Assembly (NCBI GenBank): GCA_021648265.1
Contig: JAKITD010000008.1
Span: forward strand, 1-64,000
DNA length: 64,000 nt
Origin: Flavobacteriaceae bacterium
GTDB taxonomy: Bacteria; Bacteroidota; Bacteroidia; Flavobacteriales; Flavobacteriaceae
Direction of reading: 5' to 3'
Below the pieces are notes generated by a model, which saw nothing but the letters and a program-made list of their open reading frames with translations, searched no databases and had not been told where the DNA came from. The position numbers were made by a program, and so were the translations under genes. Positions 1 to 64,000 of the stretch are shown here, one piece after another; within the stretch, counting starts at the first letter, position 1, and the number at the start of each line of letters is the position of its first letter.

Positions 1-1
1 T

Positions 2-97
2 CAAAAATATGTGGAAGACCACATGAATATGCTACAAGAAAATCAAGGTAGAGTTAAGAAATATTTTCAACACAACGATATTAAATACGCTGCATAA
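2..97 (+). CDS. 3' end of an unidentified reading frame, cut by the window edge
   Basis: An open frame enters from the left edge and stops with TAA at 95-97. It encodes about 31 charged and aromatic residues ending in HNDIKYAA. I do not recognise the family. It meets, on the opposite strand, a TPR gene whose homology-like sequence stops abruptly at about 130, so I infer it is the tail of an inserted gene, perhaps a transposase or recombinase. The upstream sequence would decide this. Confidence 0.35.
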   Translation, partial: QKYVEDHMNMLQENQGRVKKYFQHNDIKYAA

Positions 98-491
98 TGG
101 TTACGGTAAATAAACGTCGGGTTAATAACATATTAATATGTCCTAAAGTACCTTCTGGGTTTTTAGTAATATTATAATTTTTTAAGCCTTTTCGTATTTC
201 TTGTTTTGCTTTATTAAAATCACCTTTCATATAATAAGAAACGCATATAGCAAATTGAATGGGATAAATAGAGTCAAATTTTATTCTTTCTGAAACAAGT
301 AATGCTTCATTCAAATACTTTAATACAGAATCCGAAGGGATCGTTAATTCCGAAATATCTAAATAAGTTTCAATCTTTTCTCGATCGGTTTCTTGGGAAA
401 GGCGTTGTCTTAATTCTTTAAAAGAAGGATTTTGTTGCCCGAAAATTGGAAGTATTGCAAAAAAGCAGCATATATAAATAAACCGATTCAT
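81..491 (-). pseudogene. Secreted TPR-type protein, N-terminal fragment
   Basis: The frame starts with a signal peptide (about residues 1-19, ending FGQQ). Helical, TPR-like sequence follows to about residue 120, for example the stretch MKGDFNKAKQEIRKGLKNY. Proteins of this layout in Bacteroidota usually continue as sensor kinases or LuxR-type regulators with many TPRs. Here the frame stops after 136 residues, and its last 16 or so residues (RRLFTVTIMQRI at the end) do not look like TPR. That tail overlaps the end of the opposite-strand frame at 2-97. I read this as a gene truncated by an insertion, with the junction between about 97 and 135. It is unlikely to be functional. Confidence 0.6.
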
Positions 492-691
492 TAGTTGATG
501 GTTTTATTAATTACAATAGTAATCTATAAATCTACAACAATCAATTGCAAGTGAAAATACAGGTGTTTGTAATGAAAATAAAGTGTTTTTTAATGAAAAT
601 CACTTTGCATCTTCTGTAAGATAGTAGAAATAACAAACTAATCTTCTTCAAAACCCTACCAAGTTAAAAATCTGTTTTCCTCCAACTAAAC

Positions 692-768
692 ACTCTTCCC
701 GTACTCCTTCGTATCTAGTCCGTGTCTACTTCGTGTTAACTCCATATTAACTCCGTGTCAGTTCGGGT
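692..768. repeat. Degenerate 11-bp tandem repeat, about 6-7 units
   Basis: Successive 11-mers can be laid out as actccttcgta (703), tctagtccgtg (714), tctacttcgtg (725), ttaactccata (736), ttaactccgtg (747) and tcagttcgggt (758). A weaker unit begins at 692. The rough consensus is TnnACTCCGTG. The array lies in the otherwise empty 380-bp space between the truncated TPR gene and the thioredoxin gene, where I see no coding potential. Confidence 0.55.
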
Positions 769-810
769 CAAATCATCTTAACATTTTTTATGATTTTTAT
801 TTCATCAAAA

Positions 811-843
811 ACAAAAAAAAAGCAGCTAACTTTCGTTAACTGC
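811..843 (-). terminator. Rho-independent terminator of the thioredoxin gene
   Basis: On the minus strand the arms GCAGTTAAC and GTTAGCTGC (one mismatch, short loop) occupy 822-843. They are followed by a run of eight or more T (811-821). The structure lies about 30 bases beyond the thioredoxin stop codon. Confidence 0.75.
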
Positions 844-871
844 TTTTAGCTCTTTCTTTTTCAAAAAAAGG

Positions 872-1225
872 TTAAATCAATTCTTTTTCAATAACATTTT
901 TCAAGGCATCTTTTGGTAATGCACCTGCTTGCATTATAGGTTGTTTATCCATTGGGATAAATAACATAGATGGTATAGATCTAATCTGAAAAACAGACGA
1001 TAATTCGCGTTCTACCTCCGTATCTACTTTATAAATAGTTACCTGATCTTTATAATCGTTAGATAAATCTTCTAAAATTGGAGCCACCATTTTACACGGT
1101 CCACACCAATCTGCATAAAAATCGATGATGGCAGGTTTATCACCTTTAAATTTCCATTCTTTTTCTGTTGTATAATCAAAAACCTCGTTCTTGAATTGCT
1201 CTGCTGTTAACTTTACTGTTGGCAT
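872..1225 (-). CDS. trxA: Thioredoxin family protein
   Basis: This 117-residue protein has a single thioredoxin fold. The redox motif WCGPC is at residues 40-44 and the cis-proline loop SIPSM follows about 45 residues later. There is no signal peptide, so it should act in the cytoplasm as a general protein disulfide reductase served by thioredoxin reductase. The length is slightly above the usual 105-110 residues because of an N-terminal extension. The gene stands alone, with a -7 element upstream and a hairpin terminator downstream. Several thioredoxins usually coexist in these genomes, so calling it the main TrxA is an inference. Confidence 0.9.
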   Translation of the reverse strand: MPTVKLTAEQFKNEVFDYTTEKEWKFKGDKPAIIDFYADWCGPCKMVAPILEDLSNDYKDQVTIYKVDTEVERELSSVFQIRSIPSMLFIPMDKQPIMQAGALPKDALKNVIEKELI

Positions 1226-1247
1226 AATATATAAATTTAATTCTCTG

Positions 1248-1255
1248 CAAAATTA
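1248..1255 (-). promoter_or_regulatory. Putative -7 element TAATTTTG for the thioredoxin gene
   Basis: TAATTTTG matches the Bacteroidota TAnnTTTG consensus and lies 22 bases upstream of the ATG. A TTTG is found 26 bases further upstream, which is longer than the usual 17-23, so the -33 box is doubtful. Confidence 0.4.
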
Positions 1256-1347
1256 CAGAAACAAATACCTGCTCACAGTAACAAAAGTCACTAAGTGGGG
1301 TAACATTTGTTACTTTACCGAAAGGTATTAATAACAAAGAATTAACT

Positions 1348-1355
1348 TATCTTTG
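1348..1355 (+). promoter_or_regulatory. -7 element TATCTTTG abutting a start codon
   Basis: TATCTTTG is a perfect TAnnTTTG match and ends one base before the ATG at 1357. Transcription would start at or just inside the first codons, giving a leaderless message. I see no convincing -33 TTG at the right distance. Confidence 0.45.
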
Positions 1356-1356
1356 A

Positions 1357-2223
1357 ATGATGAAAAGAACCTACAGTCAACATTGGGAAGATTACGAATT
1401 AATCGATGCCGGAAACAACAAAAAGTTAGAGCGTTGGGGAAGTATCATCACCATTCGTCCAGATAGAAATGCCTACTTCACTCCTGTTTTATCTGAAAAG
1501 GAATGGCAACAAAAAGCACAGTATGAGTTTGTAGAAGCAACTACCAATACAGGAACTTGGGTATCCTTAAAAAAAGAATTTCCGATTGCTGAAAACGAAG
1601 AAATTACGAAATGGCAAATCACCTATAAAGAATGTGTTTTTAATCTAAAACTTACTAAATTTAAACATGTGGGCGTTTTCCCAGAACAACAAACCAACTG
1701 GGAATTTATTAAAAATCGAATCCAAAAAGACGGGAAATTCTTAAATCTTTTTGCTTATACTGGTGGAGCTTCCTTAATCGCAAATACTAAGGGAGCCGAT
1801 GTTTATCATTGCGATTCAGTGAAACAGATTATTAGTTGGGCAAAATTGAATATGGAAAGTTCTGGTCAAGACGGAATCCATTGGGTGTTGGACGATGCTT
1901 TAAAATTTGCTTCAAAAGAAGTAAAAAGAGGGAAAAAGTACGACGGAATTATTATGGATCCGCCAGCCTTTGGGATTGGAGCCAAAAAAGAACGTTGGAA
2001 AATTGAAACCAAATTCCCGGAGTTAGTAAAAGTTGCAAGTGAATTATTAAGCGATAAAGGTTTTTTAATCATCAATACCTATTCACCTAAATTAAAAGAA
2101 GAAGTAATAAGAAATACGGTTCAAAAATACTTTCCGAAGAAAAATATTGAAATTAAAAAGCTTTCAATAAAAACTACTTCTGGAAAAATTTTGGAATATG
2201 GGGAACTGACTAGGGTTAGTTAA
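1357..2223 (+). CDS. RlmI/RlmK-like SAM-dependent rRNA methyltransferase
   Basis: This 288-residue protein has a Rossmann methyltransferase core. The SAM-binding motif I (NLFAYTGGAS) is at residues 130-139, an acidic motif II (HCDS) is near 151, DDA is near 179, and the catalytic-type motif DPPAFG is at 201-206. The arrangement matches the catalytic domain of 23S rRNA cytosine-5 or guanine methyltransferases such as RlmI and RlmK/L. The N-terminal PUA domain is absent, so the exact nucleotide target cannot be stated. Two ATG codons stand in tandem at 1357 and 1360. The TATCTTTG element just before them supports this region as the start but does not separate the two. The gene stands alone. Confidence 0.8.
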   Translation: MMKRTYSQHWEDYELIDAGNNKKLERWGSIITIRPDRNAYFTPVLSEKEWQQKAQYEFVEATTNTGTWVSLKKEFPIAENEEITKWQITYKECVFNLKLTKFKHVGVFPEQQTNWEFIKNRIQKDGKFLNLFAYTGGASLIANTKGADVYHCDSVKQIISWAKLNMESSGQDGIHWVLDDALKFASKEVKRGKKYDGIIMDPPAFGIGAKKERWKIETKFPELVKVASELLSDKGFLIINTYSPKLKEEVIRNTVQKYFPKKNIEIKKLSIKTTSGKILEYGELTRVS

Positions 2224-2227
2224 TGCT

Positions 2228-2262
2228 CAGTTGGCAGTCTTCAGTAATCAGTAAGCAGTTTG
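2228..2262. repeat. Heptamer repeat CAGTnnn, five units
   Basis: Five consecutive heptamers begin with CAGT: cagttgg, cagtctt, cagtaat, cagtaag and cagtttg. They start a few bases after the methyltransferase stop codon. A related, less regular, reverse-orientation set occurs at 43584-43619. Confidence 0.7.
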
Positions 2263-2295
2263 CTTAATTCAACACATTAGATTAATTATAGTTCT

Positions 2296-2327
2296 GTCAT
2301 TGCGAGCCCCAAAGGCGAAACAATCTC
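2296..2327. repeat. GTCATTGCGAG...CAATCTC interspersed repeat
   Basis: The 32-base sequence starts GTCATTGCGAG and ends GAAACAATCTC. It matches a short interspersed element I know from many Bacteroidota intergenic regions. Only one copy is present in this window, so the identification rests on recall. Confidence 0.5.
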
Positions 2328-2375
2328 TTAAAACATTCTAAATGTCCATTTAAACTAATTCGTGGTAATTAGTGA

Positions 2376-2391
2376 TCCCGAGACTTCGGGA
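2376..2391. repeat. Short palindrome TCCCGA-N4-TCGGGA
   Basis: The six-base arms TCCCGA and TCGGGA flank GACT. The same arms flank GGCA inside the MITE-like element (3553-3568). A decayed relative is at 23613-23630. This is a REP-like palindrome type common in Bacteroidota spacers. Confidence 0.55.
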
Positions 2392-2463
2392 GTGTCTATC
2401 TTTACACATTTTAGTTAAAACCAGTGTAATTTGTATCTCAAAAAACCATTATCTTCGTGTTCG

Positions 2464-2937
2464 ATGAAAGCAGCCTCACTCAAAGAAGTCAAATCAGAAT
2501 TAAGCCATAAAACTCATAACGAACTTATGGAGCTTTGCCTCCGACTATCTCGTTTTAAGAAAGAAAATAAAGAGTTACTTAGTTATTTACTTTTCGAAAA
2601 CTCCAACGAAGAAGCCTATATAGAAAGTATAAAATCGGCAATGGATTTAGAATTTGAAGCCATCAATACCGATAGTTATTTTTATATGCGAAAGACAATC
2701 CGTAAGATTTTACGACTTATAAAAAAATACATTCGCTATTCTCAAAATAAAGAAACCGAAGTGGAACTCCTCCTCTATTTTGCAAATAAACTAAAGGAAT
2801 TTAATCCATCTATTTTTGAAAGTAAAGCATTAGAGAATCTATATTTTAGGAATATCGATTTTATAAAAAAGAAAGTGTGTTTGTTGCATGAAGATTTACA
2901 GTATGATTATCGACTGGAGATTGAGGAATTGGAGTGA
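2464..2937 (+). CDS. Conserved protein of unknown function
   Basis: The protein has 157 residues and is predicted to be mostly helical, rich in Lys, Glu and Leu, with no signal peptide or membrane segment. I recognise no domain. I chose the ATG at 2464 rather than the in-frame TTG at 2431, because a TAnnTTTG-like sequence (TATCTTCG, 2449-2456) lies between them and would be inside the gene otherwise. The gene is flanked by repeats on the left and by an IS element that begins 23 bases after its stop. It may be a small soluble helical protein, but the sequence gives no hint of a partner. Confidence 0.6.
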   Translation: MKAASLKEVKSELSHKTHNELMELCLRLSRFKKENKELLSYLLFENSNEEAYIESIKSAMDLEFEAINTDSYFYMRKTIRKILRLIKKYIRYSQNKETEVELLLYFANKLKEFNPSIFESKALENLYFRNIDFIKKKVCLLHEDLQYDYRLEIEELE

Positions 2938-2962
2938 AGATAATCGAAGTTGAAGTTTAGGG

Positions 2963-4154
2963 TTATGTTCCTAAATAATGTGGAATATTCAATTTTTCAT
3001 AATTCTTTTCAATATCCCTGTATTGGTTAATAGTCTTAATGTTTGCCATTATAATATTTGCAAACTCTTTTATAGGTTCTAATGATTTTTTTACCTTTTG
3101 AATAAAAATAAACCAATTTAAATATTGTAAAAGGTATTTTGTAGCAACACCATAAAAAGGTTTAATCCATCTTTCATAGCGATTATCAAGTGAGTTTACA
3201 TGTTGTACGTGACAACACTTACTCTTTACGTGTTGCCTAGATGCTACAAAAGTGTGGCGCTCTAATTCTTTATTCTTTGCCCATAAAATTATAGACGGAT
3301 GAGAGTCCGAACATAAAACATTGTCATTACTTATAAATGAACCTATGGCTTTTTCAACACTATCTGCATCTATTCTACCCATTTTCGCAATCTTCATTAA
3401 AGGATTTCCTTTCCTATCAGTCGCAACCATCACAGAGATTTTGTCATTACTAATTCCTCGTTTTGTTTGTCTGTCGCTAGGTCTTTTATATACTCAATGG
3501 ATTTAGCTTTTCGGGAATTTTGACGAATTTATTTTTTTCTTTATCGAGGTAATCCCGAGGCATCGGGATCAAGCATAGCCTTAGTTACGGTTTAAAATTT
3601 TAACGATGATAAAGGGAAAAAGAAAGAGTGAAAAACCCGAAAAGCTATGTGTATTGAGTATATGCCTTTCTATCTAACTTACGACTTCCTTTTTCATTTA
3701 TCTTAAATTGTTTATCATCACATTCAACAATTCCAACAAAAGAATTACCGTTAACCATTGACAATGCTGATAAAATTTTATGCCGCCAATCAAAAATTGT
3801 ATTTGTGCTTACTTTTAATTTTTTCGCTGCTTTCCTTATAGATATACTCTCCAATGTAAGTTCAATATATTCTTGGAATTTATCAACTTTCTTTATTCCA
3901 GATATTGCCGTACCCGTAAAGTCATTAAACGTCTTACTACATTGTTTGCATTTATATCTTTTACGACCTTTATAAATGCCATGACCGTAAATATCATCTG
4001 TATGGCAATGTGGACAATGAACTTTTTGATTCTCATTGATTTTTGAACGCACTTTATGTAATTGAGGTGTTTCTCCTAATTCCTTTTTCAAAATAACTAA
4101 AAGATCTTTTCTCTCTTGATCTGCTAATTCATCTATGATTAATTGTAAATCCAT
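2963..4154 (-). pseudogene. IS1595-type transposase, split by a MITE-like insertion
   Basis: The N-terminal part (3660-4154) begins MDLQLIIDEL and carries a zinc ribbon (CPHC...CKQC, about residues 47-76) and a helix-turn-helix (KVSTNTIFDWRHKIL). It also has the start of the DDE domain (GIVECDDKQF). The C-terminal part (2963-3487) continues the same protein with SVMVATDRKGNP, the second acidic site in LCSDSHPSI, and the family signature HVQHVNS...GVATKYLLQYLNWF. Deleting 3492-3659 plus one ATAT copy rejoins the two frames as KAY-KRPSDRQ. Apart from the insertion the two halves are open, so the interruption is probably recent. Confidence 0.85.
3492..3659. mobile_element. MITE-like element, 168 bp, inside the IS1595 transposase gene
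   Basis: The first 24 bases (actcaatggatttagctttt...) and the reverse complement of the last 24 agree at 20 positions, all the way to TAGCTTTTCGGG. Weaker pairing continues inward to CTTTATC. The element is flanked by ATAT on both sides (3488-3491 and 3660-3663). Excising the element with one copy restores the transposase frame. An alternative boundary is TACTCAAT...ATTGAGTA with a TA duplication. The element contains no gene. It holds a palindrome ATCCCGA-GGCA-TCGGGAT (3552-3569) and a 23-base core (3571-3593) that recurs in the element at 32654-32813. Confidence 0.8.
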
Positions 4155-4268
4155 AATATTGCTAATTTATACAAAAATAGTAAAATTCTACATTATTTCG
4201 CAACACAACCAAAAAATATGAGTTTGCCTTGATTGATTTGTATGTTCGATGATCGTTATTGATGTAAA

Positions 4269-4293
4269 TGTCATACTGAGCGGAGTCGAAGTA
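4269..4293. repeat. TGTCATACTGAGCGGAGTCG-type interspersed repeat
   Basis: The 25-base stretch TGTCATACTGAGCGGAGTCG plus AAGTA matches a repeat type that I recall from many Bacteroidota spacers. It is present once here, in the 298-bp space between the IS1595 element and rlmF. That space also holds a palindrome and no gene. Confidence 0.5.
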
Positions 4294-4325
4294 CAATCAA
4301 AAACAAATCACAAATACAATTATAT

Positions 4326-4351
4326 CTGCAAGGTTTTAAAAAACCTTGCAG
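4326..4351. repeat. Palindrome CTGCAAGGTTTT/AAAACCTTGCAG
   Basis: Perfect 12-base arms flank a 2-base loop. A second copy with one mismatch is at 45694-45720. The long arms would form a stable hairpin in RNA. The element is not next to a stop codon here and has no T-run, so it is a dispersed repeat rather than a terminator. Confidence 0.7.
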
Positions 4352-4508
4352 GAAATCGTGATACTTTTAAACTTAAAACAAAATCCGTGATAATTAGCGT
4401 AATATGTGTCGTAATAACCTTTGCAAATCTCTGCGTAACAACTAATATCCACAATTCATTCAAATAGTATTTAAAAGCCCTAAATTTGCTACCTAAACCA
4501 ATTTTATT

Positions 4509-5384
4509 TTGCATTCAAAAAACATCCACAATCAATCCTACAATTTTGAAGAATTAATTGCAGTTACTCCAAAGTTGAAATCATTTGTGTTTACTAACGA
4601 ACACGATACACAAACCATCGATTTTTCTAATAGTAAAGCAGTTTTACAACTTAACAAAGCGTTATTAAAGCATCATTATGCCATTGAAAACTGGGGAATT
4701 CCTACTCATTATTTATGTCCTCCAATTCCTGGGAGAGCAGACTATCTACATTATATAAACGATTTACTTATTGAAGATAATAAGACAACCAAAATAAAAG
4801 GATTGGATATTGGTGTAGGTGCCAACTGTATTTACCCAATACTTGCAGCACAAATTTTTAATTGGAAAATGGTAGGTTCGGATATTGATGAAAGTGCCAT
4901 TATTTCTGCAAATAGAAATGTAGAAGCTTCCGAAAGTTTAAAAGATAAAATTGAAATCCGTCATCAAGAAAAAAATGCCAATATTTTTGAAGGAATTATA
5001 AAGGAAGGAGAATACTTTCATTTTACGGTGTGTAATCCACCTTTTCATTCATCTGAAGAAGAAGCTACTAAAGGAACCCTTCGGAAATTACGAAACCTTC
5101 AAAATGAAAATCTACCCTACCAAACTAAAAAGGAAATAGTTTTAAACTTTGGCGGACAAGCAAATGAGCTTTGGTGCAACGGTGGTGAAGCATTGTTTTT
5201 AAAACGAATGATAAAACAAAGCGTCGAATTTAAAACACAAGTTGGTTGGTTTACATGTTTGGTTTCAAAAAAAGAAAACCTTCAGAAAATAAAAAAACAA
5301 CTCCATAAATTAAAAGCTACGCACCAAACAATTCCTATGTCGCAAGGCAATAAGAAAAGTAGGTTTATTGCCTGGAAGTTTTAG
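4509..5384 (+). CDS. rlmF: 23S rRNA (adenine(1618)-N6)-methyltransferase
   Basis: RlmF methylates N6 of A1618 in 23S rRNA using SAM. The 291-residue protein has the SAM-binding motif GLDIGVGANCIYP (about 98-110), an acidic motif II (GSDIDESAI, about 123-131) and the N6-adenine catalytic motif NPPFHSS (176-182). The family N-terminus normally reads MHPKNKHxxxYDF. Here HSKNIHNQSYNF follows immediately after a TTG codon, and an in-frame stop lies only five codons upstream, so TTG at 4509 is almost certainly the start. The gene is isolated between mobile elements. Confidence 0.92.
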   Translation: MHSKNIHNQSYNFEELIAVTPKLKSFVFTNEHDTQTIDFSNSKAVLQLNKALLKHHYAIENWGIPTHYLCPPIPGRADYLHYINDLLIEDNKTTKIKGLDIGVGANCIYPILAAQIFNWKMVGSDIDESAIISANRNVEASESLKDKIEIRHQEKNANIFEGIIKEGEYFHFTVCNPPFHSSEEEATKGTLRKLRNLQNENLPYQTKKEIVLNFGGQANELWCNGGEALFLKRMIKQSVEFKTQVGWFTCLVSKKENLQKIKKQLHKLKATHQTIPMSQGNKKSRFIAWKF

Positions 5385-5433
5385 TATTCTATTAATAACA
5401 GTAATTTTGTTTTCAGATTAGTTAAGCTATACT

Positions 5434-5630
5434 ATGAAAAAGATTATTTATTTATCATTATTCTTAGTTACATTTTTTAGTACAAGCACAAGATCTTTCT
5501 AAAATATATGAGCGAGTAAACCCTGCCGTAGTAGAAATTATTACTGAAGAAAAAATTATAATATCAAACGGAGTTGATACAAAAGCAGGAACCGCTACTG
5601 GTTTAGGGTCTGGATTTATGATTTCAGATC
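5434..5630 (+). pseudogene. Trypsin-like (DegP/HtrA-type) serine protease, N-terminal remnant
   Basis: A signal peptide (MKKIIYLSLFLVTF) is followed after a run of six T at 5473-5478 by the frame VQAQDLSKIYERVNPAVVEI. It continues to the typical protease start GLGSGFMIS. Removing one T from the run joins the two as one secreted protein, so there is a single-base frameshift. The gene then breaks off at about 5630, where an IS4-type element begins. The catalytic His, Asp and Ser would lie in the missing part. The remnant cannot be functional. Confidence 0.7.
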
Positions 5631-6045
5631 AATCCCGTCCTAAACGTTGTGAAAATTAACAAAAAAAGAGAAAGAATTTAACGTATCTCAAATTATCTTT
5701 GAGTTGCAAGCAAAAAACACTTTCTCTTATGTCAAAAATAACACTATTTGGTCAAATTATTCAAAAACTAGACCGTTCAATTTTTAAAATACTTGTTAAA
5801 AATCATCAGACCGATAAACATCAAAAAGGATTTGATAGTTGGTCACATTTAACTTAAATGCTTTTTTGCCATTTTGCAAAAAGTCAATCTTTGCGAGATA
5901 TCAGTAATGGATTACGTTCTGCAACAGGAGATTTAAATCAGAAATGTACATCCACCAACAAAATCAAATTTAAGCTATCAGAACAAGCATAGGAACTGGG
6001 AGCTGTTTAGAGATTACTATTATGCCCTAAAAACATTTAGGACAG
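5631..6045 (+). mobile_element. IS4-family (DUF4372) element, left part only, with a broken transposase
   Basis: A transposase start at 5729 reads MSKITLFGQIIQKLDRSIFK and continues with DKHQKGFDSWSHLT, a TAA stop, then MLFCHFAKSQSLRDISNGLR in the same frame. This is the N-terminal DUF4372 region of IS4-type transposases. A frameshift near 5940 leads to PTKSNLSYQNKHRNWELFRD, the start of the DDE domain. The frame is lost at about 6041, where the IS200-type element begins. The element therefore carries a nonsense mutation, a frameshift and a 3' truncation. The likely left terminus is the sequence tcctaaacgttg near 5637. Confidence 0.75.
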
Positions 6046-6083
6046 CAACAAGGATACCTCGGAGGCTTGCCTCGTTAAATTTC

Positions 6084-6114
6084 ACTATTTTGTGACTCGA
6101 TGTCACAAAATAGT
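6084..6114 (+). promoter_or_regulatory. Perfect hairpin spanning the tnpA start codon
   Basis: ACTATTTTGTGAC and GTCACAAAATAGT form a perfect 13-bp inverted repeat with loop TCGAT. The ATG at 6100-6102 starts in the loop and ends in the 3' arm. In IS200 a 5' stem-loop is known to block tnpA translation. I infer a similar brake here. Confidence 0.6.
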
Positions 6115-6558
6115 AAGTATATTCATAAGAGTCATAATGTTACAGTTTTGCTGTATCATATTGTAAGTAGTGCAAGATATCGTAGAGTAGTTTTTACAGA
6201 ATCAGTAGATTTAGTTTTGGTAAAAGTCTGTGAAGAGATAGAGAAGCGTTACGAGATTAGCTTTTTGGAGATAGGAACAGATGACGACCACATTCATTTT
6301 TTGGTACAAAGTGTTCCTTCTTATAGTGTAACAAAAATCGTAAGGATGATAAGAAGTTTAATAGCCCGAGAAGTTTTTAAAGAGTGTCCTGAGGTAAAGA
6401 AACAATTATGGGGAGGAGAATTTTGGGGTAAAGGCTACTTTGTGAATACAGTAGGTCAGCATGGCACAGAAAAATTAATAGCAAAATATGTAAAGAATCA
6501 AGGAGTAGAGAAAAAGTATAAAAAATTAAAAACTAATTATCAACTTAAATTGTTCTAG
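6100..6558 (+). CDS. tnpA: IS200/IS605-type Y1 transposase TnpA
   Basis: This single-domain HUH-type transposase of 152 residues cuts single-stranded DNA through a covalent tyrosine link. The metal-binding HUH motif is in DDHIHFLVQ (about residues 62-70). The nucleophile tyrosine is expected in the helix around GKGYFVNTVG (about 111-120). The frame is full length and has no internal stop, so the enzyme could be active. It lies between the two hairpin ends of its own element. The start codon is buried in a hairpin, which suggests low translation. Confidence 0.9.
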   Translation: MSQNSKYIHKSHNVTVLLYHIVSSARYRRVVFTESVDLVLVKVCEEIEKRYEISFLEIGTDDDHIHFLVQSVPSYSVTKIVRMIRSLIAREVFKECPEVKKQLWGGEFWGKGYFVNTVGQHGTEKLIAKYVKNQGVEKKYKKLKTNYQLKLF

Positions 6559-6744
6559 TAAACAATGCCTCTGGGCTTGCCCCGAAGTAGTTTACTATAA
6601 TTATGAAGAGATAAATCGATTCTTAAAAATTATTCTCATTTAACACAACGATTTTTAAAGCTTTAAGCACAAAAAAACTCAATATAAAATTAATCGTACT
6701 AATTAGTTTTTTTTAGAAGCTAATCTAAGAAATTATATTCTTGC

Positions 6745-7185
6745 TTAAGATGTCCGCTTCAACATTCTATAGTTATAATTTGGATAAACACTACGTTTAG
6801 CAAATCGGTTAAGTTTATTGCTATTAATCATTTTAATATACACTTGTTTTGTAACACCAAAGTATTCGTAAGTGGATCCATCTAGAAAGCTAATTTCTAA
6901 CAATAATCCTTTATGTTGATAATCTACAATATTTGAATTTGTGATAGTTTCTGTATAAACGCTTAAATTGGATTCTTTTGTTTCTGGTGCAATACTTACT
7001 AAAAAATGATAGCCATCAATTACCTTACGGCTAATAATCTCTGCTTCTTCCTGTAAAGGATCTCCGTTTTGAAACTTATCTGGATGCCATTCTTTTACCA
7101 AGTTACGGTAACTCTTTTTCAAAGTCTTTAATTCGATTTCCTTTTCTATTCCAAAGAGTTTTTTGTATTCATTTATACGCTTCAT
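6745..7185 (-). CDS. J-domain protein with C-terminal KTSC domain
   Basis: The 146-residue protein begins with a J-domain (about residues 1-65) that has the HPD motif at 34-36 (EWHPDKF). It would stimulate the ATPase of a DnaK-type chaperone. The C-terminal part (about 88-146) reads YEYFGVTKQVYIKM...YPNYNYRMLKR, which fits the small KTSC domain, thought to bind RNA or protein. There is no Gly/Phe linker and no zinc-finger region, so this is a class III J-protein and not DnaJ. It is the only gene in its transcription unit. Confidence 0.75.
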   Translation of the reverse strand: MKRINEYKKLFGIEKEIELKTLKKSYRNLVKEWHPDKFQNGDPLQEEAEIISRKVIDGYHFLVSIAPETKESNLSVYTETITNSNIVDYQHKGLLLEISFLDGSTYEYFGVTKQVYIKMINSNKLNRFAKRSVYPNYNYRMLKRTS

Positions 7186-7190
7186 ATCAC

Positions 7191-7198
7191 AAAATTAT
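7191..7198 (-). promoter_or_regulatory. -7 element TAATTTTG, close to the J-protein start
   Basis: TAATTTTG lies only five bases before the ATG at 7185, so the message would be leaderless or nearly so. No good -33 box is visible. Confidence 0.4.
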
Positions 7199-7354
7199 TT
7201 GAGGGCGCGAAAGTACATCTTAATATCTAATGAATAGTAAAAGATAAGACTAAAAAAACTAATGTCCGATTAATAGTATAAAGAAAGTAAGTGGTTTTAA
7301 CTTCTCTTTTGCCAAAACGATTATGAAGTTTGTAAGATCTTTAAAAAATGACAA

Positions 7355-8899
7355 TTACCAATCAATTGGAAAATAATCTTTTAAGAACTTTCCAGACCAA
7401 TGTTTTCTTGTGTTAATTCCATCTAACAATGGGTCCATAACTCGTGCCGCTCCATCAACAATATCTAATGGAGGTTGAAAATCATGAACTTCTTGTTTCA
7501 TTTTAGATAATTCCGCAGGGTCTTCATCTGTTACCCAACCTGTATCTACAGCATTCATGAAAATCCCACTTTTTGCCAATTCACCAGCAGCAGTATGTGT
7601 TAACATATTTAATGCAGCTTTTGCCATATTGGTGTGTGGATGTCGAGATTCTTTGGTAAATCGATAAAACTTTCCTTCCATTGCTGAAACATTAATAATG
7701 TGCTTTTGACCTGTATTCTCTTTTTTCATCACTTCTGCAAGTCGGTTGCACAATACAAATGGGGCTACAGAATTTACCAATTGTACTTCTATCATTTCGG
7801 TTGTTTCAATTTCTCCTAATTTTAAACGCCAACTGTTGGTTTTCCTTAAATCTACTTGTTGTAAATCTGTATCTAATTCGCCTTCAGGAAATACTTCTTG
7901 AGCAACCAAGGCATTATCAAAACAATAGGGTATTTGAGATAATTTTGCGGAAGCTCTCAATCCAATTCCAGGTTCTGGTCCGTGCCAAGTTACAGGCATA
8001 TTTTTTGTCGTAGATGCTCCAGTTGTTAACGATTTTAATTCCTCTAAACAATCGGTATGTCCTGATAATAAAGATTGTACAGATTTTGGCAATGATTCTA
8101 TAGATCGCTCTTCATTAGTCATTAAGTGTGCGTAAAAACATGAAGGTCTCCTTACTGTTTGCGCTGCATTGTTAATTAAAATGTCTAAACGATCGTATTT
8201 TTGTTCGATATAATTACAGAAAATTTCAACACTTGGTATGTGCCGTAAATCCAACCCATGAATATGCAAACGTTGTCCCCATTTTGAAAAATCCTCTTCT
8301 TTTGAAAAACGCAATGCTGAATCTACAGGAAATCGAGTGGTGGCAATAACTGTTGCTCCTCCTCTTAAAAGCATCAATGTTATGTGATAGCCAATTTTTA
8401 AACGGGAACCCGTAATCACTGCAACTTGATCTTTAACATCTGCCGTTTGAAAACGTTTTGCATAATTATAATCACCACATTTTGTACACATAGTATCATA
8501 AAAATGATGCAATTTGGTAAACAACGTTTTACATACGTAGCAATTTCTTGGTGTTGTTAATTCGGGAAGCTCTTTGGACGCTACATCTGCCGCTGGAAGT
8601 AATTTAGGAGCTACAAATACATGCGTTTCACGAGCACTTCGTATTCCAGTTACTTTTCGTGCATGTCTATCTTTTGCAGCTTTTTTTCGTTGTTCATTTT
8701 TCTTGGCATCTTTTTTTCTACGAGAAAATTCTTCACGACTTGGTCTAGAAAACATTCCTGCGGCTTTAATTAATGCCGTTCTTTTATCTTTTGAAATTTC
8801 AAATATCTGATTGGTATTTGTATTTAAACTTTCTAATACAGCAATACATTTATCTATTTCTTTCAAAGTAATTATAGGTTCTTTTTTATTCTTTTCCAT
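7355..8899 (-). CDS. SDR-family oxidoreductase-like protein with zinc ribbon and basic N-terminus
   Basis: The 514-residue protein has three parts. Residues 50-90 are a basic, lysine-rich segment. Residues 120-141 hold CYVC and CTKC, a probable zinc ribbon. Residues 155-514 form a short-chain dehydrogenase fold with the dinucleotide motif TGSRLKIG (163-170) and NNAAQ (about 243-247). The region where SDR enzymes have YxxxK reads HTNMAK (422-427), so Lys427 is present but the position of the catalytic Tyr is Thr. Either the chemistry is different or the protein binds a cofactor without classical SDR catalysis. The substrate is unknown. The length is about twice that of a normal SDR enzyme. Confidence 0.75.
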
Positions 8900-8916
8900 C
8901 CAAAAAATTAAGAATG

Positions 8917-8924
8917 CAAATATA
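8917..8924 (-). promoter_or_regulatory. -7 element TATATTTG for the SDR-like gene
   Basis: TATATTTG is a perfect consensus match, 17 bases upstream of the ATG. The divergent DUF1853 gene starts 55 bases away, so the intergenic region serves both. Confidence 0.45.
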
Positions 8925-8979
8925 CTTTATCTCCATTCACTTACTGATAAAAATCAAATTAATGTACTTTAGCATTTCA

Positions 8980-9705
8980 ATGAATGCACCATTAAATAGC
9001 ATACAAGCACAGTATTATGGATTTTTACAGACGTTCTTACTTTGGAAAAATAGTGTTTTAGGGTTGAAACAGTTGAAACTTCCAACTAAAAAAACAACCC
9101 TTTTTAATGAAACCATTCCCGATAATTTACGTTTAGGAAAACGTGTTGAACGATTTGTAGGTCACGAATTAAAACAAAACGAAACAAATGAAATTCTGAT
9201 AGAAAATGTTCAAATACAAAATAAAAAAATAACCATTGGAGAATTGGATTGTGTTTTAAAACTTGATAAAATACCTATCCACCTTGAAATTATTTATAAA
9301 TTTTATTTATATGATGAGCAAGTGGGTACAACTGAATTAGAACATTGGATTGGACCTAATAGAACCGATAGTTTAATTGCAAAATTGACCAAACTTAAAA
9401 ACAAGCAACTTCCCCTACTCTACAATCCGTTTACAGAACCAATTTTAGATGCATTGGATTTAAAAACAGATGGAATGCAACAGTTTGTGTGTTTTAAAGC
9501 TCAGTTATTTGTTCCGTATCAAAAAGAAGTTGAGTTTACCTTATTAAATAAAGAATGTGTCAATGGGTTTTATATACCTATTTCTGAAATTGTTCAATTT
9601 AAAGATTGTAAATTTCATATACCATCAAAAATAAATTGGTTGTTAGAAGTTCATACTCAGGTAAAATGGTTGCCTTATCTATTGTTTTTAGATGAAACAC
9701 ATTAA
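8980..9705 (+). CDS. DUF1853 family protein, nuclease-like fold suspected
   Basis: The protein has 241 residues from the ATG at 8980. I preferred this start to 8914 because a promoter-like TACTTTAG (8965-8972) lies between and the extra N-terminal residues are low in complexity. The family signature WIGPNRTDSL is clear (about residues 123-132). GELDCVL followed by HLEIIYKFYL resembles the E-x-D...E-x-K active site of PD-(D/E)XK nuclease-like enzymes, which I infer rather than know for this family. The function is unknown. The gene is divergent from the SDR-like gene and convergent with the dbpA-like helicase gene. Confidence 0.7.
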   Translation: MNAPLNSIQAQYYGFLQTFLLWKNSVLGLKQLKLPTKKTTLFNETIPDNLRLGKRVERFVGHELKQNETNEILIENVQIQNKKITIGELDCVLKLDKIPIHLEIIYKFYLYDEQVGTTELEHWIGPNRTDSLIAKLTKLKNKQLPLLYNPFTEPILDALDLKTDGMQQFVCFKAQLFVPYQKEVEFTLLNKECVNGFYIPISEIVQFKDCKFHIPSKINWLLEVHTQVKWLPYLLFLDETH

Positions 9706-9788
9706 ATTACAACTAAGAAAATAGCACCCTTATGTTGGATTAAATTTCCAAATGGAAAACTACAAAAGTTCTTTGTTGTTTGGTGGAC

Positions 9789-11102
9789 TTAAATTATAGT
9801 AACCCGTACCTTTTTCTTCTTTAAACGGGTGTTGTTTAAATTTAGGATTAAATCATCTGCCAAAGCCACAGGAACAGCTACAAAAGCACAATCTTGTTTC
9901 AGTTCAATGGTGCCTAATTCGTGTTTATTTAACTTGCCTTGTTTAAAAAATAGCCCAGCAATATCTCCCTTGGATATTTTATCTTTCCGGCCTCCAGAAA
10001 TAAACAAAGTTTGCCAGTAGGTGGGTTTGTAGGCGGCTTTTTTAGAAATATTGATCCCTTTAACATCTAGAATAAATTCTGGTAATAACTGATCCTTCCA
10101 TTTCAATACATAAGCCGTTCCTTTAGCGTTCACTCTAGCTGTTCTTCCATTTCTATGAATAAATTCTTCCTTGTGAATCGGCAACTCAAAATGAATAATA
10201 TATTTCATTTCTGGAATATCAATACCTCTTGCTGCCAAGTCTGTTGCTAGTAATACTTGAGAAGATCCATTTCTGAATTTAATTAAGGCTCGCTCTCTAT
10301 CTTTTTGCTCCATTCCGCCAGAAAAACAAGTATGACTTATTTCGTTTCGCTCTAAAAATTCACTTACCACACTGATACTATCTCTAAAATTACAAAAAAT
10401 AATTCCAGGTTCATTACCTACATGTTCTAACAAGCTTAACAGCGTTTTTAGCTTATTTTTATCTGGAGAAATGACTGTTTTAATAGCTAGTTTTGAAGCT
10501 GCTTTTTGATTTAAATAATTGATGGTAGTTGGCTTGTCTAATTTTACAAATTCAGGAACACTAACTCCTTGTGTTGCTGAAGTTAAGATACGCTTATTTA
10601 AAGCAGGTAATTGATTAATAATTGACTTCATTTGATCTTCAAAACCTTGTTCTAACGATTTATCAAACTCATCTAAAATCAATGTTTTAATACTGTCTTT
10701 TGAAAAACGATCACTATTAAAATGATCTAAGATTCTACCTGGTGTGCCAATTAATATTGAAGGAACATGTTTGATTTCAATTTTGTCTTTGGACATCGGT
10801 CTTCCTCCATAAACAGCATTTACTTTAAAACCGGCACCCATATTGCGAATTACTTGTTCTATTTGTATGGCTAATTCTCGTGTTGGTACTAATATCAAAG
10901 CTTGAACCTCTTGGCAATCCCGATCTAATGATTTTAATAATGGCAATGAAAATGCGAGCGTTTTTCCAGTACCAGTTGGAGATAAAAGGATGGTATTTGT
11001 TGTTGACTCTATAACAGCTATGGCTTCTTGCTGCATAGGATTCAACTCGTGAATATTCAATTTTGTTAATATATCCTGCTGGTCTTTATTGATATTTCTC
11101 AT
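9789..11102 (-). CDS. DbpA-like DEAD-box RNA helicase
   Basis: This is an ATP-dependent RNA helicase of 437 residues. Visible motifs are the Walker A sequence SPTGTGKT (41-48), PTRELA (Ia), DEFD in place of DEAD (144-147), SAT (III) and HRNGRTAR (VI). The last 75 or so residues fit the DbpA-type RNA-binding domain (TLFISGGRKDKISKGDIAG), which in DbpA targets 23S rRNA helix 92. A role in large-subunit assembly is therefore likely. It follows the second helicase gene by two bases and is probably co-transcribed with it. Confidence 0.88.
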   Translation of the reverse strand: MRNINKDQQDILTKLNIHELNPMQQEAIAVIESTTNTILLSPTGTGKTLAFSLPLLKSLDRDCQEVQALILVPTRELAIQIEQVIRNMGAGFKVNAVYGGRPMSKDKIEIKHVPSILIGTPGRILDHFNSDRFSKDSIKTLILDEFDKSLEQGFEDQMKSIINQLPALNKRILTSATQGVSVPEFVKLDKPTTINYLNQKAASKLAIKTVISPDKNKLKTLLSLLEHVGNEPGIIFCNFRDSISVVSEFLERNEISHTCFSGGMEQKDRERALIKFRNGSSQVLLATDLAARGIDIPEMKYIIHFELPIHKEEFIHRNGRTARVNAKGTAYVLKWKDQLLPEFILDVKGINISKKAAYKPTYWQTLFISGGRKDKISKGDIAGLFFKQGKLNKHELGTIELKQDCAFVAVPVALADDLILNLNNTRLKKKKVRVTII

Positions 11103-11104
11103 TA

Positions 11105-12448
11105 TTATTTCTTTTTACGCTTTTTAGTTGGTTCAGAATTTGTAGTTACTCCACCAGTTTGTGCTAAGTAATTTGCTAATATTTTTTCCACCAATTCTTC
11201 TTTGGTTAAATGATGAAATATGGTTTTTATTTTAGTTTTAAACTCTTCAGTTACTTCTCTATTGGGTTTGGTTTTAAAAACTTTTCTTGCCCATAATAGT
11301 CCGTTATTTTCTTCAATACTTTGGGTATCTGCTTTTCTGAATTCATTAAAAGTAATTCCTAATTCGTTTTCAAATTCCGGAATATCTTCTACCTCTTCTT
11401 GCTGAATAATACTCAACGAAAGTCCCTTCGCTCCTGCCCTCGCTGTACGCCCACTTCTATGCACATAAGCTTCATAAGTATCTGGTAAATGATAATTAAC
11501 AACATAAGAAATTTCTTTAACATCAATTCCACGAGCTGCCAAATCTGTAGCGATTAAAATATCGATATGACCTTCTCTAAACTGTCCCATAATTCGATCA
11601 CGAATTGTTTGAGCCAAGCTTCCGTGGATAGCACCCGATGAAAATTTATTGATGGCTAGTTTTTTTGCTAGTTTATTTACTGCTGCTTTGGTTTTACAGA
11701 ATATAATTCCGCGTTCGCCTTCTTTTGAGCTTAAAAAATGTAGTAATACTTCCAGTTTTTCGATAGGCTCAACAACTACATATTGATGGTCAATTCCTTG
11801 ATGACCAATAGTTGACATAGCTACTTCTATATGTACAATATGCTTTGACATATAATTTTGAACCAATTGCTTTATAGTTCCTGGCATAGTTGCAGTAAAC
11901 AACAAGGTTCTTCTAGATTTTGGAATGTCCTTTATAATAAGGTCTAAATCTTTTTTTAAAGCAGTTACCATTTCATCGGCTTCATCTAGTACTAAATACT
12001 TTAAGTCTTTAATAGATAAAGCTTCACGCTTAATTAAATCAACCAATCGTCCTGGAGTAGCAACTATTACATGAGCGGTGGTTTTTAATCGTTCTATTTG
12101 AGGTTTGATTGGAATCCCACCACATAAAGAAGCGATAGTTATTTCTGGACTACCAGTAGCAAACGAAACTAAATTATTATAAATCTGTTGTCCTAACTCT
12201 CTTGTAGGTGCTAAAATTAATGCCTGAACTTTAGTGTTTTCAATATCAATTAACTGAAGTAATGGTAGTCCGAAAGCAGCAGTTTTTCCAGTTCCAGTTT
12301 TTGCTAAAACGACTAAATCTTCCTTTTGACTTAGTACAACAGGAATGGTTTTTTCTTGAATATCTGTCGGAACAGAAATTTGTAATTTGGTTAAAGCTTG
12401 CTGTAACTGTTTATTAATTCCTAAATCTGAAAAGGATTTTGACATCAT
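11105..12448 (-). CDS. DEAD-box RNA helicase (RhlE/CsdA-type core)
   Basis: The 447-residue protein has a complete helicase core: Q-motif region, AKTGTGKT (Walker A), PTRELGQQ, TPGRL, DEAD in VLDEADEMV, SAT, and HRSGRTARAG. The C-terminal tail of about 70 residues ends in the basic PTKKRKKK and probably binds RNA. DEAD helicases with such tails act in ribosome assembly and RNA turnover, often in the cold. The two helicases are two bases apart and lie downstream of a cold-shock gene, but a terminator separates that gene from them. Two start codons (MM) are adjacent. Confidence 0.88.
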   Translation of the reverse strand: MMSKSFSDLGINKQLQQALTKLQISVPTDIQEKTIPVVLSQKEDLVVLAKTGTGKTAAFGLPLLQLIDIENTKVQALILAPTRELGQQIYNNLVSFATGSPEITIASLCGGIPIKPQIERLKTTAHVIVATPGRLVDLIKREALSIKDLKYLVLDEADEMVTALKKDLDLIIKDIPKSRRTLLFTATMPGTIKQLVQNYMSKHIVHIEVAMSTIGHQGIDHQYVVVEPIEKLEVLLHFLSSKEGERGIIFCKTKAAVNKLAKKLAINKFSSGAIHGSLAQTIRDRIMGQFREGHIDILIATDLAARGIDVKEISYVVNYHLPDTYEAYVHRSGRTARAGAKGLSLSIIQQEEVEDIPEFENELGITFNEFRKADTQSIEENNGLLWARKVFKTKPNREVTEEFKTKIKTIFHHLTKEELVEKILANYLAQTGGVTTNSEPTKKRKKK

Positions 12449-12460
12449 TTAATTTTTCTG

Positions 12461-12468
12461 CAAAGATA
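12461..12468 (-). promoter_or_regulatory. -7 element TATCTTTG for the helicase pair
   Basis: TATCTTTG lies 12 bases before the helicase start and downstream of the cold-shock gene terminator. The helicases therefore have their own promoter. A -33 TTG is not obvious. Confidence 0.5.
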
Positions 12469-12532
12469 GATACAATACTATCTATTATGTTTGTTATTCT
12501 TTCTATTAATGTTTTAGTAAAAAAAGGTCATG

Positions 12533-12558
12533 AAAAAAGCCCATCCGTGTGGATGAGC
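12533..12558 (-). terminator. Rho-independent terminator of the cold-shock gene
   Basis: On the minus strand the arms GCTCATCC and GGATGGGC (one G-T pair) enclose ACAC. They are followed by TTTTTT at 12533-12538. The structure starts 25 bases after the stop codon of the cold-shock gene. Confidence 0.8.
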
Positions 12559-12583
12559 TTTTATAAAACTTAAAGTATATTTT

Positions 12584-12775
12584 TTAGATAACTTTTACGT
12601 TAACTGCATTTAATCCTTTGTTACCTTCTTGTAGGTCGAATTCAACTTGGTCACCTTCTCTGATTTCATCAATTAATCCTGAAATGTGTACAAAGTGATC
12701 TTTGTCTACTCCTTCTTCAGTGATAAAACCAAATCCTTTTGTGTCGTTGAAAAATTTTACTGTTCCTTTACTCAT
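12584..12775 (-). CDS. Cold-shock protein, CspA family
   Basis: The protein is a single cold-shock domain of 63 residues with both nucleic-acid-binding motifs: KGFGFI (RNP1) and HFVHIS (RNP2). It acts as an RNA chaperone that melts structured mRNA. I chose the ATG at 12775 (MSKGTVKFFN). The in-frame codon at 12844 lies upstream of the promoter and would add a non-homologous extension. The A/T-rich 5' leader is about 36 bases long. The gene is monocistronic, with a good promoter and a terminator. Confidence 0.93.
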   Translation of the reverse strand: MSKGTVKFFNDTKGFGFITEEGVDKDHFVHISGLIDEIREGDQVEFDLQEGNKGLNAVNVKVI

Positions 12776-12811
12776 TGTAATGTAATTTAATTTATAATAT
12801 TTATTATTTTG

Positions 12812-12841
12812 CAAAGATAGTGCCGTTTTTTCAACATACAA
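12812..12841 (-). promoter_or_regulatory. Promoter TTG-N19-TATCTTTG of the cold-shock gene
   Basis: TATCTTTG (12812-12819) and TTG (12839-12841) are separated by 19 bases, matching the Bacteroidota -33/-7 consensus. This is one of the clearest promoters in the window. Confidence 0.75.
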
Positions 12842-13053
12842 CATAATAATTAACTTCTTTTCATATTACCACGTGTTTAATTGTTAAGTATTCTTTGTGA
12901 ATTACTATATTTGCTAGTATTTACGTCTAAAATAAATATTATTTAATATTGTAAAATTAGTAATAACAACACTCGAATTTATGGTAATATGACGAAAGTG
13001 AAAATCGTATCCTCTAAAATGATATGGTTTTTCTTAAAATTCATTCTGTTATA

Positions 13054-13938
13054 TTAATTATCCAACTCCAACTTATACCCAACCCCATGAACATTGCTGA
13101 TTTTAATAGAAGTATCCTCTTTTAATTTTTTCCGAAGTTTCGAAATATAGGTATCTAGGCTTCTACCTACAATAACGCCGTTGTCTTCCCAAACCCTTTT
13201 CATCAACTCTTCTCGTTTGATTATCTGGTTAGGCTTTTCAATAAAAATAGCTAGAATTTCACATTCTTTTTTGGAAAGATTGATTTCATCAGATTCTTTT
13301 ACCAATTTATTTTGATTTGGGTAAAAATGAAAGATTCCTAAGGATTGGTATTTTTCAGTTGAAACCTCTTTGTTAGATGAGTTAGTAATATTAATAAGAG
13401 GTTGCTTCTTTTTATAAAACAGAAACTGAAAACCGATAAAAGCTATAATGGCAAGTATATATAAATAGGTAGCACTATTTGCAGTTGGTTTCATATCTGT
13501 AAATTTCACTTCAATTGCATAACAGTTTTTAGGTAATACTCTACTTCTACAAGGAATGATACTTTTTCCTTGTAAGTTTTTCATTTCATAACTATAAGAA
13601 ACTTCCGTAAGGTCGCAAGGTGATACTTCCACAAAATAAGAATTGGAAATTCCAGATTTCTGAAATGTTTTTTTTACGGTAGCAACTAACAAGCTCGGTT
13701 CAAACGAAAGTGAATTCTCGAATTTAAGTTGGTACTTAGATTCAGTCAATTTAATAACAGGTAAGACCAAGGAAGTTGAATCTTGATTAGAAAGCAATAA
13801 TTGATGCCCAACTTCACGCAAACTTACTTTTACTTTTTCTGAAAAATCATCATTTTCTACTTTGGAATCGACAAAAAACCAAATAGAAAACAAGACAATG
13901 ACCAATCCTATAACCGAAAAAAATATTCTTTTATTCAT
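13054..13938 (-). CDS. Membrane-anchored winged-helix transcriptional regulator (one-component type)
   Basis: The 294-residue protein has a transmembrane helix at about 5-22, a periplasmic region (about 24-155), a second helix at about 157-175, and a cytoplasmic OmpR/PhoB-type winged helix at about 198-292. The last shows LSKKECEIL, RSLDTYISKLRKKL and VHGVGYKL. The layout is the mirror image of ToxR or CadC, where the DNA-binding domain is N-terminal. The periplasmic part has three cysteines (C108, C130 and C139), so a redox signal is possible. It has no phospho-acceptor domain. It is divergent from a secreted protein gene, with repeated half-sites between them that it may bind. Confidence 0.75.
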   Translation of the reverse strand: MNKRIFFSVIGLVIVLFSIWFFVDSKVENDDFSEKVKVSLREVGHQLLLSNQDSTSLVLPVIKLTESKYQLKFENSLSFEPSLLVATVKKTFQKSGISNSYFVEVSPCDLTEVSYSYEMKNLQGKSIIPCRSRVLPKNCYAIEVKFTDMKPTANSATYLYILAIIAFIGFQFLFYKKKQPLINITNSSNKEVSTEKYQSLGIFHFYPNQNKLVKESDEINLSKKECEILAIFIEKPNQIIKREELMKRVWEDNGVIVGRSLDTYISKLRKKLKEDTSIKISNVHGVGYKLELDN

Positions 13939-13950
13939 AAATAATTAATG

Positions 13951-14057
13951 TATAAGTGAATATTCGTTATAAGCATTACTTTAAACACTTATAACTATAG
14001 ACACTCATAACAACAAATAACATACATTTTATTGACATTTTACAAGTGTTGACACTT
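13951..14057. promoter_or_regulatory. Cluster of CACTTATAA-type half-sites between divergent genes
   Basis: Repeats occur as tataagtg (13951), GTTATAAG (13966-13973), ACACTTATAAC (13985-13995) and ACACTCATAAC (14001-14011). The second and third form an inverted repeat. A separate perfect palindrome AAGTGT-TG-ACACTT is at 14044-14057. The cluster is the obvious candidate operator for the neighbouring membrane-bound regulator. No experiment supports this. Confidence 0.4.
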
Positions 14058-14142
14058 CTTTTGCATTTTTTTGACATATTTATTTACTGGTTGACTTAGT
14101 TTTACATCGTAATAAATAATTAATTCTAAAATCAATCAAAAA

Positions 14143-14685
14143 ATGAACAAATTAACAACAATCGCATTCGTATTATTAAGTATTACTATTAGTACAAGTC
14201 AGCAATCAATAAAATCATTTGCCAATATTGCTACTGTTCAGCCTCAAAATTTTACAGAATTCACCATAAATGACAGTGAATATACCCTTCATTTTGAATT
14301 AGAAGAAACAAAAGATAATGAACAATTTTTAATTATTTTAGTAGAGTTTCATAACAATTCTGAATTTATTTCTCCTTTTGAAGACAAAGAATTTAAAGGA
14401 AAATTTAATTTGAGTTTAGGGACCACTAATCATATTAATTTTGAAGGAGATATTATTGAAACACCACAAGCAGTAGATGCTTATGATAAATTTGGACATC
14501 AGTTTGTGAAATGGGTAAAAGTAAATACCATTTATAGACAACGATTAACTATAAAAACAAAAGAAGATTTTAAGGTCTTAGGAAGGCTTCAATTTACCAT
14601 CGAACCTCGTTGTACTTTAGAGCAAATTCCGTTTTCAATATCATATAAAGACGGAAAAATGGAGTTTGTTGATTCTAAATGTTAA
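14143..14685 (+). CDS. Secreted protein, weakly like the DsbD N-terminal domain
   Basis: The 180-residue protein has a signal peptide (about 1-20). The mature part is rich in beta-strand. It contains the pattern ETPQAVDAYDKFG...VKVNTIYRQRL...LQFTIEPRC...IPFSISYKDGK, which recalls the immunoglobulin-like N-terminal domain of DsbD. The second cysteine of the DsbD CxxxxxC pair is absent (C-TLEQIPF). It may deliver or sense thiols in the periplasm, or be only structurally related. The last residue is also Cys. Its divergent partner is a membrane regulator with periplasmic cysteines, so a shared pathway is plausible. Confidence 0.5.
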   Translation: MNKLTTIAFVLLSITISTSQQSIKSFANIATVQPQNFTEFTINDSEYTLHFELEETKDNEQFLIILVEFHNNSEFISPFEDKEFKGKFNLSLGTTNHINFEGDIIETPQAVDAYDKFGHQFVKWVKVNTIYRQRLTIKTKEDFKVLGRLQFTIEPRCTLEQIPFSISYKDGKMEFVDSKC

Positions 14686-14719
14686 TTGGGAATTAATAAT
14701 TATATAAATAGCCATAAAT

Positions 14720-16216
14720 ATGATAAGTTGTAAAAAAGCATTAATAAAATTTAGTTTTCTATTACTATAACCAATGTAAGTATATCTTGCAATCAGTCAA
14801 AAAAGGAAAAAACAAATGAATCTACTAAAGCCGAAAAAATTGAAGAAATCGTAGGATTATATTCAGAATATGGAGGTTTTAATGGTTCCGTTTTAGTTTC
14901 TCACGAAGGTGAAGTGGTTTTCAAAAAAGGATTTGGTTACGCGAATCTGGAATGGGATATCCCCAACCAAACAGGTACAAAATTCAGAATAGCTTCCATT
15001 ACAAAACCTTTTACAGCATTGCTTATTATACAATTGGCGGCTGAAGGCAAACTAGATTTACATAAGTCCATTTCTACTTATTTACCAGAATACCCTAAGA
15101 ATAATGGAAATCGAATTACCATACATCAATTACTTACTCATACCTCTGGAACTACAAGAGATTATGATTCGGATCTTCCTAAAAATAAATATCCAGATAG
15201 ATATCAAGTCAGTGAAATTGTTTAGCAATATTCAGCACTTCCACTTAAGTTTGAACCTGGAGAAAAATTTGCATATAGCAATACTGGTTACCACACTTTG
15301 GCATCTATTATTGAAACCGTTTCAGGAAAATCATACAAAATAGTTTTACAAGAAAGCATTTTAGATCCTCTTGGCATGAAAAAAACAGGAATTGATAAAC
15401 ATAGGTCTCTTTTAAAAAACAGGGCGTATGGTTATTTTAAAAGCTATGGAAACTACTTTAATCAGGATTTTGGCGATATGTCCGCAATAACGGGAGTTGG
15501 CAATATGTATTCAACTGTAGAAGATATGTTTCTTTTAGACCAAGCTTTATATACTGAAAAATTACTTCCAAAAAAGTATGTGGATTTACTGTTTACAAAG
15601 CATATTTCAGATCCAGAATATGACGGATTTTATGGTTATGGTTGGGAATTGATAAAAAAACCAATTGGCAACACTTCAAAAACTGTTGAAACCTATGGTC
15701 ATAGTGGTTCGATGCAAGGTTTTACTGCACTGTTTACAAGAATCCCTTCTAGCAATTCTTCATTGTATTTTTTAATAATACGGGACGTGCTTTCCTTACT
15801 TCAATGACAACTGCTATTACTGGAATTTTAAGCGATCAGCCCTATGGTTTTCCTTTAAAACCATTAGCTATGTTTATGAAAAAAACGATTGAAAATGAAG
15901 GAATCGAAAAAGGAATTCTATTTTATAAAGAACATAAAGATTTAGACGATTATTATGTTTCTGAACAAGAATTAATTGTAGCAGGATATAAAACTTACAA
16001 GCAGATAATGCTGAATTTGCAGCTGAAATATTTAAACTAAGTACTGAAGTTTTTCCAGACAGAGATAACCCGTATGATAGTTATGCGGAAGCATTAATGG
16101 CTTTAGGAAAAAATGAAGAAGCTATTAAAAATTACAAAAAATCTTTAGAATTGAACCCCAACAATTACAATGCTGTAGAAATGTTGAAGAAATTAGGAGT
16201 TGAAAATCCTAACTAA
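14720..16216 (+). pseudogene. Class C beta-lactamase-like serine hydrolase with C-terminal TPR, decayed
   Basis: The start MISCKKALIKFSFLLL runs into a stop at 14768. Another frame continues with a lipoprotein-like SISCNQSKK and the hydrolase domain. The catalytic SxxK is SITK, Y-x-N is YSN, and the third motif is YGHSG. Within this frame a TAG stop interrupts at 15223-15225 (EIV*QYS). Frameshifts follow near 15790 and near 16000. The last part (DSYAEALMALGKNEEAIKNY) is a TPR. At least four lesions therefore spread over 1.5 kb. The intact ancestor was a serine hydrolase (class C beta-lactamase or esterase-like) of about 490 residues. It is not functional as written. Confidence 0.8.
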
Positions 16217-16284
16217 TTATATGTATTTACATACTTTTTAGGGTATTGTTATTATTAATATCTTACAAAGTGTGTAAATAAAAT

Positions 16285-16746
16285 CTATTTAACCAACTTA
16301 ACCCTAACAGCGTTCATTCCTTTCATTCCTTTTTCTAATTCAAAAGAAACACTGTTCCCTTCAGTAATCTCATCGATTAGTCCACTAACGTGGCAAAAAT
16401 ATTTTTCTTTATTTTCATTATCTATAATAAAGCCAAATCCTTTAGAAGTATCAAAAAATGAAACCGTTCCTTTTCTAACCGGATCAATTTCAACTCTATC
16501 ACTTTCTAATGTTTTAGGTACACTAACGTTAATATCATCTGCATCAGCTTCAAACTTTTGAGAAGGATCTGGAGGCGTATCGGTTAAATTTCCGAAATGA
16601 TCTACATAAGCAAATTCAATTCCTTTTTTACCTGTTTCTTTAGCTAAAGCCTTACGAGCTTCCATTTTTTTGCGTTTGTCCTCACGTTTTTTTAAACGTT
16701 TTTTCTCTTTTTCACTTTTGTTAAATGTCTGTTGCGATTTTGCCAT
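16285..16746 (-). CDS. Cold-shock-domain protein with basic N-terminal extension
   Basis: Residues 1-38 are strongly basic and probably helical (KSEKEKKRLKKREDKRKKME). Residues 39-88 are a linker, and residues 91-153 are a cold-shock domain with KGFGFI and YFCHVS. The domain would bind single-stranded nucleic acid, and the basic arm may add affinity for RNA or ribosomes. The length (153 residues) is more than twice that of a CspA protein and is typical of a second cold-shock type found in Flavobacteriia. The gene is monocistronic. Confidence 0.85.
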   Translation of the reverse strand: MAKSQQTFNKSEKEKKRLKKREDKRKKMEARKALAKETGKKGIEFAYVDHFGNLTDTPPDPSQKFEADADDINVSVPKTLESDRVEIDPVRKGTVSFFDTSKGFGFIIDNENKEKYFCHVSGLIDEITEGNSVSFELEKGMKGMNAVRVKLVK

Positions 16747-16783
16747 TCGTTTACTTAGATTGTTTTTTAAAAATTAATAAAAA

Positions 16784-16791
16784 CAAATATA
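16784..16791 (-). promoter_or_regulatory. -7 element TATATTTG for the second cold-shock gene
   Basis: TATATTTG is a perfect consensus match and leaves an A/T-rich leader of about 35 bases, similar to the leader of the other cold-shock gene. No -33 TTG is visible at the usual distance. Confidence 0.45.
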
Positions 16792-16906
16792 TAATAATCC
16801 TCTTAATAATTAATCTATTAAAACAAAAATATAAATTTTAACCATCATTAAGTAGCGTCGATTAAGAGTTATTATAACTAATAATACTCTATTTTGAATT
16901 AAAATA

Positions 16907-17032
16907 CTAATTTGTTGAAACTACACCACTACCACCACAAACTTGACAAGTTATTTGGGTATATTTTCCAGTATTGGAATACGTTATTTTTTCATAAACA
17001 TCACCATCACAAATAATTATTTGAAAAGAACA
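16907..17032 (-). other. Open frame following the mscS stop codon, with a CxxCxGxG motif
   Basis: Directly after the TAA of mscS and in the same frame, 41 codons stay open to a TAG. They encode CDGDVYEKITYSNTGKYTQ and then CQVCGGSGVV. CxxCGGSG resembles DnaJ-type zinc motifs. There is no start codon in the frame. It may be the last part of a lost gene, or of a longer ancestral mscS reading frame. No other coding signal is visible between 16792 and 17032. Confidence 0.3.
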
Positions 17033-18727
17033 TTATTTTTCTTCTTTAGTCTTAGAAACAATTACTTCCTGATTTCTACCCGTAAGATGATCTACTATTT
17101 TAGACAAAGGGCTTTTATCTTCAGGATTCAATTTACTAGGTACCGTTGTTAAAGAACCATCGCGAGCAGCCATATATGCTGGAGACAAAATTTCTACCCC
17201 TGCATCGTTAAAGATGTTGAGAATATTTTTATGCATTTCAGAATAAATAAAAGGCATTTTTTTAGAATGCTGTGTATAAGCATTCAATTCATACGAAACA
17301 TAATAATCGTCCAAGCTTTTCTGAAGCACAAAAGGTGCTGGCTCTTTTTCGATTAATTGTGTACTACTAGCTGCTGCCAATAATAACTTTTCTGCGGTTT
17401 CCCATGGTAAGTCATAACCAAGAGTTACTGTTGTGTGTAAAATTATATTTTTATCTTCCGTATTGGAATAGTTTGTAATCGTTCCCAATAAAATATTAGC
17501 ATTTGGAATGGTGACATTTTCATTTTTGGTGGTTCTCAAGTGGGTAACTAAAATTGTTTTATCGGTAACATCGCCAACTATATCGTTGATTTTTACTCGG
17601 TCTCCAATCTGAAAAGGTCGCATATAAGTTATTACAATTCCTGCAATAATATTAGAAATAGCCGAAGTTGAACCAAAAGATATGATAGCTCCAATAAATA
17701 TGGAAACCCCTTGAAAAGCAGAAGATCCCGAACCAGGAATATATGGGAAAATTAATATCAAAGCCATAGCATAAATTATTACACTAAAAATTTTCTCAGT
17801 AGGCATTGCCCAATCTTTATGAAAGTTATCAAACTCTAATTTTTCTTTGTCAATATCTAAAGCAATCTCCTTTCCTACTCTCACTATGTACCGAGCAAAA
17901 TATGCTATAATAATTATAAAGAATAATGAAGGGACAAAATCTACAAATCCATAAAAAATAAATTTTATTGGTGTAGAAATATAATCATAAAATAAAACTA
18001 CTATATTTTCTGCCCAAGGGAAAAAACTAAACATAAATGGCGAATACACAATAAATAAAATAATAAGTAGTGCAATCCGAATTATATTTGCAATGAATAC
18101 AAAGATATTCGCTGTTTTCTTCGGAATGAAATACTTTATAATATATCCATTCTTTCTTAAAAATTTACGTTCAATTTTAGAAAGACTAATATTAAGTTTT
18201 TTAAAAAGAAAATTAATTAGTTTAACTATTACTATAAGACCAATAAGGGTTAAAATAAAAAATCCTAAGTTAATAGCTCCTTGTTTAAGACTAAGATCAG
18301 GTTTATTATTAAACGATTTTAAAGTCACCTTTAAACGATATTCTGCCAATACATTTAGAGGAATATTTATTGCGTCTGCATCATTTTGTGTGGTAATAAA
18401 AAGAATTTTATTATTTAGTTTTGTTTCAAAATAGCTTGCTTTGTTTTCAGAATATAAACTATCAACTAGTGGATTGTACTTGTCCTTTAACTTTTGGAGT
18501 TTTTCAGAAATATTCAACGCTCTTATTTCAGCAGGATAATTAGAAATAGTGTTGTTTAAAAAGAATAAAGTATCTGTATTTAAAATAACGGGGAATTCTG
18601 TTCTAGTTATTTTTTGTACTTTTAATTTTACTGAATCTATAGCAGTTTTAGTTTTAGATGAACTTGTTTGAGAAAAAACCATCGAAGAAAATAAAACCAA
18701 TACAAAGAACATTTTTTTGAAAACCAT
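17033..18727 (-). CDS. MscS-family mechanosensitive channel, long form
   Basis: The protein has 564 residues from the ATG at 18727, which starts a signal peptide (MVFKKMFFVLVLFSSMVFSQ). An in-frame ATG at 18793 would bury that peptide. The domain order is a periplasmic region (to about 135), four to five transmembrane segments (about 145-385) and an MscS pore and beta domain. The pore and beta domain show GFGSTSAISNIIAGIVI-like and RPFQIGDRVKINDIVGDV patterns. The conserved cytoplasmic vestibule follows, then a charged tail. It would release osmolytes on hypo-osmotic shock. The extra periplasmic domain makes it longer than E. coli MscS (286 residues). Confidence 0.85.
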   Translation of the reverse strand: MVFKKMFFVLVLFSSMVFSQTSSSKTKTAIDSVKLKVQKITRTEFPVILNTDTLFFLNNTISNYPAEIRALNISEKLQKLKDKYNPLVDSLYSENKASYFETKLNNKILFITTQNDADAINIPLNVLAEYRLKVTLKSFNNKPDLSLKQGAINLGFFILTLIGLIVIVKLINFLFKKLNISLSKIERKFLRKNGYIIKYFIPKKTANIFVFIANIIRIALLIILFIVYSPFMFSFFPWAENIVVLFYDYISTPIKFIFYGFVDFVPSLFFIIIIAYFARYIVRVGKEIALDIDKEKLEFDNFHKDWAMPTEKIFSVIIYAMALILIFPYIPGSGSSAFQGVSIFIGAIISFGSTSAISNIIAGIVITYMRPFQIGDRVKINDIVGDVTDKTILVTHLRTTKNENVTIPNANILLGTITNYSNTEDKNIILHTTVTLGYDLPWETAEKLLLAAASSTQLIEKEPAPFVLQKSLDDYYVSYELNAYTQHSKKMPFIYSEMHKNILNIFNDAGVEILSPAYMAARDGSLTTVPSKLNPEDKSPLSKIVDHLTGRNQEVIVSKTKEEK

Positions 18728-19010
18728 AAGAAAAAATTGTTTTGCTAAGTTATTAAAAATAACACTACTTTTATATATTAGAACAGAAGTCATATTAAGT
18801 ATTAAATCTTTTAAAAAGAAACGTCAGAAAAGAACAATCAACAGACCTTTGGCAGTTTTTAATCTTATAGAAAAAGTAAAAGAATGGGGTTTTTCTTAGT
18901 AATCCTTTTGGGATATCCTTATTTTACTTTAATTTTTGTTATCTTCAAACCAAAGAAGGATAGGTATCTTTAAATTTTATTTACGGATTGATAAAAGCGT
19001 AATTATCTTA

Positions 19011-20141
19011 CTATTGAATACTTTTCAATGCGTTATTATATACTTTTTCATAAAGTGGCACCACATTTTTTGTTTCAAATCTTTTTGCAATTTCTTTTGC
19101 AGATGCTTTAAATTTTGAATGCATTACAGGGCATTCTAATATTTTTATTGCATTTTCTGCCATTTCATCTACATTACCAACATCACTTAAATATCCACTT
19201 TTACCTTGAATATTAACTTCGGGTAAACCTCCAGCATTACTAGATATTACAGGAACACCACAAGCCATCGCTTCTAAAGCTACTAAACCAAAACTTTCAT
19301 GTTCTGAAGGAAGAACAAATAAGTCACTAAGAGAAAGAATTTTATCTACTTCATGACTGTTACCTACAAATAATACCTTGTCTAAAATACCAAGCTCTTG
19401 ACATAATTTTTCAGTAGATTTTTTTTCTGGACCTTCACCAACAATAATCAATTTTGCAGGCATTTTTTGTTGAACTCGATTAAAGATTTCAATTACATTA
19501 TCAAGTCGTTTTACCGTTCTTAAATTACTAATATGAGTAATAATTTTTTCCTCTTTATGTGCAATTAATTCACGTTCGCAATCTGGATATGAATTGTTAT
19601 ATTTCTCAGTATCGATAAAATTAGGAACGACATGTATTTCATTTTTAATATCAAATAAACGTAAAGTGTCGTCTTTTAAACTTTGTGAAACCGAAGTTAC
19701 TGCATCACTATTATTAATACTAAAAGTTACCGCAGGTTTGTAAAATGGATGATTACCTACTAAAGTGATATCAGTGCCGTGAAGTGTGGTGACCATTGGG
19801 ATATTTATTCCTTCTTCCGCTAACATTTTCTTAGCCATATAACCTGCATAAGCGTGTGGAATAGCATAATGTACGTGCAATAATTCAATTTTATGAAGTT
19901 TTACCATATCAACCAATTTACTAGACAATGCTAATTCATAGGGCTGGTAATGAAATAAAGGATAATTTGGAACTGTCACTTCATGAAAGTGAACATTGCT
20001 ATGCAATAATTGAAGTCTAACAGGTTGCTTATAAGTTATAAAATGCACTTCGTGACCGTGTTCGGCCAAAGCGATTCCTAATTCAGTAGCTACTACTCCA
20101 CTTCCTCCAAAAGTTGGATAACAAACTATTGCGATTTTCAT
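19011..20141 (-). CDS. bshA: N-acetyl-alpha-D-glucosaminyl L-malate synthase (bacillithiol synthesis)
   Basis: BshA joins UDP-GlcNAc and L-malate, the first step of bacillithiol formation. The 376-residue protein begins with the GT4-type motif YPTFGGSGVVATELG, carries TTLHGTDITLVG (about 117-128), and has the C-terminal UDP-sugar site with PSEHESFGLVALEAMACG. All are as expected for BshA. It is the last gene of the minus-strand series and lies 17 bases after the GH3 fusion gene. bshB and bshC are not in this window. Confidence 0.93.
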   Translation of the reverse strand: MKIAIVCYPTFGGSGVVATELGIALAEHGHEVHFITYKQPVRLQLLHSNVHFHEVTVPNYPLFHYQPYELALSSKLVDMVKLHKIELLHVHYAIPHAYAGYMAKKMLAEEGINIPMVTTLHGTDITLVGNHPFYKPAVTFSINNSDAVTSVSQSLKDDTLRLFDIKNEIHVVPNFIDTEKYNNSYPDCERELIAHKEEKIITHISNLRTVKRLDNVIEIFNRVQQKMPAKLIIVGEGPEKKSTEKLCQELGILDKVLFVGNSHEVDKILSLSDLFVLPSEHESFGLVALEAMACGVPVISSNAGGLPEVNIQGKSGYLSDVGNVDEMAENAIKILECPVMHSKFKASAKEIAKRFETKNVVPLYEKVYNNALKSIQ

Positions 20142-20158
20142 AGTAATATATTTTTTAT

Positions 20159-23074
20159 TTAGTATTCAATAGCATTGTAAATTGCTTGTTGAATGTCGCT
20201 TCTTAAATTATTTTTTATAATCTTTCTGTTTTCTGCATCTGGATAAGTTCTGTTGGAAAGAAACACATAAATAATTTCTTCCTCTGGATCTGCCCAAGTC
20301 AAGGTTCCAGTAAATCCACTATGTCCAAAACTTTTCATAGATACACAGCCACAAGTTGACCCTGAATCTCCTAGTTGTGGTTTGTCGAAACCCACTCCTC
20401 TCCTTACATCTTTATCGCAATAATTACAGGTGTTAAATAAATCGAATGTTTCAGGATTAAAAAATCGTTTATCTCCATAAAACCCTTTCCAAAGGTACAG
20501 CTGCATAATCTTAGCAATATCATTTGAATTACTAAACAAACCTGCGTGACCACTCACTCCACCAAGCATTGCTGCTCCTTGATCGTGAACATAACCTTGT
20601 ATTGTTTGCATTCTAAAATAATCATCTTCTTCCGTTGGAGGAATCATCTCTTTCGGGAATTTTCCTAAAGGATTATAGGTAGTATTATTTGCCCCTAAAT
20701 ATTTATACAATCGTTCTTGTACAATGTCTTGCATCGGCATTTCATAATGTCTTTCTAAATATTCTTTTAATAAATAATATGGTAAATCACTGTATTTATA
20801 ACGCAGTCTAGAATATAATTCGCTGTCTTTTATTTGATTGTAGATACTATCTTTTAAATCCAAACGCATATACATTTTGTCGGCAACTTGGTAACTATAA
20901 ACTGCTGTTTTTTCTTCACTATAAAACCGTGAATCTGGTTTTTTTAAAGAATCTAAAGTCTTTGTATAAAAAGGAATCCAAGCTTTTATCCTCGCATAAT
21001 GCGAAAGCATTTTTTGAAGGGTAATATTTTCTTTATTTGAACCTTTAAATTCTGGCAGTAATTCTGAAATTGTCGTGCTTAATGAAATCTCTTTATCATC
21101 CACCAACTCAATTACCATGGGTAAAGTTGCTAAAATTTTAGTCATTGAAGCAACATCATAAATATCATCTTCCGAAACTTTAATTTTCTTTTCTTGTGTA
21201 TGATATCCAAATGACTTTTGATAAACAACTTTACCTTTTCTTGCTACTAATATTTGAGCTCCTGGCATCATATCTCCTTTTATTCCTACTCGTACTAAAG
21301 AATCTATCTTTAATAATTTTTCTGAATTTAAACCTACACTTTCAGGAGTTCCGTATTGAAGCCTTTTAATGGTTCTAATAAAATTGGTAGTGCCTAAAGG
21401 AAAATCATCACCTAATGAAACTGGTAAAGAACCCAATGAGTTTCTTGCTCCAAAAATTAATTGAGCTGATAATTCTTGCATTACTTTACTGTTTTGATAG
21501 GACATAATAATCCCTTCAAAATTTTGGGTTGCCGTTAAATCTAACAATGCATACGGTCTTGCAAAAACATCCAAAATCACTTTATTCTGCCTAGCAATTT
21601 CATACAACCATGTGATTTCTGTATCGGTGAATTTATAGTCTTTCCAAGGGTTTGTATTCGATTTATGAAAGCCAATAATTACTAAATCATAAGCTTTAAG
21701 CTGCTTATTGTAACTATCTAAGGTCTTGGACTTTATCCAATCTATTTTTGAATATTTTTTTAATAGATTGTAAAAGGCTTTACCTGAATCATCACCAAAT
21801 TCAACATAAGCAATTTTAACAGCTTCCAAATTTTTTATCGGAAGGATTAGCCGTTCATTCTTAAGAACCGTTAATGCGTTTTCCATTGCTTCTTCATAAA
21901 GAACATTATCAATAGGTGCATTCAAATCTTCTACTAAATTATCAAGTTCTACCGGTTTGTAATTCTGAAGTCCAACTTTGTATTTAGCATATAAAATCTT
22001 CTTTACAGACCGCATTAAACGTTCTTCAGTGATAGTTCCATTATTATAGGAAGTAACTAATAATTCGTGTGCTTTCGGTATATTCCCTGAAATAAGCAAC
22101 ACATCGTTTCCTGCTAAAAAGGCTGCTAACTCTATCTCTCCTGCTTTTTGAAAGTTTGTTGCTCCTTTCATATTTAAAGCATCGGTAAAGGTTAAACCGT
22201 TAAATCCTAATTCGCCTTGTAACAGATTGGTTACTATATTTTTTGATAAAGAAGAAGGAAAATTATTCCGAGATTCCAATGCAGGAACATTTAAATGAGC
22301 TACCATTACACTGCTCAAGCCTTCTTGTATTAATCTTTTATAAGGATAAAGTTCTATGCTATCAATTCGTTGTTTCGAAAAATTGATGGTCGGTAATGTT
22401 TTATGTGAATCCTTCTCGGTATCACCATGTCCAGGAAAGTGTTTTGCATTTGCTAATACTCCTGCACTTTGCATTCCTTTCATAAAAGCCAATGATTTTT
22501 CGGTAACATTATCTCGATCTTCTCCAAACGAACGATTTCCAATAATTGGATTATTTGGATTAGTATTTATGTCAACTACTGGAGCAAAATTAATATGCAT
22601 CCCAATTCGTTTGGTATGCTCTCCTATTCGCTTACCTACTTTGTAAATTATTTCATTATCTGTAATTGCACCAAGGGTCATATTCCAAGGATATGCAAAG
22701 GTAGAATCCAGACGCATTGCCAAACCCCATTCGGCATCCATTGCCATAATTAATGGGACTTTAGAATTTTCCTGAAAACGATTATTTAAAATTACTTGTC
22801 GTTTTGGACCTCCTTTTGAAAAAATAATTCCGCCAATATGTTGATTTTTAATTAAGGAATCTATTTTATCAATCTTAGTTTTTGGGCTTTTTGAAAAAAC
22901 ATCGACCATAAAAAGTTGTCCAATTTTTTCTTGAAGCGACATCGAATTATAAATACTATCGACCCATTTTTTTTGGTTGACTTGATCTTTTTCAACAATA
23001 AGAGGATTGATTTGTTGTGCAGAACCAGAAAAATAAAACAGGAATAAAAGTGAGGTTGCAATGAGTTTTTTCAT
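20159..23074 (-). CDS. GH3 beta-N-acetylglucosaminidase fused to a beta-lactamase-like domain
   Basis: The 971-residue secreted protein has a signal peptide (about 1-19). A glycoside hydrolase family 3 domain of NagZ type spans about 35-350, with KHFPGHGDT (211-219), the DSH dyad (222-224) and the nucleophile Asp298 in FTDALNMKG. A C-terminal GH3-like domain follows (to about 560). The last part is a class C beta-lactamase-like serine hydrolase domain (about 575-970) with SMTK, YSD and HSGFTG. The enzyme should remove GlcNAc from peptidoglycan or other amino sugars outside the cytoplasm. The second domain may act on peptides or esters. The fusion is known in Bacteroidota. Confidence 0.88.
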   Translation of the reverse strand: MKKLIATSLLFLFYFSGSAQQINPLIVEKDQVNQKKWVDSIYNSMSLQEKIGQLFMVDVFSKSPKTKIDKIDSLIKNQHIGGIIFSKGGPKRQVILNNRFQENSKVPLIMAMDAEWGLAMRLDSTFAYPWNMTLGAITDNEIIYKVGKRIGEHTKRIGMHINFAPVVDINTNPNNPIIGNRSFGEDRDNVTEKSLAFMKGMQSAGVLANAKHFPGHGDTEKDSHKTLPTINFSKQRIDSIELYPYKRLIQEGLSSVMVAHLNVPALESRNNFPSSLSKNIVTNLLQGELGFNGLTFTDALNMKGATNFQKAGEIELAAFLAGNDVLLISGNIPKAHELLVTSYNNGTITEERLMRSVKKILYAKYKVGLQNYKPVELDNLVEDLNAPIDNVLYEEAMENALTVLKNERLILPIKNLEAVKIAYVEFGDDSGKAFYNLLKKYSKIDWIKSKTLDSYNKQLKAYDLVIIGFHKSNTNPWKDYKFTDTEITWLYEIARQNKVILDVFARPYALLDLTATQNFEGIIMSYQNSKVMQELSAQLIFGARNSLGSLPVSLGDDFPLGTTNFIRTIKRLQYGTPESVGLNSEKLLKIDSLVRVGIKGDMMPGAQILVARKGKVVYQKSFGYHTQEKKIKVSEDDIYDVASMTKILATLPMVIELVDDKEISLSTTISELLPEFKGSNKENITLQKMLSHYARIKAWIPFYTKTLDSLKKPDSRFYSEEKTAVYSYQVADKMYMRLDLKDSIYNQIKDSELYSRLRYKYSDLPYYLLKEYLERHYEMPMQDIVQERLYKYLGANNTTYNPLGKFPKEMIPPTEEDDYFRMQTIQGYVHDQGAAMLGGVSGHAGLFSNSNDIAKIMQLYLWKGFYGDKRFFNPETFDLFNTCNYCDKDVRRGVGFDKPQLGDSGSTCGCVSMKSFGHSGFTGTLTWADPEEEIIYVFLSNRTYPDAENRKIIKNNLRSDIQQAIYNAIEY

Positions 23075-23094
23075 GTATCGAAAGATAATAATAA

Positions 23095-23580
23095 CTATGC
23101 TAAAAATCTATTATGCCAACTATCTTTCGCAGGTACTTCCCAGTTTTCAAGATAATCTAGTTTTGTATCTACTAGGTTGTTAAAAACCACCGTGTTTTTT
23201 GAAACCGATTTGGCTTTTGCCATTTTTCTGAAATCTGAAAGTGTTTTATGTGCAATAAACTCACCATTATAGAAAGTTACATTCATTTTATCTAACAAAT
23301 CAATCCCGAATTCTTTTTCTAACTTTTGAATAAAATAAACGGAAGCATCAATACTACAACCAGAAGCAGAAGCATTTTCTTGGTTTAACCCAATTACGAT
23401 AAAACGGTTGTATTTAATTTCATATCCTGCTTCTAGGTCTTGCCCGTGGGCTGTCCATTCTTTTAAAAAACCAACAACTTTCTCTTTTATGATGGCAACT
23501 TCCTCTTCGCTGAATTTTCTGTTAGACTGATAAATCCATACTCTAGAATCGTCTGGTAAATCTTTAAAAAATCGTATCAT
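23095..23580 (-). CDS. Conserved protein of unknown function
   Basis: The 161-residue protein starts MIRFFKDLPDDSRVWIYQSN and has no signal peptide or membrane segment. Homologues in Flavobacteriia are often labelled 'ABC transporter ATPase'. I see no Walker A or B motif or ABC signature, so that label is not supported here. It contains a conserved-looking block ASGCSIDASVYFIQKLEKEF (about 92-111). It lies between the CCG-type Fe-S gene and the GH3 fusion gene in the same direction and may be co-transcribed. Confidence 0.7.
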   Translation of the reverse strand: MIRFFKDLPDDSRVWIYQSNRKFSEEEVAIIKEKVVGFLKEWTAHGQDLEAGYEIKYNRFIVIGLNQENASASGCSIDASVYFIQKLEKEFGIDLLDKMNVTFYNGEFIAHKTLSDFRKMAKAKSVSKNTVVFNNLVDTKLDYLENWEVPAKDSWHNRFLA

Positions 23581-23612
23581 TAATATGTTCTATGTTTTTT
23601 TCTCTCTCCTAA

Positions 23613-23630
23613 TTCTGATAGTTATCGGAA
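23613..23630. repeat. Decayed palindrome TTCTGATA-GT-TATCGGAA
   Basis: Seven of eight arm bases pair. The arms resemble the TCCCGA/TCGGGA palindromes elsewhere in the window. The following 60 bases (to 23690) read like a repeat built on ACAAAG and TGCACCTTTGCGAG, similar to debris at 41785-41815. Confidence 0.4.
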
Positions 23631-23696
23631 CGCTAAGATACAAAGGGTTTAAAGTGTTTCTTTTGCGCCTCTGCACCTTTGCGAGCAATTTTTAAT

Positions 23697-24488
23697 CTAT
23701 AATTCGTCTGCATTAATAATCATTTCGGCTATATCCAATACTTGAACTTCGCCTTCCTTTTCTTTTACTTTCACGCCGTCGGTCATCATCGTATTACAAA
23801 ACGGACAACCCGTAGCAATAATAGATGGTTTTACCTCCATCGCTTCTTCGGTACGTTCTACAAAAATCTCTTTATCACCAGGCTCTGCATCTTTAAACAT
23901 TTGTGCGCCTCCTGCTCCACAACAAAGTCCGTTAGACTTGCAACGCTTCATTTCAATCAATTCTACTTCTAATTTCCGAAGTAGATCTCTTGGTGCTTCA
24001 TATTCGCTATTGGCTCTTCCTAAATAACAAGGGTCGTGGTAAGTGATTCTTTTTCCTTTGTATTTTCTACCTTCCACTTTTAATCTACCCTCATTTAATA
24101 AATCTTTTAAAAATTGAGTGTGGTGCATTACTTCATAATTGCCTCCTAATTCTGGATATTCATTTTTTAAGGTATTAAAACAATGCGGGCAGGTAGTCAC
24201 AATTTTTTTAATTTCATATCCATCCAATACCTGAATATTCATCATTGCTTGCATCTGGAATAAAAATTCGTTTCCAGCTCTTTTTGCAGGGTCACCTGTA
24301 CAGCTTTCTTCAGCTCCTAAAACTGCAAAATCAATGTTTGCCTTATTTAGTAATCTCACAAAAGCTTTGGTGATTTTTTTTGCTCTATCATCGAAACTCC
24401 CTGCACAACCTACCCAAAATAATACTTCAGGTTGTTTTCCTTGTGCTAAAAACTCTGCCATTGTAGGCACTTTTAATGCTTCGCTCAT
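23697..24488 (-). CDS. CCG-domain Fe-S protein (heterodisulfide reductase subunit-like)
   Basis: The 263-residue soluble protein has two cysteine-rich CCG domains. The first has TCPHCF preceded by GCAGSF. The second has CCGAGGAQMF followed by GCPFCN. Such domains bind a non-cubane [4Fe-4S] cluster in HdrB, HdrD, GlpC, LldE and DsrK. It probably completes the membrane Fe-S protein encoded at 25709-27010, which has the matching ferredoxin-type domains but no CCG domain. Three small genes separate the two. The electron donor and acceptor are unknown. Confidence 0.85.
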   Translation of the reverse strand: MSEALKVPTMAEFLAQGKQPEVLFWVGCAGSFDDRAKKITKAFVRLLNKANIDFAVLGAEESCTGDPAKRAGNEFLFQMQAMMNIQVLDGYEIKKIVTTCPHCFNTLKNEYPELGGNYEVMHHTQFLKDLLNEGRLKVEGRKYKGKRITYHDPCYLGRANSEYEAPRDLLRKLEVELIEMKRCKSNGLCCGAGGAQMFKDAEPGDKEIFVERTEEAMEVKPSIIATGCPFCNTMMTDGVKVKEKEGEVQVLDIAEMIINADEL

Positions 24489-24491
24489 CTT

Positions 24492-24911
24492 TTATATCTT
24501 TCTTTGCCAGTATTGGGTTCTTCCAATTATAGAGAATCCAATATAGCCTCTTAATTTTAGTTTATTTTTAGTAATTAATTCAATATAACATTTATAAGTT
24601 TCCCCGTTATTTGGGTCTAAAATAGTTCCGTTGTTATATTCGTCATCATCCTCTTCAAGATTATTTAGTATCACCAAACCAATAATGGGTTTGTCTTTGT
24701 TTTTATCTTCACATTTTTCACATACTGAATCTGAAGGATCTTCATATAGTTTTGTAATCTTTCCGAAGTATTTATTACTGATTTTATAGATTTCAACAAC
24801 AGATAATTTATCTCCTGTTTTATCATCAAAAGTTTCCCATTCACCAACAATTGATTGTGCATTGGTATAAAAACCTATCATCAATACAATTAAAAAATAT
24901 ACCTTCTTCAT
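24492..24911 (-). CDS. DUF2147 family secreted protein
   Basis: The 139-residue protein has a signal peptide (about 1-18, ending NAQS) and starts its mature part with IVGEWETFDDKTGDKLSVVE, the typical DUF2147 opening. The end is RGYIGFSIIGRTQYWQR, also typical of the family. A loop CEKC (about 66-69) could hold a disulfide or metal. The family is a lipocalin-like envelope protein of unknown function. It starts one base after the HAD gene ends and is four bases from the CCG gene, so translational coupling is likely. Confidence 0.78.
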   Translation of the reverse strand: MKKVYFLIVLMIGFYTNAQSIVGEWETFDDKTGDKLSVVEIYKISNKYFGKITKLYEDPSDSVCEKCEDKNKDKPIIGLVILNNLEEDDDEYNNGTILDPNNGETYKCYIELITKNKLKLRGYIGFSIIGRTQYWQRKI

Positions 24912-25361
24912 TTAATCTTCGAATACTTGAATGGTTACTTTTTTATCTACCAAATCGGTAAATTTCCCTTTGTATTGCGTGGCTTTTACTAAATGATTAT
25001 CTACCCAATGGTAATTACCACCACGAGGTTTCCCCATTAACATAGAATGGTATTTAAAGCCATGTTTTTTCAACCAAATTTCGGTATATTCTCTATGTTC
25101 TTCAGTTCTAGCTGTGAAAAAACAAATAATATGTCCTTCATCATACCACTTATTTAATGTTTCTAAAGCATCTGGATATATTGCTGCCGTTAACATTCTT
25201 TCTGGCTCTTCATTAGGAATATCATCGCAGATGGTTCCATCAATATCAATCAAATAATTTTTAACTCCATCAGGAAAAATGGGGCTTATATGTTCACCAC
25301 TTTCTACCTTGTCGTGCAATAAATTTTCAACGTTCTTTATTATTTTATTATTTTTATTCAT
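24912..25361 (-). CDS. HAD-superfamily phosphatase-like protein
   Basis: The 149-residue cytoplasmic protein has the HAD nucleophile motif DIDGTICDD (about 39-47), the Ser/Thr motif CFFTARTEEH (about 81-90) and a lysine near KPRGGNYHWVDN, which places the acidic motif IV. It is a minimal HAD fold without a cap. Homologues in Flavobacteriia are sometimes called phosphoheptose isomerase, which the motifs do not support. The substrate is unknown. The start overlaps the preceding gene by eight bases. Confidence 0.72.
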   Translation of the reverse strand: MNKNNKIIKNVENLLHDKVESGEHISPIFPDGVKNYLIDIDGTICDDIPNEEPERMLTAAIYPDALETLNKWYDEGHIICFFTARTEEHREYTEIWLKKHGFKYHSMLMGKPRGGNYHWVDNHLVKATQYKGKFTDLVDKKVTIQVFED

Positions 25362-25719
25362 TTTCTCTAAATGCTTTAAAATCTTTTTTTGAAATTCTAA
25401 TATACAAGGCTAATTTTTTAATACCATTTAACTTTCGGTTTTCTGGACTGTTACGATCATTAAATGTTAAATCATAAGCTCTTTTTTTTATGATATCAAC
25501 TTGTACATTTGAACAATAATCGCAAAATACTTTTTTTACATTTATTTGCTTTACTTGATTGTTTTTATATACTATTTCTGTATATACTTTAATTTGTAAC
25601 GAATCCTTTGTATAACCAGCAGATTGACTATTAATTTTTATAAAACTAAGATGAAACAACACTATAAATAGTCCATATTTTTGAAAATTATTTATATTTA
25701 AAATACTCCTATTTTTCAT
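25354..25719 (-). CDS. Small secreted protein of unknown function with CxxC
   Basis: The 121-residue protein has a hydrophobic segment at about 14-31 that could be a signal peptide or anchor. It has one CDYC motif (about 66-69) and a lysine-rich C-terminus. I recognise no domain. It overlaps its upstream neighbour by 11 bases and its downstream neighbour by eight bases, so it belongs to the operon. It lies between the two halves of the likely Fe-S complex. Confidence 0.6.
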   Translation of the reverse strand: MKNRSILNINNFQKYGLFIVLFHLSFIKINSQSAGYTKDSLQIKVYTEIVYKNNQVKQINVKKVFCDYCSNVQVDIIKKRAYDLTFNDRNSPENRKLNGIKKLALYIRISKKDFKAFRENE

Positions 25720-27010
25720 CTTTCCAATTTAATCTATCCATTTGATTATAAGGCCAAGGAGCACCATTATTTTCAATATTTGTCATTGAAACATTTAGCT
25801 CATTTGGAGCAGCCGATTGTTCCATAACCAAATATTGACGCATATCCATTATTATTGAAAGTGGGTCAATACTTATAGGACAAGCTTCCACGCAAGCATT
25901 ACAAGTAGTACAAGCCCAAAGCTCTTCTCGTGTAATATAATCGTCTAATAATTGTTTGTTATCTGGTTTAAACTCACCGTTTAAATCTATGTTTTTTCCT
26001 ATTTCTTCCAAACGATCTCTGGTGTCCATCATAATTTTACGAGGCGACAATTCTTTACCTGTTTGGTTTGCTGGACAATTGCTCGTGCAACGTCCACATT
26101 CGGTACAAGTATAGGCGTTTAATAATTGCGTTCTGCTCAAATCTAACACATCACTAGCTCCAAATTTGGCAGGAACCTCTGCTCCTTCTGCAGGTGTCGC
26201 AAATGGATCTACATTGGGATCCATCATTAATTTCACTTCGTTGGTAACCGATTCTAAATTTTTGAATTTTCCTTTGGGTTGAACGCTTCCATAATATACA
26301 TTTGGAAATGCTAATAAGATATGTAAATGCTTGGAATAGTATAAATAATTAAGAAAAATGAATATCCCTACAATATGGATCCACCAAGCAGATCTTTCAA
26401 TTAAATGAAGAGTTCCTGTATCAATACTCGAAAATAACGGTGCTATAAATTGACTGATTATATTTCCTGAATTTGCTGCTTGAAAATGAGTATCGGCGGC
26501 ATTCATAATCAAGAAAAGTGACATTAACACCATTTCGAAATATAGAATATACAAGGCATCGTTTTTTGGCCATTTGGTCATTTCTTTAGACCAAAACCTT
26601 GGTATGCGTTTTACCATTCTACGCAGCCAAAATATACTTACTGACACCAATACTAGCAGTGCAAGTATTTCAAATGAAGCGATTAAAAAACCGTAAATAC
26701 TACCCAATGAGGAAAATATCCGATGTGTTCCAAAAAGTCCGTCGATAATAATTTCTAATACTTCAATATTGATAATAATAAAACCTACATACACTATAAT
26801 ATGAAGGATACCAGCCAAAGGTCTAACCACCATTTTAGATTGTCCTAAGGCAATTCTAATTACATTATTCCAACGTTCTTTTTTATGGTCTGAAGCATCA
26901 ACTTTATGACCAAGTTTGATGTTTCGGATTATTTTTTTGCTGTTTTTAACAAAAAATCCAGTCCCAGCAATTAATAAAATTAAAAATAAAATATTAGGAA
27001 TGTATTCCAT
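25709..27010 (-). CDS. Membrane Fe-S oxidoreductase subunit (DsrM/DsrK-like fusion)
   Basis: The 433-residue protein has about five transmembrane segments in residues 1-235, with His residues of the kind that bind haem b in NarI/DsrM-type proteins (GILHIIVYVG and SAWWIHIVG). Two ferredoxin-type [4Fe-4S] motifs follow: CTECGRCTSNCP (about 299-310) and CTTCNACVEACP (about 367-378). No CCG domain is present. The soluble CCG protein at 23697-24488 would supply it. Together they may form a quinone-linked thiol or disulfide reductase complex. The haem and the quinone are inferences. The gene starts three bases after mlaD ends. Confidence 0.8.
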   Translation of the reverse strand: MEYIPNILFLILLIAGTGFFVKNSKKIIRNIKLGHKVDASDHKKERWNNVIRIALGQSKMVVRPLAGILHIIVYVGFIIINIEVLEIIIDGLFGTHRIFSSLGSIYGFLIASFEILALLVLVSVSIFWLRRMVKRIPRFWSKEMTKWPKNDALYILYFEMVLMSLFLIMNAADTHFQAANSGNIISQFIAPLFSSIDTGTLHLIERSAWWIHIVGIFIFLNYLYYSKHLHILLAFPNVYYGSVQPKGKFKNLESVTNEVKLMMDPNVDPFATPAEGAEVPAKFGASDVLDLSRTQLLNAYTCTECGRCTSNCPANQTGKELSPRKIMMDTRDRLEEIGKNIDLNGEFKPDNKQLLDDYITREELWACTTCNACVEACPISIDPLSIIMDMRQYLVMEQSAAPNELNVSMTNIENNGAPWPYNQMDRLNWKDEK

Positions 27011-27013
27011 GGT

Positions 27014-27964
27014 TTAGTTTTTTGGTTCTTCAGAGGGTTGGTAAGGCTTTTCTTTTTTTCCGAAGATAGAAATATTTACATATCGTTTTGGGTGTTCTTT
27101 TAAATCACGAAGCAATTCTTCCAATTCTTTCGACGCATTTTCAAGATTATTGTATAATTGCTCATCGTTTACCAATTTACCAATGCTTCCTTCGCCATTG
27201 TCTATTTTTTTCATAATGGCATTGAAACTTTCCAAGGTAGCTTCCAAATTTGTAGCCATTGCTTTGATATTTATCTGCGATAAGGAATCTGTGAGTTTCG
27301 CTAAATTGCCCGTTGTGATTTCAAGGTAGGTAAATGTACTGTCCAGTTTTGGTTTATTTTCCTTTAAAAGTGAATTTAAATTTTCCGAAACCCCTTCAAA
27401 AGAATTCATCGTATTATTTAAACTAGCGATTGCTTCGGTTAAATTTCTTTTGGTTGTGTCATTTAACACAGAATTAAAATTATAAAGCAACGTATCTAAG
27501 CCGGATAAGGTTTTATAAATTCTTTTTTCTAAAGGTTTTAGACCGCTGGTTACGGTTTCTAACATACCTTTTTCAATTTCACCACGGAGTGTATCGCCAC
27601 TTACAGCAATATTATTTGAATCTATTTCTGGAATAATTGCCAAAGCATTTCCGCCAATAAAACTCGTACTATAAATACGTACCACGCTATTTTTTGAAAA
27701 ATCAAAATCCTTGGTTACCGAAAAAGTCACCAACAATCTTCCTTTTTTATCTTCAAAACCGATATGTTTAACTTGTCCAATCACTAAACCATTAATGGTT
27801 ACGGGAGCCGAAACTGCTAAACCCGCAACGTTATCGTAGGAAGCATAGAAAGTTCTATCGCTCGAAAACATATTGGATCCCTTTAGAAAACTATAGCCAT
27901 AAATAACCATAAAAATGGCTAATAATGCGAGTATTCCTGTTTTTACTTCTTTAGAAAATTTCAA
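27014..27964 (-). CDS. MlaD-type MCE-domain protein
   Basis: The 316-residue protein has one N-terminal transmembrane helix (about 8-28) and an MCE domain (about 38-120) that starts FYASYDNVAGLAVSAPVTIN. A long helical C-terminal region follows, with NSFEGVSENLNSLLKENK and KLVNDEQLYNNLENASKEL. Such proteins carry lipids between the inner and outer membranes. The MlaE and MlaF permease and ATPase genes are not next to it, as is common in Bacteroidota. Its upstream neighbour is an amidase. Confidence 0.85.
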   Translation of the reverse strand: MKFSKEVKTGILALLAIFMVIYGYSFLKGSNMFSSDRTFYASYDNVAGLAVSAPVTINGLVIGQVKHIGFEDKKGRLLVTFSVTKDFDFSKNSVVRIYSTSFIGGNALAIIPEIDSNNIAVSGDTLRGEIEKGMLETVTSGLKPLEKRIYKTLSGLDTLLYNFNSVLNDTTKRNLTEAIASLNNTMNSFEGVSENLNSLLKENKPKLDSTFTYLEITTGNLAKLTDSLSQINIKAMATNLEATLESFNAIMKKIDNGEGSIGKLVNDEQLYNNLENASKELEELLRDLKEHPKRYVNISIFGKKEKPYQPSEEPKN

Positions 27965-28018
27965 TGATTAATGATTTTTGATGAATAACAAATTTATAAA
28001 TAAAATGATGAATTTAAC

Positions 28019-29140
28019 TTATTTGTTACTAGAATTTATGACCTCTGAAAGTTTTAACTTTTTACCATCCTTAAAAGCGACAATATAACAGGAATCATAG
28101 CCTTTTTCTTTGGCGTATTTTTTCATAAGTTGAATCTTATTATAATCGGATGTTTCACCATAATAATATTTAAACAACTTTCCTTCTTTGGCTCTTACAA
28201 CTTCTTGTAACCCCTTAAAATTTGAAGATTTTGTATTTAATTTTCTACTGGAAGCTGCTAATTGTATTTTAAAAACATAGCCTTTGTAAATATTTTCTTT
28301 TACAGTATCTATAGCATCATCTATTTCTTCTTGAGTAATTTCTGGGTTTTGGGAATCGTTGGTTGCCAAAGACAAACTGTTTCGATAGGTTATAACACCA
28401 TTGGCGATTTCTCGAGCCATATTGTTTTGCCCTTTTTCAGAATTAAGATATGCACCTTCCTTTTTATGAGTTAAAAATCCTGTTTCAACCAACACACTCG
28501 GCATATAACTTTTATAGAGCACCATAAAACCTGCTTGTTTTACACTACGGTTGGTTCGTTTTAGGTTATTTGTAAAATTATTTTGGATTAAACTCGCCAA
28601 TAAAATACTTTGATCTAAATATTCTTCTTGCATTAATGTCATTCCTATTAAAGATTCTGGCGAACTAGGATCGAAACCAACATAGTTTTCTTTATAGTCT
28701 TCCTCTAAAAAAATTACCTCGTTTTCCTTTTTTGCAATTTCAAAATTTGCTTGATTTTTATGAAGACCTAATACAAAAGTTTCAGTACCGTGAGCTTGGC
28801 TAGAATGTGCATTGCAATGTATAGACACAAACAGGTCGGCATCTGCTTTGTTAGCGACGGGTGCTCGTTCCCAAAGCTTTATAAACACATCGGTTTTACG
28901 TGTGTATAATACTTTTATATTGGGTTGTTTTTCTAAAATTTTACCAATTTTAAGTACAATTTTTAAAGCAATGTCTTTTTCTTTATAACCATTTCCTAAG
29001 TTACCTGGATCGTAGCCACCGTGGCCTGCATCTAATACTACCACAAATGGTTTTTGGGTGTTATTATTGTTAACAATAAATGAAGATGCAACAAAAGCAA
29101 TCGAAATAAGTATAAAAAAAGAAACAAATTTAGTTTTCAT
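28019..29140 (-). CDS. N-acetylmuramoyl-L-alanine amidase (Amidase_3) with SPOR-like tail
   Basis: The 373-residue protein has a signal peptide (about 1-22). An Amidase_3 domain (about 32-255) carries the zinc-binding motifs LDAGHGGYDPG (His at about 39), KEKD with the Glu, and SIHCNAH. The C-terminal part (about 285-365) reads YVFKIQLAASSRKLN...YKYYYGETSDYNK, like a SPOR domain that binds denuded glycan strands. It cleaves peptidoglycan peptides from MurNAc, probably at the division site. It is the first gene of the minus-strand series and is divergent from lptD. Confidence 0.9.
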   Translation of the reverse strand: MKTKFVSFFILISIAFVASSFIVNNNNTQKPFVVVLDAGHGGYDPGNLGNGYKEKDIALKIVLKIGKILEKQPNIKVLYTRKTDVFIKLWERAPVANKADADLFVSIHCNAHSSQAHGTETFVLGLHKNQANFEIAKKENEVIFLEEDYKENYVGFDPSSPESLIGMTLMQEEYLDQSILLASLIQNNFTNNLKRTNRSVKQAGFMVLYKSYMPSVLVETGFLTHKKEGAYLNSEKGQNNMAREIANGVITYRNSLSLATNDSQNPEITQEEIDDAIDTVKENIYKGYVFKIQLAASSRKLNTKSSNFKGLQEVVRAKEGKLFKYYYGETSDYNKIQLMKKYAKEKGYDSCYIVAFKDGKKLKLSEVINSSNK

Positions 29141-29217
29141 AGAGTGATTTATTTTTATAATTAAGTAATAACGTGTTGTTTATAATACTATTGTTAAAAA
29201 TTTACTTTTAAAAAAAA

Positions 29218-29243
29218 TTGCATAAAAAATATGCTTATTTTTG
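29218..29243 (+). promoter_or_regulatory. Putative lptD promoter, TTG-N15-TATTTTTG
   Basis: TATTTTTG (29236-29243) matches TAnnTTTG. TTG at 29218-29220 is 15 bases upstream, slightly less than the usual spacing. The leader to the TTG start at 29312 is about 60 bases. Confidence 0.45.
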
Positions 29244-29311
29244 AGCCTGTCTGCTTAAATGAGTAGGCATACAAATACTAAGCCAAATTTACAAAAAATA
29301 GTATCGTAGCG

Positions 29312-32020
29312 TTGCAAACATTTCGTCATTTTTTATGGGTAATTTTCCTCTTGTTGTTTTTGGGCAACACAGAGTTATTATCGCAAGATATTCCACCAAA
29401 AAATGAAATTGAAATTCCTGCTAACAAGCAACAAGACTCAGTTTCATTAAATATAAAACCTATAATTAATCCCGAACTAAATGAAATAGTTTTAGATTCG
29501 GTAAAGACAGATTCTATTCAACCAAAAGAAGAATTACTTACAGAAGTAATGGATTACTACGGAGAAGAGTACGTATATATGAACAAAAAGGAACATAAAG
29601 TTTATATGTACGACAAGGCTTATATTACGTATCAAGACATGAAAATTGAAGCGGGATATATTATTTTAGATTATAGTAAAAATGAAATATATGCCAGAGG
29701 AATTGATAGTGCTGGTGTTTATTCTCAATTACCCATATTTACTCAAGCTGGTACGGTAGTTGTTCCAGATTCTATCCGTTTTAATATGGATACCAAAAAG
29801 GCGTTGATTTATAATTCTCGTTCGGGTGAAGGAGAATTAAATTATAAAGCCGAAGTAACCAAAAGAGTAAACGACTCTGTTTATTTCCTGAAAAATATAA
29901 AGTTTACTACTTCAAAAGATATTGATAATCCAGAATATTATTTTTACACTCGAAGAGCAAAAGTAGTTCCAAATAAAAAAATTGTAACAGGATTTACCAA
30001 TATGTATATTGCAGATGTTCCTTTGCCATTAGGGTTGCCATTTGCCTTTTTTCCATTAACAAAAGATCGAACTTCAGGGTTTATAATACCTAGTTTTGGA
30101 GATAATAATGCACGTGGTTTTTTCTTTCAGAATGGAGGGTACTATTTCGCAATTAACGATTATATAGATTTAACCGTTTTAGGAGATTACTATACCAACG
30201 GAAGTTATGCAATTAGAGGAGAGTCATCATACGCCTTGCGATATAAATTTAATGGAAACCTAAGTATTCGTTTTGAAAAACTAATTAACAGTGAACGTGG
30301 GTTTGACGATTTTAGTGAAAGTTCTGTTTATAATATTCGTTGGAATCATAACCAAGATAGTAAAGCAAATCCCAGTTCTCGTTTTTCTGCTTCGGTAAAT
30401 TTAGGAAGTAGTAGATTTTTTCAGCAATCTATCAACCAAACCAATAATGCGAGTGCTTTAGTAAATACTTTAAGCTCTTCCATATCGTATTCCAAGGCAT
30501 TTGAGACGGTTCCTCAGGTAAATATTTCAGTAGCTGCAACACATTCTCAAAATACCAATACGCAAGAAATTAATATGTCGCTACCAAATGTAAATGCGAG
30601 TGTTGCACGTATTTTTCCGTTTGAACCAAAAGTAGGATCCAAAAAAGGAATTATTGATAATATAAATTTCCAATATAATTTAGCTACGGAGAATAGGATT
30701 AGAACCACCGATTCACTTTTCTTTAAACCCGAAATGTTCGAAAGCGCCCAAATTGGAGCTCAACACACCATTCCTATTAGCACTAATTTTAAAATATTAA
30801 AATATTTAAGTGCTTCCATGGGAACTTCATACAAAGAAACTTGGGTTTTTAAAACTATAAGTAAAGAATACGACCAAGACTATCAGGATGGTCTTGGAGG
30901 CGTAGTTGAAGATACTATAAACGGTTTTGAAAGTTACCGAACTTATAATTTTTCAACTAGTTTAGGAACAACATTGTACGGAATGTTTAATTTCGGAAAA
31001 GGAAAAAAAATTCAGGCACTACGTCATGTTTTTAGACCTTCGCTTAGCTATAGTATCAATCCTTCATTTGATCAGTTTTGGGATCAATATGAAAATCCCA
31101 TTGATGACAACGGAAATACAGAAACTGTATATTATTCTAGATTCGAAAAATCGCTTTATGGGGCTCCAGGTAGAGTACGGTCCAGTAATGTAGGAATATC
31201 TATGAGTAATACCATTGAAGCTAAAGTTAGAGATCGAGACACTACAGCAACGAGCCCTAAGAAAATAGTTTTGTTAAATAATTTAAATTTTTCGACGGCT
31301 TATAATATTGCAGGTGATTCTTTAAATTGGAGTCCGTTGCAGTTTACTGGAAGTATTCCAATTGTAAAAAAATTAGATTTTAACTTTAATGGAACTTTGG
31401 ACCCATACGCTTTGGATAATAGTAATATCAGAATAGATGAATTTAACATTAATAACGATGGAAGCTTATTTAGGTTGACTCGAGCAAATATTAGTATTAA
31501 TTATTCCTTTTCTAGTCGTGACTTTAAAGGAAAGAAAGATGATGATGAAGATTTTGACAGTGAAACATTTAGAAATGGCGGACGACCAGACGATTTATTT
31601 GGTGACTCCACTCTTATTAATGATAGCAGTAATTTTGAAGATGATTACGAAACCTCTAAATCTGATTTTGATTGGTATAATTTTACCATACCTTGGGATT
31701 TCAGAATGGCTTATACTATTACTTATAATAATACTCAACGGCAAAACGAAATATCATCTCAATCACTGATGTTTAGTTCTAATATAGAATTTTCTCCTAA
31801 ATGGAAAGTGGGTGTTTCTTCGGGTTATGATTTTAAAAACAACGGAATTACACTAACACAATTTCGTTTTCAAAGAGATTTAGAAAGTTGGCGATTGAGT
31901 TTTAATTGGACCCCAATTGGTGCGACTAACACTTCTTGGTATATGTTTATTGGTATTAAATCGTCTATGTTAAGCGATATTAAATACGAAAAACGAAGAG
32001 AGCCAAATATACGTTTGTAA
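29312..32020 (+). CDS. lptD: LPS assembly protein LptD
   Basis: The 902-residue outer-membrane protein has a signal peptide (about 1-25), an N-terminal OstA/LptA-like domain (about 75-235) and a long beta-barrel domain ending in a charged C-terminus. Blocks such as LPFAFFPLTKDRTSGFIIPSFG (split here at the family-typical PLTKxRxSG) identify the family. It inserts LPS in the outer leaflet. The start is TTG at 29312. The nearest ATG (29335) is out of frame, and the TTG-initiated leader is a normal signal sequence. It is divergent from the amidase gene. Confidence 0.88.
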   Translation: MQTFRHFLWVIFLLLFLGNTELLSQDIPPKNEIEIPANKQQDSVSLNIKPIINPELNEIVLDSVKTDSIQPKEELLTEVMDYYGEEYVYMNKKEHKVYMYDKAYITYQDMKIEAGYIILDYSKNEIYARGIDSAGVYSQLPIFTQAGTVVVPDSIRFNMDTKKALIYNSRSGEGELNYKAEVTKRVNDSVYFLKNIKFTTSKDIDNPEYYFYTRRAKVVPNKKIVTGFTNMYIADVPLPLGLPFAFFPLTKDRTSGFIIPSFGDNNARGFFFQNGGYYFAINDYIDLTVLGDYYTNGSYAIRGESSYALRYKFNGNLSIRFEKLINSERGFDDFSESSVYNIRWNHNQDSKANPSSRFSASVNLGSSRFFQQSINQTNNASALVNTLSSSISYSKAFETVPQVNISVAATHSQNTNTQEINMSLPNVNASVARIFPFEPKVGSKKGIIDNINFQYNLATENRIRTTDSLFFKPEMFESAQIGAQHTIPISTNFKILKYLSASMGTSYKETWVFKTISKEYDQDYQDGLGGVVEDTINGFESYRTYNFSTSLGTTLYGMFNFGKGKKIQALRHVFRPSLSYSINPSFDQFWDQYENPIDDNGNTETVYYSRFEKSLYGAPGRVRSSNVGISMSNTIEAKVRDRDTTATSPKKIVLLNNLNFSTAYNIAGDSLNWSPLQFTGSIPIVKKLDFNFNGTLDPYALDNSNIRIDEFNINNDGSLFRLTRANISINYSFSSRDFKGKKDDDEDFDSETFRNGGRPDDLFGDSTLINDSSNFEDDYETSKSDFDWYNFTIPWDFRMAYTITYNNTQRQNEISSQSLMFSSNIEFSPKWKVGVSSGYDFKNNGITLTQFRFQRDLESWRLSFNWTPIGATNTSWYMFIGIKSSMLSDIKYEKRREPNIRL

Positions 32021-32268
32021 TGTATTAAATTAAAGAATCATTAGAGTGTCCCATAAAAAACTAAAGACCGCTCCGCTGAAAGACAAAAGATAAAAGACTT
32101 GATTTTAACTGTCACATAAACAATAACTTAAAGCTATTGTGTTTATATAATAAATAAGCATTAATAAAAAACAGAAAAGTAAGGTGTCTTTTAAATAAAG
32201 CTTAACTATATACAGTTTTTGAGAAAACGTAAAAATTTTAATTGGACACTACTATTAAAAAATAATAA

Positions 32269-32649
32269 ATGAAAAAAATAATCCATACAAAAAACGCTCC
32301 AACTCCAATTGGACCTTACAGTCAAGCTGTGTTAAACAATAATATTCTTTATACTTCTGGACAAATTGCTTTCGATCCCTTTTCTGGTGAACTTAAAATG
32401 AATTCAATTATAGAAGAAACCGCCATGGTTATGGAAAACCTAAAAGCCGTTTTAACTGAAGCAGAAATGACTTTTGATAACGTATTTAAAGTTTCTATTT
32501 TCATCACGAACATGAACGACTTTGCTGCCATTAATGAAGTCTATGCTACTTACTTTGATGAAAACAATGCGCCAGCGAGAGAAACCGTTCAAGTAGCAGC
32601 ATTACCAAAGAATGTAAATATAGAAATTTCGATGATGGCTAGTTTATAG
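32269..32649 (+). CDS. ridA: RidA family enamine/imine deaminase
   Basis: The 126-residue protein matches the YjgF/RidA family through its length. Its start APTPIGPYSQAV, the block LYTSGQIAFDP and the active-site arginine in ARETVQVAALPKNVNIEI all fit. RidA hydrolyses reactive 2-aminoacrylate and related imines made by PLP enzymes, and protects metabolism from them. It is preceded by 248 bases with repeats, hairpins and no gene. Its stop codon is four bases from the second MITE-like element. Confidence 0.93.
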   Translation: MKKIIHTKNAPTPIGPYSQAVLNNNILYTSGQIAFDPFSGELKMNSIIEETAMVMENLKAVLTEAEMTFDNVFKVSIFITNMNDFAAINEVYATYFDENNAPARETVQVAALPKNVNIEISMMASL

Positions 32650-32653
32650 CTTA

Positions 32654-32813
32654 TACCAATTTAATTACAATACAAGCCATATAAATCGTTTCTTTTTTAC
32701 TTATATTTCGTTAAAAAAAGAAACCGTAACTATGGCTATGCTTTATTTTTTTGTCTTATCTAATCAAAAAATAATTCAATTTATTAATGACTCCTATTAT
32801 AATTAAATTGGTA
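32654..32813. mobile_element. MITE-like element, 160 bp, between convergent genes
   Basis: Terminal inverted repeats TACCAATTTAATTACAA (32654-32670) and the complement of the right end agree in 16 of 17 bases. TTA flanks both sides (32651-32653 and 32814-32816), possibly a 3-bp target duplication. Inside, GTTTCTTTTTT (32688-32698) and AAAAAAGAAAC (32714-32724) form a perfect 11-bp stem, enclosed by AGCCATA (32675-32681) and TATGGCT (32731-32737). The 23-base core at 32721-32743 (minus strand) matches the element at 3492-3659 at 22 positions. It may also serve as a bidirectional transcription stop for ridA and tamB. Confidence 0.75.
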
Positions 32814-35800
32814 TTAGTTTTTATTTTCTTTTGAAACAAAATTTACAGGAAAATTATCGTTTGGAACTTCTTCTTCTATGGTTTCTAATTCGATGTCTTT
32901 CCCAAATAACCTCTTCATCAACTCTTTCATTGTATCAAAATCTACCGAATAGGAAATCCCTATCCCTTGTTCAAAAGTTTGATCCTCACCAATAAACTGC
33001 AATTCTGCTTGACGGTTAAAAAAGTTAATACGCAAGCTACCATCTTCGTTTACTAACCATTGCAAATCCACATCGCCTGCAACTCTAGAGTCGTTAACAC
33101 CGCCCACAGGAATCCCTACTTTTCCATTAATTACGATCCGTTCGCTAATTTTTGAAGAAAACTGTACACCAAATTCATCTTGAGTTTCTATCTCTGCGGT
33201 ATCTATTCCTAAATCGTAATAAGGTGCGATATTAATTACTGCATCTTCATCGGTTAAGATTTGTGCTAAAATGGCATTAATACCATCGGTTACGGTTCCT
33301 GAAATGGCACTTTGCCCAGCAGATTCACTAATAAACGAACCCGTTGTTAATAAGAATAATGCTTGTTTTTCGCGATCTTCCTTGGTTTGAAGCTTGTATT
33401 CTAATTCACTTCTAACTGTTGAACTTACCTCAGGAAAACTAATATCAAACAGCAGTTCTGGCTGTGTAAGTTGCTTTGTTAAATCTATGATAACTTCCAC
33501 AGGTATTTTCCTGTTTATAGTTGGGTCGTCTAATAAAGCTGAGGGATTGGCTTTGGTTTTATAAATGGCTTTTAAATTTAAGGTAGCGTCTGTTGCAAGT
33601 CCGTCCCAAGTAATGCTTCCGTCTTTTTCAACTTCAATTTGTTTTCTAATAATTTTACCATATCTAAAATCGTAAATTCCTTCATATACAATAAAATCCC
33701 CCCACATATTAAATTTTCCGAGCGTGTTAATTTCTAAAAGTAAAGTACCTGCTCCTCTTCCTCTTAATGAAGATTTATTTTCTTGGTCGATTACGATTTC
33801 AACTTCGGCATTTCGGTTAATATCCAAATCAAAATTTAAGGAAAGTCCTTTTAAGTCTTCAGAAACAAGGGTTTCACCATGTAAACGAGCTTCTTTTTCT
33901 TTTGGAGAAAGGAATTTAATAAAAGAATTATCGCCAATAGATTCTGTATTACTTAAAGGGATTTTAAAAACCGTATTTTTTTCGGTAGCTGCAACAACGT
34001 CTATTACCAGCTCATCTATTGGTCCGTAAATATCTGCGGTGCCACTAATAAATGCAGTTCCGTAGTACAACTGATCTTCTTTTAATTGGGTATCTAAGAC
34101 TAATAAATTATCAGTAATAATTTTTAAATCTAACTTCCAATCACCAAAGTTTTTGTGGGTTGCTTTTCCGTAGAAAGTTCCTTTAGATTTGTATTTGGTA
34201 TCTGTAATTTGAGTACTTAAAACCTCTAATTTATCTTTAGTAACTATTAAATTGGTAGATTGGTCTAGGTCGAAATCTACATTTAAATACGGAACTTTTA
34301 AACCTGTATTCTTTAAATTGAAATTCCCCAATATATCGGGAGATTTTAATTTTCCAGTTACTGAAGCATTTCCTGTAATTAGACCTCTAATATTGGTAAT
34401 CACACTACCTCCAAAAGGGCTTACTGCCTTTAAATTAAATTCGTTTAAGTCAACATTTAGCTGAATTCTAGAGTTATCTTTTGAAGCATCAATAAAGCCA
34501 ATGGCATTAATAGATTTTACTTTATCGTTTATTAAAGTTGCATTAATATCGTAATATGTTAAGGTGTTATTGCCTTGTATATCCAAATTTAAATTTCCAA
34601 ATTCTACATCGTTTATATTGATATTTTTTATACTTAAATCGGAACTTGGAAAATACACTCCATCTTTCTGTATAACACTTAAATCACCGTCCATTTTACC
34701 GTACAATCGTAAACTATCAACTTTTGGAACTAAATTCCCAATGTTTACATCGTGAAAGTGGATTTTTAAATTTTTATAAGAGTTTTCACTAGTAGATCCC
34801 GCAAACTGAATTAATTCTTCATTATGGCTTAATACAATAGAATCGAATTTTACATTTTTAAAATTTTTATCGAAAATAATCTTATTGAAATTGTCGTTTT
34901 TCTCATTCAAATACCAAGTGTTTTCTTTATAGGTAATATCCGATTTTTTTACTCCAACTACAGAATTTCCTTCAGTATCTATAGTGTGATATAATGATAA
35001 ATTAAATTCATTTTTGGCGTATTTTCCGCCTTTAAAAGCCGCTCCTATATATAGGGTGTCATTAAATGTTTTATTTATTAAACTTATGTCTTTTAAATTA
35101 TAAAAACCGTTATTTATGGTATCTATCGAAGCATACGCATTGTAAATTGGATTTTGATTATCTATGGATATTTTTACTTTTCCGAGGTAATTTTCATATA
35201 ATATTATCTCGGGAGAATCAAAATTAAAAACAAATTTTGAATCGTTAGAATTTACCGAACCTTTAATTCGTGTATTTTCTCCAAATTCAATTTCTGGAAT
35301 AAACACTTCAATTAGTTTATTGTAAATTCTAAAATTATAATTTACGTATTGATTTGCTTCAATTTCTTTGGGAATATAATTGGTATATAAACTTCCTATT
35401 CCGTTTAGAAATAATTTTGGTATTTCAACAATTTTAAATTCTCCAGTAATATCACCTGTTATAATATCGGGGGAATTTATATGGATATTTCTTTTTATAC
35501 CTTCTTTTTTTGAAGTAATTACAAAATCATCAAAATAAAAATTGTCTGTTTCATTTTGATAGAATGTTTGTTTAAAAGATATAGATCCGAAGGTATTATC
35601 GATATCGTTTCCGTTCATTTCCATAATAATATTTCCAGAAAAAACCGAAATACTATCTCGTTTTATTAAGTTTAATTTATTAAGCTCCGCAAAATCAATA
35701 TTAGCTTCAAAATCAAAATAATTTAACTCTTTCGAAACATCTACCAAGCCCGTAAAATTCATTTTAATATTTGGATCATCTATGATTAATTCTCCATCAA

Positions 35801-37223
35801 ACAAAGGGTGCTTTAAGTTTCCAGAAACGGTAATATTCTGGTAGTCATAGCCTTTAAACACAAAAGAGTTTATTGTCCCTATAATTTTTGCATTTAAAGA
35901 CTGCTTAGTAAAACCAACACCTTCTATATTCAAATCGGAAGTGATTTTACCCAAAGCTTCTGAATTGGTAAGTTTGCCTAATTTAAAATCTGTAAATAAC
36001 ACATCGCCAACATAAGTGGCTTTTTCAGTGTTATTAAGATTCTTAATATTTATGTCTGTTTTTATTTTTCCTAAAGAACTTATAAAAATACTTTTAGTAC
36101 TTAATGTAGTTTTAGTAATTGTTGTGTTACCAACAAATTTTATAGATCCTAGAGACTTTAAAGATTTTGGTAATATTTTTCCTAATACTCGTGGCATAAA
36201 ATGAACCAAAGAATTGTAATTTGCTCTAATTGTATGGTTGTTCGCTATTATTTTAAAGTCTTCTTTTTCTTTAATTAAATCTTTAAACCTATAATCTCCT
36301 TTTATAAATAATCCTCCATTTTTTACTGTTCCATTACTGAAGGTAAAATCGTTTAAATTTCCTTTAATCTCCCCATTAATATTGATGGTTTGGCTTTTTC
36401 CGAATTCATTATAAAACGCATTAATATCGTTAGTTGAAATTTGAGTATCTTCTAACATAATATCAATATTTACTTCATTTTCAAAATCAGACATCCCTCC
36501 TTCTAAGTAACTCATTTTTATAGCTCCTTTTATGGAAGAATTTTCTGTTTTTAAATTCAGGTTTAGTAATTCTAAGGAAGTTAATGTGTATGAAAAATCG
36601 CCCGATAAGTTTTTAATTTCAAATCCCCGTTTCGCATTTACAGCTAATAACTGAATATTGGTTTTTACGTTAAGCCCACTAATCATAAAATTTTTTGTGA
36701 CTATTTCAATATCTGACAAAACAAATATTTCGGGTTTTTCTAAATTTTCATCAATAATTTTCACCTTACTATTAGTAAGGGTAATATCGTTTCCTAATAG
36801 TTTAAATACAGCATCACTTTTTGGTTGATTGGTATCAAATTTATCAGCAAAAACGGAAACATTATCAGAGAATTCATCTTTATAAGTTTTCATATAAAAC
36901 TTGGCTTCATTCAGTTCAATAAAGCCAAATTCTAAGTTTCCGTCCATTAGGTTCTTAACACTTAATAAATTGGTTTGTAGTCGCTTAGCGTATATTAATG
37001 TGTCTTGATGATGGTCTTCAATATAAACCTCCCGAATATCAATTTCACCTTTCCAATTTAGTCCTAGTCGATAAATATTTATATTGGTGCCAAAATCTTC
37101 ATTAAGTTTAGTTGTAACTTTTTTTGCAATAATTGTTTGCACAGAAGGAATAGATAATGTGATGATAATAAGCAGAATTAACAGCAAGATTATAGCTAGG
37201 ATTCGTTTTATTATTTTTTTCAA
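32814..37223 (-). CDS. tamB: Translocation/assembly module TamB family protein
   Basis: The 1469-residue protein has one N-terminal transmembrane helix (about 5-24). A very long stretch of repetitive beta-strand follows, typical of AsmA/TamB-like bridges that carry phospholipids through the periplasm. The C-terminal DUF490/TamB domain (about 1080-1455) contains WDGLATDATLNLKAIY and ends with an outer-membrane-contacting part. Bacteroidota use it with a TamA-like Omp85 partner, which is not seen here. The stop codon TAA at 32814 coincides with the TTA at the edge of the MITE-like element. The gene is divergent from tsaD. Confidence 0.9.
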   Translation of the reverse strand: MKKIIKRILAIILLLILLIIITLSIPSVQTIIAKKVTTKLNEDFGTNINIYRLGLNWKGEIDIREVYIEDHHQDTLIYAKRLQTNLLSVKNLMDGNLEFGFIELNEAKFYMKTYKDEFSDNVSVFADKFDTNQPKSDAVFKLLGNDITLTNSKVKIIDENLEKPEIFVLSDIEIVTKNFMISGLNVKTNIQLLAVNAKRGFEIKNLSGDFSYTLTSLELLNLNLKTENSSIKGAIKMSYLEGGMSDFENEVNIDIMLEDTQISTNDINAFYNEFGKSQTININGEIKGNLNDFTFSNGTVKNGGLFIKGDYRFKDLIKEKEDFKIIANNHTIRANYNSLVHFMPRVLGKILPKSLKSLGSIKFVGNTTITKTTLSTKSIFISSLGKIKTDINIKNLNNTEKATYVGDVLFTDFKLGKLTNSEALGKITSDLNIEGVGFTKQSLNAKIIGTINSFVFKGYDYQNITVSGNLKHPLFDGELIIDDPNIKMNFTGLVDVSKELNYFDFEANIDFAELNKLNLIKRDSISVFSGNIIMEMNGNDIDNTFGSISFKQTFYQNETDNFYFDDFVITSKKEGIKRNIHINSPDIITGDITGEFKIVEIPKLFLNGIGSLYTNYIPKEIEANQYVNYNFRIYNKLIEVFIPEIEFGENTRIKGSVNSNDSKFVFNFDSPEIILYENYLGKVKISIDNQNPIYNAYASIDTINNGFYNLKDISLINKTFNDTLYIGAAFKGGKYAKNEFNLSLYHTIDTEGNSVVGVKKSDITYKENTWYLNEKNDNFNKIIFDKNFKNVKFDSIVLSHNEELIQFAGSTSENSYKNLKIHFHDVNIGNLVPKVDSLRLYGKMDGDLSVIQKDGVYFPSSDLSIKNININDVEFGNLNLDIQGNNTLTYYDINATLINDKVKSINAIGFIDASKDNSRIQLNVDLNEFNLKAVSPFGGSVITNIRGLITGNASVTGKLKSPDILGNFNLKNTGLKVPYLNVDFDLDQSTNLIVTKDKLEVLSTQITDTKYKSKGTFYGKATHKNFGDWKLDLKIITDNLLVLDTQLKEDQLYYGTAFISGTADIYGPIDELVIDVVAATEKNTVFKIPLSNTESIGDNSFIKFLSPKEKEARLHGETLVSEDLKGLSLNFDLDINRNAEVEIVIDQENKSSLRGRGAGTLLLEINTLGKFNMWGDFIVYEGIYDFRYGKIIRKQIEVEKDGSITWDGLATDATLNLKAIYKTKANPSALLDDPTINRKIPVEVIIDLTKQLTQPELLFDISFPEVSSTVRSELEYKLQTKEDREKQALFLLTTGSFISESAGQSAISGTVTDGINAILAQILTDEDAVINIAPYYDLGIDTAEIETQDEFGVQFSSKISERIVINGKVGIPVGGVNDSRVAGDVDLQWLVNEDGSLRINFFNRQAELQFIGEDQTFEQGIGISYSVDFDTMKELMKRLFGKDIELETIEEEVPNDNFPVNFVSKENKN

Positions 37224-37281
37224 TTTTTTGATACGGTCTTAATGTTTTATTTTTACCACCAATAAATATGCCCTTTTCATT

Positions 37282-38304
37282 TTGACACTAAAACAAACAT
37301 ATATTTTAGGTATTGAATCATCTTGCGATGATACTGCCGCAGCTATTATAAACAACGGTGTAATACTATCTAATGTTGTTGCTACACAACGAATTCACGA
37401 GGAATATGGAGGTGTTGTTCCCGAATTAGCTTCCAGAGCACATCAACAAAATATTGTTCCTGTGGTTCAACTTGCACTTCAGAAAGCAAATATCGACAAA
37501 AATCAGTTAAATGCCATAGCTTTTACTAGAGGACCTGGATTAATGGGTTCGTTATTGGTAGGAACCTCATTTTCAAAGTCTTTAGCAATGGGTTTGGGTA
37601 TTCCTTTAATAGATGTTAACCATATGCAAGCACATATACTGGCTCATTTTATTAAATCTGAAGCACATAGTACTCCAAATTTTCCTTTTTTAGCATTAAC
37701 CATCAGTGGTGGACATACACAAATTGTAAATGTTTCCAGTTATTTTGAAATGGAAATTATTGGTCAAACCATAGACGATGCAGTTGGTGAAGCTTTCGAT
37801 AAAAGTGCAAAATTAATGGGACTTCCCTACCCTGGAGGACCTTTGATAGATAAATATGCACAGTTGGGAAATCCGAAAGCTTTTAAATTTCCAAAACCAA
37901 AAGTAAGTCCGTTGGATTTTAGCTTTAGCGGATTAAAAACAGCAGTATTATATTTTGTGCAGCGTAATACAAAGGACAATCCAGATTTTGTTTCAGAAAA
38001 CTTAAACGACATTTGTGCGAGTTTACAATTTACTATTGTTGATTATTTAATGGATAAGTTAAAAAATGCTGTAAAGCAGACTGGAATAAAAGAAGTTGCT
38101 ATTGGTGGCGGTGTTTCGGCAAATTCAGGAATTAGAAATGCCTTACTTGCTGCAGAAAAAAACTTAGGTTGGAAAGTACATATCCCTAAATTTGAATATT
38201 GTACCGATAATGCAGCGATGATTGCAATTGTAGGTGAACTAAAATATAAGGAACAAAAATTCGCCACAAACGATGTAGTTGCTAAGGCAAGAATGAAATT
38301 TTAA
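37282..38304 (+). CDS. tsaD: tRNA threonylcarbamoyladenosine biosynthesis protein TsaD
   Basis: TsaD transfers the threonylcarbamoyl group to A37 of ANN-reading tRNAs with TsaB and TsaE. The 340-residue protein shows the start ILGIESSCDDTAAAI, the metal-binding HMQAHILAH (about 112-120, HxxxH type), SGGHTQIV and GGGVSANSGIR. The start codon is TTG at 37282, because the family begins just before YILGIESS and an in-frame stop lies directly upstream. It is divergent from tamB, with 58 bases between. Confidence 0.93.
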   Translation: MTLKQTYILGIESSCDDTAAAIINNGVILSNVVATQRIHEEYGGVVPELASRAHQQNIVPVVQLALQKANIDKNQLNAIAFTRGPGLMGSLLVGTSFSKSLAMGLGIPLIDVNHMQAHILAHFIKSEAHSTPNFPFLALTISGGHTQIVNVSSYFEMEIIGQTIDDAVGEAFDKSAKLMGLPYPGGPLIDKYAQLGNPKAFKFPKPKVSPLDFSFSGLKTAVLYFVQRNTKDNPDFVSENLNDICASLQFTIVDYLMDKLKNAVKQTGIKEVAIGGGVSANSGIRNALLAAEKNLGWKVHIPKFEYCTDNAAMIAIVGELKYKEQKFATNDVVAKARMKF

Positions 38305-38463
38305 CAATCATGAAGATATTTAAAATTATAAATTACTTCTTAGTACATGACAAAACACAATTCATTGATAATCAACAAATTAATTATTAAAAATTAATAT
38401 AAAGTATTGGCTTTCAGTACATTAGAAGAGTAGTTTCGCGCATTTTTCTAATAAAGAAAAACT

Positions 38464-38645
38464 ATGCTGTCACTAAAAATAGTGAATCAACTTCAGTTCT
38501 CAATACCCATTTCCAAGGAAAAATAAATTTAACAAGAGTAAAACTCATTTCTCACTTTATTATAGCCTTATGTAAAGTTCAAACAGTTACTTTTGAGAAG
38601 CTATATAATGCCTTTGATTCTGGGGCAAATTCAGAATCCAAGTAC
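38464..38645 (+). pseudogene. IS4-family transposase, N-terminal remnant
   Basis: A start at 38464 (MLSLKIVNQLQFSIPISKEK) is followed by a stop. A shifted frame then continues with INLTRVKLISHFIIALCKVQ and TVTFEKLYNAFDSG, an N-terminal block of a common Bacteroidota IS4-type transposase. The frame is lost at about 38645, where a different gene fragment begins. The preceding 38305-38463 holds no gene I can see. Confidence 0.65.
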
Positions 38646-38977
38646 TCCGAGAAAATGGTTTTACTACTAAAGTGCTTTCTACAAGCGATATTGCTTCTGG
38701 TGGAGTCGATTTATTTTGTGCAGGAAAAAAACGTATTATGGAAATAGGAATTCATTCTTGGTGTTGCGTCAACGATTTAACAGCCCAAGAACTACCAAAA
38801 GATTATCCTGTGCATAAATACCAATTAGAGTATTTCATAATGGCATTAGATGCCGAAAAAGGGCCTGATTTTTATTTTAGAACTTCAGAAGCTGCTCCAT
38901 TTGATAATGTCCATTATATGAGCGATGAGAAAATTAAAGAATGGAAGTTAGCAACAGAATTTATAAAGAAAAAATAA
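38646..38977 (+). pseudogene. C-terminal fragment of a COG3904-like (ClpP-fold) protein
   Basis: The frame enters directly from the IS4 remnant as RENGFTTKVLSTSDIASGG and continues with VDLFCAGKKRIMEIGIHSWC, then EAAPFDNVHYMSDEKI. This pattern is typical of the last third of predicted periplasmic ClpP-like proteins that are often called alpha/beta hydrolases. The upstream two thirds, including any signal peptide, are missing. The first available start would be a GTG at 38672, which would yield a 101-residue fragment. I consider it a remnant left by the IS4 insertion. Confidence 0.6.
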
Positions 38978-39004
38978 ATACATCGTCTATAATTCCAGCA
39001 ATTC

Positions 39005-41041
39005 CTATTTAAACTTCTCAAACCAAGCAATCGTATGTGTCACTTTGGTTATTAAATTACTAGGTCTTGCAGCAATTCCGTGGGAAGCTTCAGGTATTTC
39101 TACCAATACTGTTTCAATTTTTCGAAGTTTTAAGGCGTGATACAGTTGTTTAGCTTCACTAGGTGGGGTTCGTAAATCGTCCATTCCTACCATAACCATC
39201 GTTGGAGTTTCTACGTTTCCTACCAATGAGATTGGTGAGAATTTCCAGTACGTTTCATAGTTTTCCCAAGGTTGTCCTGGATATCGAGAATTAGCATAAC
39301 CGTAATAATTATCTGCGGTTAAGGTTTTACTAATCCAATTCATTACTGGTTTTGTTACTACGGCTGCTTTAAATCGATTTGTTTTTCCGATAATCCAAGC
39401 AGTCATAATTCCACCAGCACTTCCTCCAGTTACAAATAAATTATTTTCATCAACATTCCCTTTTTTAATTACTGCATCCAATCCGTCCATCACATCGTGA
39501 TAATCGTCACTTGGATAATTATGGTATAATAAATTCCCGAATTCTTCACCGTAACTTGTGCTACCTCTGGGATTTGGATAAAATATCATATATCCTGCTG
39601 CTGCGTACAATTGATTTTCAGTCGAAAAATTAGGGCCATAGCTTAAGATGGGACCGCCGTGATTTTCAACAATAATTGGATACTTTTTATTTTTATCGAA
39701 ATTGAAAGGATATACAATCCAACCTTGAATATCACGACCATCTACCGATGATTTATACCAGATTTCTTCTACTTTTCCCAAAGAACGATAGGCTAATAAA
39801 TCTTCATTTAATTGTGTTAAAACTGAAGTGTTTTTAGATTTTAATGAAGTTACCGCTAATTCAGCTGGGCGACTTGGAATGGAATACGTAAATGCAATCG
39901 TACCATTATCTGAAACAGAAAAACTTCCGCTAGAATAAGGCCTTCCTAAACTGGTTCCTCCCAATTCATCGGTGATTTCTGAAACCTTTCCATTTAAATC
40001 CATAAAGGCCAATTTCGTTTTTCCTTTATCTTCAAATAGAATGTAATGTCCTTTGCTATCTTTAGACCAAACTGCTTTTTTAATACTTCTATCTAATTTG
40101 TTTGAAATCACTCGTTTATTATCACCATTCCGATCCATAATCGTAAGTTGATTCACTTGATAAGCCTGCACTTTATCTTGATAACCGATATAGGAAATAT
40201 ACTTCCCATTTGGTGAAACCGAAGGCAAATAATCAGGCCCATTTTGCGTGGTATAGGTTTTAATATGAAGTGTTTGTAGGTTTACTGAATACACTTCAGA
40301 GTTTCTAAAATCGTATTCCCAATCTTCATTTAAGTTTCCTGAAAAGAAAATTTCTTCACCGTTTGGAGACCAAGAAATTGTTCCACTATGATTAAAATTT
40401 CCTTTGGTTAATTTTCTTGCGGCTCCTCCTTCCGAAGAAATCACAAACAAATGATTAAATCCTGGTTTTAAATAACCTACGCCATCTCTTTCGTGTTTTA
40501 AACGATCCGTAATTCTTGGAGATGCAGCCCATTTCGCTCCTTTTGGTTTGGCTGGCATTTTTACAATTACGGGTGCTTTAGCATTTACTTTCATCGAAAA
40601 AGCCAATTGCTTTCCGTCTGGCGACCAAATTAATGCCGACGGACTGTTTTCTAACTGCGTTAGTTTGGCGGTGACATTCGATGCTATCCAATGTACATAA
40701 ATTTCACTTCCGTGGTTGGAGCTACTTACAAAAGCAATTCTGTCGCCAGATGGTGACCATTTTACTTGACTTTCGTTTACTTCCCTACTTGTTAATTTAT
40801 GATGATTAGTTCCGTCTGAATTTATCATCCAAAGGTTTCCTTTAGAGCGATCTTTCATAATATCGAAACCTGTTCTTTTATAAACAATGGCGTTTCCATC
40901 GGGAGAAATTTGAGGATCTCCCACATATTCCAACTGAAAAACATCGAGTGCTGAAAATGGTGTTTTTACTTGTGCTGAAACAGATCCAACAAATAATAAA
41001 ATGGAAAAGGTGAAAAATAATCTTTGAAATGAAATACGCAT
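39005..41041 (-). CDS. Secreted S9-family prolyl oligopeptidase-like peptidase
   Basis: The 678-residue protein has a signal peptide (about 1-23) and an N-terminal beta-propeller of TolB/PD40-type blades (about 30-420) with repeated WSPDGKQ and WSPNGEE. A C-terminal alpha/beta hydrolase domain (about 430-678) follows. The catalytic triad is visible as Ser in GGSAGG, Asp in MDDLRTPP and His in SHGIAARPSN. It probably cleaves short peptides or acyl peptides in the periplasm. The signal sequence excludes a cytoplasmic acylaminoacyl-peptidase. Confidence 0.9.
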   Translation of the reverse strand: MRISFQRLFFTFSILLFVGSVSAQVKTPFSALDVFQLEYVGDPQISPDGNAIVYKRTGFDIMKDRSKGNLWMINSDGTNHHKLTSREVNESQVKWSPSGDRIAFVSSSNHGSEIYVHWIASNVTAKLTQLENSPSALIWSPDGKQLAFSMKVNAKAPVIVKMPAKPKGAKWAASPRITDRLKHERDGVGYLKPGFNHLFVISSEGGAARKLTKGNFNHSGTISWSPNGEEIFFSGNLNEDWEYDFRNSEVYSVNLQTLHIKTYTTQNGPDYLPSVSPNGKYISYIGYQDKVQAYQVNQLTIMDRNGDNKRVISNKLDRSIKKAVWSKDSKGHYILFEDKGKTKLAFMDLNGKVSEITDELGGTSLGRPYSSGSFSVSDNGTIAFTYSIPSRPAELAVTSLKSKNTSVLTQLNEDLLAYRSLGKVEEIWYKSSVDGRDIQGWIVYPFNFDKNKKYPIIVENHGGPILSYGPNFSTENQLYAAAGYMIFYPNPRGSTSYGEEFGNLLYHNYPSDDYHDVMDGLDAVIKKGNVDENNLFVTGGSAGGIMTAWIIGKTNRFKAAVVTKPVMNWISKTLTADNYYGYANSRYPGQPWENYETYWKFSPISLVGNVETPTMVMVGMDDLRTPPSEAKQLYHALKLRKIETVLVEIPEASHGIAARPSNLITKVTHTIAWFEKFK

Positions 41042-41076
41042 AACTTTAATTTAGAAGGTAATTTACGGTTTTTATT

Positions 41077-41769
41077 TTATAAAATATTCAATAACTCTGA
41101 AGCTTCTTTTAATTCCTTAAATTTTGAATGAACTACCTCATCATCTACTTTTTCGTGTTCCCAAGTAGTATGAAACGGAATGTAAATGGCTGAGGCTCCA
41201 GTTTCTAAAACAGGTAATATATCTGACTTAAGCGAGTTTCCTATCATTAAAAACTCTTCAGGATTGCTATCCAAATGCTTAATGAGTTTTTGATAATGTT
41301 TTGGCTTTTTATCGCTCATTACTTCAATATGATGAAAGTATTTTTCTAATCCAGATTTGATGAGTTTTCGTTCTTGGTCTAATAAATCGCCTTTGGTTGC
41401 CATTACCAATTTATATTTTTTTGATAATTGCTGAAGGGTTTGTTCAATTCCATCAATCAATTCGATAGGCATATTCAACATTTCTTTGGCGATATTGATT
41501 ATTTTTGAAATAGTTTCAACAGGAATTTTATTTTCAGAAATCTTTATCGCTGCTTCAATTAATGATAATGCAAAAGGTTTGATTCCGTAGCCATAGGTTG
41601 GAAGATTTTGCATTTCGACTTCAAATAAAATTTTATTGCAAGTAGCTTCTGGCATAAAATCTTTTAGCAAGTCACAAAAATCTTGCTCCGCTTTTCTGAA
41701 ATACGGCTCGTTTACCCAAAGTGTATCATCGGCATCGAAGGCGATTATTTTTATATTATCTAAGTTCAT
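41077..41769 (-). CDS. HAD-family hydrolase
   Basis: The 230-residue protein has the nucleophile motif FDADDTLW (about 10-17), the motif II Thr in MATKGD (about 123-128), a conserved Lys in KKPKHYQKLI and a motif IV in MIGNSLKSDILP. A helical cap lies between motifs I and II. It therefore belongs to the haloacid dehalogenase-like phosphatases with a C1 cap, which remove phosphate from small metabolites. The substrate is not predictable. It lies between the S9 peptidase and ettA genes in the same direction, with a palindrome upstream. Confidence 0.82.
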   Translation of the reverse strand: MNLDNIKIIAFDADDTLWVNEPYFRKAEQDFCDLLKDFMPEATCNKILFEVEMQNLPTYGYGIKPFALSLIEAAIKISENKIPVETISKIINIAKEMLNMPIELIDGIEQTLQQLSKKYKLVMATKGDLLDQERKLIKSGLEKYFHHIEVMSDKKPKHYQKLIKHLDSNPEEFLMIGNSLKSDILPVLETGASAIYIPFHTTWEHEKVDDEVVHSKFKELKEASELLNIL

Positions 41770-41816
41770 GTTGTTTTTTTAACCACAATGCACAAAGGTT
41801 TCGCAAAGTTTGCTTT

Positions 41817-41849
41817 AGACCTACTAGGTTTTTAAAACCTAGTAGGTCT
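41817..41849. repeat. 33-bp near-perfect palindrome AGACCTACTAGGTTTT-n-AAAACCTAGTAGGTCT
   Basis: The 16-base arms are perfect and enclose a single T. An identical copy with G at the centre is at 45734-45766. The upstream bases 41785-41815 contain CACAAAGGTTTCGCAAAG, another repeat-like stretch. No T-run follows on either strand, so it is not a standard terminator. Confidence 0.8.
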
Positions 41850-41858
41850 GGAAATTAA

Positions 41859-43550
41859 TTACCGAATCAACTTCTTATACTTAATACGTTTCGGCATTAA
41901 ATCGCCACCCAAACGTTTCTTTTTATTTTCTTCGTATTCACTAAAACCACCTTCAAAGAAATATACTTGACTATCGCCTTCAAAAGCTAAAATATGTGTA
42001 CATACTCTATCTAAAAACCAACGGTCGTGACTAATAACCACTGCACAACCTGCAAAGCTTTCGAGTCCTTCTTCCAAAGCACGAAGTGTATTTACATCTA
42101 AATCGTTGGTAGGCTCATCGAGTAACAATACATTTCCTTCTTCACGCAATGTCATTGCTAAATGAAGTCGGTTGCGTTCTCCACCAGAAAGCATAGAAAC
42201 TTTTTTGTTTTGTTCACTTCCACCGAAATTAAAACGACTTAAATAAGCACGAGAATTTACTTGCTTCCCTCCCATCATAATCATTTCTTGTCCGTCACAG
42301 AAATTTTGCCAAATAGACTTATCTGGATCAATATTAGAATGCGCCTGATCTACATAAGCGATTTTTGCAGTTTCTCCAACAATAAATTCTCCTTTATCTG
42401 GTTGTTCTTCGCCCATTATCATTTTAAAAATCGTGGTTTTACCAGCACCATTCGGACCAATAATCCCAACAATTCCTGCTTGTGGTAAACTGAAATTTAA
42501 ATCTTCATATAATAATTTATCACCAAATGCTTTTGAAACTCCTTTGGCTTCAATTACATTGGTTCCCAAACGTGGACCATTAGGAATGTAGATTTCCAAT
42601 TTTTCGTCCAATTGTTTTTGATCTTGGCTCATCAACTTATCATAGTTTTTTAGCCTTGCTTTTTGTTTGGTTTGTCTTCCTTTTGCTCCTTGACGAACCC
42701 ATTCTAATTCACGTTCTAATGTTTTTTGGCGTTTGGAAGCCGTTTTGCTTTCTTGTGCCATTCGTTTCGATTTTTGATCTAACCAAGACGAATAATTTCC
42801 TTTCCACGGAATTCCTTCGCCTCTGTCCAATTCTAAAATCCAACCTGCTACATTATCTAAAAAATATCTATCGTGTGTTACTGCGATTACCGTTCCTTTG
42901 TATTGAGCAAGGTGATGTTCTAACCAATGAACACTCTCGGCATCCAAGTGATTGGTAGGCTCATCTAATAAAAGCACATCGGGTTCTTGTAGTAACAACC
43001 TACATAAAGCTACTCTTCTACGTTCACCTCCAGATAGTACATTTATTGGTGAATCTCCTGGAGGAGTTCGTAAAGCATCCATTGCAATTTCTAGTTTGGT
43101 ATCTAATTCCCAAGCATTTTTTGCGTCAATTTCATCTTGAAGTTTCGCCTGTTTGTTCATGAGTTGTTCCATTTTATCTGGATTCTCATACACTTCAGGC
43201 AAACCGAACATATCGTTTATCTTATTGTATTCGTCCAAAATATCAACTACTTCTTGAACTCCTTCTTTTACAATTTCGATAACGGTTTTGCTTTCGTCTA
43301 ATTTTGGTTCTTGTTCTAAATATCCAACTGTATATCCATCTGCAAAAACTACATCACCACGATAGTTGGTATCTACACCTCCAATAATTTTTAGTAGTGT
43401 AGATTTACCACTTCCGTTAAGCCCTAAAATTCCAATTTTAGCACCGTAGAAAAAACTTAAATATATATTTTTTAGTACAGGAGTTTGCGAATTTTGATAC
43501 GCTTTGGTTACTCCCGACATAGAGAAAATTACTTTTTTATCGTCAGACAT
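41859..43550 (-). CDS. ettA: Energy-dependent translational throttle protein EttA (ABC-F)
   Basis: The 563-residue protein has two ABC domains and no membrane segment. Each has a Walker A (GLNGSGKST and GPNGAGKT), a signature LSGGERRR or LSGGERNR and a Walker B (LLLDEPTNHLD and LLLDEPTNDLD). The inter-domain linker and the block around ELDRGEGIPWKGNYSS are typical of EttA. EttA binds the ribosomal E site and couples translation to the ATP/ADP ratio. The C-terminus ends KRIKYKKLIR. The length is that of EttA (about 555-565 residues). Confidence 0.93.
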   Translation of the reverse strand: MSDDKKVIFSMSGVTKAYQNSQTPVLKNIYLSFFYGAKIGILGLNGSGKSTLLKIIGGVDTNYRGDVVFADGYTVGYLEQEPKLDESKTVIEIVKEGVQEVVDILDEYNKINDMFGLPEVYENPDKMEQLMNKQAKLQDEIDAKNAWELDTKLEIAMDALRTPPGDSPINVLSGGERRRVALCRLLLQEPDVLLLDEPTNHLDAESVHWLEHHLAQYKGTVIAVTHDRYFLDNVAGWILELDRGEGIPWKGNYSSWLDQKSKRMAQESKTASKRQKTLERELEWVRQGAKGRQTKQKARLKNYDKLMSQDQKQLDEKLEIYIPNGPRLGTNVIEAKGVSKAFGDKLLYEDLNFSLPQAGIVGIIGPNGAGKTTIFKMIMGEEQPDKGEFIVGETAKIAYVDQAHSNIDPDKSIWQNFCDGQEMIMMGGKQVNSRAYLSRFNFGGSEQNKKVSMLSGGERNRLHLAMTLREEGNVLLLDEPTNDLDVNTLRALEEGLESFAGCAVVISHDRWFLDRVCTHILAFEGDSQVYFFEGGFSEYEENKKKRLGGDLMPKRIKYKKLIR

Positions 43551-43583
43551 AGTTATATTTCTTATTATTTATTATTATTAAGT

Positions 43584-43619
43584 AGGACTGAAGACTGCCC
43601 ACTTACTACTGCTTTACTG
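43584..43619. repeat. CAGT-rich heptamer-like repeat, irregular
   Basis: The minus strand reads CAGTAAAGCAGTAGTAAG and then GGGCAGTCTTCAGTCC. CAGT recurs at intervals of 6-9 bases, like the regular heptamers at 2228-2262. It lies just upstream of ettA. Confidence 0.35.
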
Positions 43620-43621
43620 AA

Positions 43622-43804
43622 TTAAACCCTTCCCTTTAGTGCGTTAAAAACCCAAGCAATGGCGAAGAATCCTATTCCTACAGTGGCAAAGCCCCAACCA
43701 GCAACATCATCATATCTAAATGCTCCCAAAGCAATTAAAATCAATCCCATTAATATCATTATAAAAGTTGCCCAAGCGAGTACTGTGTTTTTGTTCATTC
43801 CCAT
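43622..43804 (-). CDS. CAL67264-type small membrane protein
   Basis: The protein has 60 residues (MGMNKNTVLAWATFIMILMG...) and two transmembrane helices (about 8-28 and 35-53), with the short loop GAFRYDDVAGWG between them. This family is known only as small membrane proteins of Flavobacteriia. The function is unknown. I chose the ATG at 43804. A second ATG two codons later is possible, and the further upstream in-frame ATG at 43834 adds a non-hydrophobic piece. Confidence 0.7.
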   Translation of the reverse strand: MGMNKNTVLAWATFIMILMGLILIALGAFRYDDVAGWGFATVGIGFFAIAWVFNALKGRV

Positions 43805-44020
43805 AATTTGAAGTATTTCAAAGATGCTTCTCAAAAAAGGTTGGGGAGCACCATTTAAGTTAAAATTATCCGCTTCCTATTTTTTTAGCGGAAATACAAA
43901 TATCGGAATAAATATTGTTTCTAAAGTGAAATTTCAAAGACTTTAACTAACTTAGATTCTACTAAAAAATACAAAAATGATTAATCACATTTTGTATTTT
44001 AGCAAAAATTAAAATTACCT

Positions 44021-45649
44021 ATGGATTTAAACTTCAACAAAAACGAAGATCATAATAAATTATTAGCTTCTGCTCTCAATCAAAAACTTACAAAAGTTAA
44101 ATTGGGCGGTGGAAAAGCAAGAATTGAAAAACACCACGCAAAGGGTAAAATGACAGCTCGTGAACGTATTGATTACCTTCTCGATCCAAAATCGAAAAGC
44201 ATTGAAATCGCCACTTTTGCTGGCGAAGGTATGTATAAAGAGCACGGTGGCTGCCCTTCTGGTGGAGTGGTAATCAAAATTGGGTATGTAAGCGGAAAGC
44301 AGTGTATTGTTGTTGCAAATGATGCTACCGTAAAGGCAGGAGCTTGGTTTCCTATTACCGGAAAAAAGAATTTACGAGCTCAGGAAATTTCTATTGAAAA
44401 CAGATTACCCATCATTTATTTGGTGGATAGTGCTGGCGTTTACCTTCCGATGCAAGACGAAATTTTCCCTGATAAAGAACACTTCGGAAGGATTTTTAGA
44501 AACAATGCCGTAATGAGCAGTATGGGAATTACTCAAATTTCTGCCATTATGGGTAGTTGTGTTGCTGGTGGAGCTTATCTTCCAATTATGAGTGATGAAG
44601 CTTTGATTGTGGATAAAACCGGAAGTATTTTCTTAGCAGGAAGCTATTTAGTAAAAGCTGCTATTGGAGAATCTATCGATAATGAAACACTTGGCGGTGC
44701 TACAACTCATTGTGAAATTAGTGGTGTTACCGATTATAAATCTAAAGACGATAAAGATGCTTTAGATACCATTAAAAATATATTCTCTAAAATTGGTGAT
44801 TACGATAAAGCTGGTTTTAACAGAGAAAAATCTAGTAAACCTACGGAAGATCCCAAAGAAATATTCGGAATCCTACCTCGTTCTCGAGCCGATCAATACG
44901 ATATGCGAGAAATTATAAAGAGATTGGTGGATAAATCGGAGTTTGAAGAATATAAAAAAGACTACGGAAAAACCATCTTAACGGGTTATGCCAGAATTGA
45001 TGGTTGGGCAGTTGGTATTGTTGCCAACCAACGTATATTGGTAAAAAACAAGAAAAAAGAAATGCAATTTGGCGGTGTTATTTATAGCGATAGTGCTGAT
45101 AAAGCCACTCGTTTTATTGCGAATTGCAATCAGAAAAAAATCCCATTGGTGTTCTTACAAGACGTTACCGGATTTATGGTAGGAAGTAAAAGTGAACACG
45201 GCGGAATTATAAAAGACGGTGCCAAAATGGTAAATGCAGTAAGTAATAGTGTGGTTCCAAAATTTACGATTATCATCGGAAACTCCTACGGTGCTGGAAA
45301 TTATGCGATGTGCGGAAAAGCATACGATCCAAGATTAATTGTTGCTTGGCCAAGTGCTGCATTAGCTGTAATGAGTGGAAATAGTGCTGCCAAAGTATTG
45401 TTACAAATTGAAACTGCTTCCCTTAAAAAACAAGGCAAAGTAATTTCTGAAGCAGAAGAAAAAGAATTATACGATAGAATTAAAGCACGTTACGACGAAC
45501 AGATTTCACCTTATTATGCAGCTTCCAGGATTTGGACAGATGGCGTAATCAATCCGTTGGATACTCGTACTTGGATTTCTATGGGAATTGAAGCTGCCAA
45601 CCACGCTCCTATAGAGAAGAAATTTAATTTGGGAGTGATTCAGGTTTAA
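44021..45649 (+). CDS. Acyl-CoA carboxylase, carboxyltransferase (beta) subunit
   Basis: The 542-residue protein has the two crotonase-like halves of a biotin-dependent carboxyltransferase. Examples are MTARERIDYLLDP, GSCVAGGAYLPIMSDEA, and in the second half VFLQDVTGFMVG and NSYGAGNYAMCG. The halves match methylcrotonyl-CoA and geranyl-CoA carboxylase beta subunits best, but propionyl-CoA cannot be excluded. It would work with a biotin-carrying alpha subunit that is not in this window. A TATTTTAG element lies upstream (about 43995-44002). The gene stands alone. Confidence 0.85.
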   Translation: MDLNFNKNEDHNKLLASALNQKLTKVKLGGGKARIEKHHAKGKMTARERIDYLLDPKSKSIEIATFAGEGMYKEHGGCPSGGVVIKIGYVSGKQCIVVANDATVKAGAWFPITGKKNLRAQEISIENRLPIIYLVDSAGVYLPMQDEIFPDKEHFGRIFRNNAVMSSMGITQISAIMGSCVAGGAYLPIMSDEALIVDKTGSIFLAGSYLVKAAIGESIDNETLGGATTHCEISGVTDYKSKDDKDALDTIKNIFSKIGDYDKAGFNREKSSKPTEDPKEIFGILPRSRADQYDMREIIKRLVDKSEFEEYKKDYGKTILTGYARIDGWAVGIVANQRILVKNKKKEMQFGGVIYSDSADKATRFIANCNQKKIPLVFLQDVTGFMVGSKSEHGGIIKDGAKMVNAVSNSVVPKFTIIIGNSYGAGNYAMCGKAYDPRLIVAWPSAALAVMSGNSAAKVLLQIETASLKKQGKVISEAEEKELYDRIKARYDEQISPYYAASRIWTDGVINPLDTRTWISMGIEAANHAPIEKKFNLGVIQV

Positions 45650-45693
45650 ATTAGTAGTAAGTACTGAGTATCGAATATTAAGAATAGGTACAC

Positions 45694-45720
45694 CCTACAA
45701 GGTTTTAGAAACCTTGCAGG
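45694..45720. repeat. Palindrome CCTACAAGGTTT/AAACCTTGCAGG
   Basis: Twelve-base arms with one mismatch enclose TAG. It is a second copy of the repeat at 4326-4351. It lies 45 bases after the carboxyltransferase stop codon and 14 bases before the next palindrome. Confidence 0.7.
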
Positions 45721-45733
45721 ATACTTAAATTAA

Positions 45734-45766
45734 AGACCTACTAGGTTTTGAAAACCTAGTAGGTCT
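45734..45766. repeat. 33-bp palindrome, second copy
   Basis: AGACCTACTAGGTTTT and its complement flank a G. It differs from the copy at 41817-41849 only at the centre. On the plus strand it is followed by A-rich sequence, so no terminator is formed. It is found between the convergent carboxyltransferase and VWA genes. Confidence 0.8.
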
Positions 45767-45793
45767 AGAAAAAAAACCCAACCATCAAAAAAA

Positions 45794-47761
45794 CTACATA
45801 CTTTTCACCAATCTTATAAATTCTGCTCTGTAACCTTCTTCATCAATTCCTTTTCCAGCTTTTGCTAGAGCAATAACGTCTGATGATTTTTTAGTATTTA
45901 TAAAGTTTGAATCTCGTAATTGCAACCCGAATAAAGCTACTGCTGCAGAAAATTTAAAATCTTCGGAAGCATCATTATAATTCTTGTTGGTATCTATCAC
46001 TGTATTTACTAACAACTTACTTACATCGCCATCTGGGTCTTTATATCTGAATTTTACCGTTAATAATTCATTTGTATTGTTGGTATTAGTGACCTTAGTA
46101 TATTTTAAATTATCGATAGATTTTATATAATCACTTTCAACTCCAACAGGAATAATTTCATAAAAAGCAGTTACGGTGTGACCGCTTCCTAACTCACCTG
46201 CATCTTTTTTGTCATCATTAAAATCCTCATCGTTTAATAATCTGTTTTCATAACCTATTAATCGGTATGCTCTTACTTTATTAGGGTTAAATTCTACTTG
46301 AATTTTCACATCTTTAGCAATGGTGTACATTGTTCCAAAAAACTCGGTTCCCAATACTTTTTTTGCTTCTTGCATCGTGTCGATATAAGCGTGATTTCCG
46401 TTGCCTTTATCGGCAAGAATTTCCATTTTTGAATCTTTATAATTCCCCATTCCAAAACCTAGCACTGTTAAAAAGATTCCTTCTTTACGTTTTTCAACAA
46501 TCAAATCTTCCATAGATTGGTTGCTTGTTGCTCCCACATTAAAATCTCCATCGGTTGCTAAAACTATTCTATTATTTCCGTCTTTAATAAAGTTTTCTTT
46601 TGCAATTTTATAAGCGAGTTCAATTCCTTGACCTCCTGCTGTAGATCCGCCAGCATTTAAATTATTGATTGCTTTTAAAATTTTCTCTTTTTTAATGCCT
46701 GAAGTAGATTCTAACACCACACCTGCTGCTCCTGCATACACCACAATCGAAACTTTGTCTTTTTCTCTTAATTGTTCTACCAAAATCCGAAGTGATTCCT
46801 TTAATAAAGGAAGTTTATTTACATTATTCATAGATCCAGAAACATCTAATAAAAAAACTAAGTTGGAAGCAGGAACATTTCCTTTGGTGATGTCTTTTCC
46901 TTTTAAACCAATACGCACTAACTTGGTTTTGCTGTTCCAAGGAGAAGAAGCAATTTCGGTATTGATTGAAAATGGTTCGTTCTTATTTGGTTCTTTATAA
47001 TTATAGGAAAAATAATTAATCATTTCTTCCACTTTTACAGCATCTGGAGGAATTTGTTGTCCGTTGTTAATCATTCTTCTTACATTGCTATATCCTGCCT
47101 TGTCAACATCAATTGAAAATGTTGAAAGCGGTGCTAACTGTACATTTTTAAAAGCATTTTCTTGAATTTTTGAATAATCCTCGCCTAAACCAATATTATT
47201 ATATGGCACACCATCAATAACATATAAGGGTTGATTATTCCCATTAATAGAACTTTTAGATCTAATTATAAAATTTGTTCCTGAACCTGATGCTCCACCT
47301 GTTCCTGAAATTTGTACACCTGCAACCCTTCCGTTTAAGGTAGTAACTATATTATTCCTTTTAATTCTTCTTGCATCTCTTCTACTCAAATTACTCACAG
47401 AATATCCCAATGCTTTCTTATTTTTTTTAATACCTCCATAAGCAGTAATTATAACTTCATCTAAAACTGCTTCAGCATCTTGCATAGTAATATTGATGAT
47501 GCTATCTTTTTTTAAAATTTTTCTTTCTACAGTATTATATCCTACGTGCTGATAAACTAAAATCTGACCAACAAAAGCTGTTAATGCATATTTTCCCTTA
47601 AAATCTGATTGTGTTCCGTTACTTGTGTTTTTAACAATTATCATTACTCCTGGTAATGGGAGTCCTAAATCGTCGGTAATAATTCCTGTGATTGTTTTTT
47701 CTTGTGCTTGTAAATTAATTGCGAAAAATGCAATGACTAAAATGTGAAGTAATTTTTTCAT
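45794..47761 (-). CDS. Secreted VWA/YfbK-type protein with CarboxypepD_reg and TonB-plug domains
   Basis: The 655-residue protein has a signal peptide (about 1-19). A carboxypeptidase-regulatory-like domain (about 22-98) is followed by a SusC-type plug domain (about 100-190, with GVQISGTGG and LYVIDGVPYNN). A von Willebrand factor A domain (about 295-480) has a MIDAS motif DVSGSMN (306-312). A YfbK-type C-terminal domain ends the protein. The barrel that normally follows a plug is absent. VWA domains bind protein ligands through a metal ion, so a surface or periplasmic scaffold is likely. The function is unknown. Confidence 0.85.
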   Translation of the reverse strand: MKKLLHILVIAFFAINLQAQEKTITGIITDDLGLPLPGVMIIVKNTSNGTQSDFKGKYALTAFVGQILVYQHVGYNTVERKILKKDSIINITMQDAEAVLDEVIITAYGGIKKNKKALGYSVSNLSRRDARRIKRNNIVTTLNGRVAGVQISGTGGASGSGTNFIIRSKSSINGNNQPLYVIDGVPYNNIGLGEDYSKIQENAFKNVQLAPLSTFSIDVDKAGYSNVRRMINNGQQIPPDAVKVEEMINYFSYNYKEPNKNEPFSINTEIASSPWNSKTKLVRIGLKGKDITKGNVPASNLVFLLDVSGSMNNVNKLPLLKESLRILVEQLREKDKVSIVVYAGAAGVVLESTSGIKKEKILKAINNLNAGGSTAGGQGIELAYKIAKENFIKDGNNRIVLATDGDFNVGATSNQSMEDLIVEKRKEGIFLTVLGFGMGNYKDSKMEILADKGNGNHAYIDTMQEAKKVLGTEFFGTMYTIAKDVKIQVEFNPNKVRAYRLIGYENRLLNDEDFNDDKKDAGELGSGHTVTAFYEIIPVGVESDYIKSIDNLKYTKVTNTNNTNELLTVKFRYKDPDGDVSKLLVNTVIDTNKNYNDASEDFKFSAAVALFGLQLRDSNFINTKKSSDVIALAKAGKGIDEEGYRAEFIRLVKSM

Positions 47762-47828
47762 AATGTTATGGTTTTAAATGATTATAAGGTAAAACTACGT
47801 TACATATAAGTCTTATAAAACCACGATT

Positions 47829-47860
47829 GAGGGAAGTGTACTTTTGAATGAGGGAAGTGT
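47829..47860 (-). promoter_or_regulatory. Direct repeat ACACTTCCCTC with 21-bp period, upstream of the VWA gene
   Basis: On the minus strand ACACTTCCCTC occurs twice (47850-47860 and 47829-47839), 21 bases apart, which is two helical turns. A weak -7-like TAGTTTTA lies nearer the gene. The arrangement resembles sites of LytTR-type regulators, but the sequence is not their known consensus. Confidence 0.35.
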
Positions 47861-47861
47861 G

Positions 47862-48935
47862 CTATTTATTACTTTTTAATATCTGAATGACTTCGGAACG
47901 TTTAATTTTTCCAGTTTCGGTATAAGGAAATTTTGAAAAAGTGTAAATCTTTTTAGGACGCTCAAAAGAGGATAAATTCTGAAAGGCTTCTGATATATTT
48001 GAAGAAAATTCGTTGGACTCGTTTTCAAGAATTAATATAAGTCGTTCTCCTAATTCTTCGTCTTTTTCTGAAGCTATAATAAATGAACAATCTATATAAG
48101 GTGATAATTTTGCTTCAATTTGTTCTGGAAAAAGTTTGATGCCTCCACTATTAATCACATTATCTATTCTTCCTAAATACTCAAAAGTGGTTGGGGAATT
48201 TAGCCGAACCATATCGTAAGTGAATACTTTCTCATTAGACACTTCGGGAGCTTCAATTACCAAACAATTTTTTTCATTTAAAGAAAATTTTACATTGGGA
48301 AGTGCGGTATATTCATTTGTTTTTGCTAAACCGTTAATCCGTCTTACCGCAATATGGGTAATAGTTTCGGTCATTCCGTAAGTGGCAAAAACTTCGGTGT
48401 TTACTTTTTGTAATTCCTGATTTAGTTTTTCTGAAATCGCTCCACCACCAATAATCAATTTCTTTATTTTGTTTAATGATTTTATAGAATGATGCACTTG
48501 ATATGGAACCATTGCTACAAAATCGTACTCATTATCGTACTGTGTAATGGCATCTTTTTCGGGAGCGACAATGTGTAAATTCCAACCCAAAACCATCGCT
48601 CGTACCAGCATCATTTTTCCGGCAATATAATTGGAAGGCAAACATAATAAAGCCGTGGTTTTTTCGGGAAGTTTAAAAAATATCCCAGTGGACTTTGCAC
48701 TGTTAATCATTTGTTGTTTAGAAAGCTGAATCTCTTTTGGAGTCCCTGTCGAACCAGAAGTTTTTACAATTACCGAATCATTATCATCTAACCATTGTTG
48801 CAGAAATTTTCCGATATTAATTTCATAATGAACCCCTGATTTTTCTAAATCTTTTGCAAACTCTAGTAATTCAGAAGCATTAAAATTTTGCCCATTGAGC
48901 TTAAATAAAGGATGTATGTTTGTAGTAAATTCCAA
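47862..48935 (-). CDS. menE: AMP-binding enzyme, o-succinylbenzoate-CoA ligase-like (MenE)
   Basis: The 357-residue protein has the adenylation motifs KTSGSTGTPKE (A3), TYGMTETITH (A5) and the acidic YLGRIDN, followed by SGGIKLFPEQIE. It ends with the catalytic lysine region TETGKIKR. It is short for an acyl-CoA ligase because the N-terminal part is reduced, as in flavobacterial MenE proteins. It would activate o-succinylbenzoate for menaquinone synthesis. No other men gene is in the window, so the substrate is inferred. It lies seven bases after the CPBP gene. Confidence 0.75.
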   Translation of the reverse strand: MEFTTNIHPLFKLNGQNFNASELLEFAKDLEKSGVHYEINIGKFLQQWLDDNDSVIVKTSGSTGTPKEIQLSKQQMINSAKSTGIFFKLPEKTTALLCLPSNYIAGKMMLVRAMVLGWNLHIVAPEKDAITQYDNEYDFVAMVPYQVHHSIKSLNKIKKLIIGGGAISEKLNQELQKVNTEVFATYGMTETITHIAVRRINGLAKTNEYTALPNVKFSLNEKNCLVIEAPEVSNEKVFTYDMVRLNSPTTFEYLGRIDNVINSGGIKLFPEQIEAKLSPYIDCSFIIASEKDEELGERLILILENESNEFSSNISEAFQNLSSFERPKKIYTFSKFPYTETGKIKRSEVIQILKSNK

Positions 48936-48942
48936 GGTTCAA

Positions 48943-49911
48943 TTATTCAAATGTATCGACCTCCGTTGAAATAGGTTCAATTGGAGGAATCACTTTTCCG
49001 AAGAGCTTTTCTTTCCAATTAGTCCATTTGTATTTCCAAGCCATAATTGCTAATAATATGGGATAAATAATAAATACGGGCATAGCAATTTCTAATCCTG
49101 TACTGGGTTCGGAAAGATTTAGTAAAATAGAATTGGTTTGGAAAACCGTCCAATCACTTGTTACTAAAAGCGCAATAATCAAATTGGTTCCGGCGTGAAA
49201 ACCTAAGGCGAGTTCCATCCCTTCATCCATTAAAGTTATGATTCCGAGAAATAACCCTGTTCCAATATAATAGACCATTGCAATATCGCCGAGTTTTTCT
49301 ACTTCTGGATTAAAATAGTGAAGTCCACCAAAAATCACAGAAGTAATCAACAACGGCAACCATTTATTTCTCGCCACAACACCAATTCCTTGCATTAAAT
49401 AACCTCTAAAAAAGTATTCTTCAAAACTAGTTTGAATGGGGATAAATATTACTACAATGACAAACATTATTATAAAAGGAGTCCATTCAAATTGAACTAC
49501 ATAATCATCTGGGTTGGAGTGAAAATCAATACCTGTTGTAACAATCGAAAGGATTGCAACGAGTCCAAACCCAAAGAAAAAACGTCCCCAATCAATCTTT
49601 TTTCTTGAGGTGGTTAATTGCGTAAAAGTCTGATTATGAACAAATTTAATAGTGAACCACAAAGCAATAAATCCGCCAATAAACGTGGTCATTATTAAAA
49701 ATAAATACAAGTTACTTTTGGATGGATAAAGTGATGCGAAATTTGAATCTGCAGCAGCCATTAAAACAGAAATGTTTTCTGCTTGAAAAAATGAAACTAT
49801 TACAAAAGGTATAGTACCTATGATTTGCCATCCTAAAATAAAAATGATAAATGTCCCTAAAAGATAGCGCCAAGAATCATGTTTAAATTTAAATACTTGC
49901 TCTAAATACAT
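48943..49911 (-). CDS. CPBP-family intramembrane protease
   Basis: The 322-residue membrane protein has about eight helices. The family motifs are EEYFFRGYLMQG (about 164-175, EExxxR), FGGLHYFNPE with its His and GFHAGTNL with a further His. These residues form the glutamate protease active site of the Rce1/CPBP family. Substrates are unknown, and possible roles include processing of membrane proteins or peptides. It is probably co-transcribed with menE. The 177 bases before it contain no other gene. Confidence 0.85.
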   Translation of the reverse strand: MYLEQVFKFKHDSWRYLLGTFIIFILGWQIIGTIPFVIVSFFQAENISVLMAAADSNFASLYPSKSNLYLFLIMTTFIGGFIALWFTIKFVHNQTFTQLTTSRKKIDWGRFFFGFGLVAILSIVTTGIDFHSNPDDYVVQFEWTPFIIMFVIVVIFIPIQTSFEEYFFRGYLMQGIGVVARNKWLPLLITSVIFGGLHYFNPEVEKLGDIAMVYYIGTGLFLGIITLMDEGMELALGFHAGTNLIIALLVTSDWTVFQTNSILLNLSEPSTGLEIAMPVFIIYPILLAIMAWKYKWTNWKEKLFGKVIPPIEPISTEVDTFE

Positions 49912-50088
49912 ATTCTGTTTGTTTTGGTTTTTAAAAATAACACACGTTTTGGTTAGATGTTTTAAAGATTATCTGTTACATTCTTCAAAAATTAACTACA
50001 ACAATCAGGTTAGCAATTAACAATAATTAGGAAGCTAAAACAAGAAATATTAATTTGAATACTAAAATTCTAAAAATTGCGATAGAAT

Positions 50089-51261
50089 TTACACCTTTCT
50101 ACGCACCTTTTCTTTTTTCAACAAAGAAAGCTCCCTGCTTGTTTGCCCAGCTACTGAAGTATTCTCTTCAGCTCTACGAATTAAATAGGGCATCACATCT
50201 TTCACAGGACCAAACGGAATATATTTAGCAATGTTATAGCCTAAAGAAGCCATATTAAAAGTAATATGATCGCTCATACCGTATAGTTGCCCAAACCAAA
50301 CCCTAGAATCGTTATTTACAATGTTTTTCTCTTTCATGATTTCCATTGCTAAATAATTACTTTCCTCGTTATGAGTTCCTACGAAGATTTCAATGGTATC
50401 TAAATTATCCATTATATAACGCATAATTTCATTAAAACAATTATCTGTAGCTTGTTTTGATTTATGCATTAATGTTGGGTATCCCTTTTCTACAGCTCGC
50501 TCATTTTCTTTTTCTAAATACGCACCACGAACTATTTTATAGCCAATTATATATCCACCTTCTTTAGCTTTTCGGTGTTCTTCTTTTAAATAATCCAACC
50601 GATCCCGACGGTAGCATTGCAAAGTATTAAAAATCACCGCTCTTTCCTTGTTATATTTCACCATCATTTGTTCACAAAGATCATCGGCAGCTTTTTGCAT
50701 CCAAGTTTCTTCTGCGTCAATTAACAAAGTTACATTTGCATCAAAAGCTGCTTTACTGGCAGTATCAAAACGCTTTTCTAATCGTTTCCATTCTTGAGTT
50801 TCATCTTCTGAAAGCTCCTTGTTTTCGGTTACTTTTTGGTATAACTCAAACCTTCCTAGTCCTGTAGGTTTAAAAACTGAAAAAGGCATTGCTTTTTTAG
50901 TTTCTGCAAAATCTGTAAGTATTAATATCTTTTTTAAAGTAGCATCCAACTGATCACTTCCTTCTTTTCCTTCAACAGAATAATCCAACACAGAACTCAC
51001 CCCAACATGAAACAAATTATCGACTACAAGCATACAATCATCTTCGTTTACACCTCCGCAAAAATGATCAAAAACAGTGGAACGAATCAAGCCTTCAACA
51101 GGTAAATGCACGTTCAACGCAAACTTTGTAACCGCAGTACCTATACGTACTAAAGGCTCATTTGCAATCATTTTAAAAAGGAAATATGCTCGTTCTAATT
51201 GCGAATCACTTTTAAGTTGGAAAGCAGCTTCCGTATTATCAAAAAGAGAATTTGTTTTCAT
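50089..51261 (-). CDS. Proline dehydrogenase family protein
   Basis: The protein has 390 residues from the ATG at 51261. The in-frame ATG at 51342 lies in the promoter region and overlaps aroB, so I rejected it. The flavin-dependent TIM-barrel domain shows the block LLIDAEETWMQ (about 177-187). It then shows IGYKIVRGAYLEKENERA with the substrate-contact region, ETHNEES-type GTHNEES, and FGPVKDVMPYLIRRAEEN at the end. It oxidises proline to pyrroline-5-carboxylate and reduces quinone. It lacks a fused P5C dehydrogenase domain. It is divergent from aroB. Confidence 0.88.
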   Translation of the reverse strand: MKTNSLFDNTEAAFQLKSDSQLERAYFLFKMIANEPLVRIGTAVTKFALNVHLPVEGLIRSTVFDHFCGGVNEDDCMLVVDNLFHVGVSSVLDYSVEGKEGSDQLDATLKKILILTDFAETKKAMPFSVFKPTGLGRFELYQKVTENKELSEDETQEWKRLEKRFDTASKAAFDANVTLLIDAEETWMQKAADDLCEQMMVKYNKERAVIFNTLQCYRRDRLDYLKEEHRKAKEGGYIIGYKIVRGAYLEKENERAVEKGYPTLMHKSKQATDNCFNEIMRYIMDNLDTIEIFVGTHNEESNYLAMEIMKEKNIVNNDSRVWFGQLYGMSDHITFNMASLGYNIAKYIPFGPVKDVMPYLIRRAEENTSVAGQTSRELSLLKKEKVRRKV

Positions 51262-51277
51262 ATCACTAAATTGTACG

Positions 51278-51295
51278 CAAATATACTTAGATTTG
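51278..51295. promoter_or_regulatory. Back-to-back -7 elements for proline dehydrogenase and aroB
   Basis: TATATTTG on the minus strand (51278-51285) and TAGATTTG on the plus strand (51288-51295) are two bases apart in the 66-bp divergent region. RNA polymerase could not bind both at once, so the two genes may compete. Neither has a convincing -33 box. Confidence 0.45.
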
Positions 51296-51327
51296 ATCAT
51301 ATTTTTATTATTAAAAATTGAAAATAG

Positions 51328-52401
51328 ATGAAGGAAAACCACAAAAATATTAATGATGTTTATTGTAATTCTAACTCTTGGGAAGCCTTAGAAATTAAGG
51401 TTAGTAAACTGAATCCTTCAAAAATATTCATTCTTGTAGATGAAAATACAAGAGAACATTGTCTGCCTTTATTTTTAAATAAAAACCGATACAATTCTGA
51501 TTTTGAAATACTTGAAATTTCTTCTGGTGAAATAAATAAAAACATTGAAACTTGCTTAAAATTATGGAATCAACTTTCTAAAAAAGTAGCTGACAGAAAT
51601 AGTCTAATTATCAATCTTGGCGGTGGAGTTGTCACAGATCTGGGAGGTTTTGTAGCTTCCACATTTAAACGCGGAATTGCATTTATAAATATCCCAACTA
51701 CCCTACTTTCTATGGTCGATGCATCTATTGGCGGAAAAAACGGAGTAGATTTAGGAATGCTAAAAAACCAAATTGGAATTGTTAAAAACCCCGAAATGGT
51801 TTTGATTGATACTGGTTTTCTGAAAACATTAGCCAACAATCAAATTACTTCTGGTTATGCGGAAATGCTGAAACATGGTTTGATTTATTCAACTAAATAT
51901 TGGAATGAAGTAAAAGCTATTAATGAAATCAATATTGAAGACCTTGAAGATTTATTATGGAAATCCGTTTTAATAAAAAATGAAGTGATTACTGAAGATC
52001 CTTTAGAAAAAGGAATCCGAAAAACATTGAATTACGGACATACTTTAGGACACGCGATTGAATCGTACTGTCTTGAAAACACCAATACCAAAACACTGCT
52101 TCACGGGGAATCTGTAGCAATCGGAATGATTTTAGCAACGTATATCTCCAATAAATTGATTGGCTTTCCTGAAGAAACTTTAAACGAAATAAGTCATCAT
52201 ATTCTAAAGAAGTTTCCGAGAACTACTTTTGATGATTCAGCTATCAATGAGATTATCAGCTTATTGAAATATGATAAAAAAAATGATAAAGGAAAGGTTC
52301 TTTTTGTGCTTTTGGAAGATATTGGACTTCCGAAAATAAACTGTGAAGTCCCGAATAAGCTGATTATAAAGGCCTTTGAATATTATAAAAACTATAAATA
52401 A
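51328..52401 (+). CDS. aroB: 3-Dehydroquinate synthase
   Basis: AroB turns DAHP into 3-dehydroquinate, the second step of the shikimate pathway, with NAD and a metal ion. The 357-residue protein has the motifs NLGGGVVTDLGGFVAS (about 92-107), IPTTLLSMVDASIGGKNGVD (about 126-145) and the zinc-binding NYGHTLGHAIE (His residues at about 240-244). It ends by overlapping the convergent DinB gene by 10 bases. Other aro genes are not nearby. Confidence 0.94.
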   Translation: MKENHKNINDVYCNSNSWEALEIKVSKLNPSKIFILVDENTREHCLPLFLNKNRYNSDFEILEISSGEINKNIETCLKLWNQLSKKVADRNSLIINLGGGVVTDLGGFVASTFKRGIAFINIPTTLLSMVDASIGGKNGVDLGMLKNQIGIVKNPEMVLIDTGFLKTLANNQITSGYAEMLKHGLIYSTKYWNEVKAINEINIEDLEDLLWKSVLIKNEVITEDPLEKGIRKTLNYGHTLGHAIESYCLENTNTKTLLHGESVAIGMILATYISNKLIGFPEETLNEISHHILKKFPRTTFDDSAINEIISLLKYDKKNDKGKVLFVLLEDIGLPKINCEVPNKLIIKAFEYYKNYK

Positions 52402-52907
52402 CGTTCTTTAATAGTTTGTATATGATGAATCTCATGACCGCAAATTAAAAAACCAGCAGCTCTAACTGAAAGTATATTATTATTTGCTTTTCCTGTTTTT
52501 AGGAAATCCTTTTCGGTTGTGTTTTTAAAAAAATTAACCGAGGACTTTCTAACAGATTTGTATTCTTTTAGTAAATTTTTCAAGCTTCGAGTATTGGCAT
52601 TTGCATTTTTTACAAATTCGTTTTCATCAAAGCCTTCTAAATTCACGTTTTCAGCTCTTGCAACTTGTAAAGCTCTATAATTAAAGGTTCTTTCTGAATC
52701 TATTAAATGCAATAAAATATCTTTTGGGGTCCATTTTTCATTTTCATATTGATATTCTAATTTTGAAGATGGTAATTTTTTAAAGAATTTTATAGTTTTC
52801 TTTTTTCCTTTTTTTAATGATTTAAGCAAATTGTCATTTCCTACTTTATCGATATAAGGTTTAAAATATGGATGATATTCTGTGGCTGATAATTCAGAAA
52901 TTTTCAT
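52392..52907 (-). CDS. DinB family protein
   Basis: The 171-residue protein is a four-helix bundle of the DinB/YfiT-like type. Conserved histidines are seen in ILLHLIDSERT (about 69) and HEIHHIQTI (about 159-167). These form the metal site of thiol transferases and related enzymes. Some DinB-type proteins use bacillithiol as substrate, which is interesting because bshA is present, but the link is only an inference. It is convergent with aroB and follows the Lrp gene after a terminator. Confidence 0.82.
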   Translation of the reverse strand: MKISELSATEYHPYFKPYIDKVGNDNLLKSLKKGKKKTIKFFKKLPSSKLEYQYENEKWTPKDILLHLIDSERTFNYRALQVARAENVNLEGFDENEFVKNANANTRSLKNLLKEYKSVRKSSVNFFKNTTEKDFLKTGKANNNILSVRAAGFLICGHEIHHIQTIKERYL

Positions 52908-52934
52908 GATTTTTAATTTTCATTAAAAATAACT

Positions 52935-52964
52935 AAAAAACCCTTTGTAAAATCACAAAGGGTT
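52935..52964 (-). terminator. Rho-independent terminator of the Lrp gene
   Basis: On the minus strand AACCCTTTGT and ACAAAGGGTT form a perfect 10-bp stem with a six-base loop (52939-52964), followed by TTTTTT. It separates the Lrp regulator from dinB. Confidence 0.88.
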
Positions 52965-52987
52965 CTTAAATATATTTGATTTACTGA

Positions 52988-53467
52988 TTAAAATTCTTTA
53001 AAAATAGAATGCATTAATCGTTTTTTATCATTGATGCTCTCTTCCATTGAAATCATCGTTTCTGTTCTTGTAACTCCATCAATATCATCTATTTGATATA
53101 TAATGTTTTTGGCTTGATCGGTATCTTTTGCACGGATTTTACAGAAAATATTAAACTTTCCTGTTGTTACATGAGCAACTGTTACAAATGGAATTTCGCT
53201 AATACGTTCCAAAACAAATTGCGTTTGCGAAGTTTTATTTAAGAATAGACCAACATAAGCGATAAATGAGTATCCAAGTTTTTTATAATCTATTGTTAAT
53301 GAAGAACCGGTGATTAATTTGGTTTCTTCCATTTTGCGAACCCTAACATGAACAGTTCCTGCAGATATATCTAACTTTTTTGCAATATCTGTAAAAGGAA
53401 TTCTAGTGTTTTCTATTAACATGTCTAGAATTTTATGATCGGTATCGTCTAATTTAAATTTTCCCAT
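52988..53467 (-). CDS. Lrp/AsnC family transcriptional regulator
   Basis: The 159-residue protein has an N-terminal helix-turn-helix (about 8-58, LDDTDHKILDMLIENTRIPF-type start and DISAGTVHVRVRKME) and a RAM ligand-binding domain (about 70-150). It would bind DNA as an octamer in response to an amino acid. It has its own promoter and terminator. Its target genes are unknown. The M14 peptidase gene lies upstream on the same strand and could be a neighbour in function. Confidence 0.9.
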   Translation of the reverse strand: MGKFKLDDTDHKILDMLIENTRIPFTDIAKKLDISAGTVHVRVRKMEETKLITGSSLTIDYKKLGYSFIAYVGLFLNKTSQTQFVLERISEIPFVTVAHVTTGKFNIFCKIRAKDTDQAKNIIYQIDDIDGVTRTETMISMEESINDKKRLMHSIFKEF

Positions 53468-53488
53468 TTTTATTTATTTATTTGACTG

Positions 53489-53496
53489 CAAATTTA
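53489..53496 (-). promoter_or_regulatory. -7 element TAAATTTG for the Lrp gene
   Basis: TAAATTTG is a consensus match located 21 bases before the ATG. It lies just beyond the end of the M14 peptidase gene, so the Lrp gene can be transcribed on its own. Confidence 0.45.
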
Positions 53497-53506
53497 ATTT
53501 ATTATG

Positions 53507-54670
53507 CTAGAATAGGAAATTATTTTCATTAAAATAAACTAATGAATTGTCGTTTTTATTAACAATTTCAGAAACAATTGCTCCAATTTCAACTTCTTCT
53601 TGAGAATTCACTAAAACCACATTGCCTTTTCCTACAATTTCTTTATGAGCAAAATAATGATCTAAATCTCCAATTTCATCAATTAATGGAATCAATTTAA
53701 TTTTTCCTTGGATCAATTTTTCTGAATTCTGTATAGCAATTGAAACAAGATTATTACAACCTTTAATACGCACATTTCTAATTATGATGTCTTTATAGTT
53801 TTTCTGATTCTCTGGAATAGAAAAATAACTTTTATAATTTCCTTGATCCTTAACAAAATTACCAATCCCTAAAACCGACAATAAGGAGTAAAAAATATAT
53901 TCTCTAGTCTTTTCTCGTTGATAATCATCTTTAAAATGTCCAGCTTCAAAAAGGATTACTGGCACTTCTTTCATCTGAAAATAATCTCCAAAGCAGTTAC
54001 TATTAAAAGAATCGTCATAACGTCCAATCTGATTTGGAATGTATTTTTGAAGATCTTCATTCATTTTAGCAATCAAACTCATTGCAATTTTTCGAGAAGG
54101 AGTAACCTCTCTTTCTTTATTTGATGCGGGTGATAAAAACGAAATTGTTGCAGGATTTCCAGTATTTAAACCAAAAATAGTTCGTTGTCCGTGAAGATTT
54201 AAACATAATTCTGGCTGTACCGAATTAAACAAATTCATTAATAACTTGCTTTCTTTCTGGGATAAATCTTGCGCATCACGGTTTAAATCAACTAAATTTC
54301 CATTATTTCTCGTATAATTTGCTGCTCCGTCAGGATTTAATATAGGAACAAGGTATAAAGTGTTATTTTTACGAAACTTGTTTATATCACCTTTAAAATG
54401 ACCTTTTTCTGACAATAATCTTAATAAATCGAAGATTGCTTTGGTAGTGGTCGATTCATTTCCGTGCATTTGAGACCATGCTAAAATCACTTTTTTACCA
54501 GTTCCAATTTTTAGTAATGGAATTTTTTTTCCAAATTCTGAAGTCCCAAGAATTGAAATTTCAAATTCATTTTTATAGTTTTCAAGTAAAGGATTTATAT
54601 GATTTAAAGTAATATATCTACCACTTAAATTAGACTCAAAATTTTCGGAATACCAAGATTCTATTTTCAT
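53507..54670 (-). CDS. M14-family zinc metallopeptidase
   Basis: The 387-residue protein has the zinc ligands His69 and Glu72 (SQMHGNEST), His160 (LNLHGQRTIF) and the catalytic Glu243 (VILFEAGHF). PILNPDGA and LVDLNRDAQ are also typical of the family. No signal peptide is seen, so it is cytoplasmic. It should remove C-terminal amino acids from peptides or cell-wall fragments. It is transcribed from a promoter that is covered by a palindrome shared with the neighbouring HTH gene. Confidence 0.88.
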   Translation of the reverse strand: MKIESWYSENFESNLSGRYITLNHINPLLENYKNEFEISILGTSEFGKKIPLLKIGTGKKVILAWSQMHGNESTTTKAIFDLLRLLSEKGHFKGDINKFRKNNTLYLVPILNPDGAANYTRNNGNLVDLNRDAQDLSQKESKLLMNLFNSVQPELCLNLHGQRTIFGLNTGNPATISFLSPASNKEREVTPSRKIAMSLIAKMNEDLQKYIPNQIGRYDDSFNSNCFGDYFQMKEVPVILFEAGHFKDDYQREKTREYIFYSLLSVLGIGNFVKDQGNYKSYFSIPENQKNYKDIIIRNVRIKGCNNLVSIAIQNSEKLIQGKIKLIPLIDEIGDLDHYFAHKEIVGKGNVVLVNSQEEVEIGAIVSEIVNKNDNSLVYFNENNFLF

Positions 54671-54689
54671 TGTTTACATTCTGCAACAA

Positions 54690-54726
54690 CAAAGGTAAAC
54701 AATGTGCTGTTTACATTTGTAAACAG
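54690..54726 (-). promoter_or_regulatory. M14 peptidase promoter with a 20-bp operator-like palindrome
   Basis: The -7 element TACCTTTG (54690-54697) faces the peptidase gene. Upstream of it CTGTTTACATTTGTAAACAG (54707-54726) is a perfect palindrome of 9-base arms and a 2-base centre. It covers the place of the -33 box. Half-sites GTAAACA (54695-54701) and TGTTTACA (54671-54678) lie nearer the gene. Confidence 0.55.
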
Positions 54727-54900
54727 TGGTTTCCAATAGATATGTTTAGCATTGTAAACTAAAATTCAGATTTTTGATGAATTTTCATGCAGAAAAATTA
54801 ACTCAACTATATATTAGTCACATATTATTTATTATCAGCTATTTAATACGCTTTATTTAAAGTATAAAATAAATCACATAGCTATTAATCCTTTTCTTTT

Positions 54901-54936
54901 TTTGTTAGTTTATAATTATATGTTACATTTGTAAAC
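54901..54936 (+). promoter_or_regulatory. HTH gene promoter TTTG-N19-TACATTTG with overlapping operator
   Basis: TTTG (54901-54904) and TACATTTG (54924-54931) are 19 bases apart, an excellent Bacteroidota promoter. The near-palindrome TGTTACATTTGTAAACA (54921-54936) overlaps the -7 box and has the same half-sites as the palindrome near the M14 gene. This suggests autoregulation. Confidence 0.65.
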
Positions 54937-54963
54937 ACAAACAAACACCTTTTCAACATTACA

Positions 54964-55374
54964 ATGGTAAACAGCTCGGAATTCGGAAATAGGCTTCAAA
55001 AAATACTAAATTATTACAGTATTTCTGCTACTGAATTGTCCAACCAAATCAGCTTTAATCGCTCTACTATTTCCCACCTACTTTCAGGTAGAAATAAACC
55101 TAGTTTGGATTTTGTAATGAAGGTACTTCAGAAATTTCCAGAGGTAGAATTGTATTGGTTAATGAATGGAAAAGGAAACTTTCCTTCAGATAAAAACAAT
55201 AACTTTCCTCCTACTTCTACTTTTCAAAAAGAGGTTAAAAAACCACTTCTTTTAAAAAAAGAAGAAAAACTGGAATTAGACCCAAATCAATTTTCAGATC
55301 CAGATGCTTCTCATAAAATTGATCGGATTATCATTTTCTTTAAAGATGGAAGTTTTAAATCGTTTAAAAACTAA
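54964..55374 (+). CDS. XRE-type helix-turn-helix regulator
   Basis: The 136-residue protein has an N-terminal HTH_3/Cro-CI-type domain (about 7-63; ATELSNQISFNRSTISHLLS and GRNKPSLDF). A flexible linker and a lysine-rich C-terminus follow (about 75-136), without a known ligand or protease domain. It is the most likely protein to bind the TGTTTACA/TGTAAACA sites on both sides. The first codons (ATGGTAAACAGC) contain a further half-site. Regulation of itself and of the M14 peptidase is inferred. Its signal is unknown. Confidence 0.8.
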   Translation: MVNSSEFGNRLQKILNYYSISATELSNQISFNRSTISHLLSGRNKPSLDFVMKVLQKFPEVELYWLMNGKGNFPSDKNNNFPPTSTFQKEVKKPLLLKKEEKLELDPNQFSDPDASHKIDRIIIFFKDGSFKSFKN

Positions 55375-55417
55375 GAGAATTCATTAATAATTCAGAAATT
55401 TGTAGAAAATTTAAAGA

Positions 55418-55789
55418 ATGCGAATTCTATCTACATTATTACTTGCCTTATTGCTCTTTAGTTGTTATTCACCAGAACGAAATTGCAAAGATTTTAAAAC
55501 CGGTACTTTTGAATACGAAGCTCTAGTTGGCACTGAGGTTTTAACTACCACTTTTTTTAGAAATGATACTATTGAAATAGATTATTTTAAAGGAAAGTCC
55601 GACACTTCATCAATCCGTTGGATCAACGATTGCGAATATATTGTTCGGAAAATAAATCCCAAAAATATGGCGGAAGAAAAAGCAATTCACATGAAAATTC
55701 TAACCACAAATGGAGATGAATACCTTTTTGAATACAATATAGTTGGCAATACAAAAAAACAAAAAGGAACTGCAAAAAAGATAAACTAA
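55418..55789 (+). CDS. Small lipoprotein of unknown function
   Basis: The 123-residue protein has a lipoprotein signal (MRILSTLLLALLLFSC, lipobox LFSC with Cys16). The mature part is beta-strand-rich, with NCKDFKTGTFEYEA and a second Cys in INDCEYIVRK. Homologues in Flavobacteriia are sometimes named 'DNA topoisomerase IV', for which there is no basis here. It should be anchored in a membrane of the envelope. The trmL start codon follows its stop immediately, so the two are probably co-transcribed. Confidence 0.7.
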   Translation: MRILSTLLLALLLFSCYSPERNCKDFKTGTFEYEALVGTEVLTTTFFRNDTIEIDYFKGKSDTSSIRWINDCEYIVRKINPKNMAEEKAIHMKILTTNGDEYLFEYNIVGNTKKQKGTAKKIN

Positions 55790-56245
55790 ATGGCTTTAAA
55801 CATTGTACTTGTTGAACCAGAAATTCACACCAATACAGGAAACATTGGACGTTTAAGTTTGGCTTCAGGCTGTAATTTACACTTAGTAAAGCCTTTTGGG
55901 TTTGAGCTTAGTGATTCTCGCTTAAAACGTGCAGGATTGGATTACTGGAAACATATCTCGCTTTTTATTTATGATAGTTTTGAAGATTTTATGCAACAAC
56001 ATATAAACAAAGAAATGGTCTTTCTTTCCAGCCATGGCAACCAAACATATTGGAATATAGATTTTAAAGATGATTTGTTTTTAATCTTCGGAAAAGAATC
56101 CAAAGGACTATCTAAAAGTATAATAAACGACCATATAGAAAACACTTATAAAATCCCTATTATGAGTGATAAAGTTAGAAGTATTAACCTTGCTAATGCT
56201 GTGGGAATTGTGGTTTATGAAGGACTTAGAAAATTGTCATTATGA
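55790..56245 (+). CDS. trmL: tRNA (cytidine/uridine-34-2'-O)-methyltransferase
   Basis: TrmL methylates the 2'-OH of the wobble base of certain tRNA-Leu species. The 151-residue protein has the SPOUT-family pattern: [13 protein letters not shown] (about 16-28), FGKESKGLS (about 101-109) and [13 protein letters not shown] (about 130-142, the knot). The length is typical. It is part of a compact plus-strand run of genes and overlaps the VF530 gene by four bases (ATGA). Confidence 0.93.
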
Positions 56246-56463
56246 AGCAAGAACAACAAAATAATCCTTTACACGGAGTTACACTAAAAGTAATACTTGA
56301 GTTTTTAGTAGAAAAATATGGTTGGTATGAACTTGGAGGTTTAATTAAAATAAACAGTTTTAATACCAATCCTACCATAAACTCCAGTTTAAAATTTTTA
56401 CGAAAAACACCTTGGGCACGTGAAAAAGTGGAAAAGTTATACTTAAAATCTATTGAAGAATGA
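56242..56463 (+). CDS. VF530 (DUF2132) family protein
   Basis: The 73-residue protein starts [20 protein letters not shown] and shows [15 protein letters not shown], then [20 protein letters not shown], which match the VF530 family. A structure from Vibrio fischeri suggested DNA binding, but the role is unknown. The ATG overlaps the stop codon of trmL. Confidence 0.88.
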
Positions 56464-56482
56464 ATCTTCAAAAAAATTATCT

Positions 56483-56554
56483 ATGAAAAGCAAAAGACTT
56501 GAAGCGGGCTGGAATGAAGACTACTTGTTGAAAATATTAAAATTAAAAGTATGA
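56483..56554 (+). CDS. Possible 23-residue peptide coupled to the next gene
   Basis: The frame MKSKRLEAGWNEDYLLKILK plus LKV ends with a TGA that overlaps the ATG of the following gene (ATGA). The start lies 20 bases after the VF530 stop. It may be a coupling leader or chance. I do not recognise it. Confidence 0.25.
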   Translation: MKSKRLEAGWNEDYLLKILKLKV

Positions 56555-56877
56555 TTCTGCCCTGGCTTCATAGAGGAGTAATGATATTTTCTATTATTTT
56601 CACTCTATTTGCAGGAAGTATATTTATAACTCCTTTATTTAGTAAGCCTAATAAACAAATAACGGAATTTTTAAATGACGACTTAACAAAAGAAACATTA
56701 AGTCAAGAAGAGTACGAAGATTTGGAAAATATGATTAAACCACAAAAAATGGATTGGAATGATTTATTATTCTTAACTGCTCCATATTTAATGTGTACAA
56801 TATTTTTCAATGTTGAGGCTAGAATCGTTAAAAACAAGTTGAAATTAATATTGAAATCAGAAAATAACATTTGCTAA
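56551..56877 (+). CDS. Small membrane protein of unknown function
   Basis: The 108-residue protein has two hydrophobic helices (about 8-30 and 72-90). The acidic segment between them reads NDDLTKETLSQEEYEDLENM. I recognise no domain. It ends 32 bases before the RNase P RNA gene, which lies on the opposite strand. Confidence 0.5.
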   Translation: MILPWLHRGVMIFSIIFTLFAGSIFITPLFSKPNKQITEFLNDDLTKETLSQEEYEDLENMIKPQKMDWNDLLFLTAPYLMCTIFFNVEARIVKNKLKLILKSENNIC

Positions 56878-56908
56878 CACCGCCTATAGTTCACTACAAA
56901 ATAAAAAA

Positions 56909-57211
56909 GCAGACCTATAAGCCGGATCCTGTTTCACCAAAGTGAATCTCATCATTTATCTAAAAATATTGTTACCAATATTTTTTATCTGCCTACCCTC
57001 TTACATTGGGCGGGAACCCTCAAAAGCAAGTTTACATGACATTGCACCGCATAGAGTTTACCTGGTTTCACTACAGCATTACCTGTACATTCTTTCTGTT
57101 GCACTTGTCCTAATACGTATAAACGTACTGACGGCCGTTAGCCGCTATGCTTCCCTATGGTGTCCGGACTTTCCTCCTCGAAATAAATACGAGACGATGA
57201 GACGGTCTGCT
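56909..57211 (-). ncRNA. rnpB: RNase P RNA
   Basis: The minus strand has the universal 5' block GAGGAAAGTCCGGACACC, the P4-type sequence region near GGCTAACGGCC, a central GTGAAACCAGGTAAACTC, the block GAGGGTTCCCGCCC and the 3' block ATCCGGCTTATAGGTCTGC. The first GCAGACC (57204-57210) pairs with the last GGTCTGC (56909-56915) as helix P1. A run of six T follows at 56903-56908, so a terminator is combined with the 3' end. About 300 nt is rather short, suggesting reduced peripheral helices. It is the catalytic RNA that trims tRNA 5' ends. Confidence 0.93.
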
Positions 57212-57215
57212 GCTG

Positions 57216-57242
57216 CAAAAGTAATTCAATTTATTACATCAA
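57216..57242 (-). promoter_or_regulatory. rnpB promoter TTG-N16-TACTTTTG
   Basis: TACTTTTG (57216-57223) lies just before the predicted 5' end of the RNA, with TTG at 57240-57242. The spacing of 16 is slightly short of the consensus. Confidence 0.6.
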
Positions 57243-57315
57243 AAAAGAACTAAGTATTGTTAATAAAAAATAAAAAAATAGAAGGTATATTTCATCTTAA
57301 AAAGCAGACAATTTC

Positions 57316-57323
57316 TATATTTG
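57316..57323 (+). promoter_or_regulatory. -7 element TATATTTG for dnaX
   Basis: TATATTTG ends 15 bases before the ATG at 57339. The TTG at 57321, an alternative start, is part of this element, which supports ATG 57339 as the true start. Confidence 0.5.
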
Positions 57324-57338
57324 TTTTCACACAATTCT

Positions 57339-59102
57339 ATGGAACCATTTATTGTATCTGCCCGAAAATACAGACCCAAACATTTTAAAGATGTTGTTGG
57401 GCAGCAGGCTATTACCAATACTTTAGAGAAAGCCATAGAAAGCAATCATTTAGCTCAAGCTTTATTATTTACAGGTCCTCGTGGTGTTGGTAAAACAACT
57501 TGTGCCCGAATTCTTGCTAAAAAAATAAATCAAGAAGGAACCGAACAAACCGATGAAGATTTTGCTTTTAATATTTTTGAGTTAGATGCAGCATCAAACA
57601 ATTCGGTTGATGATATTCGTAATTTAATAGAACAAGTTCGCATACCACCACAAGTTGGAAAATACAAGGTATATATTATAGATGAAGTGCATATGTTGTC
57701 TTCATCTGCCTTTAACGCTTTTCTGAAAACATTAGAAGAACCACCAGCTCACGCAATTTTTATATTAGCTACTACTGAAAAACATAAAATAATTCCAACG
57801 ATATTATCACGTTGTCAGATTTTCGATTTTAAACGGATTACTGTTAAAGATGCAAAAAACCATTTAGCCGAAGTTGCCAAGTCTGAAGGAATTGATGCAG
57901 AAGATGATGCTTTACATATTATCGCTCAAAAAGCCGACGGAGCCTTACGAGATGCACTTTCTATTTTTGATAGAGTGGTTAGTTTTTCAGGAAAAAAATT
58001 AACAAGAAAAGCAGTCACTGAAAATTTAAATGTACTAGATTATTCCTACTTCTTTCAAGTAACTGACTTGCTTTTGGCTAATAAAATCCCTGATGTATTG
58101 TTGCTTTTTAACGAAATACTATCAAAAGGCTTTGACGGACAGCATTTTATAATGGGGCTTGCCTCTCATTTTAGAGATTTAATGGTTTGTAAAACCCCTG
58201 CTACTATTGAGTTACTTGAGGTTGGTGACCAAGTAAAAGTTATGTATTTAGAACAATCTCAAAAAACAGACTACCCTTTTTTAATTACTTCCATCGAACT
58301 AGCCAATAATTGTGATCTAAAATACAAAACAAGCCGAAACCATCGATTACTAGTTGAGTTGTGTTTAATACAATTGGCTTCAATTACTTTTAATCCTGAA
58401 ACTTCAGGAGAAAAAAAAAAGTCTAAAGTAAACTCCGTTACGGTAATACCTCCTTCTCATTTTTTACTTATAAAAAATGATACTGTAAACAACATTATTT
58501 CTAAAGAGAAAACGGATTCAAATGAAGAAATAACACCTCAAGAAGTTTCAAAGGAAGAGGAAAATAATGAGGAATACAATACTCCTATTGAAAAAAAAGA
58601 AATTATTCAAAAAGTAGAATTGGATATTTCTTCAAAACTAAAAGGAAGAAAATATGCATTAACAATTTCTAGTATTTCTAATAAAAAAGAACTCTTAAAA
58701 TCACATAGCGACACTACAGAAACTGTTGGAGAATTACCTACCAATTCATTTTCAGAAAAAGAAATGCAAGCTGTTTGGAAGCAATATATTTCAAAAATTG
58801 ACAATGAAGGAAAATTTAATTTAAGATCCAACTTAGAGATGGTAACTCCTTTACTTAAAGGGAAAATCATACAAATAGAATACCCAAATAATACAATAAA
58901 ACTCGATGTTGAAAGAGCAAAACACGATTTATTATCATATATAAAAGAGGAACTTCAAAATTTTGACATTGATTTAGAAATAAACGTAAACGAAACCGAA
59001 GTAAAAAAATATGTTTACACACCAAAAGAAAAATACGAGCGATTAAAAGAATTAAATCCATTAATTGAAGACCTTAAAAAAGATTTAGGGCTTGAACTAT
59101 AA
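57339..59102 (+). CDS. dnaX: DNA polymerase III subunit gamma/tau
   Basis: DnaX is the ATPase of the sliding-clamp loader and holds the replisome together. The 587-residue protein has a Walker A at GPRGVGKTT (about 45-53), a Walker B in YIIDEVHMLS and a Sensor 1 in LATTEKHK. After RILAKKINQEGTEQTDEDFA the four cysteines of the bacterial zinc module are missing. FNIFELDAASNNSVDDIR follows directly. The C-terminal part (about 360-587) is the Bacteroidota-type tau-like extension. The start is ATG 57339. It is next to rnpB (divergent) and followed closely by miaE. Confidence 0.93.
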   Translation: MEPFIVSARKYRPKHFKDVVGQQAITNTLEKAIESNHLAQALLFTGPRGVGKTTCARILAKKINQEGTEQTDEDFAFNIFELDAASNNSVDDIRNLIEQVRIPPQVGKYKVYIIDEVHMLSSSAFNAFLKTLEEPPAHAIFILATTEKHKIIPTILSRCQIFDFKRITVKDAKNHLAEVAKSEGIDAEDDALHIIAQKADGALRDALSIFDRVVSFSGKKLTRKAVTENLNVLDYSYFFQVTDLLLANKIPDVLLLFNEILSKGFDGQHFIMGLASHFRDLMVCKTPATIELLEVGDQVKVMYLEQSQKTDYPFLITSIELANNCDLKYKTSRNHRLLVELCLIQLASITFNPETSGEKKKSKVNSVTVIPPSHFLLIKNDTVNNIISKEKTDSNEEITPQEVSKEEENNEEYNTPIEKKEIIQKVELDISSKLKGRKYALTISSISNKKELLKSHSDTTETVGELPTNSFSEKEMQAVWKQYISKIDNEGKFNLRSNLEMVTPLLKGKIIQIEYPNNTIKLDVERAKHDLLSYIKEELQNFDIDLEINVNETEVKKYVYTPKEKYERLKELNPLIEDLKKDLGLEL

Positions 59103-59116
59103 GTAAAAATTTTAAA

Positions 59117-59698
59117 ATGTTAGGATTAAAATTACCAACCGACCCACGCTGGGTAAATATCGTAGAAAAAAATATAGAAGAGATTCTTACCGATCACGCC
59201 TTTTGTGAGATTAAAGCTTCTTCAACAGCTATTTCTTTAATGGTTTCTTTTCCTGAATATACCGAATTGGTAAAAGAAATGCCAAAACTCGCCAAAGAAG
59301 AAATGTGTCATTTTGAATTGGTACACGACATTATTACCAATCGAGGTTGGGTTTTAGGTAGAGATCGTAAAGACGATTATGTTGTTAAATTACTTACTTT
59401 TTTTCCAAAAGGTGGTAGCAGAACTACCCAATTGGTACATCGCTTATTATATGCAGCCTTAATTGAAGCCAGAAGTTGTGAACGTTTTAAACTACTAGCA
59501 GACAAGCTAAAAGATCAAGAATTATCTGAATTCTTTAGAAGTTTAATAGCTAGTGAAGCAGGGCATTATATGTTATTCTTAAATTTTGCTAGAAAATACG
59601 GTGATCGTGAAGAAGTGGATAAAAAATGGCAGGAGTTGTTAGTTTTTGAAGCAGAGATAATGAAAGGTTTAGGGAATAAAGAAACTGTCCACGGATAA
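59117..59698 (+). CDS. miaE: tRNA-(ms2)io6A hydroxylase-like diiron protein
   Basis: MiaE hydroxylates the isopentenyl group of ms2i6A at tRNA position 37 and uses a diiron centre. The 193-residue protein has the iron ligands in EEMCHFELVH (ExxH type, about 71-80) and EAGHYMLF (about 147-154) plus Glu in EARSCERF (about 113-120). The N-terminus LGLKLPTDPRWVN is typical. It starts 14 bases after dnaX. Many Bacteroidota have this family. The exact substrate is from family knowledge. Confidence 0.88.
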   Translation: MLGLKLPTDPRWVNIVEKNIEEILTDHAFCEIKASSTAISLMVSFPEYTELVKEMPKLAKEEMCHFELVHDIITNRGWVLGRDRKDDYVVKLLTFFPKGGSRTTQLVHRLLYAALIEARSCERFKLLADKLKDQELSEFFRSLIASEAGHYMLFLNFARKYGDREEVDKKWQELLVFEAEIMKGLGNKETVHG

Positions 59699-59708
59699 AT
59701 TAATAATA

Positions 59709-60605
59709 TTATTTCTTACTCTCTTCATTATATAAACTCCTAATAATTCCATCTGAAAGCCCTATTTTAGGAACATACACACATTCTGCTCCACTCCACT
59801 TCATAGCAGAAATATAGATTTTTAATGCAGGAACAATTACATCGGCACGATCTGGATTCATATTTAAAATAAAAATTCTATCGTCATAAGACAATGAATG
59901 TACTGTTTTATAATATTCTTCTAAATATTCGAAACTAAGTGGATTTCCTAGTTTTGTTCCACTAGATTTATAGGTGCTATTTATATTTCCTCCGGTTCCT
60001 AATAAAGTAATATGTTCGTATTCTTTAGTATTTTCTTTAATCCAATCTTTTATATCATCCCACATAGTTTCCTTTACCATATTATTGATTAGTCGTACGG
60101 TTCCTAATTTAAACGATTTTGAAATTACTGTTTTTCCGTTGGCATAGATAGTTAATTCGGTACTTCCGCCACCAACATCAACATACAAAAATACTTTATC
60201 ATGGGTTAAATAAGATTTAATACTGGTAGATGCTATTATTTGAGCTTCATCATTACCATCAATGATTTCAATATTAATTCCTGTTTTCTTTAGAATCTTA
60301 TTTACTATTTCACTCCCATTTTCAGCTTCTCTCATTGCTGAAGTGGCACAAGCTCGGTACTTAACCACTTTATGCGATTTCATTAAAAGCTTAAAAGCCT
60401 TCATAGTATCTTTCATTCTTAAATAGTTTTCCCTAGAAATATTTCCGACAGTAAACACATCTGATCCCAAACGTATCGGAACTCGAATCAAAGAAGTCTT
60501 TTTAAACTTTGTTTCTTTATTTTTTTGTTCAATAACAGTTGTAATAAGCAATCGGATTGCATTCGACCCAATATCTATCGCACCATATTTTTCAATATTC
60601 AACAT
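59709..60605 (-). CDS. ppx: Ppx/GppA-family exopolyphosphatase
   Basis: The 298-residue protein is a sugar-kinase/Hsp70-fold phosphatase. The phosphate-1 loop is AIDIGSNAIRLLI (about 9-21), the phosphate-2 motif is DVGGGSTELTI (about 143-153), and a further motif is GTGGNINS. It removes terminal phosphate from polyphosphate or converts pppGpp to ppGpp. It is shorter than E. coli Ppx and lacks the C-terminal HD domain, the minimal form found in Bacteroidota. It lies three bases after sixA and is probably co-transcribed. The polyphosphate kinase gene is not in view. Confidence 0.88.
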   Translation of the reverse strand: MLNIEKYGAIDIGSNAIRLLITTVIEQKNKETKFKKTSLIRVPIRLGSDVFTVGNISRENYLRMKDTMKAFKLLMKSHKVVKYRACATSAMREAENGSEIVNKILKKTGINIEIIDGNDEAQIIASTSIKSYLTHDKVFLYVDVGGGSTELTIYANGKTVISKSFKLGTVRLINNMVKETMWDDIKDWIKENTKEYEHITLLGTGGNINSTYKSSGTKLGNPLSFEYLEEYYKTVHSLSYDDRIFILNMNPDRADVIVPALKIYISAMKWSGAECVYVPKIGLSDGIIRSLYNEESKK

Positions 60606-60608
60606 AAA

Positions 60609-61106
60609 TTATAGCTCTTTTGGTTTTAAATCTTTTGGAAATATAACTCGTTCTGTATGTCCATAATTTGTAAATTCCCAAGTGTCAACATTAAAATGGA
60701 TTTCAACAAAACCACAAGTTGCAATATTATTAATATCGACATCTCCCAACATATTTGCAATAGAAGTTAATGCGTGGTTATAGCCAACAATCATCACACA
60801 ATCCAAGGAGTTATCTAAGTTTTTAATGACTTCCATTACACTTCTACCTCCAAAATCATAAAGATTTGGGTTTAATTTAAAATCAGTTTCAGAAACACTT
60901 AATGCTTCTTTAAAATAATTGGCTGTAGTTTTTGCTCTATTGGCATCACTAGAAACTATTTTTTGTGGTTTTTTAATTAAATTCTTTACATAATTTGAAA
61001 CCAATATAGCATCATTTTTACCTCGATCTTTTAAAGATCTTTTATGATCATCTACTCCTTCTACCCAAGTAGATTTCGCGTGCCTTAATAAATAAAGTGT
61101 TTTCAT
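60609..61106 (-). CDS. sixA: SixA-type histidine phosphatase
   Basis: The 165-residue protein has the RHG motif in the SixA form, LRHAKSTW (about 6-13), with the nucleophile His8. A second His is in GYNHALTS (about 109-116). It could remove phosphate from phosphohistidine on HPt or phosphotransferase proteins, or from small substrates. It is located between ppx and pdxH. Family members in Bacteroidota are not characterised, so the substrate is not certain. Confidence 0.85.
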   Translation of the reverse strand: MKTLYLLRHAKSTWVEGVDDHKRSLKDRGKNDAILVSNYVKNLIKKPQKIVSSDANRAKTTANYFKEALSVSETDFKLNPNLYDFGGRSVMEVIKNLDNSLDCVMIVGYNHALTSIANMLGDVDINNIATCGFVEIHFNVDTWEFTNYGHTERVIFPKDLKPKEL

Positions 61107-61153
61107 ATTATTTTAATATACTGAATATTACGATACCTAACTTAAATAATAGA

Positions 61154-61798
61154 TTAAGGTTCTAATCGATCGATTTTCCAATCAAATTCATCCAAGGTAT
61201 AAAGAATTCTATCATGCAATCTATTAGGTCTTCCTTGCCAAAATTCTATTGATAATGGGGAGACTAAATAACCTCCCCAAAACTTAGGCCGTGTTATTTC
61301 TTTGTCTTGAAATTCTTTTTCTAAACCTTTTAATCTATCGTCTAACACAGTTCGGTTTTCAACTACTTCACTTTGATTTGAAACCAAAGCACCTAATTGA
61401 CTCCCTTTTGGTCTTGAATTAAAATAATTAGTGGAAAAATCTTCAGTTGTTTTACTAGCAATTCCTTTGATAATTACTTGTCTTTCTAAAGCAGGCCAAA
61501 AAAATGATAGCGAAACTTTTGGGTTTACTTCAATTGCTTTTCCTTTTTCACTATGATAATTCGTGAAAAAGTAAAAACCATATTCATCATATTGTTTCAA
61601 CAAAACCACCCTTCCCTTCGGAAAACCATCTAAACCAATAGTAGTAAGTGTCATTGCATTTACCTCATTCACACTATCTGCTTCTTTTGCATCATAAAAC
61701 CAAGTCTGAAATTGTTGCAACGGATTTGCATCAACCGTTTCTTTGGATAGTGATCCTTTTTCGTAAATTCTTCGAAAATTATGTAGATTCTGAGACAT
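61154..61798 (-). CDS. pdxH: Pyridoxamine 5'-phosphate oxidase
   Basis: PdxH oxidises pyridoxine or pyridoxamine phosphate to pyridoxal phosphate using FMN. The 214-residue protein shows the FMN-binding GRVVLLKQYDEYGFYFFTNY (about 61-80), SLSFFWPALERQVIIKG (about 101-117) and EFWQGRPNRLHDRI (about 186-199) with substrate-binding His and Arg. The length and motifs are typical. It lies between rnz and sixA in the same direction. Confidence 0.94.
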   Translation of the reverse strand: MSQNLHNFRRIYEKGSLSKETVDANPLQQFQTWFYDAKEADSVNEVNAMTLTTIGLDGFPKGRVVLLKQYDEYGFYFFTNYHSEKGKAIEVNPKVSLSFFWPALERQVIIKGIASKTTEDFSTNYFNSRPKGSQLGALVSNQSEVVENRTVLDDRLKGLEKEFQDKEITRPKFWGGYLVSPLSIEFWQGRPNRLHDRILYTLDEFDWKIDRLEP

Positions 61799-61851
61799 CT
61801 TATTTATTTACGCTGCAATTTACAAATAAGAAAAATAAAATAAGTTTGAAT

Positions 61852-62757
61852 TTAAAAAATAAATGTTTTTCCTTCTTGAGCTAATTCCACAGAATTAAAA
61901 ACTTCTTCAGCTTCGGTTTTAAATTTTTCAATCTTATAATATCTAGTAGAGTAATGCCCTAAAATAAGGGTTCCCACATTAGCCTCTTTAGCAATTTTTG
62001 CAGCATCTTTTGCTGTACTATGCCAAGTTTTTTCACAAATATGCTTGTGTTCGTCTAAAAAAGTAGCTTCATGATAAAGTGCAGTGACATTTTTTATATT
62101 CGGAATACATTCAGGATAATATTGTGTGTCACTACAAAACGCATAGGATTTTGGCGGGTCTGGATCGAAAGTAATTGACTTGTTTGAAATCATCTTTCCT
62201 TCTTCGTTTTCTACATCAAAACCTTGTTTGATTTTGTTGTAGTAGCTCATATCTATTTTTTCATTTTGAACTGCAGAAATATTAATTCTTCGTTCTCCCA
62301 TTTTTTCTTTAAAAACAAATCCGTTGGTATAAACTCTATGTTTTAAAGGAACGGTATGCACTTCAACTTTATCATCTTCAAATATTAGTTCTGATTTTTT
62401 TGATTCTAATTCGTGAAAAATAATTGGATAATTAAACCATGCTTTCCCTAATTTTAGCTGAAGCATAATCAGTTCTTTTATTCCTTTAGGCCCGTAAATA
62501 TGTAAATCTGCATCCCTACCAAGTAGCATAAATGTAGAAATTAATCCTATTAAACCAAAATAATGATCGCCATGAAGATGCGAAATAAAAATATGTTTTA
62601 TTCGGGAAAATTTTATTTTATAGCGTCTTAGTTGTACTTGTGTGCCCTCGCCACAATCTATTAAAAACAAATGATTTTTAATATTTAAAACCTGTGCTGT
62701 CGGATGCGTATTTACTTTTGGAGTTGCAGAATAACAACCTAATATAGTTAACTCCAT
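61852..62757 (-). CDS. rnz: Ribonuclease Z
   Basis: RNase Z cuts the 3' trailer from tRNA precursors. The 301-residue protein is a metallo-beta-lactamase-fold enzyme with HLHGDH (60-65, zinc ligands), the flexible-arm region EKMGERRINIS-like block and a late HST motif (TWHSTAKDAA). The N-terminus MELTILGCYSATP is typical of the family. It follows the small gene at 62766-63101 by eight bases. Confidence 0.93.
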   Translation of the reverse strand: MELTILGCYSATPKVNTHPTAQVLNIKNHLFLIDCGEGTQVQLRRYKIKFSRIKHIFISHLHGDHYFGLIGLISTFMLLGRDADLHIYGPKGIKELIMLQLKLGKAWFNYPIIFHELESKKSELIFEDDKVEVHTVPLKHRVYTNGFVFKEKMGERRINISAVQNEKIDMSYYNKIKQGFDVENEEGKMISNKSITFDPDPPKSYAFCSDTQYYPECIPNIKNVTALYHEATFLDEHKHICEKTWHSTAKDAAKIAKEANVGTLILGHYSTRYYKIEKFKTEAEEVFNSVELAQEGKTFIF

Positions 62758-62765
62758 AGAATGAT

Positions 62766-63101
62766 TTAAAAACCTAATTCACGTTCAATTTCTTCCATTT
62801 CAATAATATCTACTGCTTCTTGAAGTGTTGGCACCACTACAAATTCATCAGGAATACTATCTGGATTGATAGCATCATTAATAATTACAAACGATTTATT
62901 ATTTGAACGATGTGAATTAGAAACAGTTAAAAATAATAACAAATCTTCTAAATAAAAAGATTTAATTTTTAGCAAGTTAACAACAATATTATTCTTTTGG
63001 TACTTTGAAGATATTTCAGTTTTTAACAAAGAAATAAAATCTTTATAAGATTCTATTTCCGAGATAATTTCAACAAAAGTGTTGTGATTATTAATCGTCA
63101 T
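62766..63101 (-). CDS. STAS-like small protein, function unknown
   Basis: The 111-residue protein has alternating strands and helices like a STAS domain, but it has no recognisable phosphorylatable serine motif. It has the repeated acidic end PTLQEAVDIIEMEEIERELG. Its gene overlaps the end of pyrB by 11 bases and is followed by rnz. Homologues at the same position in other flavobacterial genomes are sometimes named after RNase Z, only because of the neighbour. I cannot assign a role. Confidence 0.6.
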   Translation of the reverse strand: MTINNHNTFVEIISEIESYKDFISLLKTEISSKYQKNNIVVNLLKIKSFYLEDLLLFLTVSNSHRSNNKSFVIINDAINPDSIPDEFVVVPTLQEAVDIIEMEEIERELGF

Positions 63102-64000
63102 TTCTATCTATTTTTGAAGCTAATAAATACAGTACTGCCATTCTAATAGCTACGCCATTCTCAACTTGATTTAATATAATTGCTTGTTTGCTATCAGCTA
63201 CGTCGCTAGTAATTTCGACACCTCTGTTTATTGGACCTGGATGCATAACAACAATTTCTTTATCCAACGAATCCAAGAGCTGTTTGTTTAAACCAAACTG
63301 CTGTGTATATTCTCTGGTAGTAGGAAAATAACTTATGTCCATACGCTCATTTTGTACGCGAAGCATATTTGCAACATCGCACCATTGTAAAGCTTTTTGA
63401 AGGTTGGTTTCTACACCAACCCCTAAAGATTCAATATATTTAGGAAGTAACGTTTTTGGACCACATACTTTTACATTTGCGCCTAATTTCTGAAGTGCAA
63501 ATATATTTGAAAGTGCCACTCTTGAATGAAGAATATCTCCAACAATTACCACGTTTTTTCCTGCTACATCTCCTAATTTTTCTCTAATTGAATACGTATC
63601 TAACAAGGCTTGTGTTGGGTGTTCGTGTGCTCCATCACCTGCATTTATAATACTCGCATTGATGTGTTTTGAAAGAAAAACTCCTGCTCCAGGATTGGGA
63701 TGACGCATCACCACCATATCTACTTTCATTGACAAAATATTATTTACGGTATCTACCAATGTTTCTCCTTTTTTAACGGAAGATGAGGAAGCAGAAAAGT
63801 TAACAATATCAGCAGAAAGTCTTTTTTCTGCTAACTCAAATGACAATCGGGTTCTGGTACTGTTTTCAAAAAATAAATTGGCAATAGTAATATCTCTAAG
63901 TGAAGGGACTTTTTTAATAGAACGATTAATCACTTCTTTAAAATGATCGGCTGTCTCGAAGATTAAATGAATATCATCTTCGGTGATGTATTTTATTCCC
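63091..64000 (-). CDS. pyrB: Aspartate carbamoyltransferase catalytic subunit, 5' end beyond the window
   Basis: PyrB joins carbamoyl phosphate and aspartate in pyrimidine synthesis. The carbamoyl-phosphate motif FENSTRTRLSFE is clear, as are the HPTQALLDTY, MLRVQNER and MHPGPINRGVE motifs. An ATG at 63933 is internal. The frame continues to the right edge with IKYITEDDIHLIFETADHFK, which is homologous N-terminal sequence, so the gene is incomplete here. It overlaps the next gene by 11 bases. Confidence 0.93.
   Translation of the reverse strand, partial: GIKYITEDDIHLIFETADHFKEVINRSIKKVPSLRDITIANLFFENSTRTRLSFELAEKRLSADIVNFSASSSSVKKGETLVDTVNNILSMKVDMVVMRHPNPGAGVFLSKHINASIINAGDGAHEHPTQALLDTYSIREKLGDVAGKNVVIVGDILHSRVALSNIFALQKLGANVKVCGPKTLLPKYIESLGVGVETNLQKALQWCDVANMLRVQNERMDISYFPTTREYTQQFGLNKQLLDSLDKEIVVMHPGPINRGVEITSDVADSKQAIILNQVENGVAIRMAVLYLLASKIDRNDD

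Follow-up and report, generated by a model that had tools for sequence, protein, structure and literature searches.

The question raised by this locus is whether, and in what manner, two divergently transcribed genes share a single regulatory switch. The window, by which we mean the whole 64-kb stretch of flavobacterial DNA that was analysed, contains a divergent pair consisting of an M14 metallopeptidase gene on the minus strand and the gene for a 136-aa XRE-type regulator on the plus strand. A sequence-only reading of this DNA had noted a palindrome and six copies of one half-site around these genes, and it had proposed cooperative repression of both. The palindrome CTGTTTACATTTGTAAACAG at 54707-54726 and the half-sites are present as claimed; TGTTACATTTGTAAACA is also present, although it spans 54921-54937, and the end given for it (54936) was one position short. 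The GTTTAC/GTAAAC half-sites start at 54672, 54695, 54709, 54719, 54754, 54931, and 54967. The intergenic stretch of about 300 bp thus holds 7 of the 47 half-sites of the window, whereas no other 300-bp stretch, in a scan advancing by 50 bp, has more than two, and one of its sites, dyad B (Table 1), is the sole exact GTTTAC-N4-GTAAAC in the 64 kb. A palindrome scan allowing three mismatches was undecisive when applied to the window alone (3 matches versus 1.19 expected, with 10 of 100 shuffles reaching 3), and because of this weak result conservation across the relatives was examined.

The protein encoded by the minus-strand gene matches PF00246 with 50.4 bits against a cut-off of 21.6, which identifies it as an M14 zinc carboxypeptidase. 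Residues H69, E72, H160, and E242 are invariant in an alignment of 32 sequences (L034 was left out, as were L053, L012, and L030, where a stop fell inside the coordinates used); we take the first three to be the HxxE...H zinc ligands and E242 to be the catalytic glutamate of this family. Its AF2 model has a pLDDT of 92, and the 50 PDB matches shown for the model are M14 carboxypeptidases and similar proteins that share the generic fold with TM values of about 0.5, due to which no substrate is proposed. No export signal was seen in the peptidase upon inspection by eye. The lrp-like gene adjoins the M14 gene on the same strand in all 34 of the named loci where both were found (36 examined), and it may be co-transcribed with the peptidase gene, in which case control by the switch would extend to it. 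On the other side, the regulator gene is followed in 30 of 36 named loci by a lipoprotein-like gene in the same orientation, which is a possible operon partner of the regulator. Its product had no match in Pfam or NCBIfam; in the loci L038 and L039 this protein shows 94% identity to that of the window, compared with 87-88% for the regulator. Further along, beyond TrmL-like (SpoU) and VF530-type genes, a bacterial RNase P RNA of class A is located at 56902-57213 on the minus strand (179.5 bits).

Table 1. Positions of genes, operator dyads, and promoter elements in the window.
Feature	Position	Strand	Remarks
Lrp/AsnC-type regulator gene	52988..53467	-	Follows the peptidase gene after 39 bp
M14 metallopeptidase gene, 387 aa	53507..54670	-	PF00246; divergent target gene
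Half-site TGTTTACA	54671..54678	+	Adjoins the peptidase start codon; outside the conserved array
Dyad A	54685..54700		24 bp from B; the window's copy has one good half, the right one (AACAACAAAGGTAAAC)
Peptidase -7 box TACCTTTG	54690..54697	-	Inside dyad A
Dyad B	54709..54724		Perfect GTTTACATTTGTAAAC; covers the -33 region upstream of the peptidase gene
Dyad C	54744..54759		GTTTAGCATTGTAAAC; 35 bp from B
Central conserved element	54832..54862	+	Between the clusters
TTTG, possible -33 element for the regulator gene	54901..54904	+	Window sequence
Dyad D	54921..54936		TGTTACATTTGTAAAC; near the regulator gene
Regulator -7 box TACATTTG	54924..54931	+	Inside dyad D
Dyad E	54957..54972		CATTACAATGGTAAAC; includes the regulator start codon ATG (54964-54966)
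XRE/Cro-type regulator gene, 136 aa	54964..55374	+	HTH_3; alignment of 38; AF2 model
Small lipoprotein-like gene	55418..55789	+	3' of the regulator gene; conserved

The comparison started from 190 entries, viz. the window, two copies from its own genome, 38 named loci and 149 other places that matched the regulator, taken from the best 150 places for 283 matching genomes. Removal of 11 duplicates left 179 distinct entries, and removal of another five whose stretch lacked a divergent M14 gene (L047, L073, L074, L083, and L151) left 174 loci including the window. Unlike the scan of the window alone, this comparison was decisive: a weight matrix, which was built upon the same loci, finds 5.17 sites per locus versus 0.18 in Markov-shuffled sequence. 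Its consensus is a GTTTACAWWTGTAAAC-like dyad of 16 bp. Hence, although the clustering of half-sites reported earlier is real, the conserved unit is not the half-site but this dyad with its N4 centre, of which there are five. Dyads were found in 154 (A, with scores of at least 6), 168 (B), 128 (C), 155 (D), and 169 (E) of the 174 loci that possess both genes. The sites are therefore conserved, where a lack of conservation in such relatives had been named by the earlier reading as something that would refute its proposal. Dyad C is absent in 46 of these loci, and the window's own dyad A is not among the sites that the matrix scan scored for the window. The half-site at 54671, which had been counted with the operators, was scored in no loci other than the window and L038-L040, which are its closest relatives, and does not form a conserved part of the array. 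The spacing is 24 bp for A-B, 34-35 bp for B-C, and mostly 34-36 bp for D-E; these values were bounded by the search windows, but when pair distances are counted with unlimited spacing, 24 bp (157 pairs) and 34-36 bp (266 pairs) also stand out as maxima. A D-E separation of 24-26 bp instead of 33-37 bp is seen in 12 of 154 loci (L049, L064, L068, and similar ones), and in 12 loci dyad E is placed at -17/-18 rather than at -7; both changes are shifts of about one helical turn.

The dyads are positioned upon the promoters themselves. The consensus of the flavobacterial -7 box is TAnnTTTG (PMC9723704). Within the A sites this motif is present in the direction of the peptidase gene in 145 of 154 loci and in the opposite direction in two, and within the D sites it is directed towards the regulator gene in 144 of 155 loci, with five in the opposite direction. 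The upstream elements are less uniform. The regulator promoter had been described as TTTG-N19-TACATTTG, which is found in the window, but only 55 of 155 relatives have a TTG at a distance of 19-20 bp. Similarly, the palindrome that had been assigned to the -33 place of the peptidase promoter does lie over that region as dyad B, but a TTG at 19-20 bp occurs in none of 154 loci; instead, in 105 of the 154 a TTG that is part of dyad B is located 16 bp upstream of the peptidase -7 box. Dyad E extends into the regulator gene, where the Asn at codon 3 is encoded by AAC in 166 of 169 loci, as compared with 310 of the 1127 Asn codons within the next ~116 codons. Due to this excess, the first residues of the regulator must be regarded as constrained at the DNA level. 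Based upon the conservation of the dyads and the presence of the -7 boxes inside A and D, we infer that both genes are jointly repressed, and consider this part of the original proposal to be well supported.

The operator appears to be dedicated to this locus. The exact consensus occurs 22 times in 299 genomes of the family (in 21 genomes), and 20 of these sites, from 19 genomes, lie in the 3-kb stretch around the regulator gene; the other two are inside other reading frames. An M14 gene is present in the stretch in 16 of the 19 genomes and missing in three (L202, L203, and L209). In these three small genomes (1.1-1.5 Mb) the regulator gene and a single exact operator are retained together with an lrp-like gene, with no M14 gene between them. 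As the operator is kept where the peptidase gene is lacking, autoregulation seems to outlive the peptidase target. The same observations bear upon the idea that the operators belong to some other regulator, with the XRE gene merely one of its targets. Although the binding by the XRE protein is putative, which leaves room for such a reading, the retention of the operator beside the regulator gene without an adjoining M14 gene, together with the location of 20 of the 22 exact sites in the 299 genomes, makes it highly improbable. A scan for further targets, which the sequence-only reading had suggested, brought out none that stands out. In the window's own genome, palindromes with up to two mismatches numbered 7 in the forward search versus 1 in a backwards control, and a wider regulon was rejected; the six matches away from the locus were all inside open reading frames. 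In 39 relatives a one-mismatch search gave 36 matches, some of them from the regulator locus itself, versus 18 for the backwards control. There may thus be a few additional targets, but the operator is nearly confined to the regulator locus.

The distance between the two clusters of dyads was measured from B to D in 152 loci, the 22 of 174 loci lacking one or both of these dyads being left out. The values observed were 193 bp (one locus), 201-204 bp (9), 211-215 bp (70), 217 bp (one), 221-226 bp (60), and 232-235 bp (11). The distance steps by helical turns, and only one of the 152 loci, that with 217 bp, falls outside of these steps. In a strict subset of 108 loci, where A, B, D, and E all score at least 12, the gaps between the distance clusters are empty, and 91 of the 108 are in phase by a fixed rule, which tolerates a deviation of 1.75 bp from 213.4 bp plus a multiple of 10.5 bp. 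We have considered that the steps could be an artefact of registering a site by the 10-bp offset of half-sites within a dyad; this is countered by the empty gaps in the strict subset and by the high-scoring sites in every length class, with median B scores of 17-24 across the classes.

Common ancestry was allowed for by using independent pairs from a FastTree tree of both proteins. In 19 of 76 such pairs the distances differ by at least 4 bp, and in 15 of these 19 the difference deviates by no more than 1.75 bp from a multiple of 10.5 bp (P = 6e-5 versus the one third expected if length changes were uniform over 4-24 bp); among the exceptions are two of the 76 pairs, which differ by 5 and 8 bp. 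For two control distances the corresponding numbers were 10 of 40 (peptidase start to B) and 14 of 50. The fixed rule was also applied to held-out loci, of which L257 was dropped as too short and 53 were processed, with six of the 53 left out as weak; for the genus of G127, 30 of 45 matches were available as loci. Of 47 usable loci, 36 were in phase. The 11 that failed had distances of 211 bp (four), 231 bp (one), 232 bp (two), 243 bp (one), and 219 bp (two), or, in the case of L246, a misassigned site. Those with 211, 231, and 232 bp are just beyond the tolerance and 243 bp exceeds it by 0.15 bp, whereas the two with 219 bp (L227 and L277) are truly out of phase. Two held-out loci, L248 and L251, are identical to L040 and L038 of the training set; their removal leaves 45 loci, of which 35 are in phase, and 20 of these 45 share a distance of 233 bp and are mostly from one genus. 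When all 199 loci were pooled (both copies included, and the value of 249 bp for L246 corrected manually to 213 bp), 80 of 99 independent pairs differed by 0-2 bp, none by 3-8 bp, and 19 by at least 9 bp, 14 of the latter being in phase for a period of 10.5 bp (P = 4e-4, on the same assumption of uniform length changes). In a scan of periods all values from 9.5 to 13 bp gave P < 0.05 and those of 6-9 bp gave no excess, so that the period is not sharply fixed.

Helical steps of this kind are to be expected from a loop between the clusters or from some other phase-dependent complex there. The simplest account that dispenses with a loop is local repression, where dimers bind cooperatively within each cluster and block the two promoters separately, and the steps result from, e.g., common indels of ~10 bp. 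Each -7 box is already inside a dyad, so that a loop is not needed to close it, and the genomes L202, L203, and L209, with no M14 gene in the stretch, retain the regulator with one exact site. However, this account does not predict the steps over the range of 193-235 bp, and it leaves unexplained that the distance from the peptidase start to B is unphased (10 of 40); we consider it rather unlikely. The dyads could also nucleate a continuous filament of repressor across the intergenic region, which, being itself helical, would keep the phase. Regularly spaced sites and a phase kept across the region would suit a filament, but the ~160 bp between C and D contain few scored dyads and a different conserved element, and a filament seems to us quite improbable. 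Because the spacing is stepped, the evidence points instead to DNA looping around this central element, which goes beyond the local cooperativity alone that was originally envisaged.

In the loci of the relatives the central block consists of TTTTCAGNNNNTTAA-N6-TTATATAAAG. It was sought 65-115 bp before D. A good match was obtained in 136 loci, and in 112 of these the block is 88-91 bp before D; its distance to B is mostly 110-114, 122-125, 133-135, or 143-144 bp. The consensus for binding of IHF is WATCARNNNNTTR, and the core of the central block resembles it. Of 164 loci, 107 have the word WWTCARNNNNTTR between B and E, and in 101 of the 164 it is within 10 bp of the midpoint; in reversed spacers, which served as a control, it was found in 17 of 164 and near the middle in 2 of 164. 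The IHF-like word is missing between B and E in the other 57 loci. In the window, TATCAGCTATTTA occupies 54833-54845, and its centre (54839) is offset by 1.5 bp from the B-E midpoint (54840.5). Two genes of the HU/IHF family are present in the genome, and an IHF/HU-type bend perhaps pins the centre of the proposed loop. Lrp proteins bind and wrap AT-rich DNA, and the bending of the AT-rich centre could be due to the neighbouring Lrp/AsnC protein instead of IHF/HU, which would join amino-acid sensing with the XRE repressor. That the lrp gene adjoins M14 in the same orientation in all 34 named loci with both is in keeping with this suggestion, but the central core matches the IHF-like WWTCARNNNNTTR and no clear dyad is apparent in it by eye; we consider a role of Lrp at this place rather unlikely.

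The regulator has features that would suit bridging. It scores 23.3 bits against PF01381 (HTH_3), just above the cut-off of 23, which makes it a protein with an XRE/Cro-CI-type HTH; the score for PF12844 (HTH_19) is 28.8 bits, under the cut-off of 30.2. An identity as HigA antitoxin was rejected (17 bits for TIGR02607 versus a cut-off of 47.7). The HTH of PDB 3bs3, a putative DNA-binding protein, is similar (E = 0.00018), but the match spans only profile positions 3-70, the chain is of 76 residues, and the entry names no function. In an alignment of 38 sequences the HTH (residues ~1-70) is followed by a linker that is variable in length and sequence and by a conserved, IDRIVIFYKDGSFK-like C-terminal hairpin. 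In the AF2 model (mean pLDDT 77.6) the HTH is confident, linker residues 79-88 and 96-106 have pLDDT values below 50, and strands are formed by residues 121-125 and 131-135. Based upon this model, the conserved tail is likely an oligomerisation (dimer-dimer) contact on a tether.

These considerations lead us to the following reading, to which we assign a probability of roughly two in three: a dedicated, autoregulated repressor would close both promoters in one loop, helped by a central IHF/HU-type bend. In this scheme dimers of the 136-aa XRE-type protein would bind to the five 16-bp dyads, A, B, and C covering the peptidase promoter, and D and E covering the -7 box and start codon of the regulator gene. 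The dimers of the two clusters would then meet through the C-terminal hairpin on its flexible linker, forming a loop of ~20 helical turns whose closure would be aided by the bend at its centre. Such a loop would shut both promoters and might also silence the lrp and lipoprotein genes that lie downstream, subject to a postulated inducer.

GalR is a repressor of the LacI/GalR family and Rco is an Xre-type regulator. Both take part in known loops that the flavobacterial locus may resemble by analogy, a likeness rather than an established membership. In the gal repressosome of Escherichia coli, formed by GalR and HU, a repressor bridges two operators, a site for an architectural protein is at the apex, and the helical arrangement of the operators is important (PMC4693257). 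However, that system has two operators and a loop of 113 bp, whereas here five dyads, clusters ~213 bp apart, and two divergent genes are involved; the present regulator has an XRE-type HTH in place of a LacI/GalR-family one, and its operators on both sides are in helical phase with the exceptions noted. In the RcoLS20 switch of plasmid pLS20, divergent promoters and two operator regions are bridged by a tetrameric regulator, the spacer is bent, and a 5-bp insertion disturbs regulation (PMC4207663). Unlike the flavobacterial locus, it is a Gram-positive plasmid conjugation switch, with operators 75 bp apart and a static bend. The non-canonical LexA of Bacteroidetes (PMC8565304) is a phage-repressor-like regulator from the same phylum, and one from Weeksellaceae binds TTAC-AAATT-GTAA. 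It belongs to the S24 family and its sites have N5 centres, and an identity with LexA was rejected, as our regulator has no S24 match at E<=0.01 and its operators have N4 centres.

Of 299 genomes drawn from the family, 283 contain a match to the regulator at E<=1e-6, some of these matches possibly being non-orthologues. At the level of the order, 71 of 119 genomes match its profile at E<=1e-10, 14 being from Flavobacteriaceae and 57 from ten other families (f2-f5 and f7-f12); the weaker matches are perhaps alike in the HTH only. The dyads recur at the regulator gene in other families of the order. Two loci from f2 (L230 and L231) retain A-B-C at 24 and 33-34 bp. Nine loci from f5 (L234-L238, L240, L242, L243, and L245) contain a denser array of dyads close to the regulator start with no clear two-cluster layout, several of them with steps of ~22-23 and 32-34 bp; here the sites at a regulator of the same family are arranged differently. 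In two loci from f8 (L239 and L241) two strong sites are 201 and 191 bp apart, respectively, and no M14 gene was found in the stretch.

Conclusive cases of regulatory DNA loops were described in 2014 as remarkably low in number (PMC4207663). Among open-access titles and abstracts we recognised no report of a regulatory loop in flavobacteria or of a role for this regulator or peptidase, although the regulator has matches in 283 of the 299 family genomes. The natural variation over some 200 loci does the job of phasing constructs made in the laboratory, and looping is therefore directly testable. A broader proposal, which in our judgement is evenly balanced, is that the locus represents an ancient, family-wide chromosomal loop, in which an XRE-type repressor with a disordered linker and hairpin tail bridges clusters ~20 turns apart around an IHF-type bend, one of the dyads also provides the start codon of the repressor gene, the helical phase is kept, and via lrp the switch possibly acts upon the amino-acid or peptide response. 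If this is true, the dyad at the start codon would mean that the operator fixes the first residues of its repressor, the keeping of phase over length changes of up to four turns would constitute a natural "helical-phase experiment", and the adjacent lrp gene may let the switch set the response of these bacteria to amino acids or peptides.
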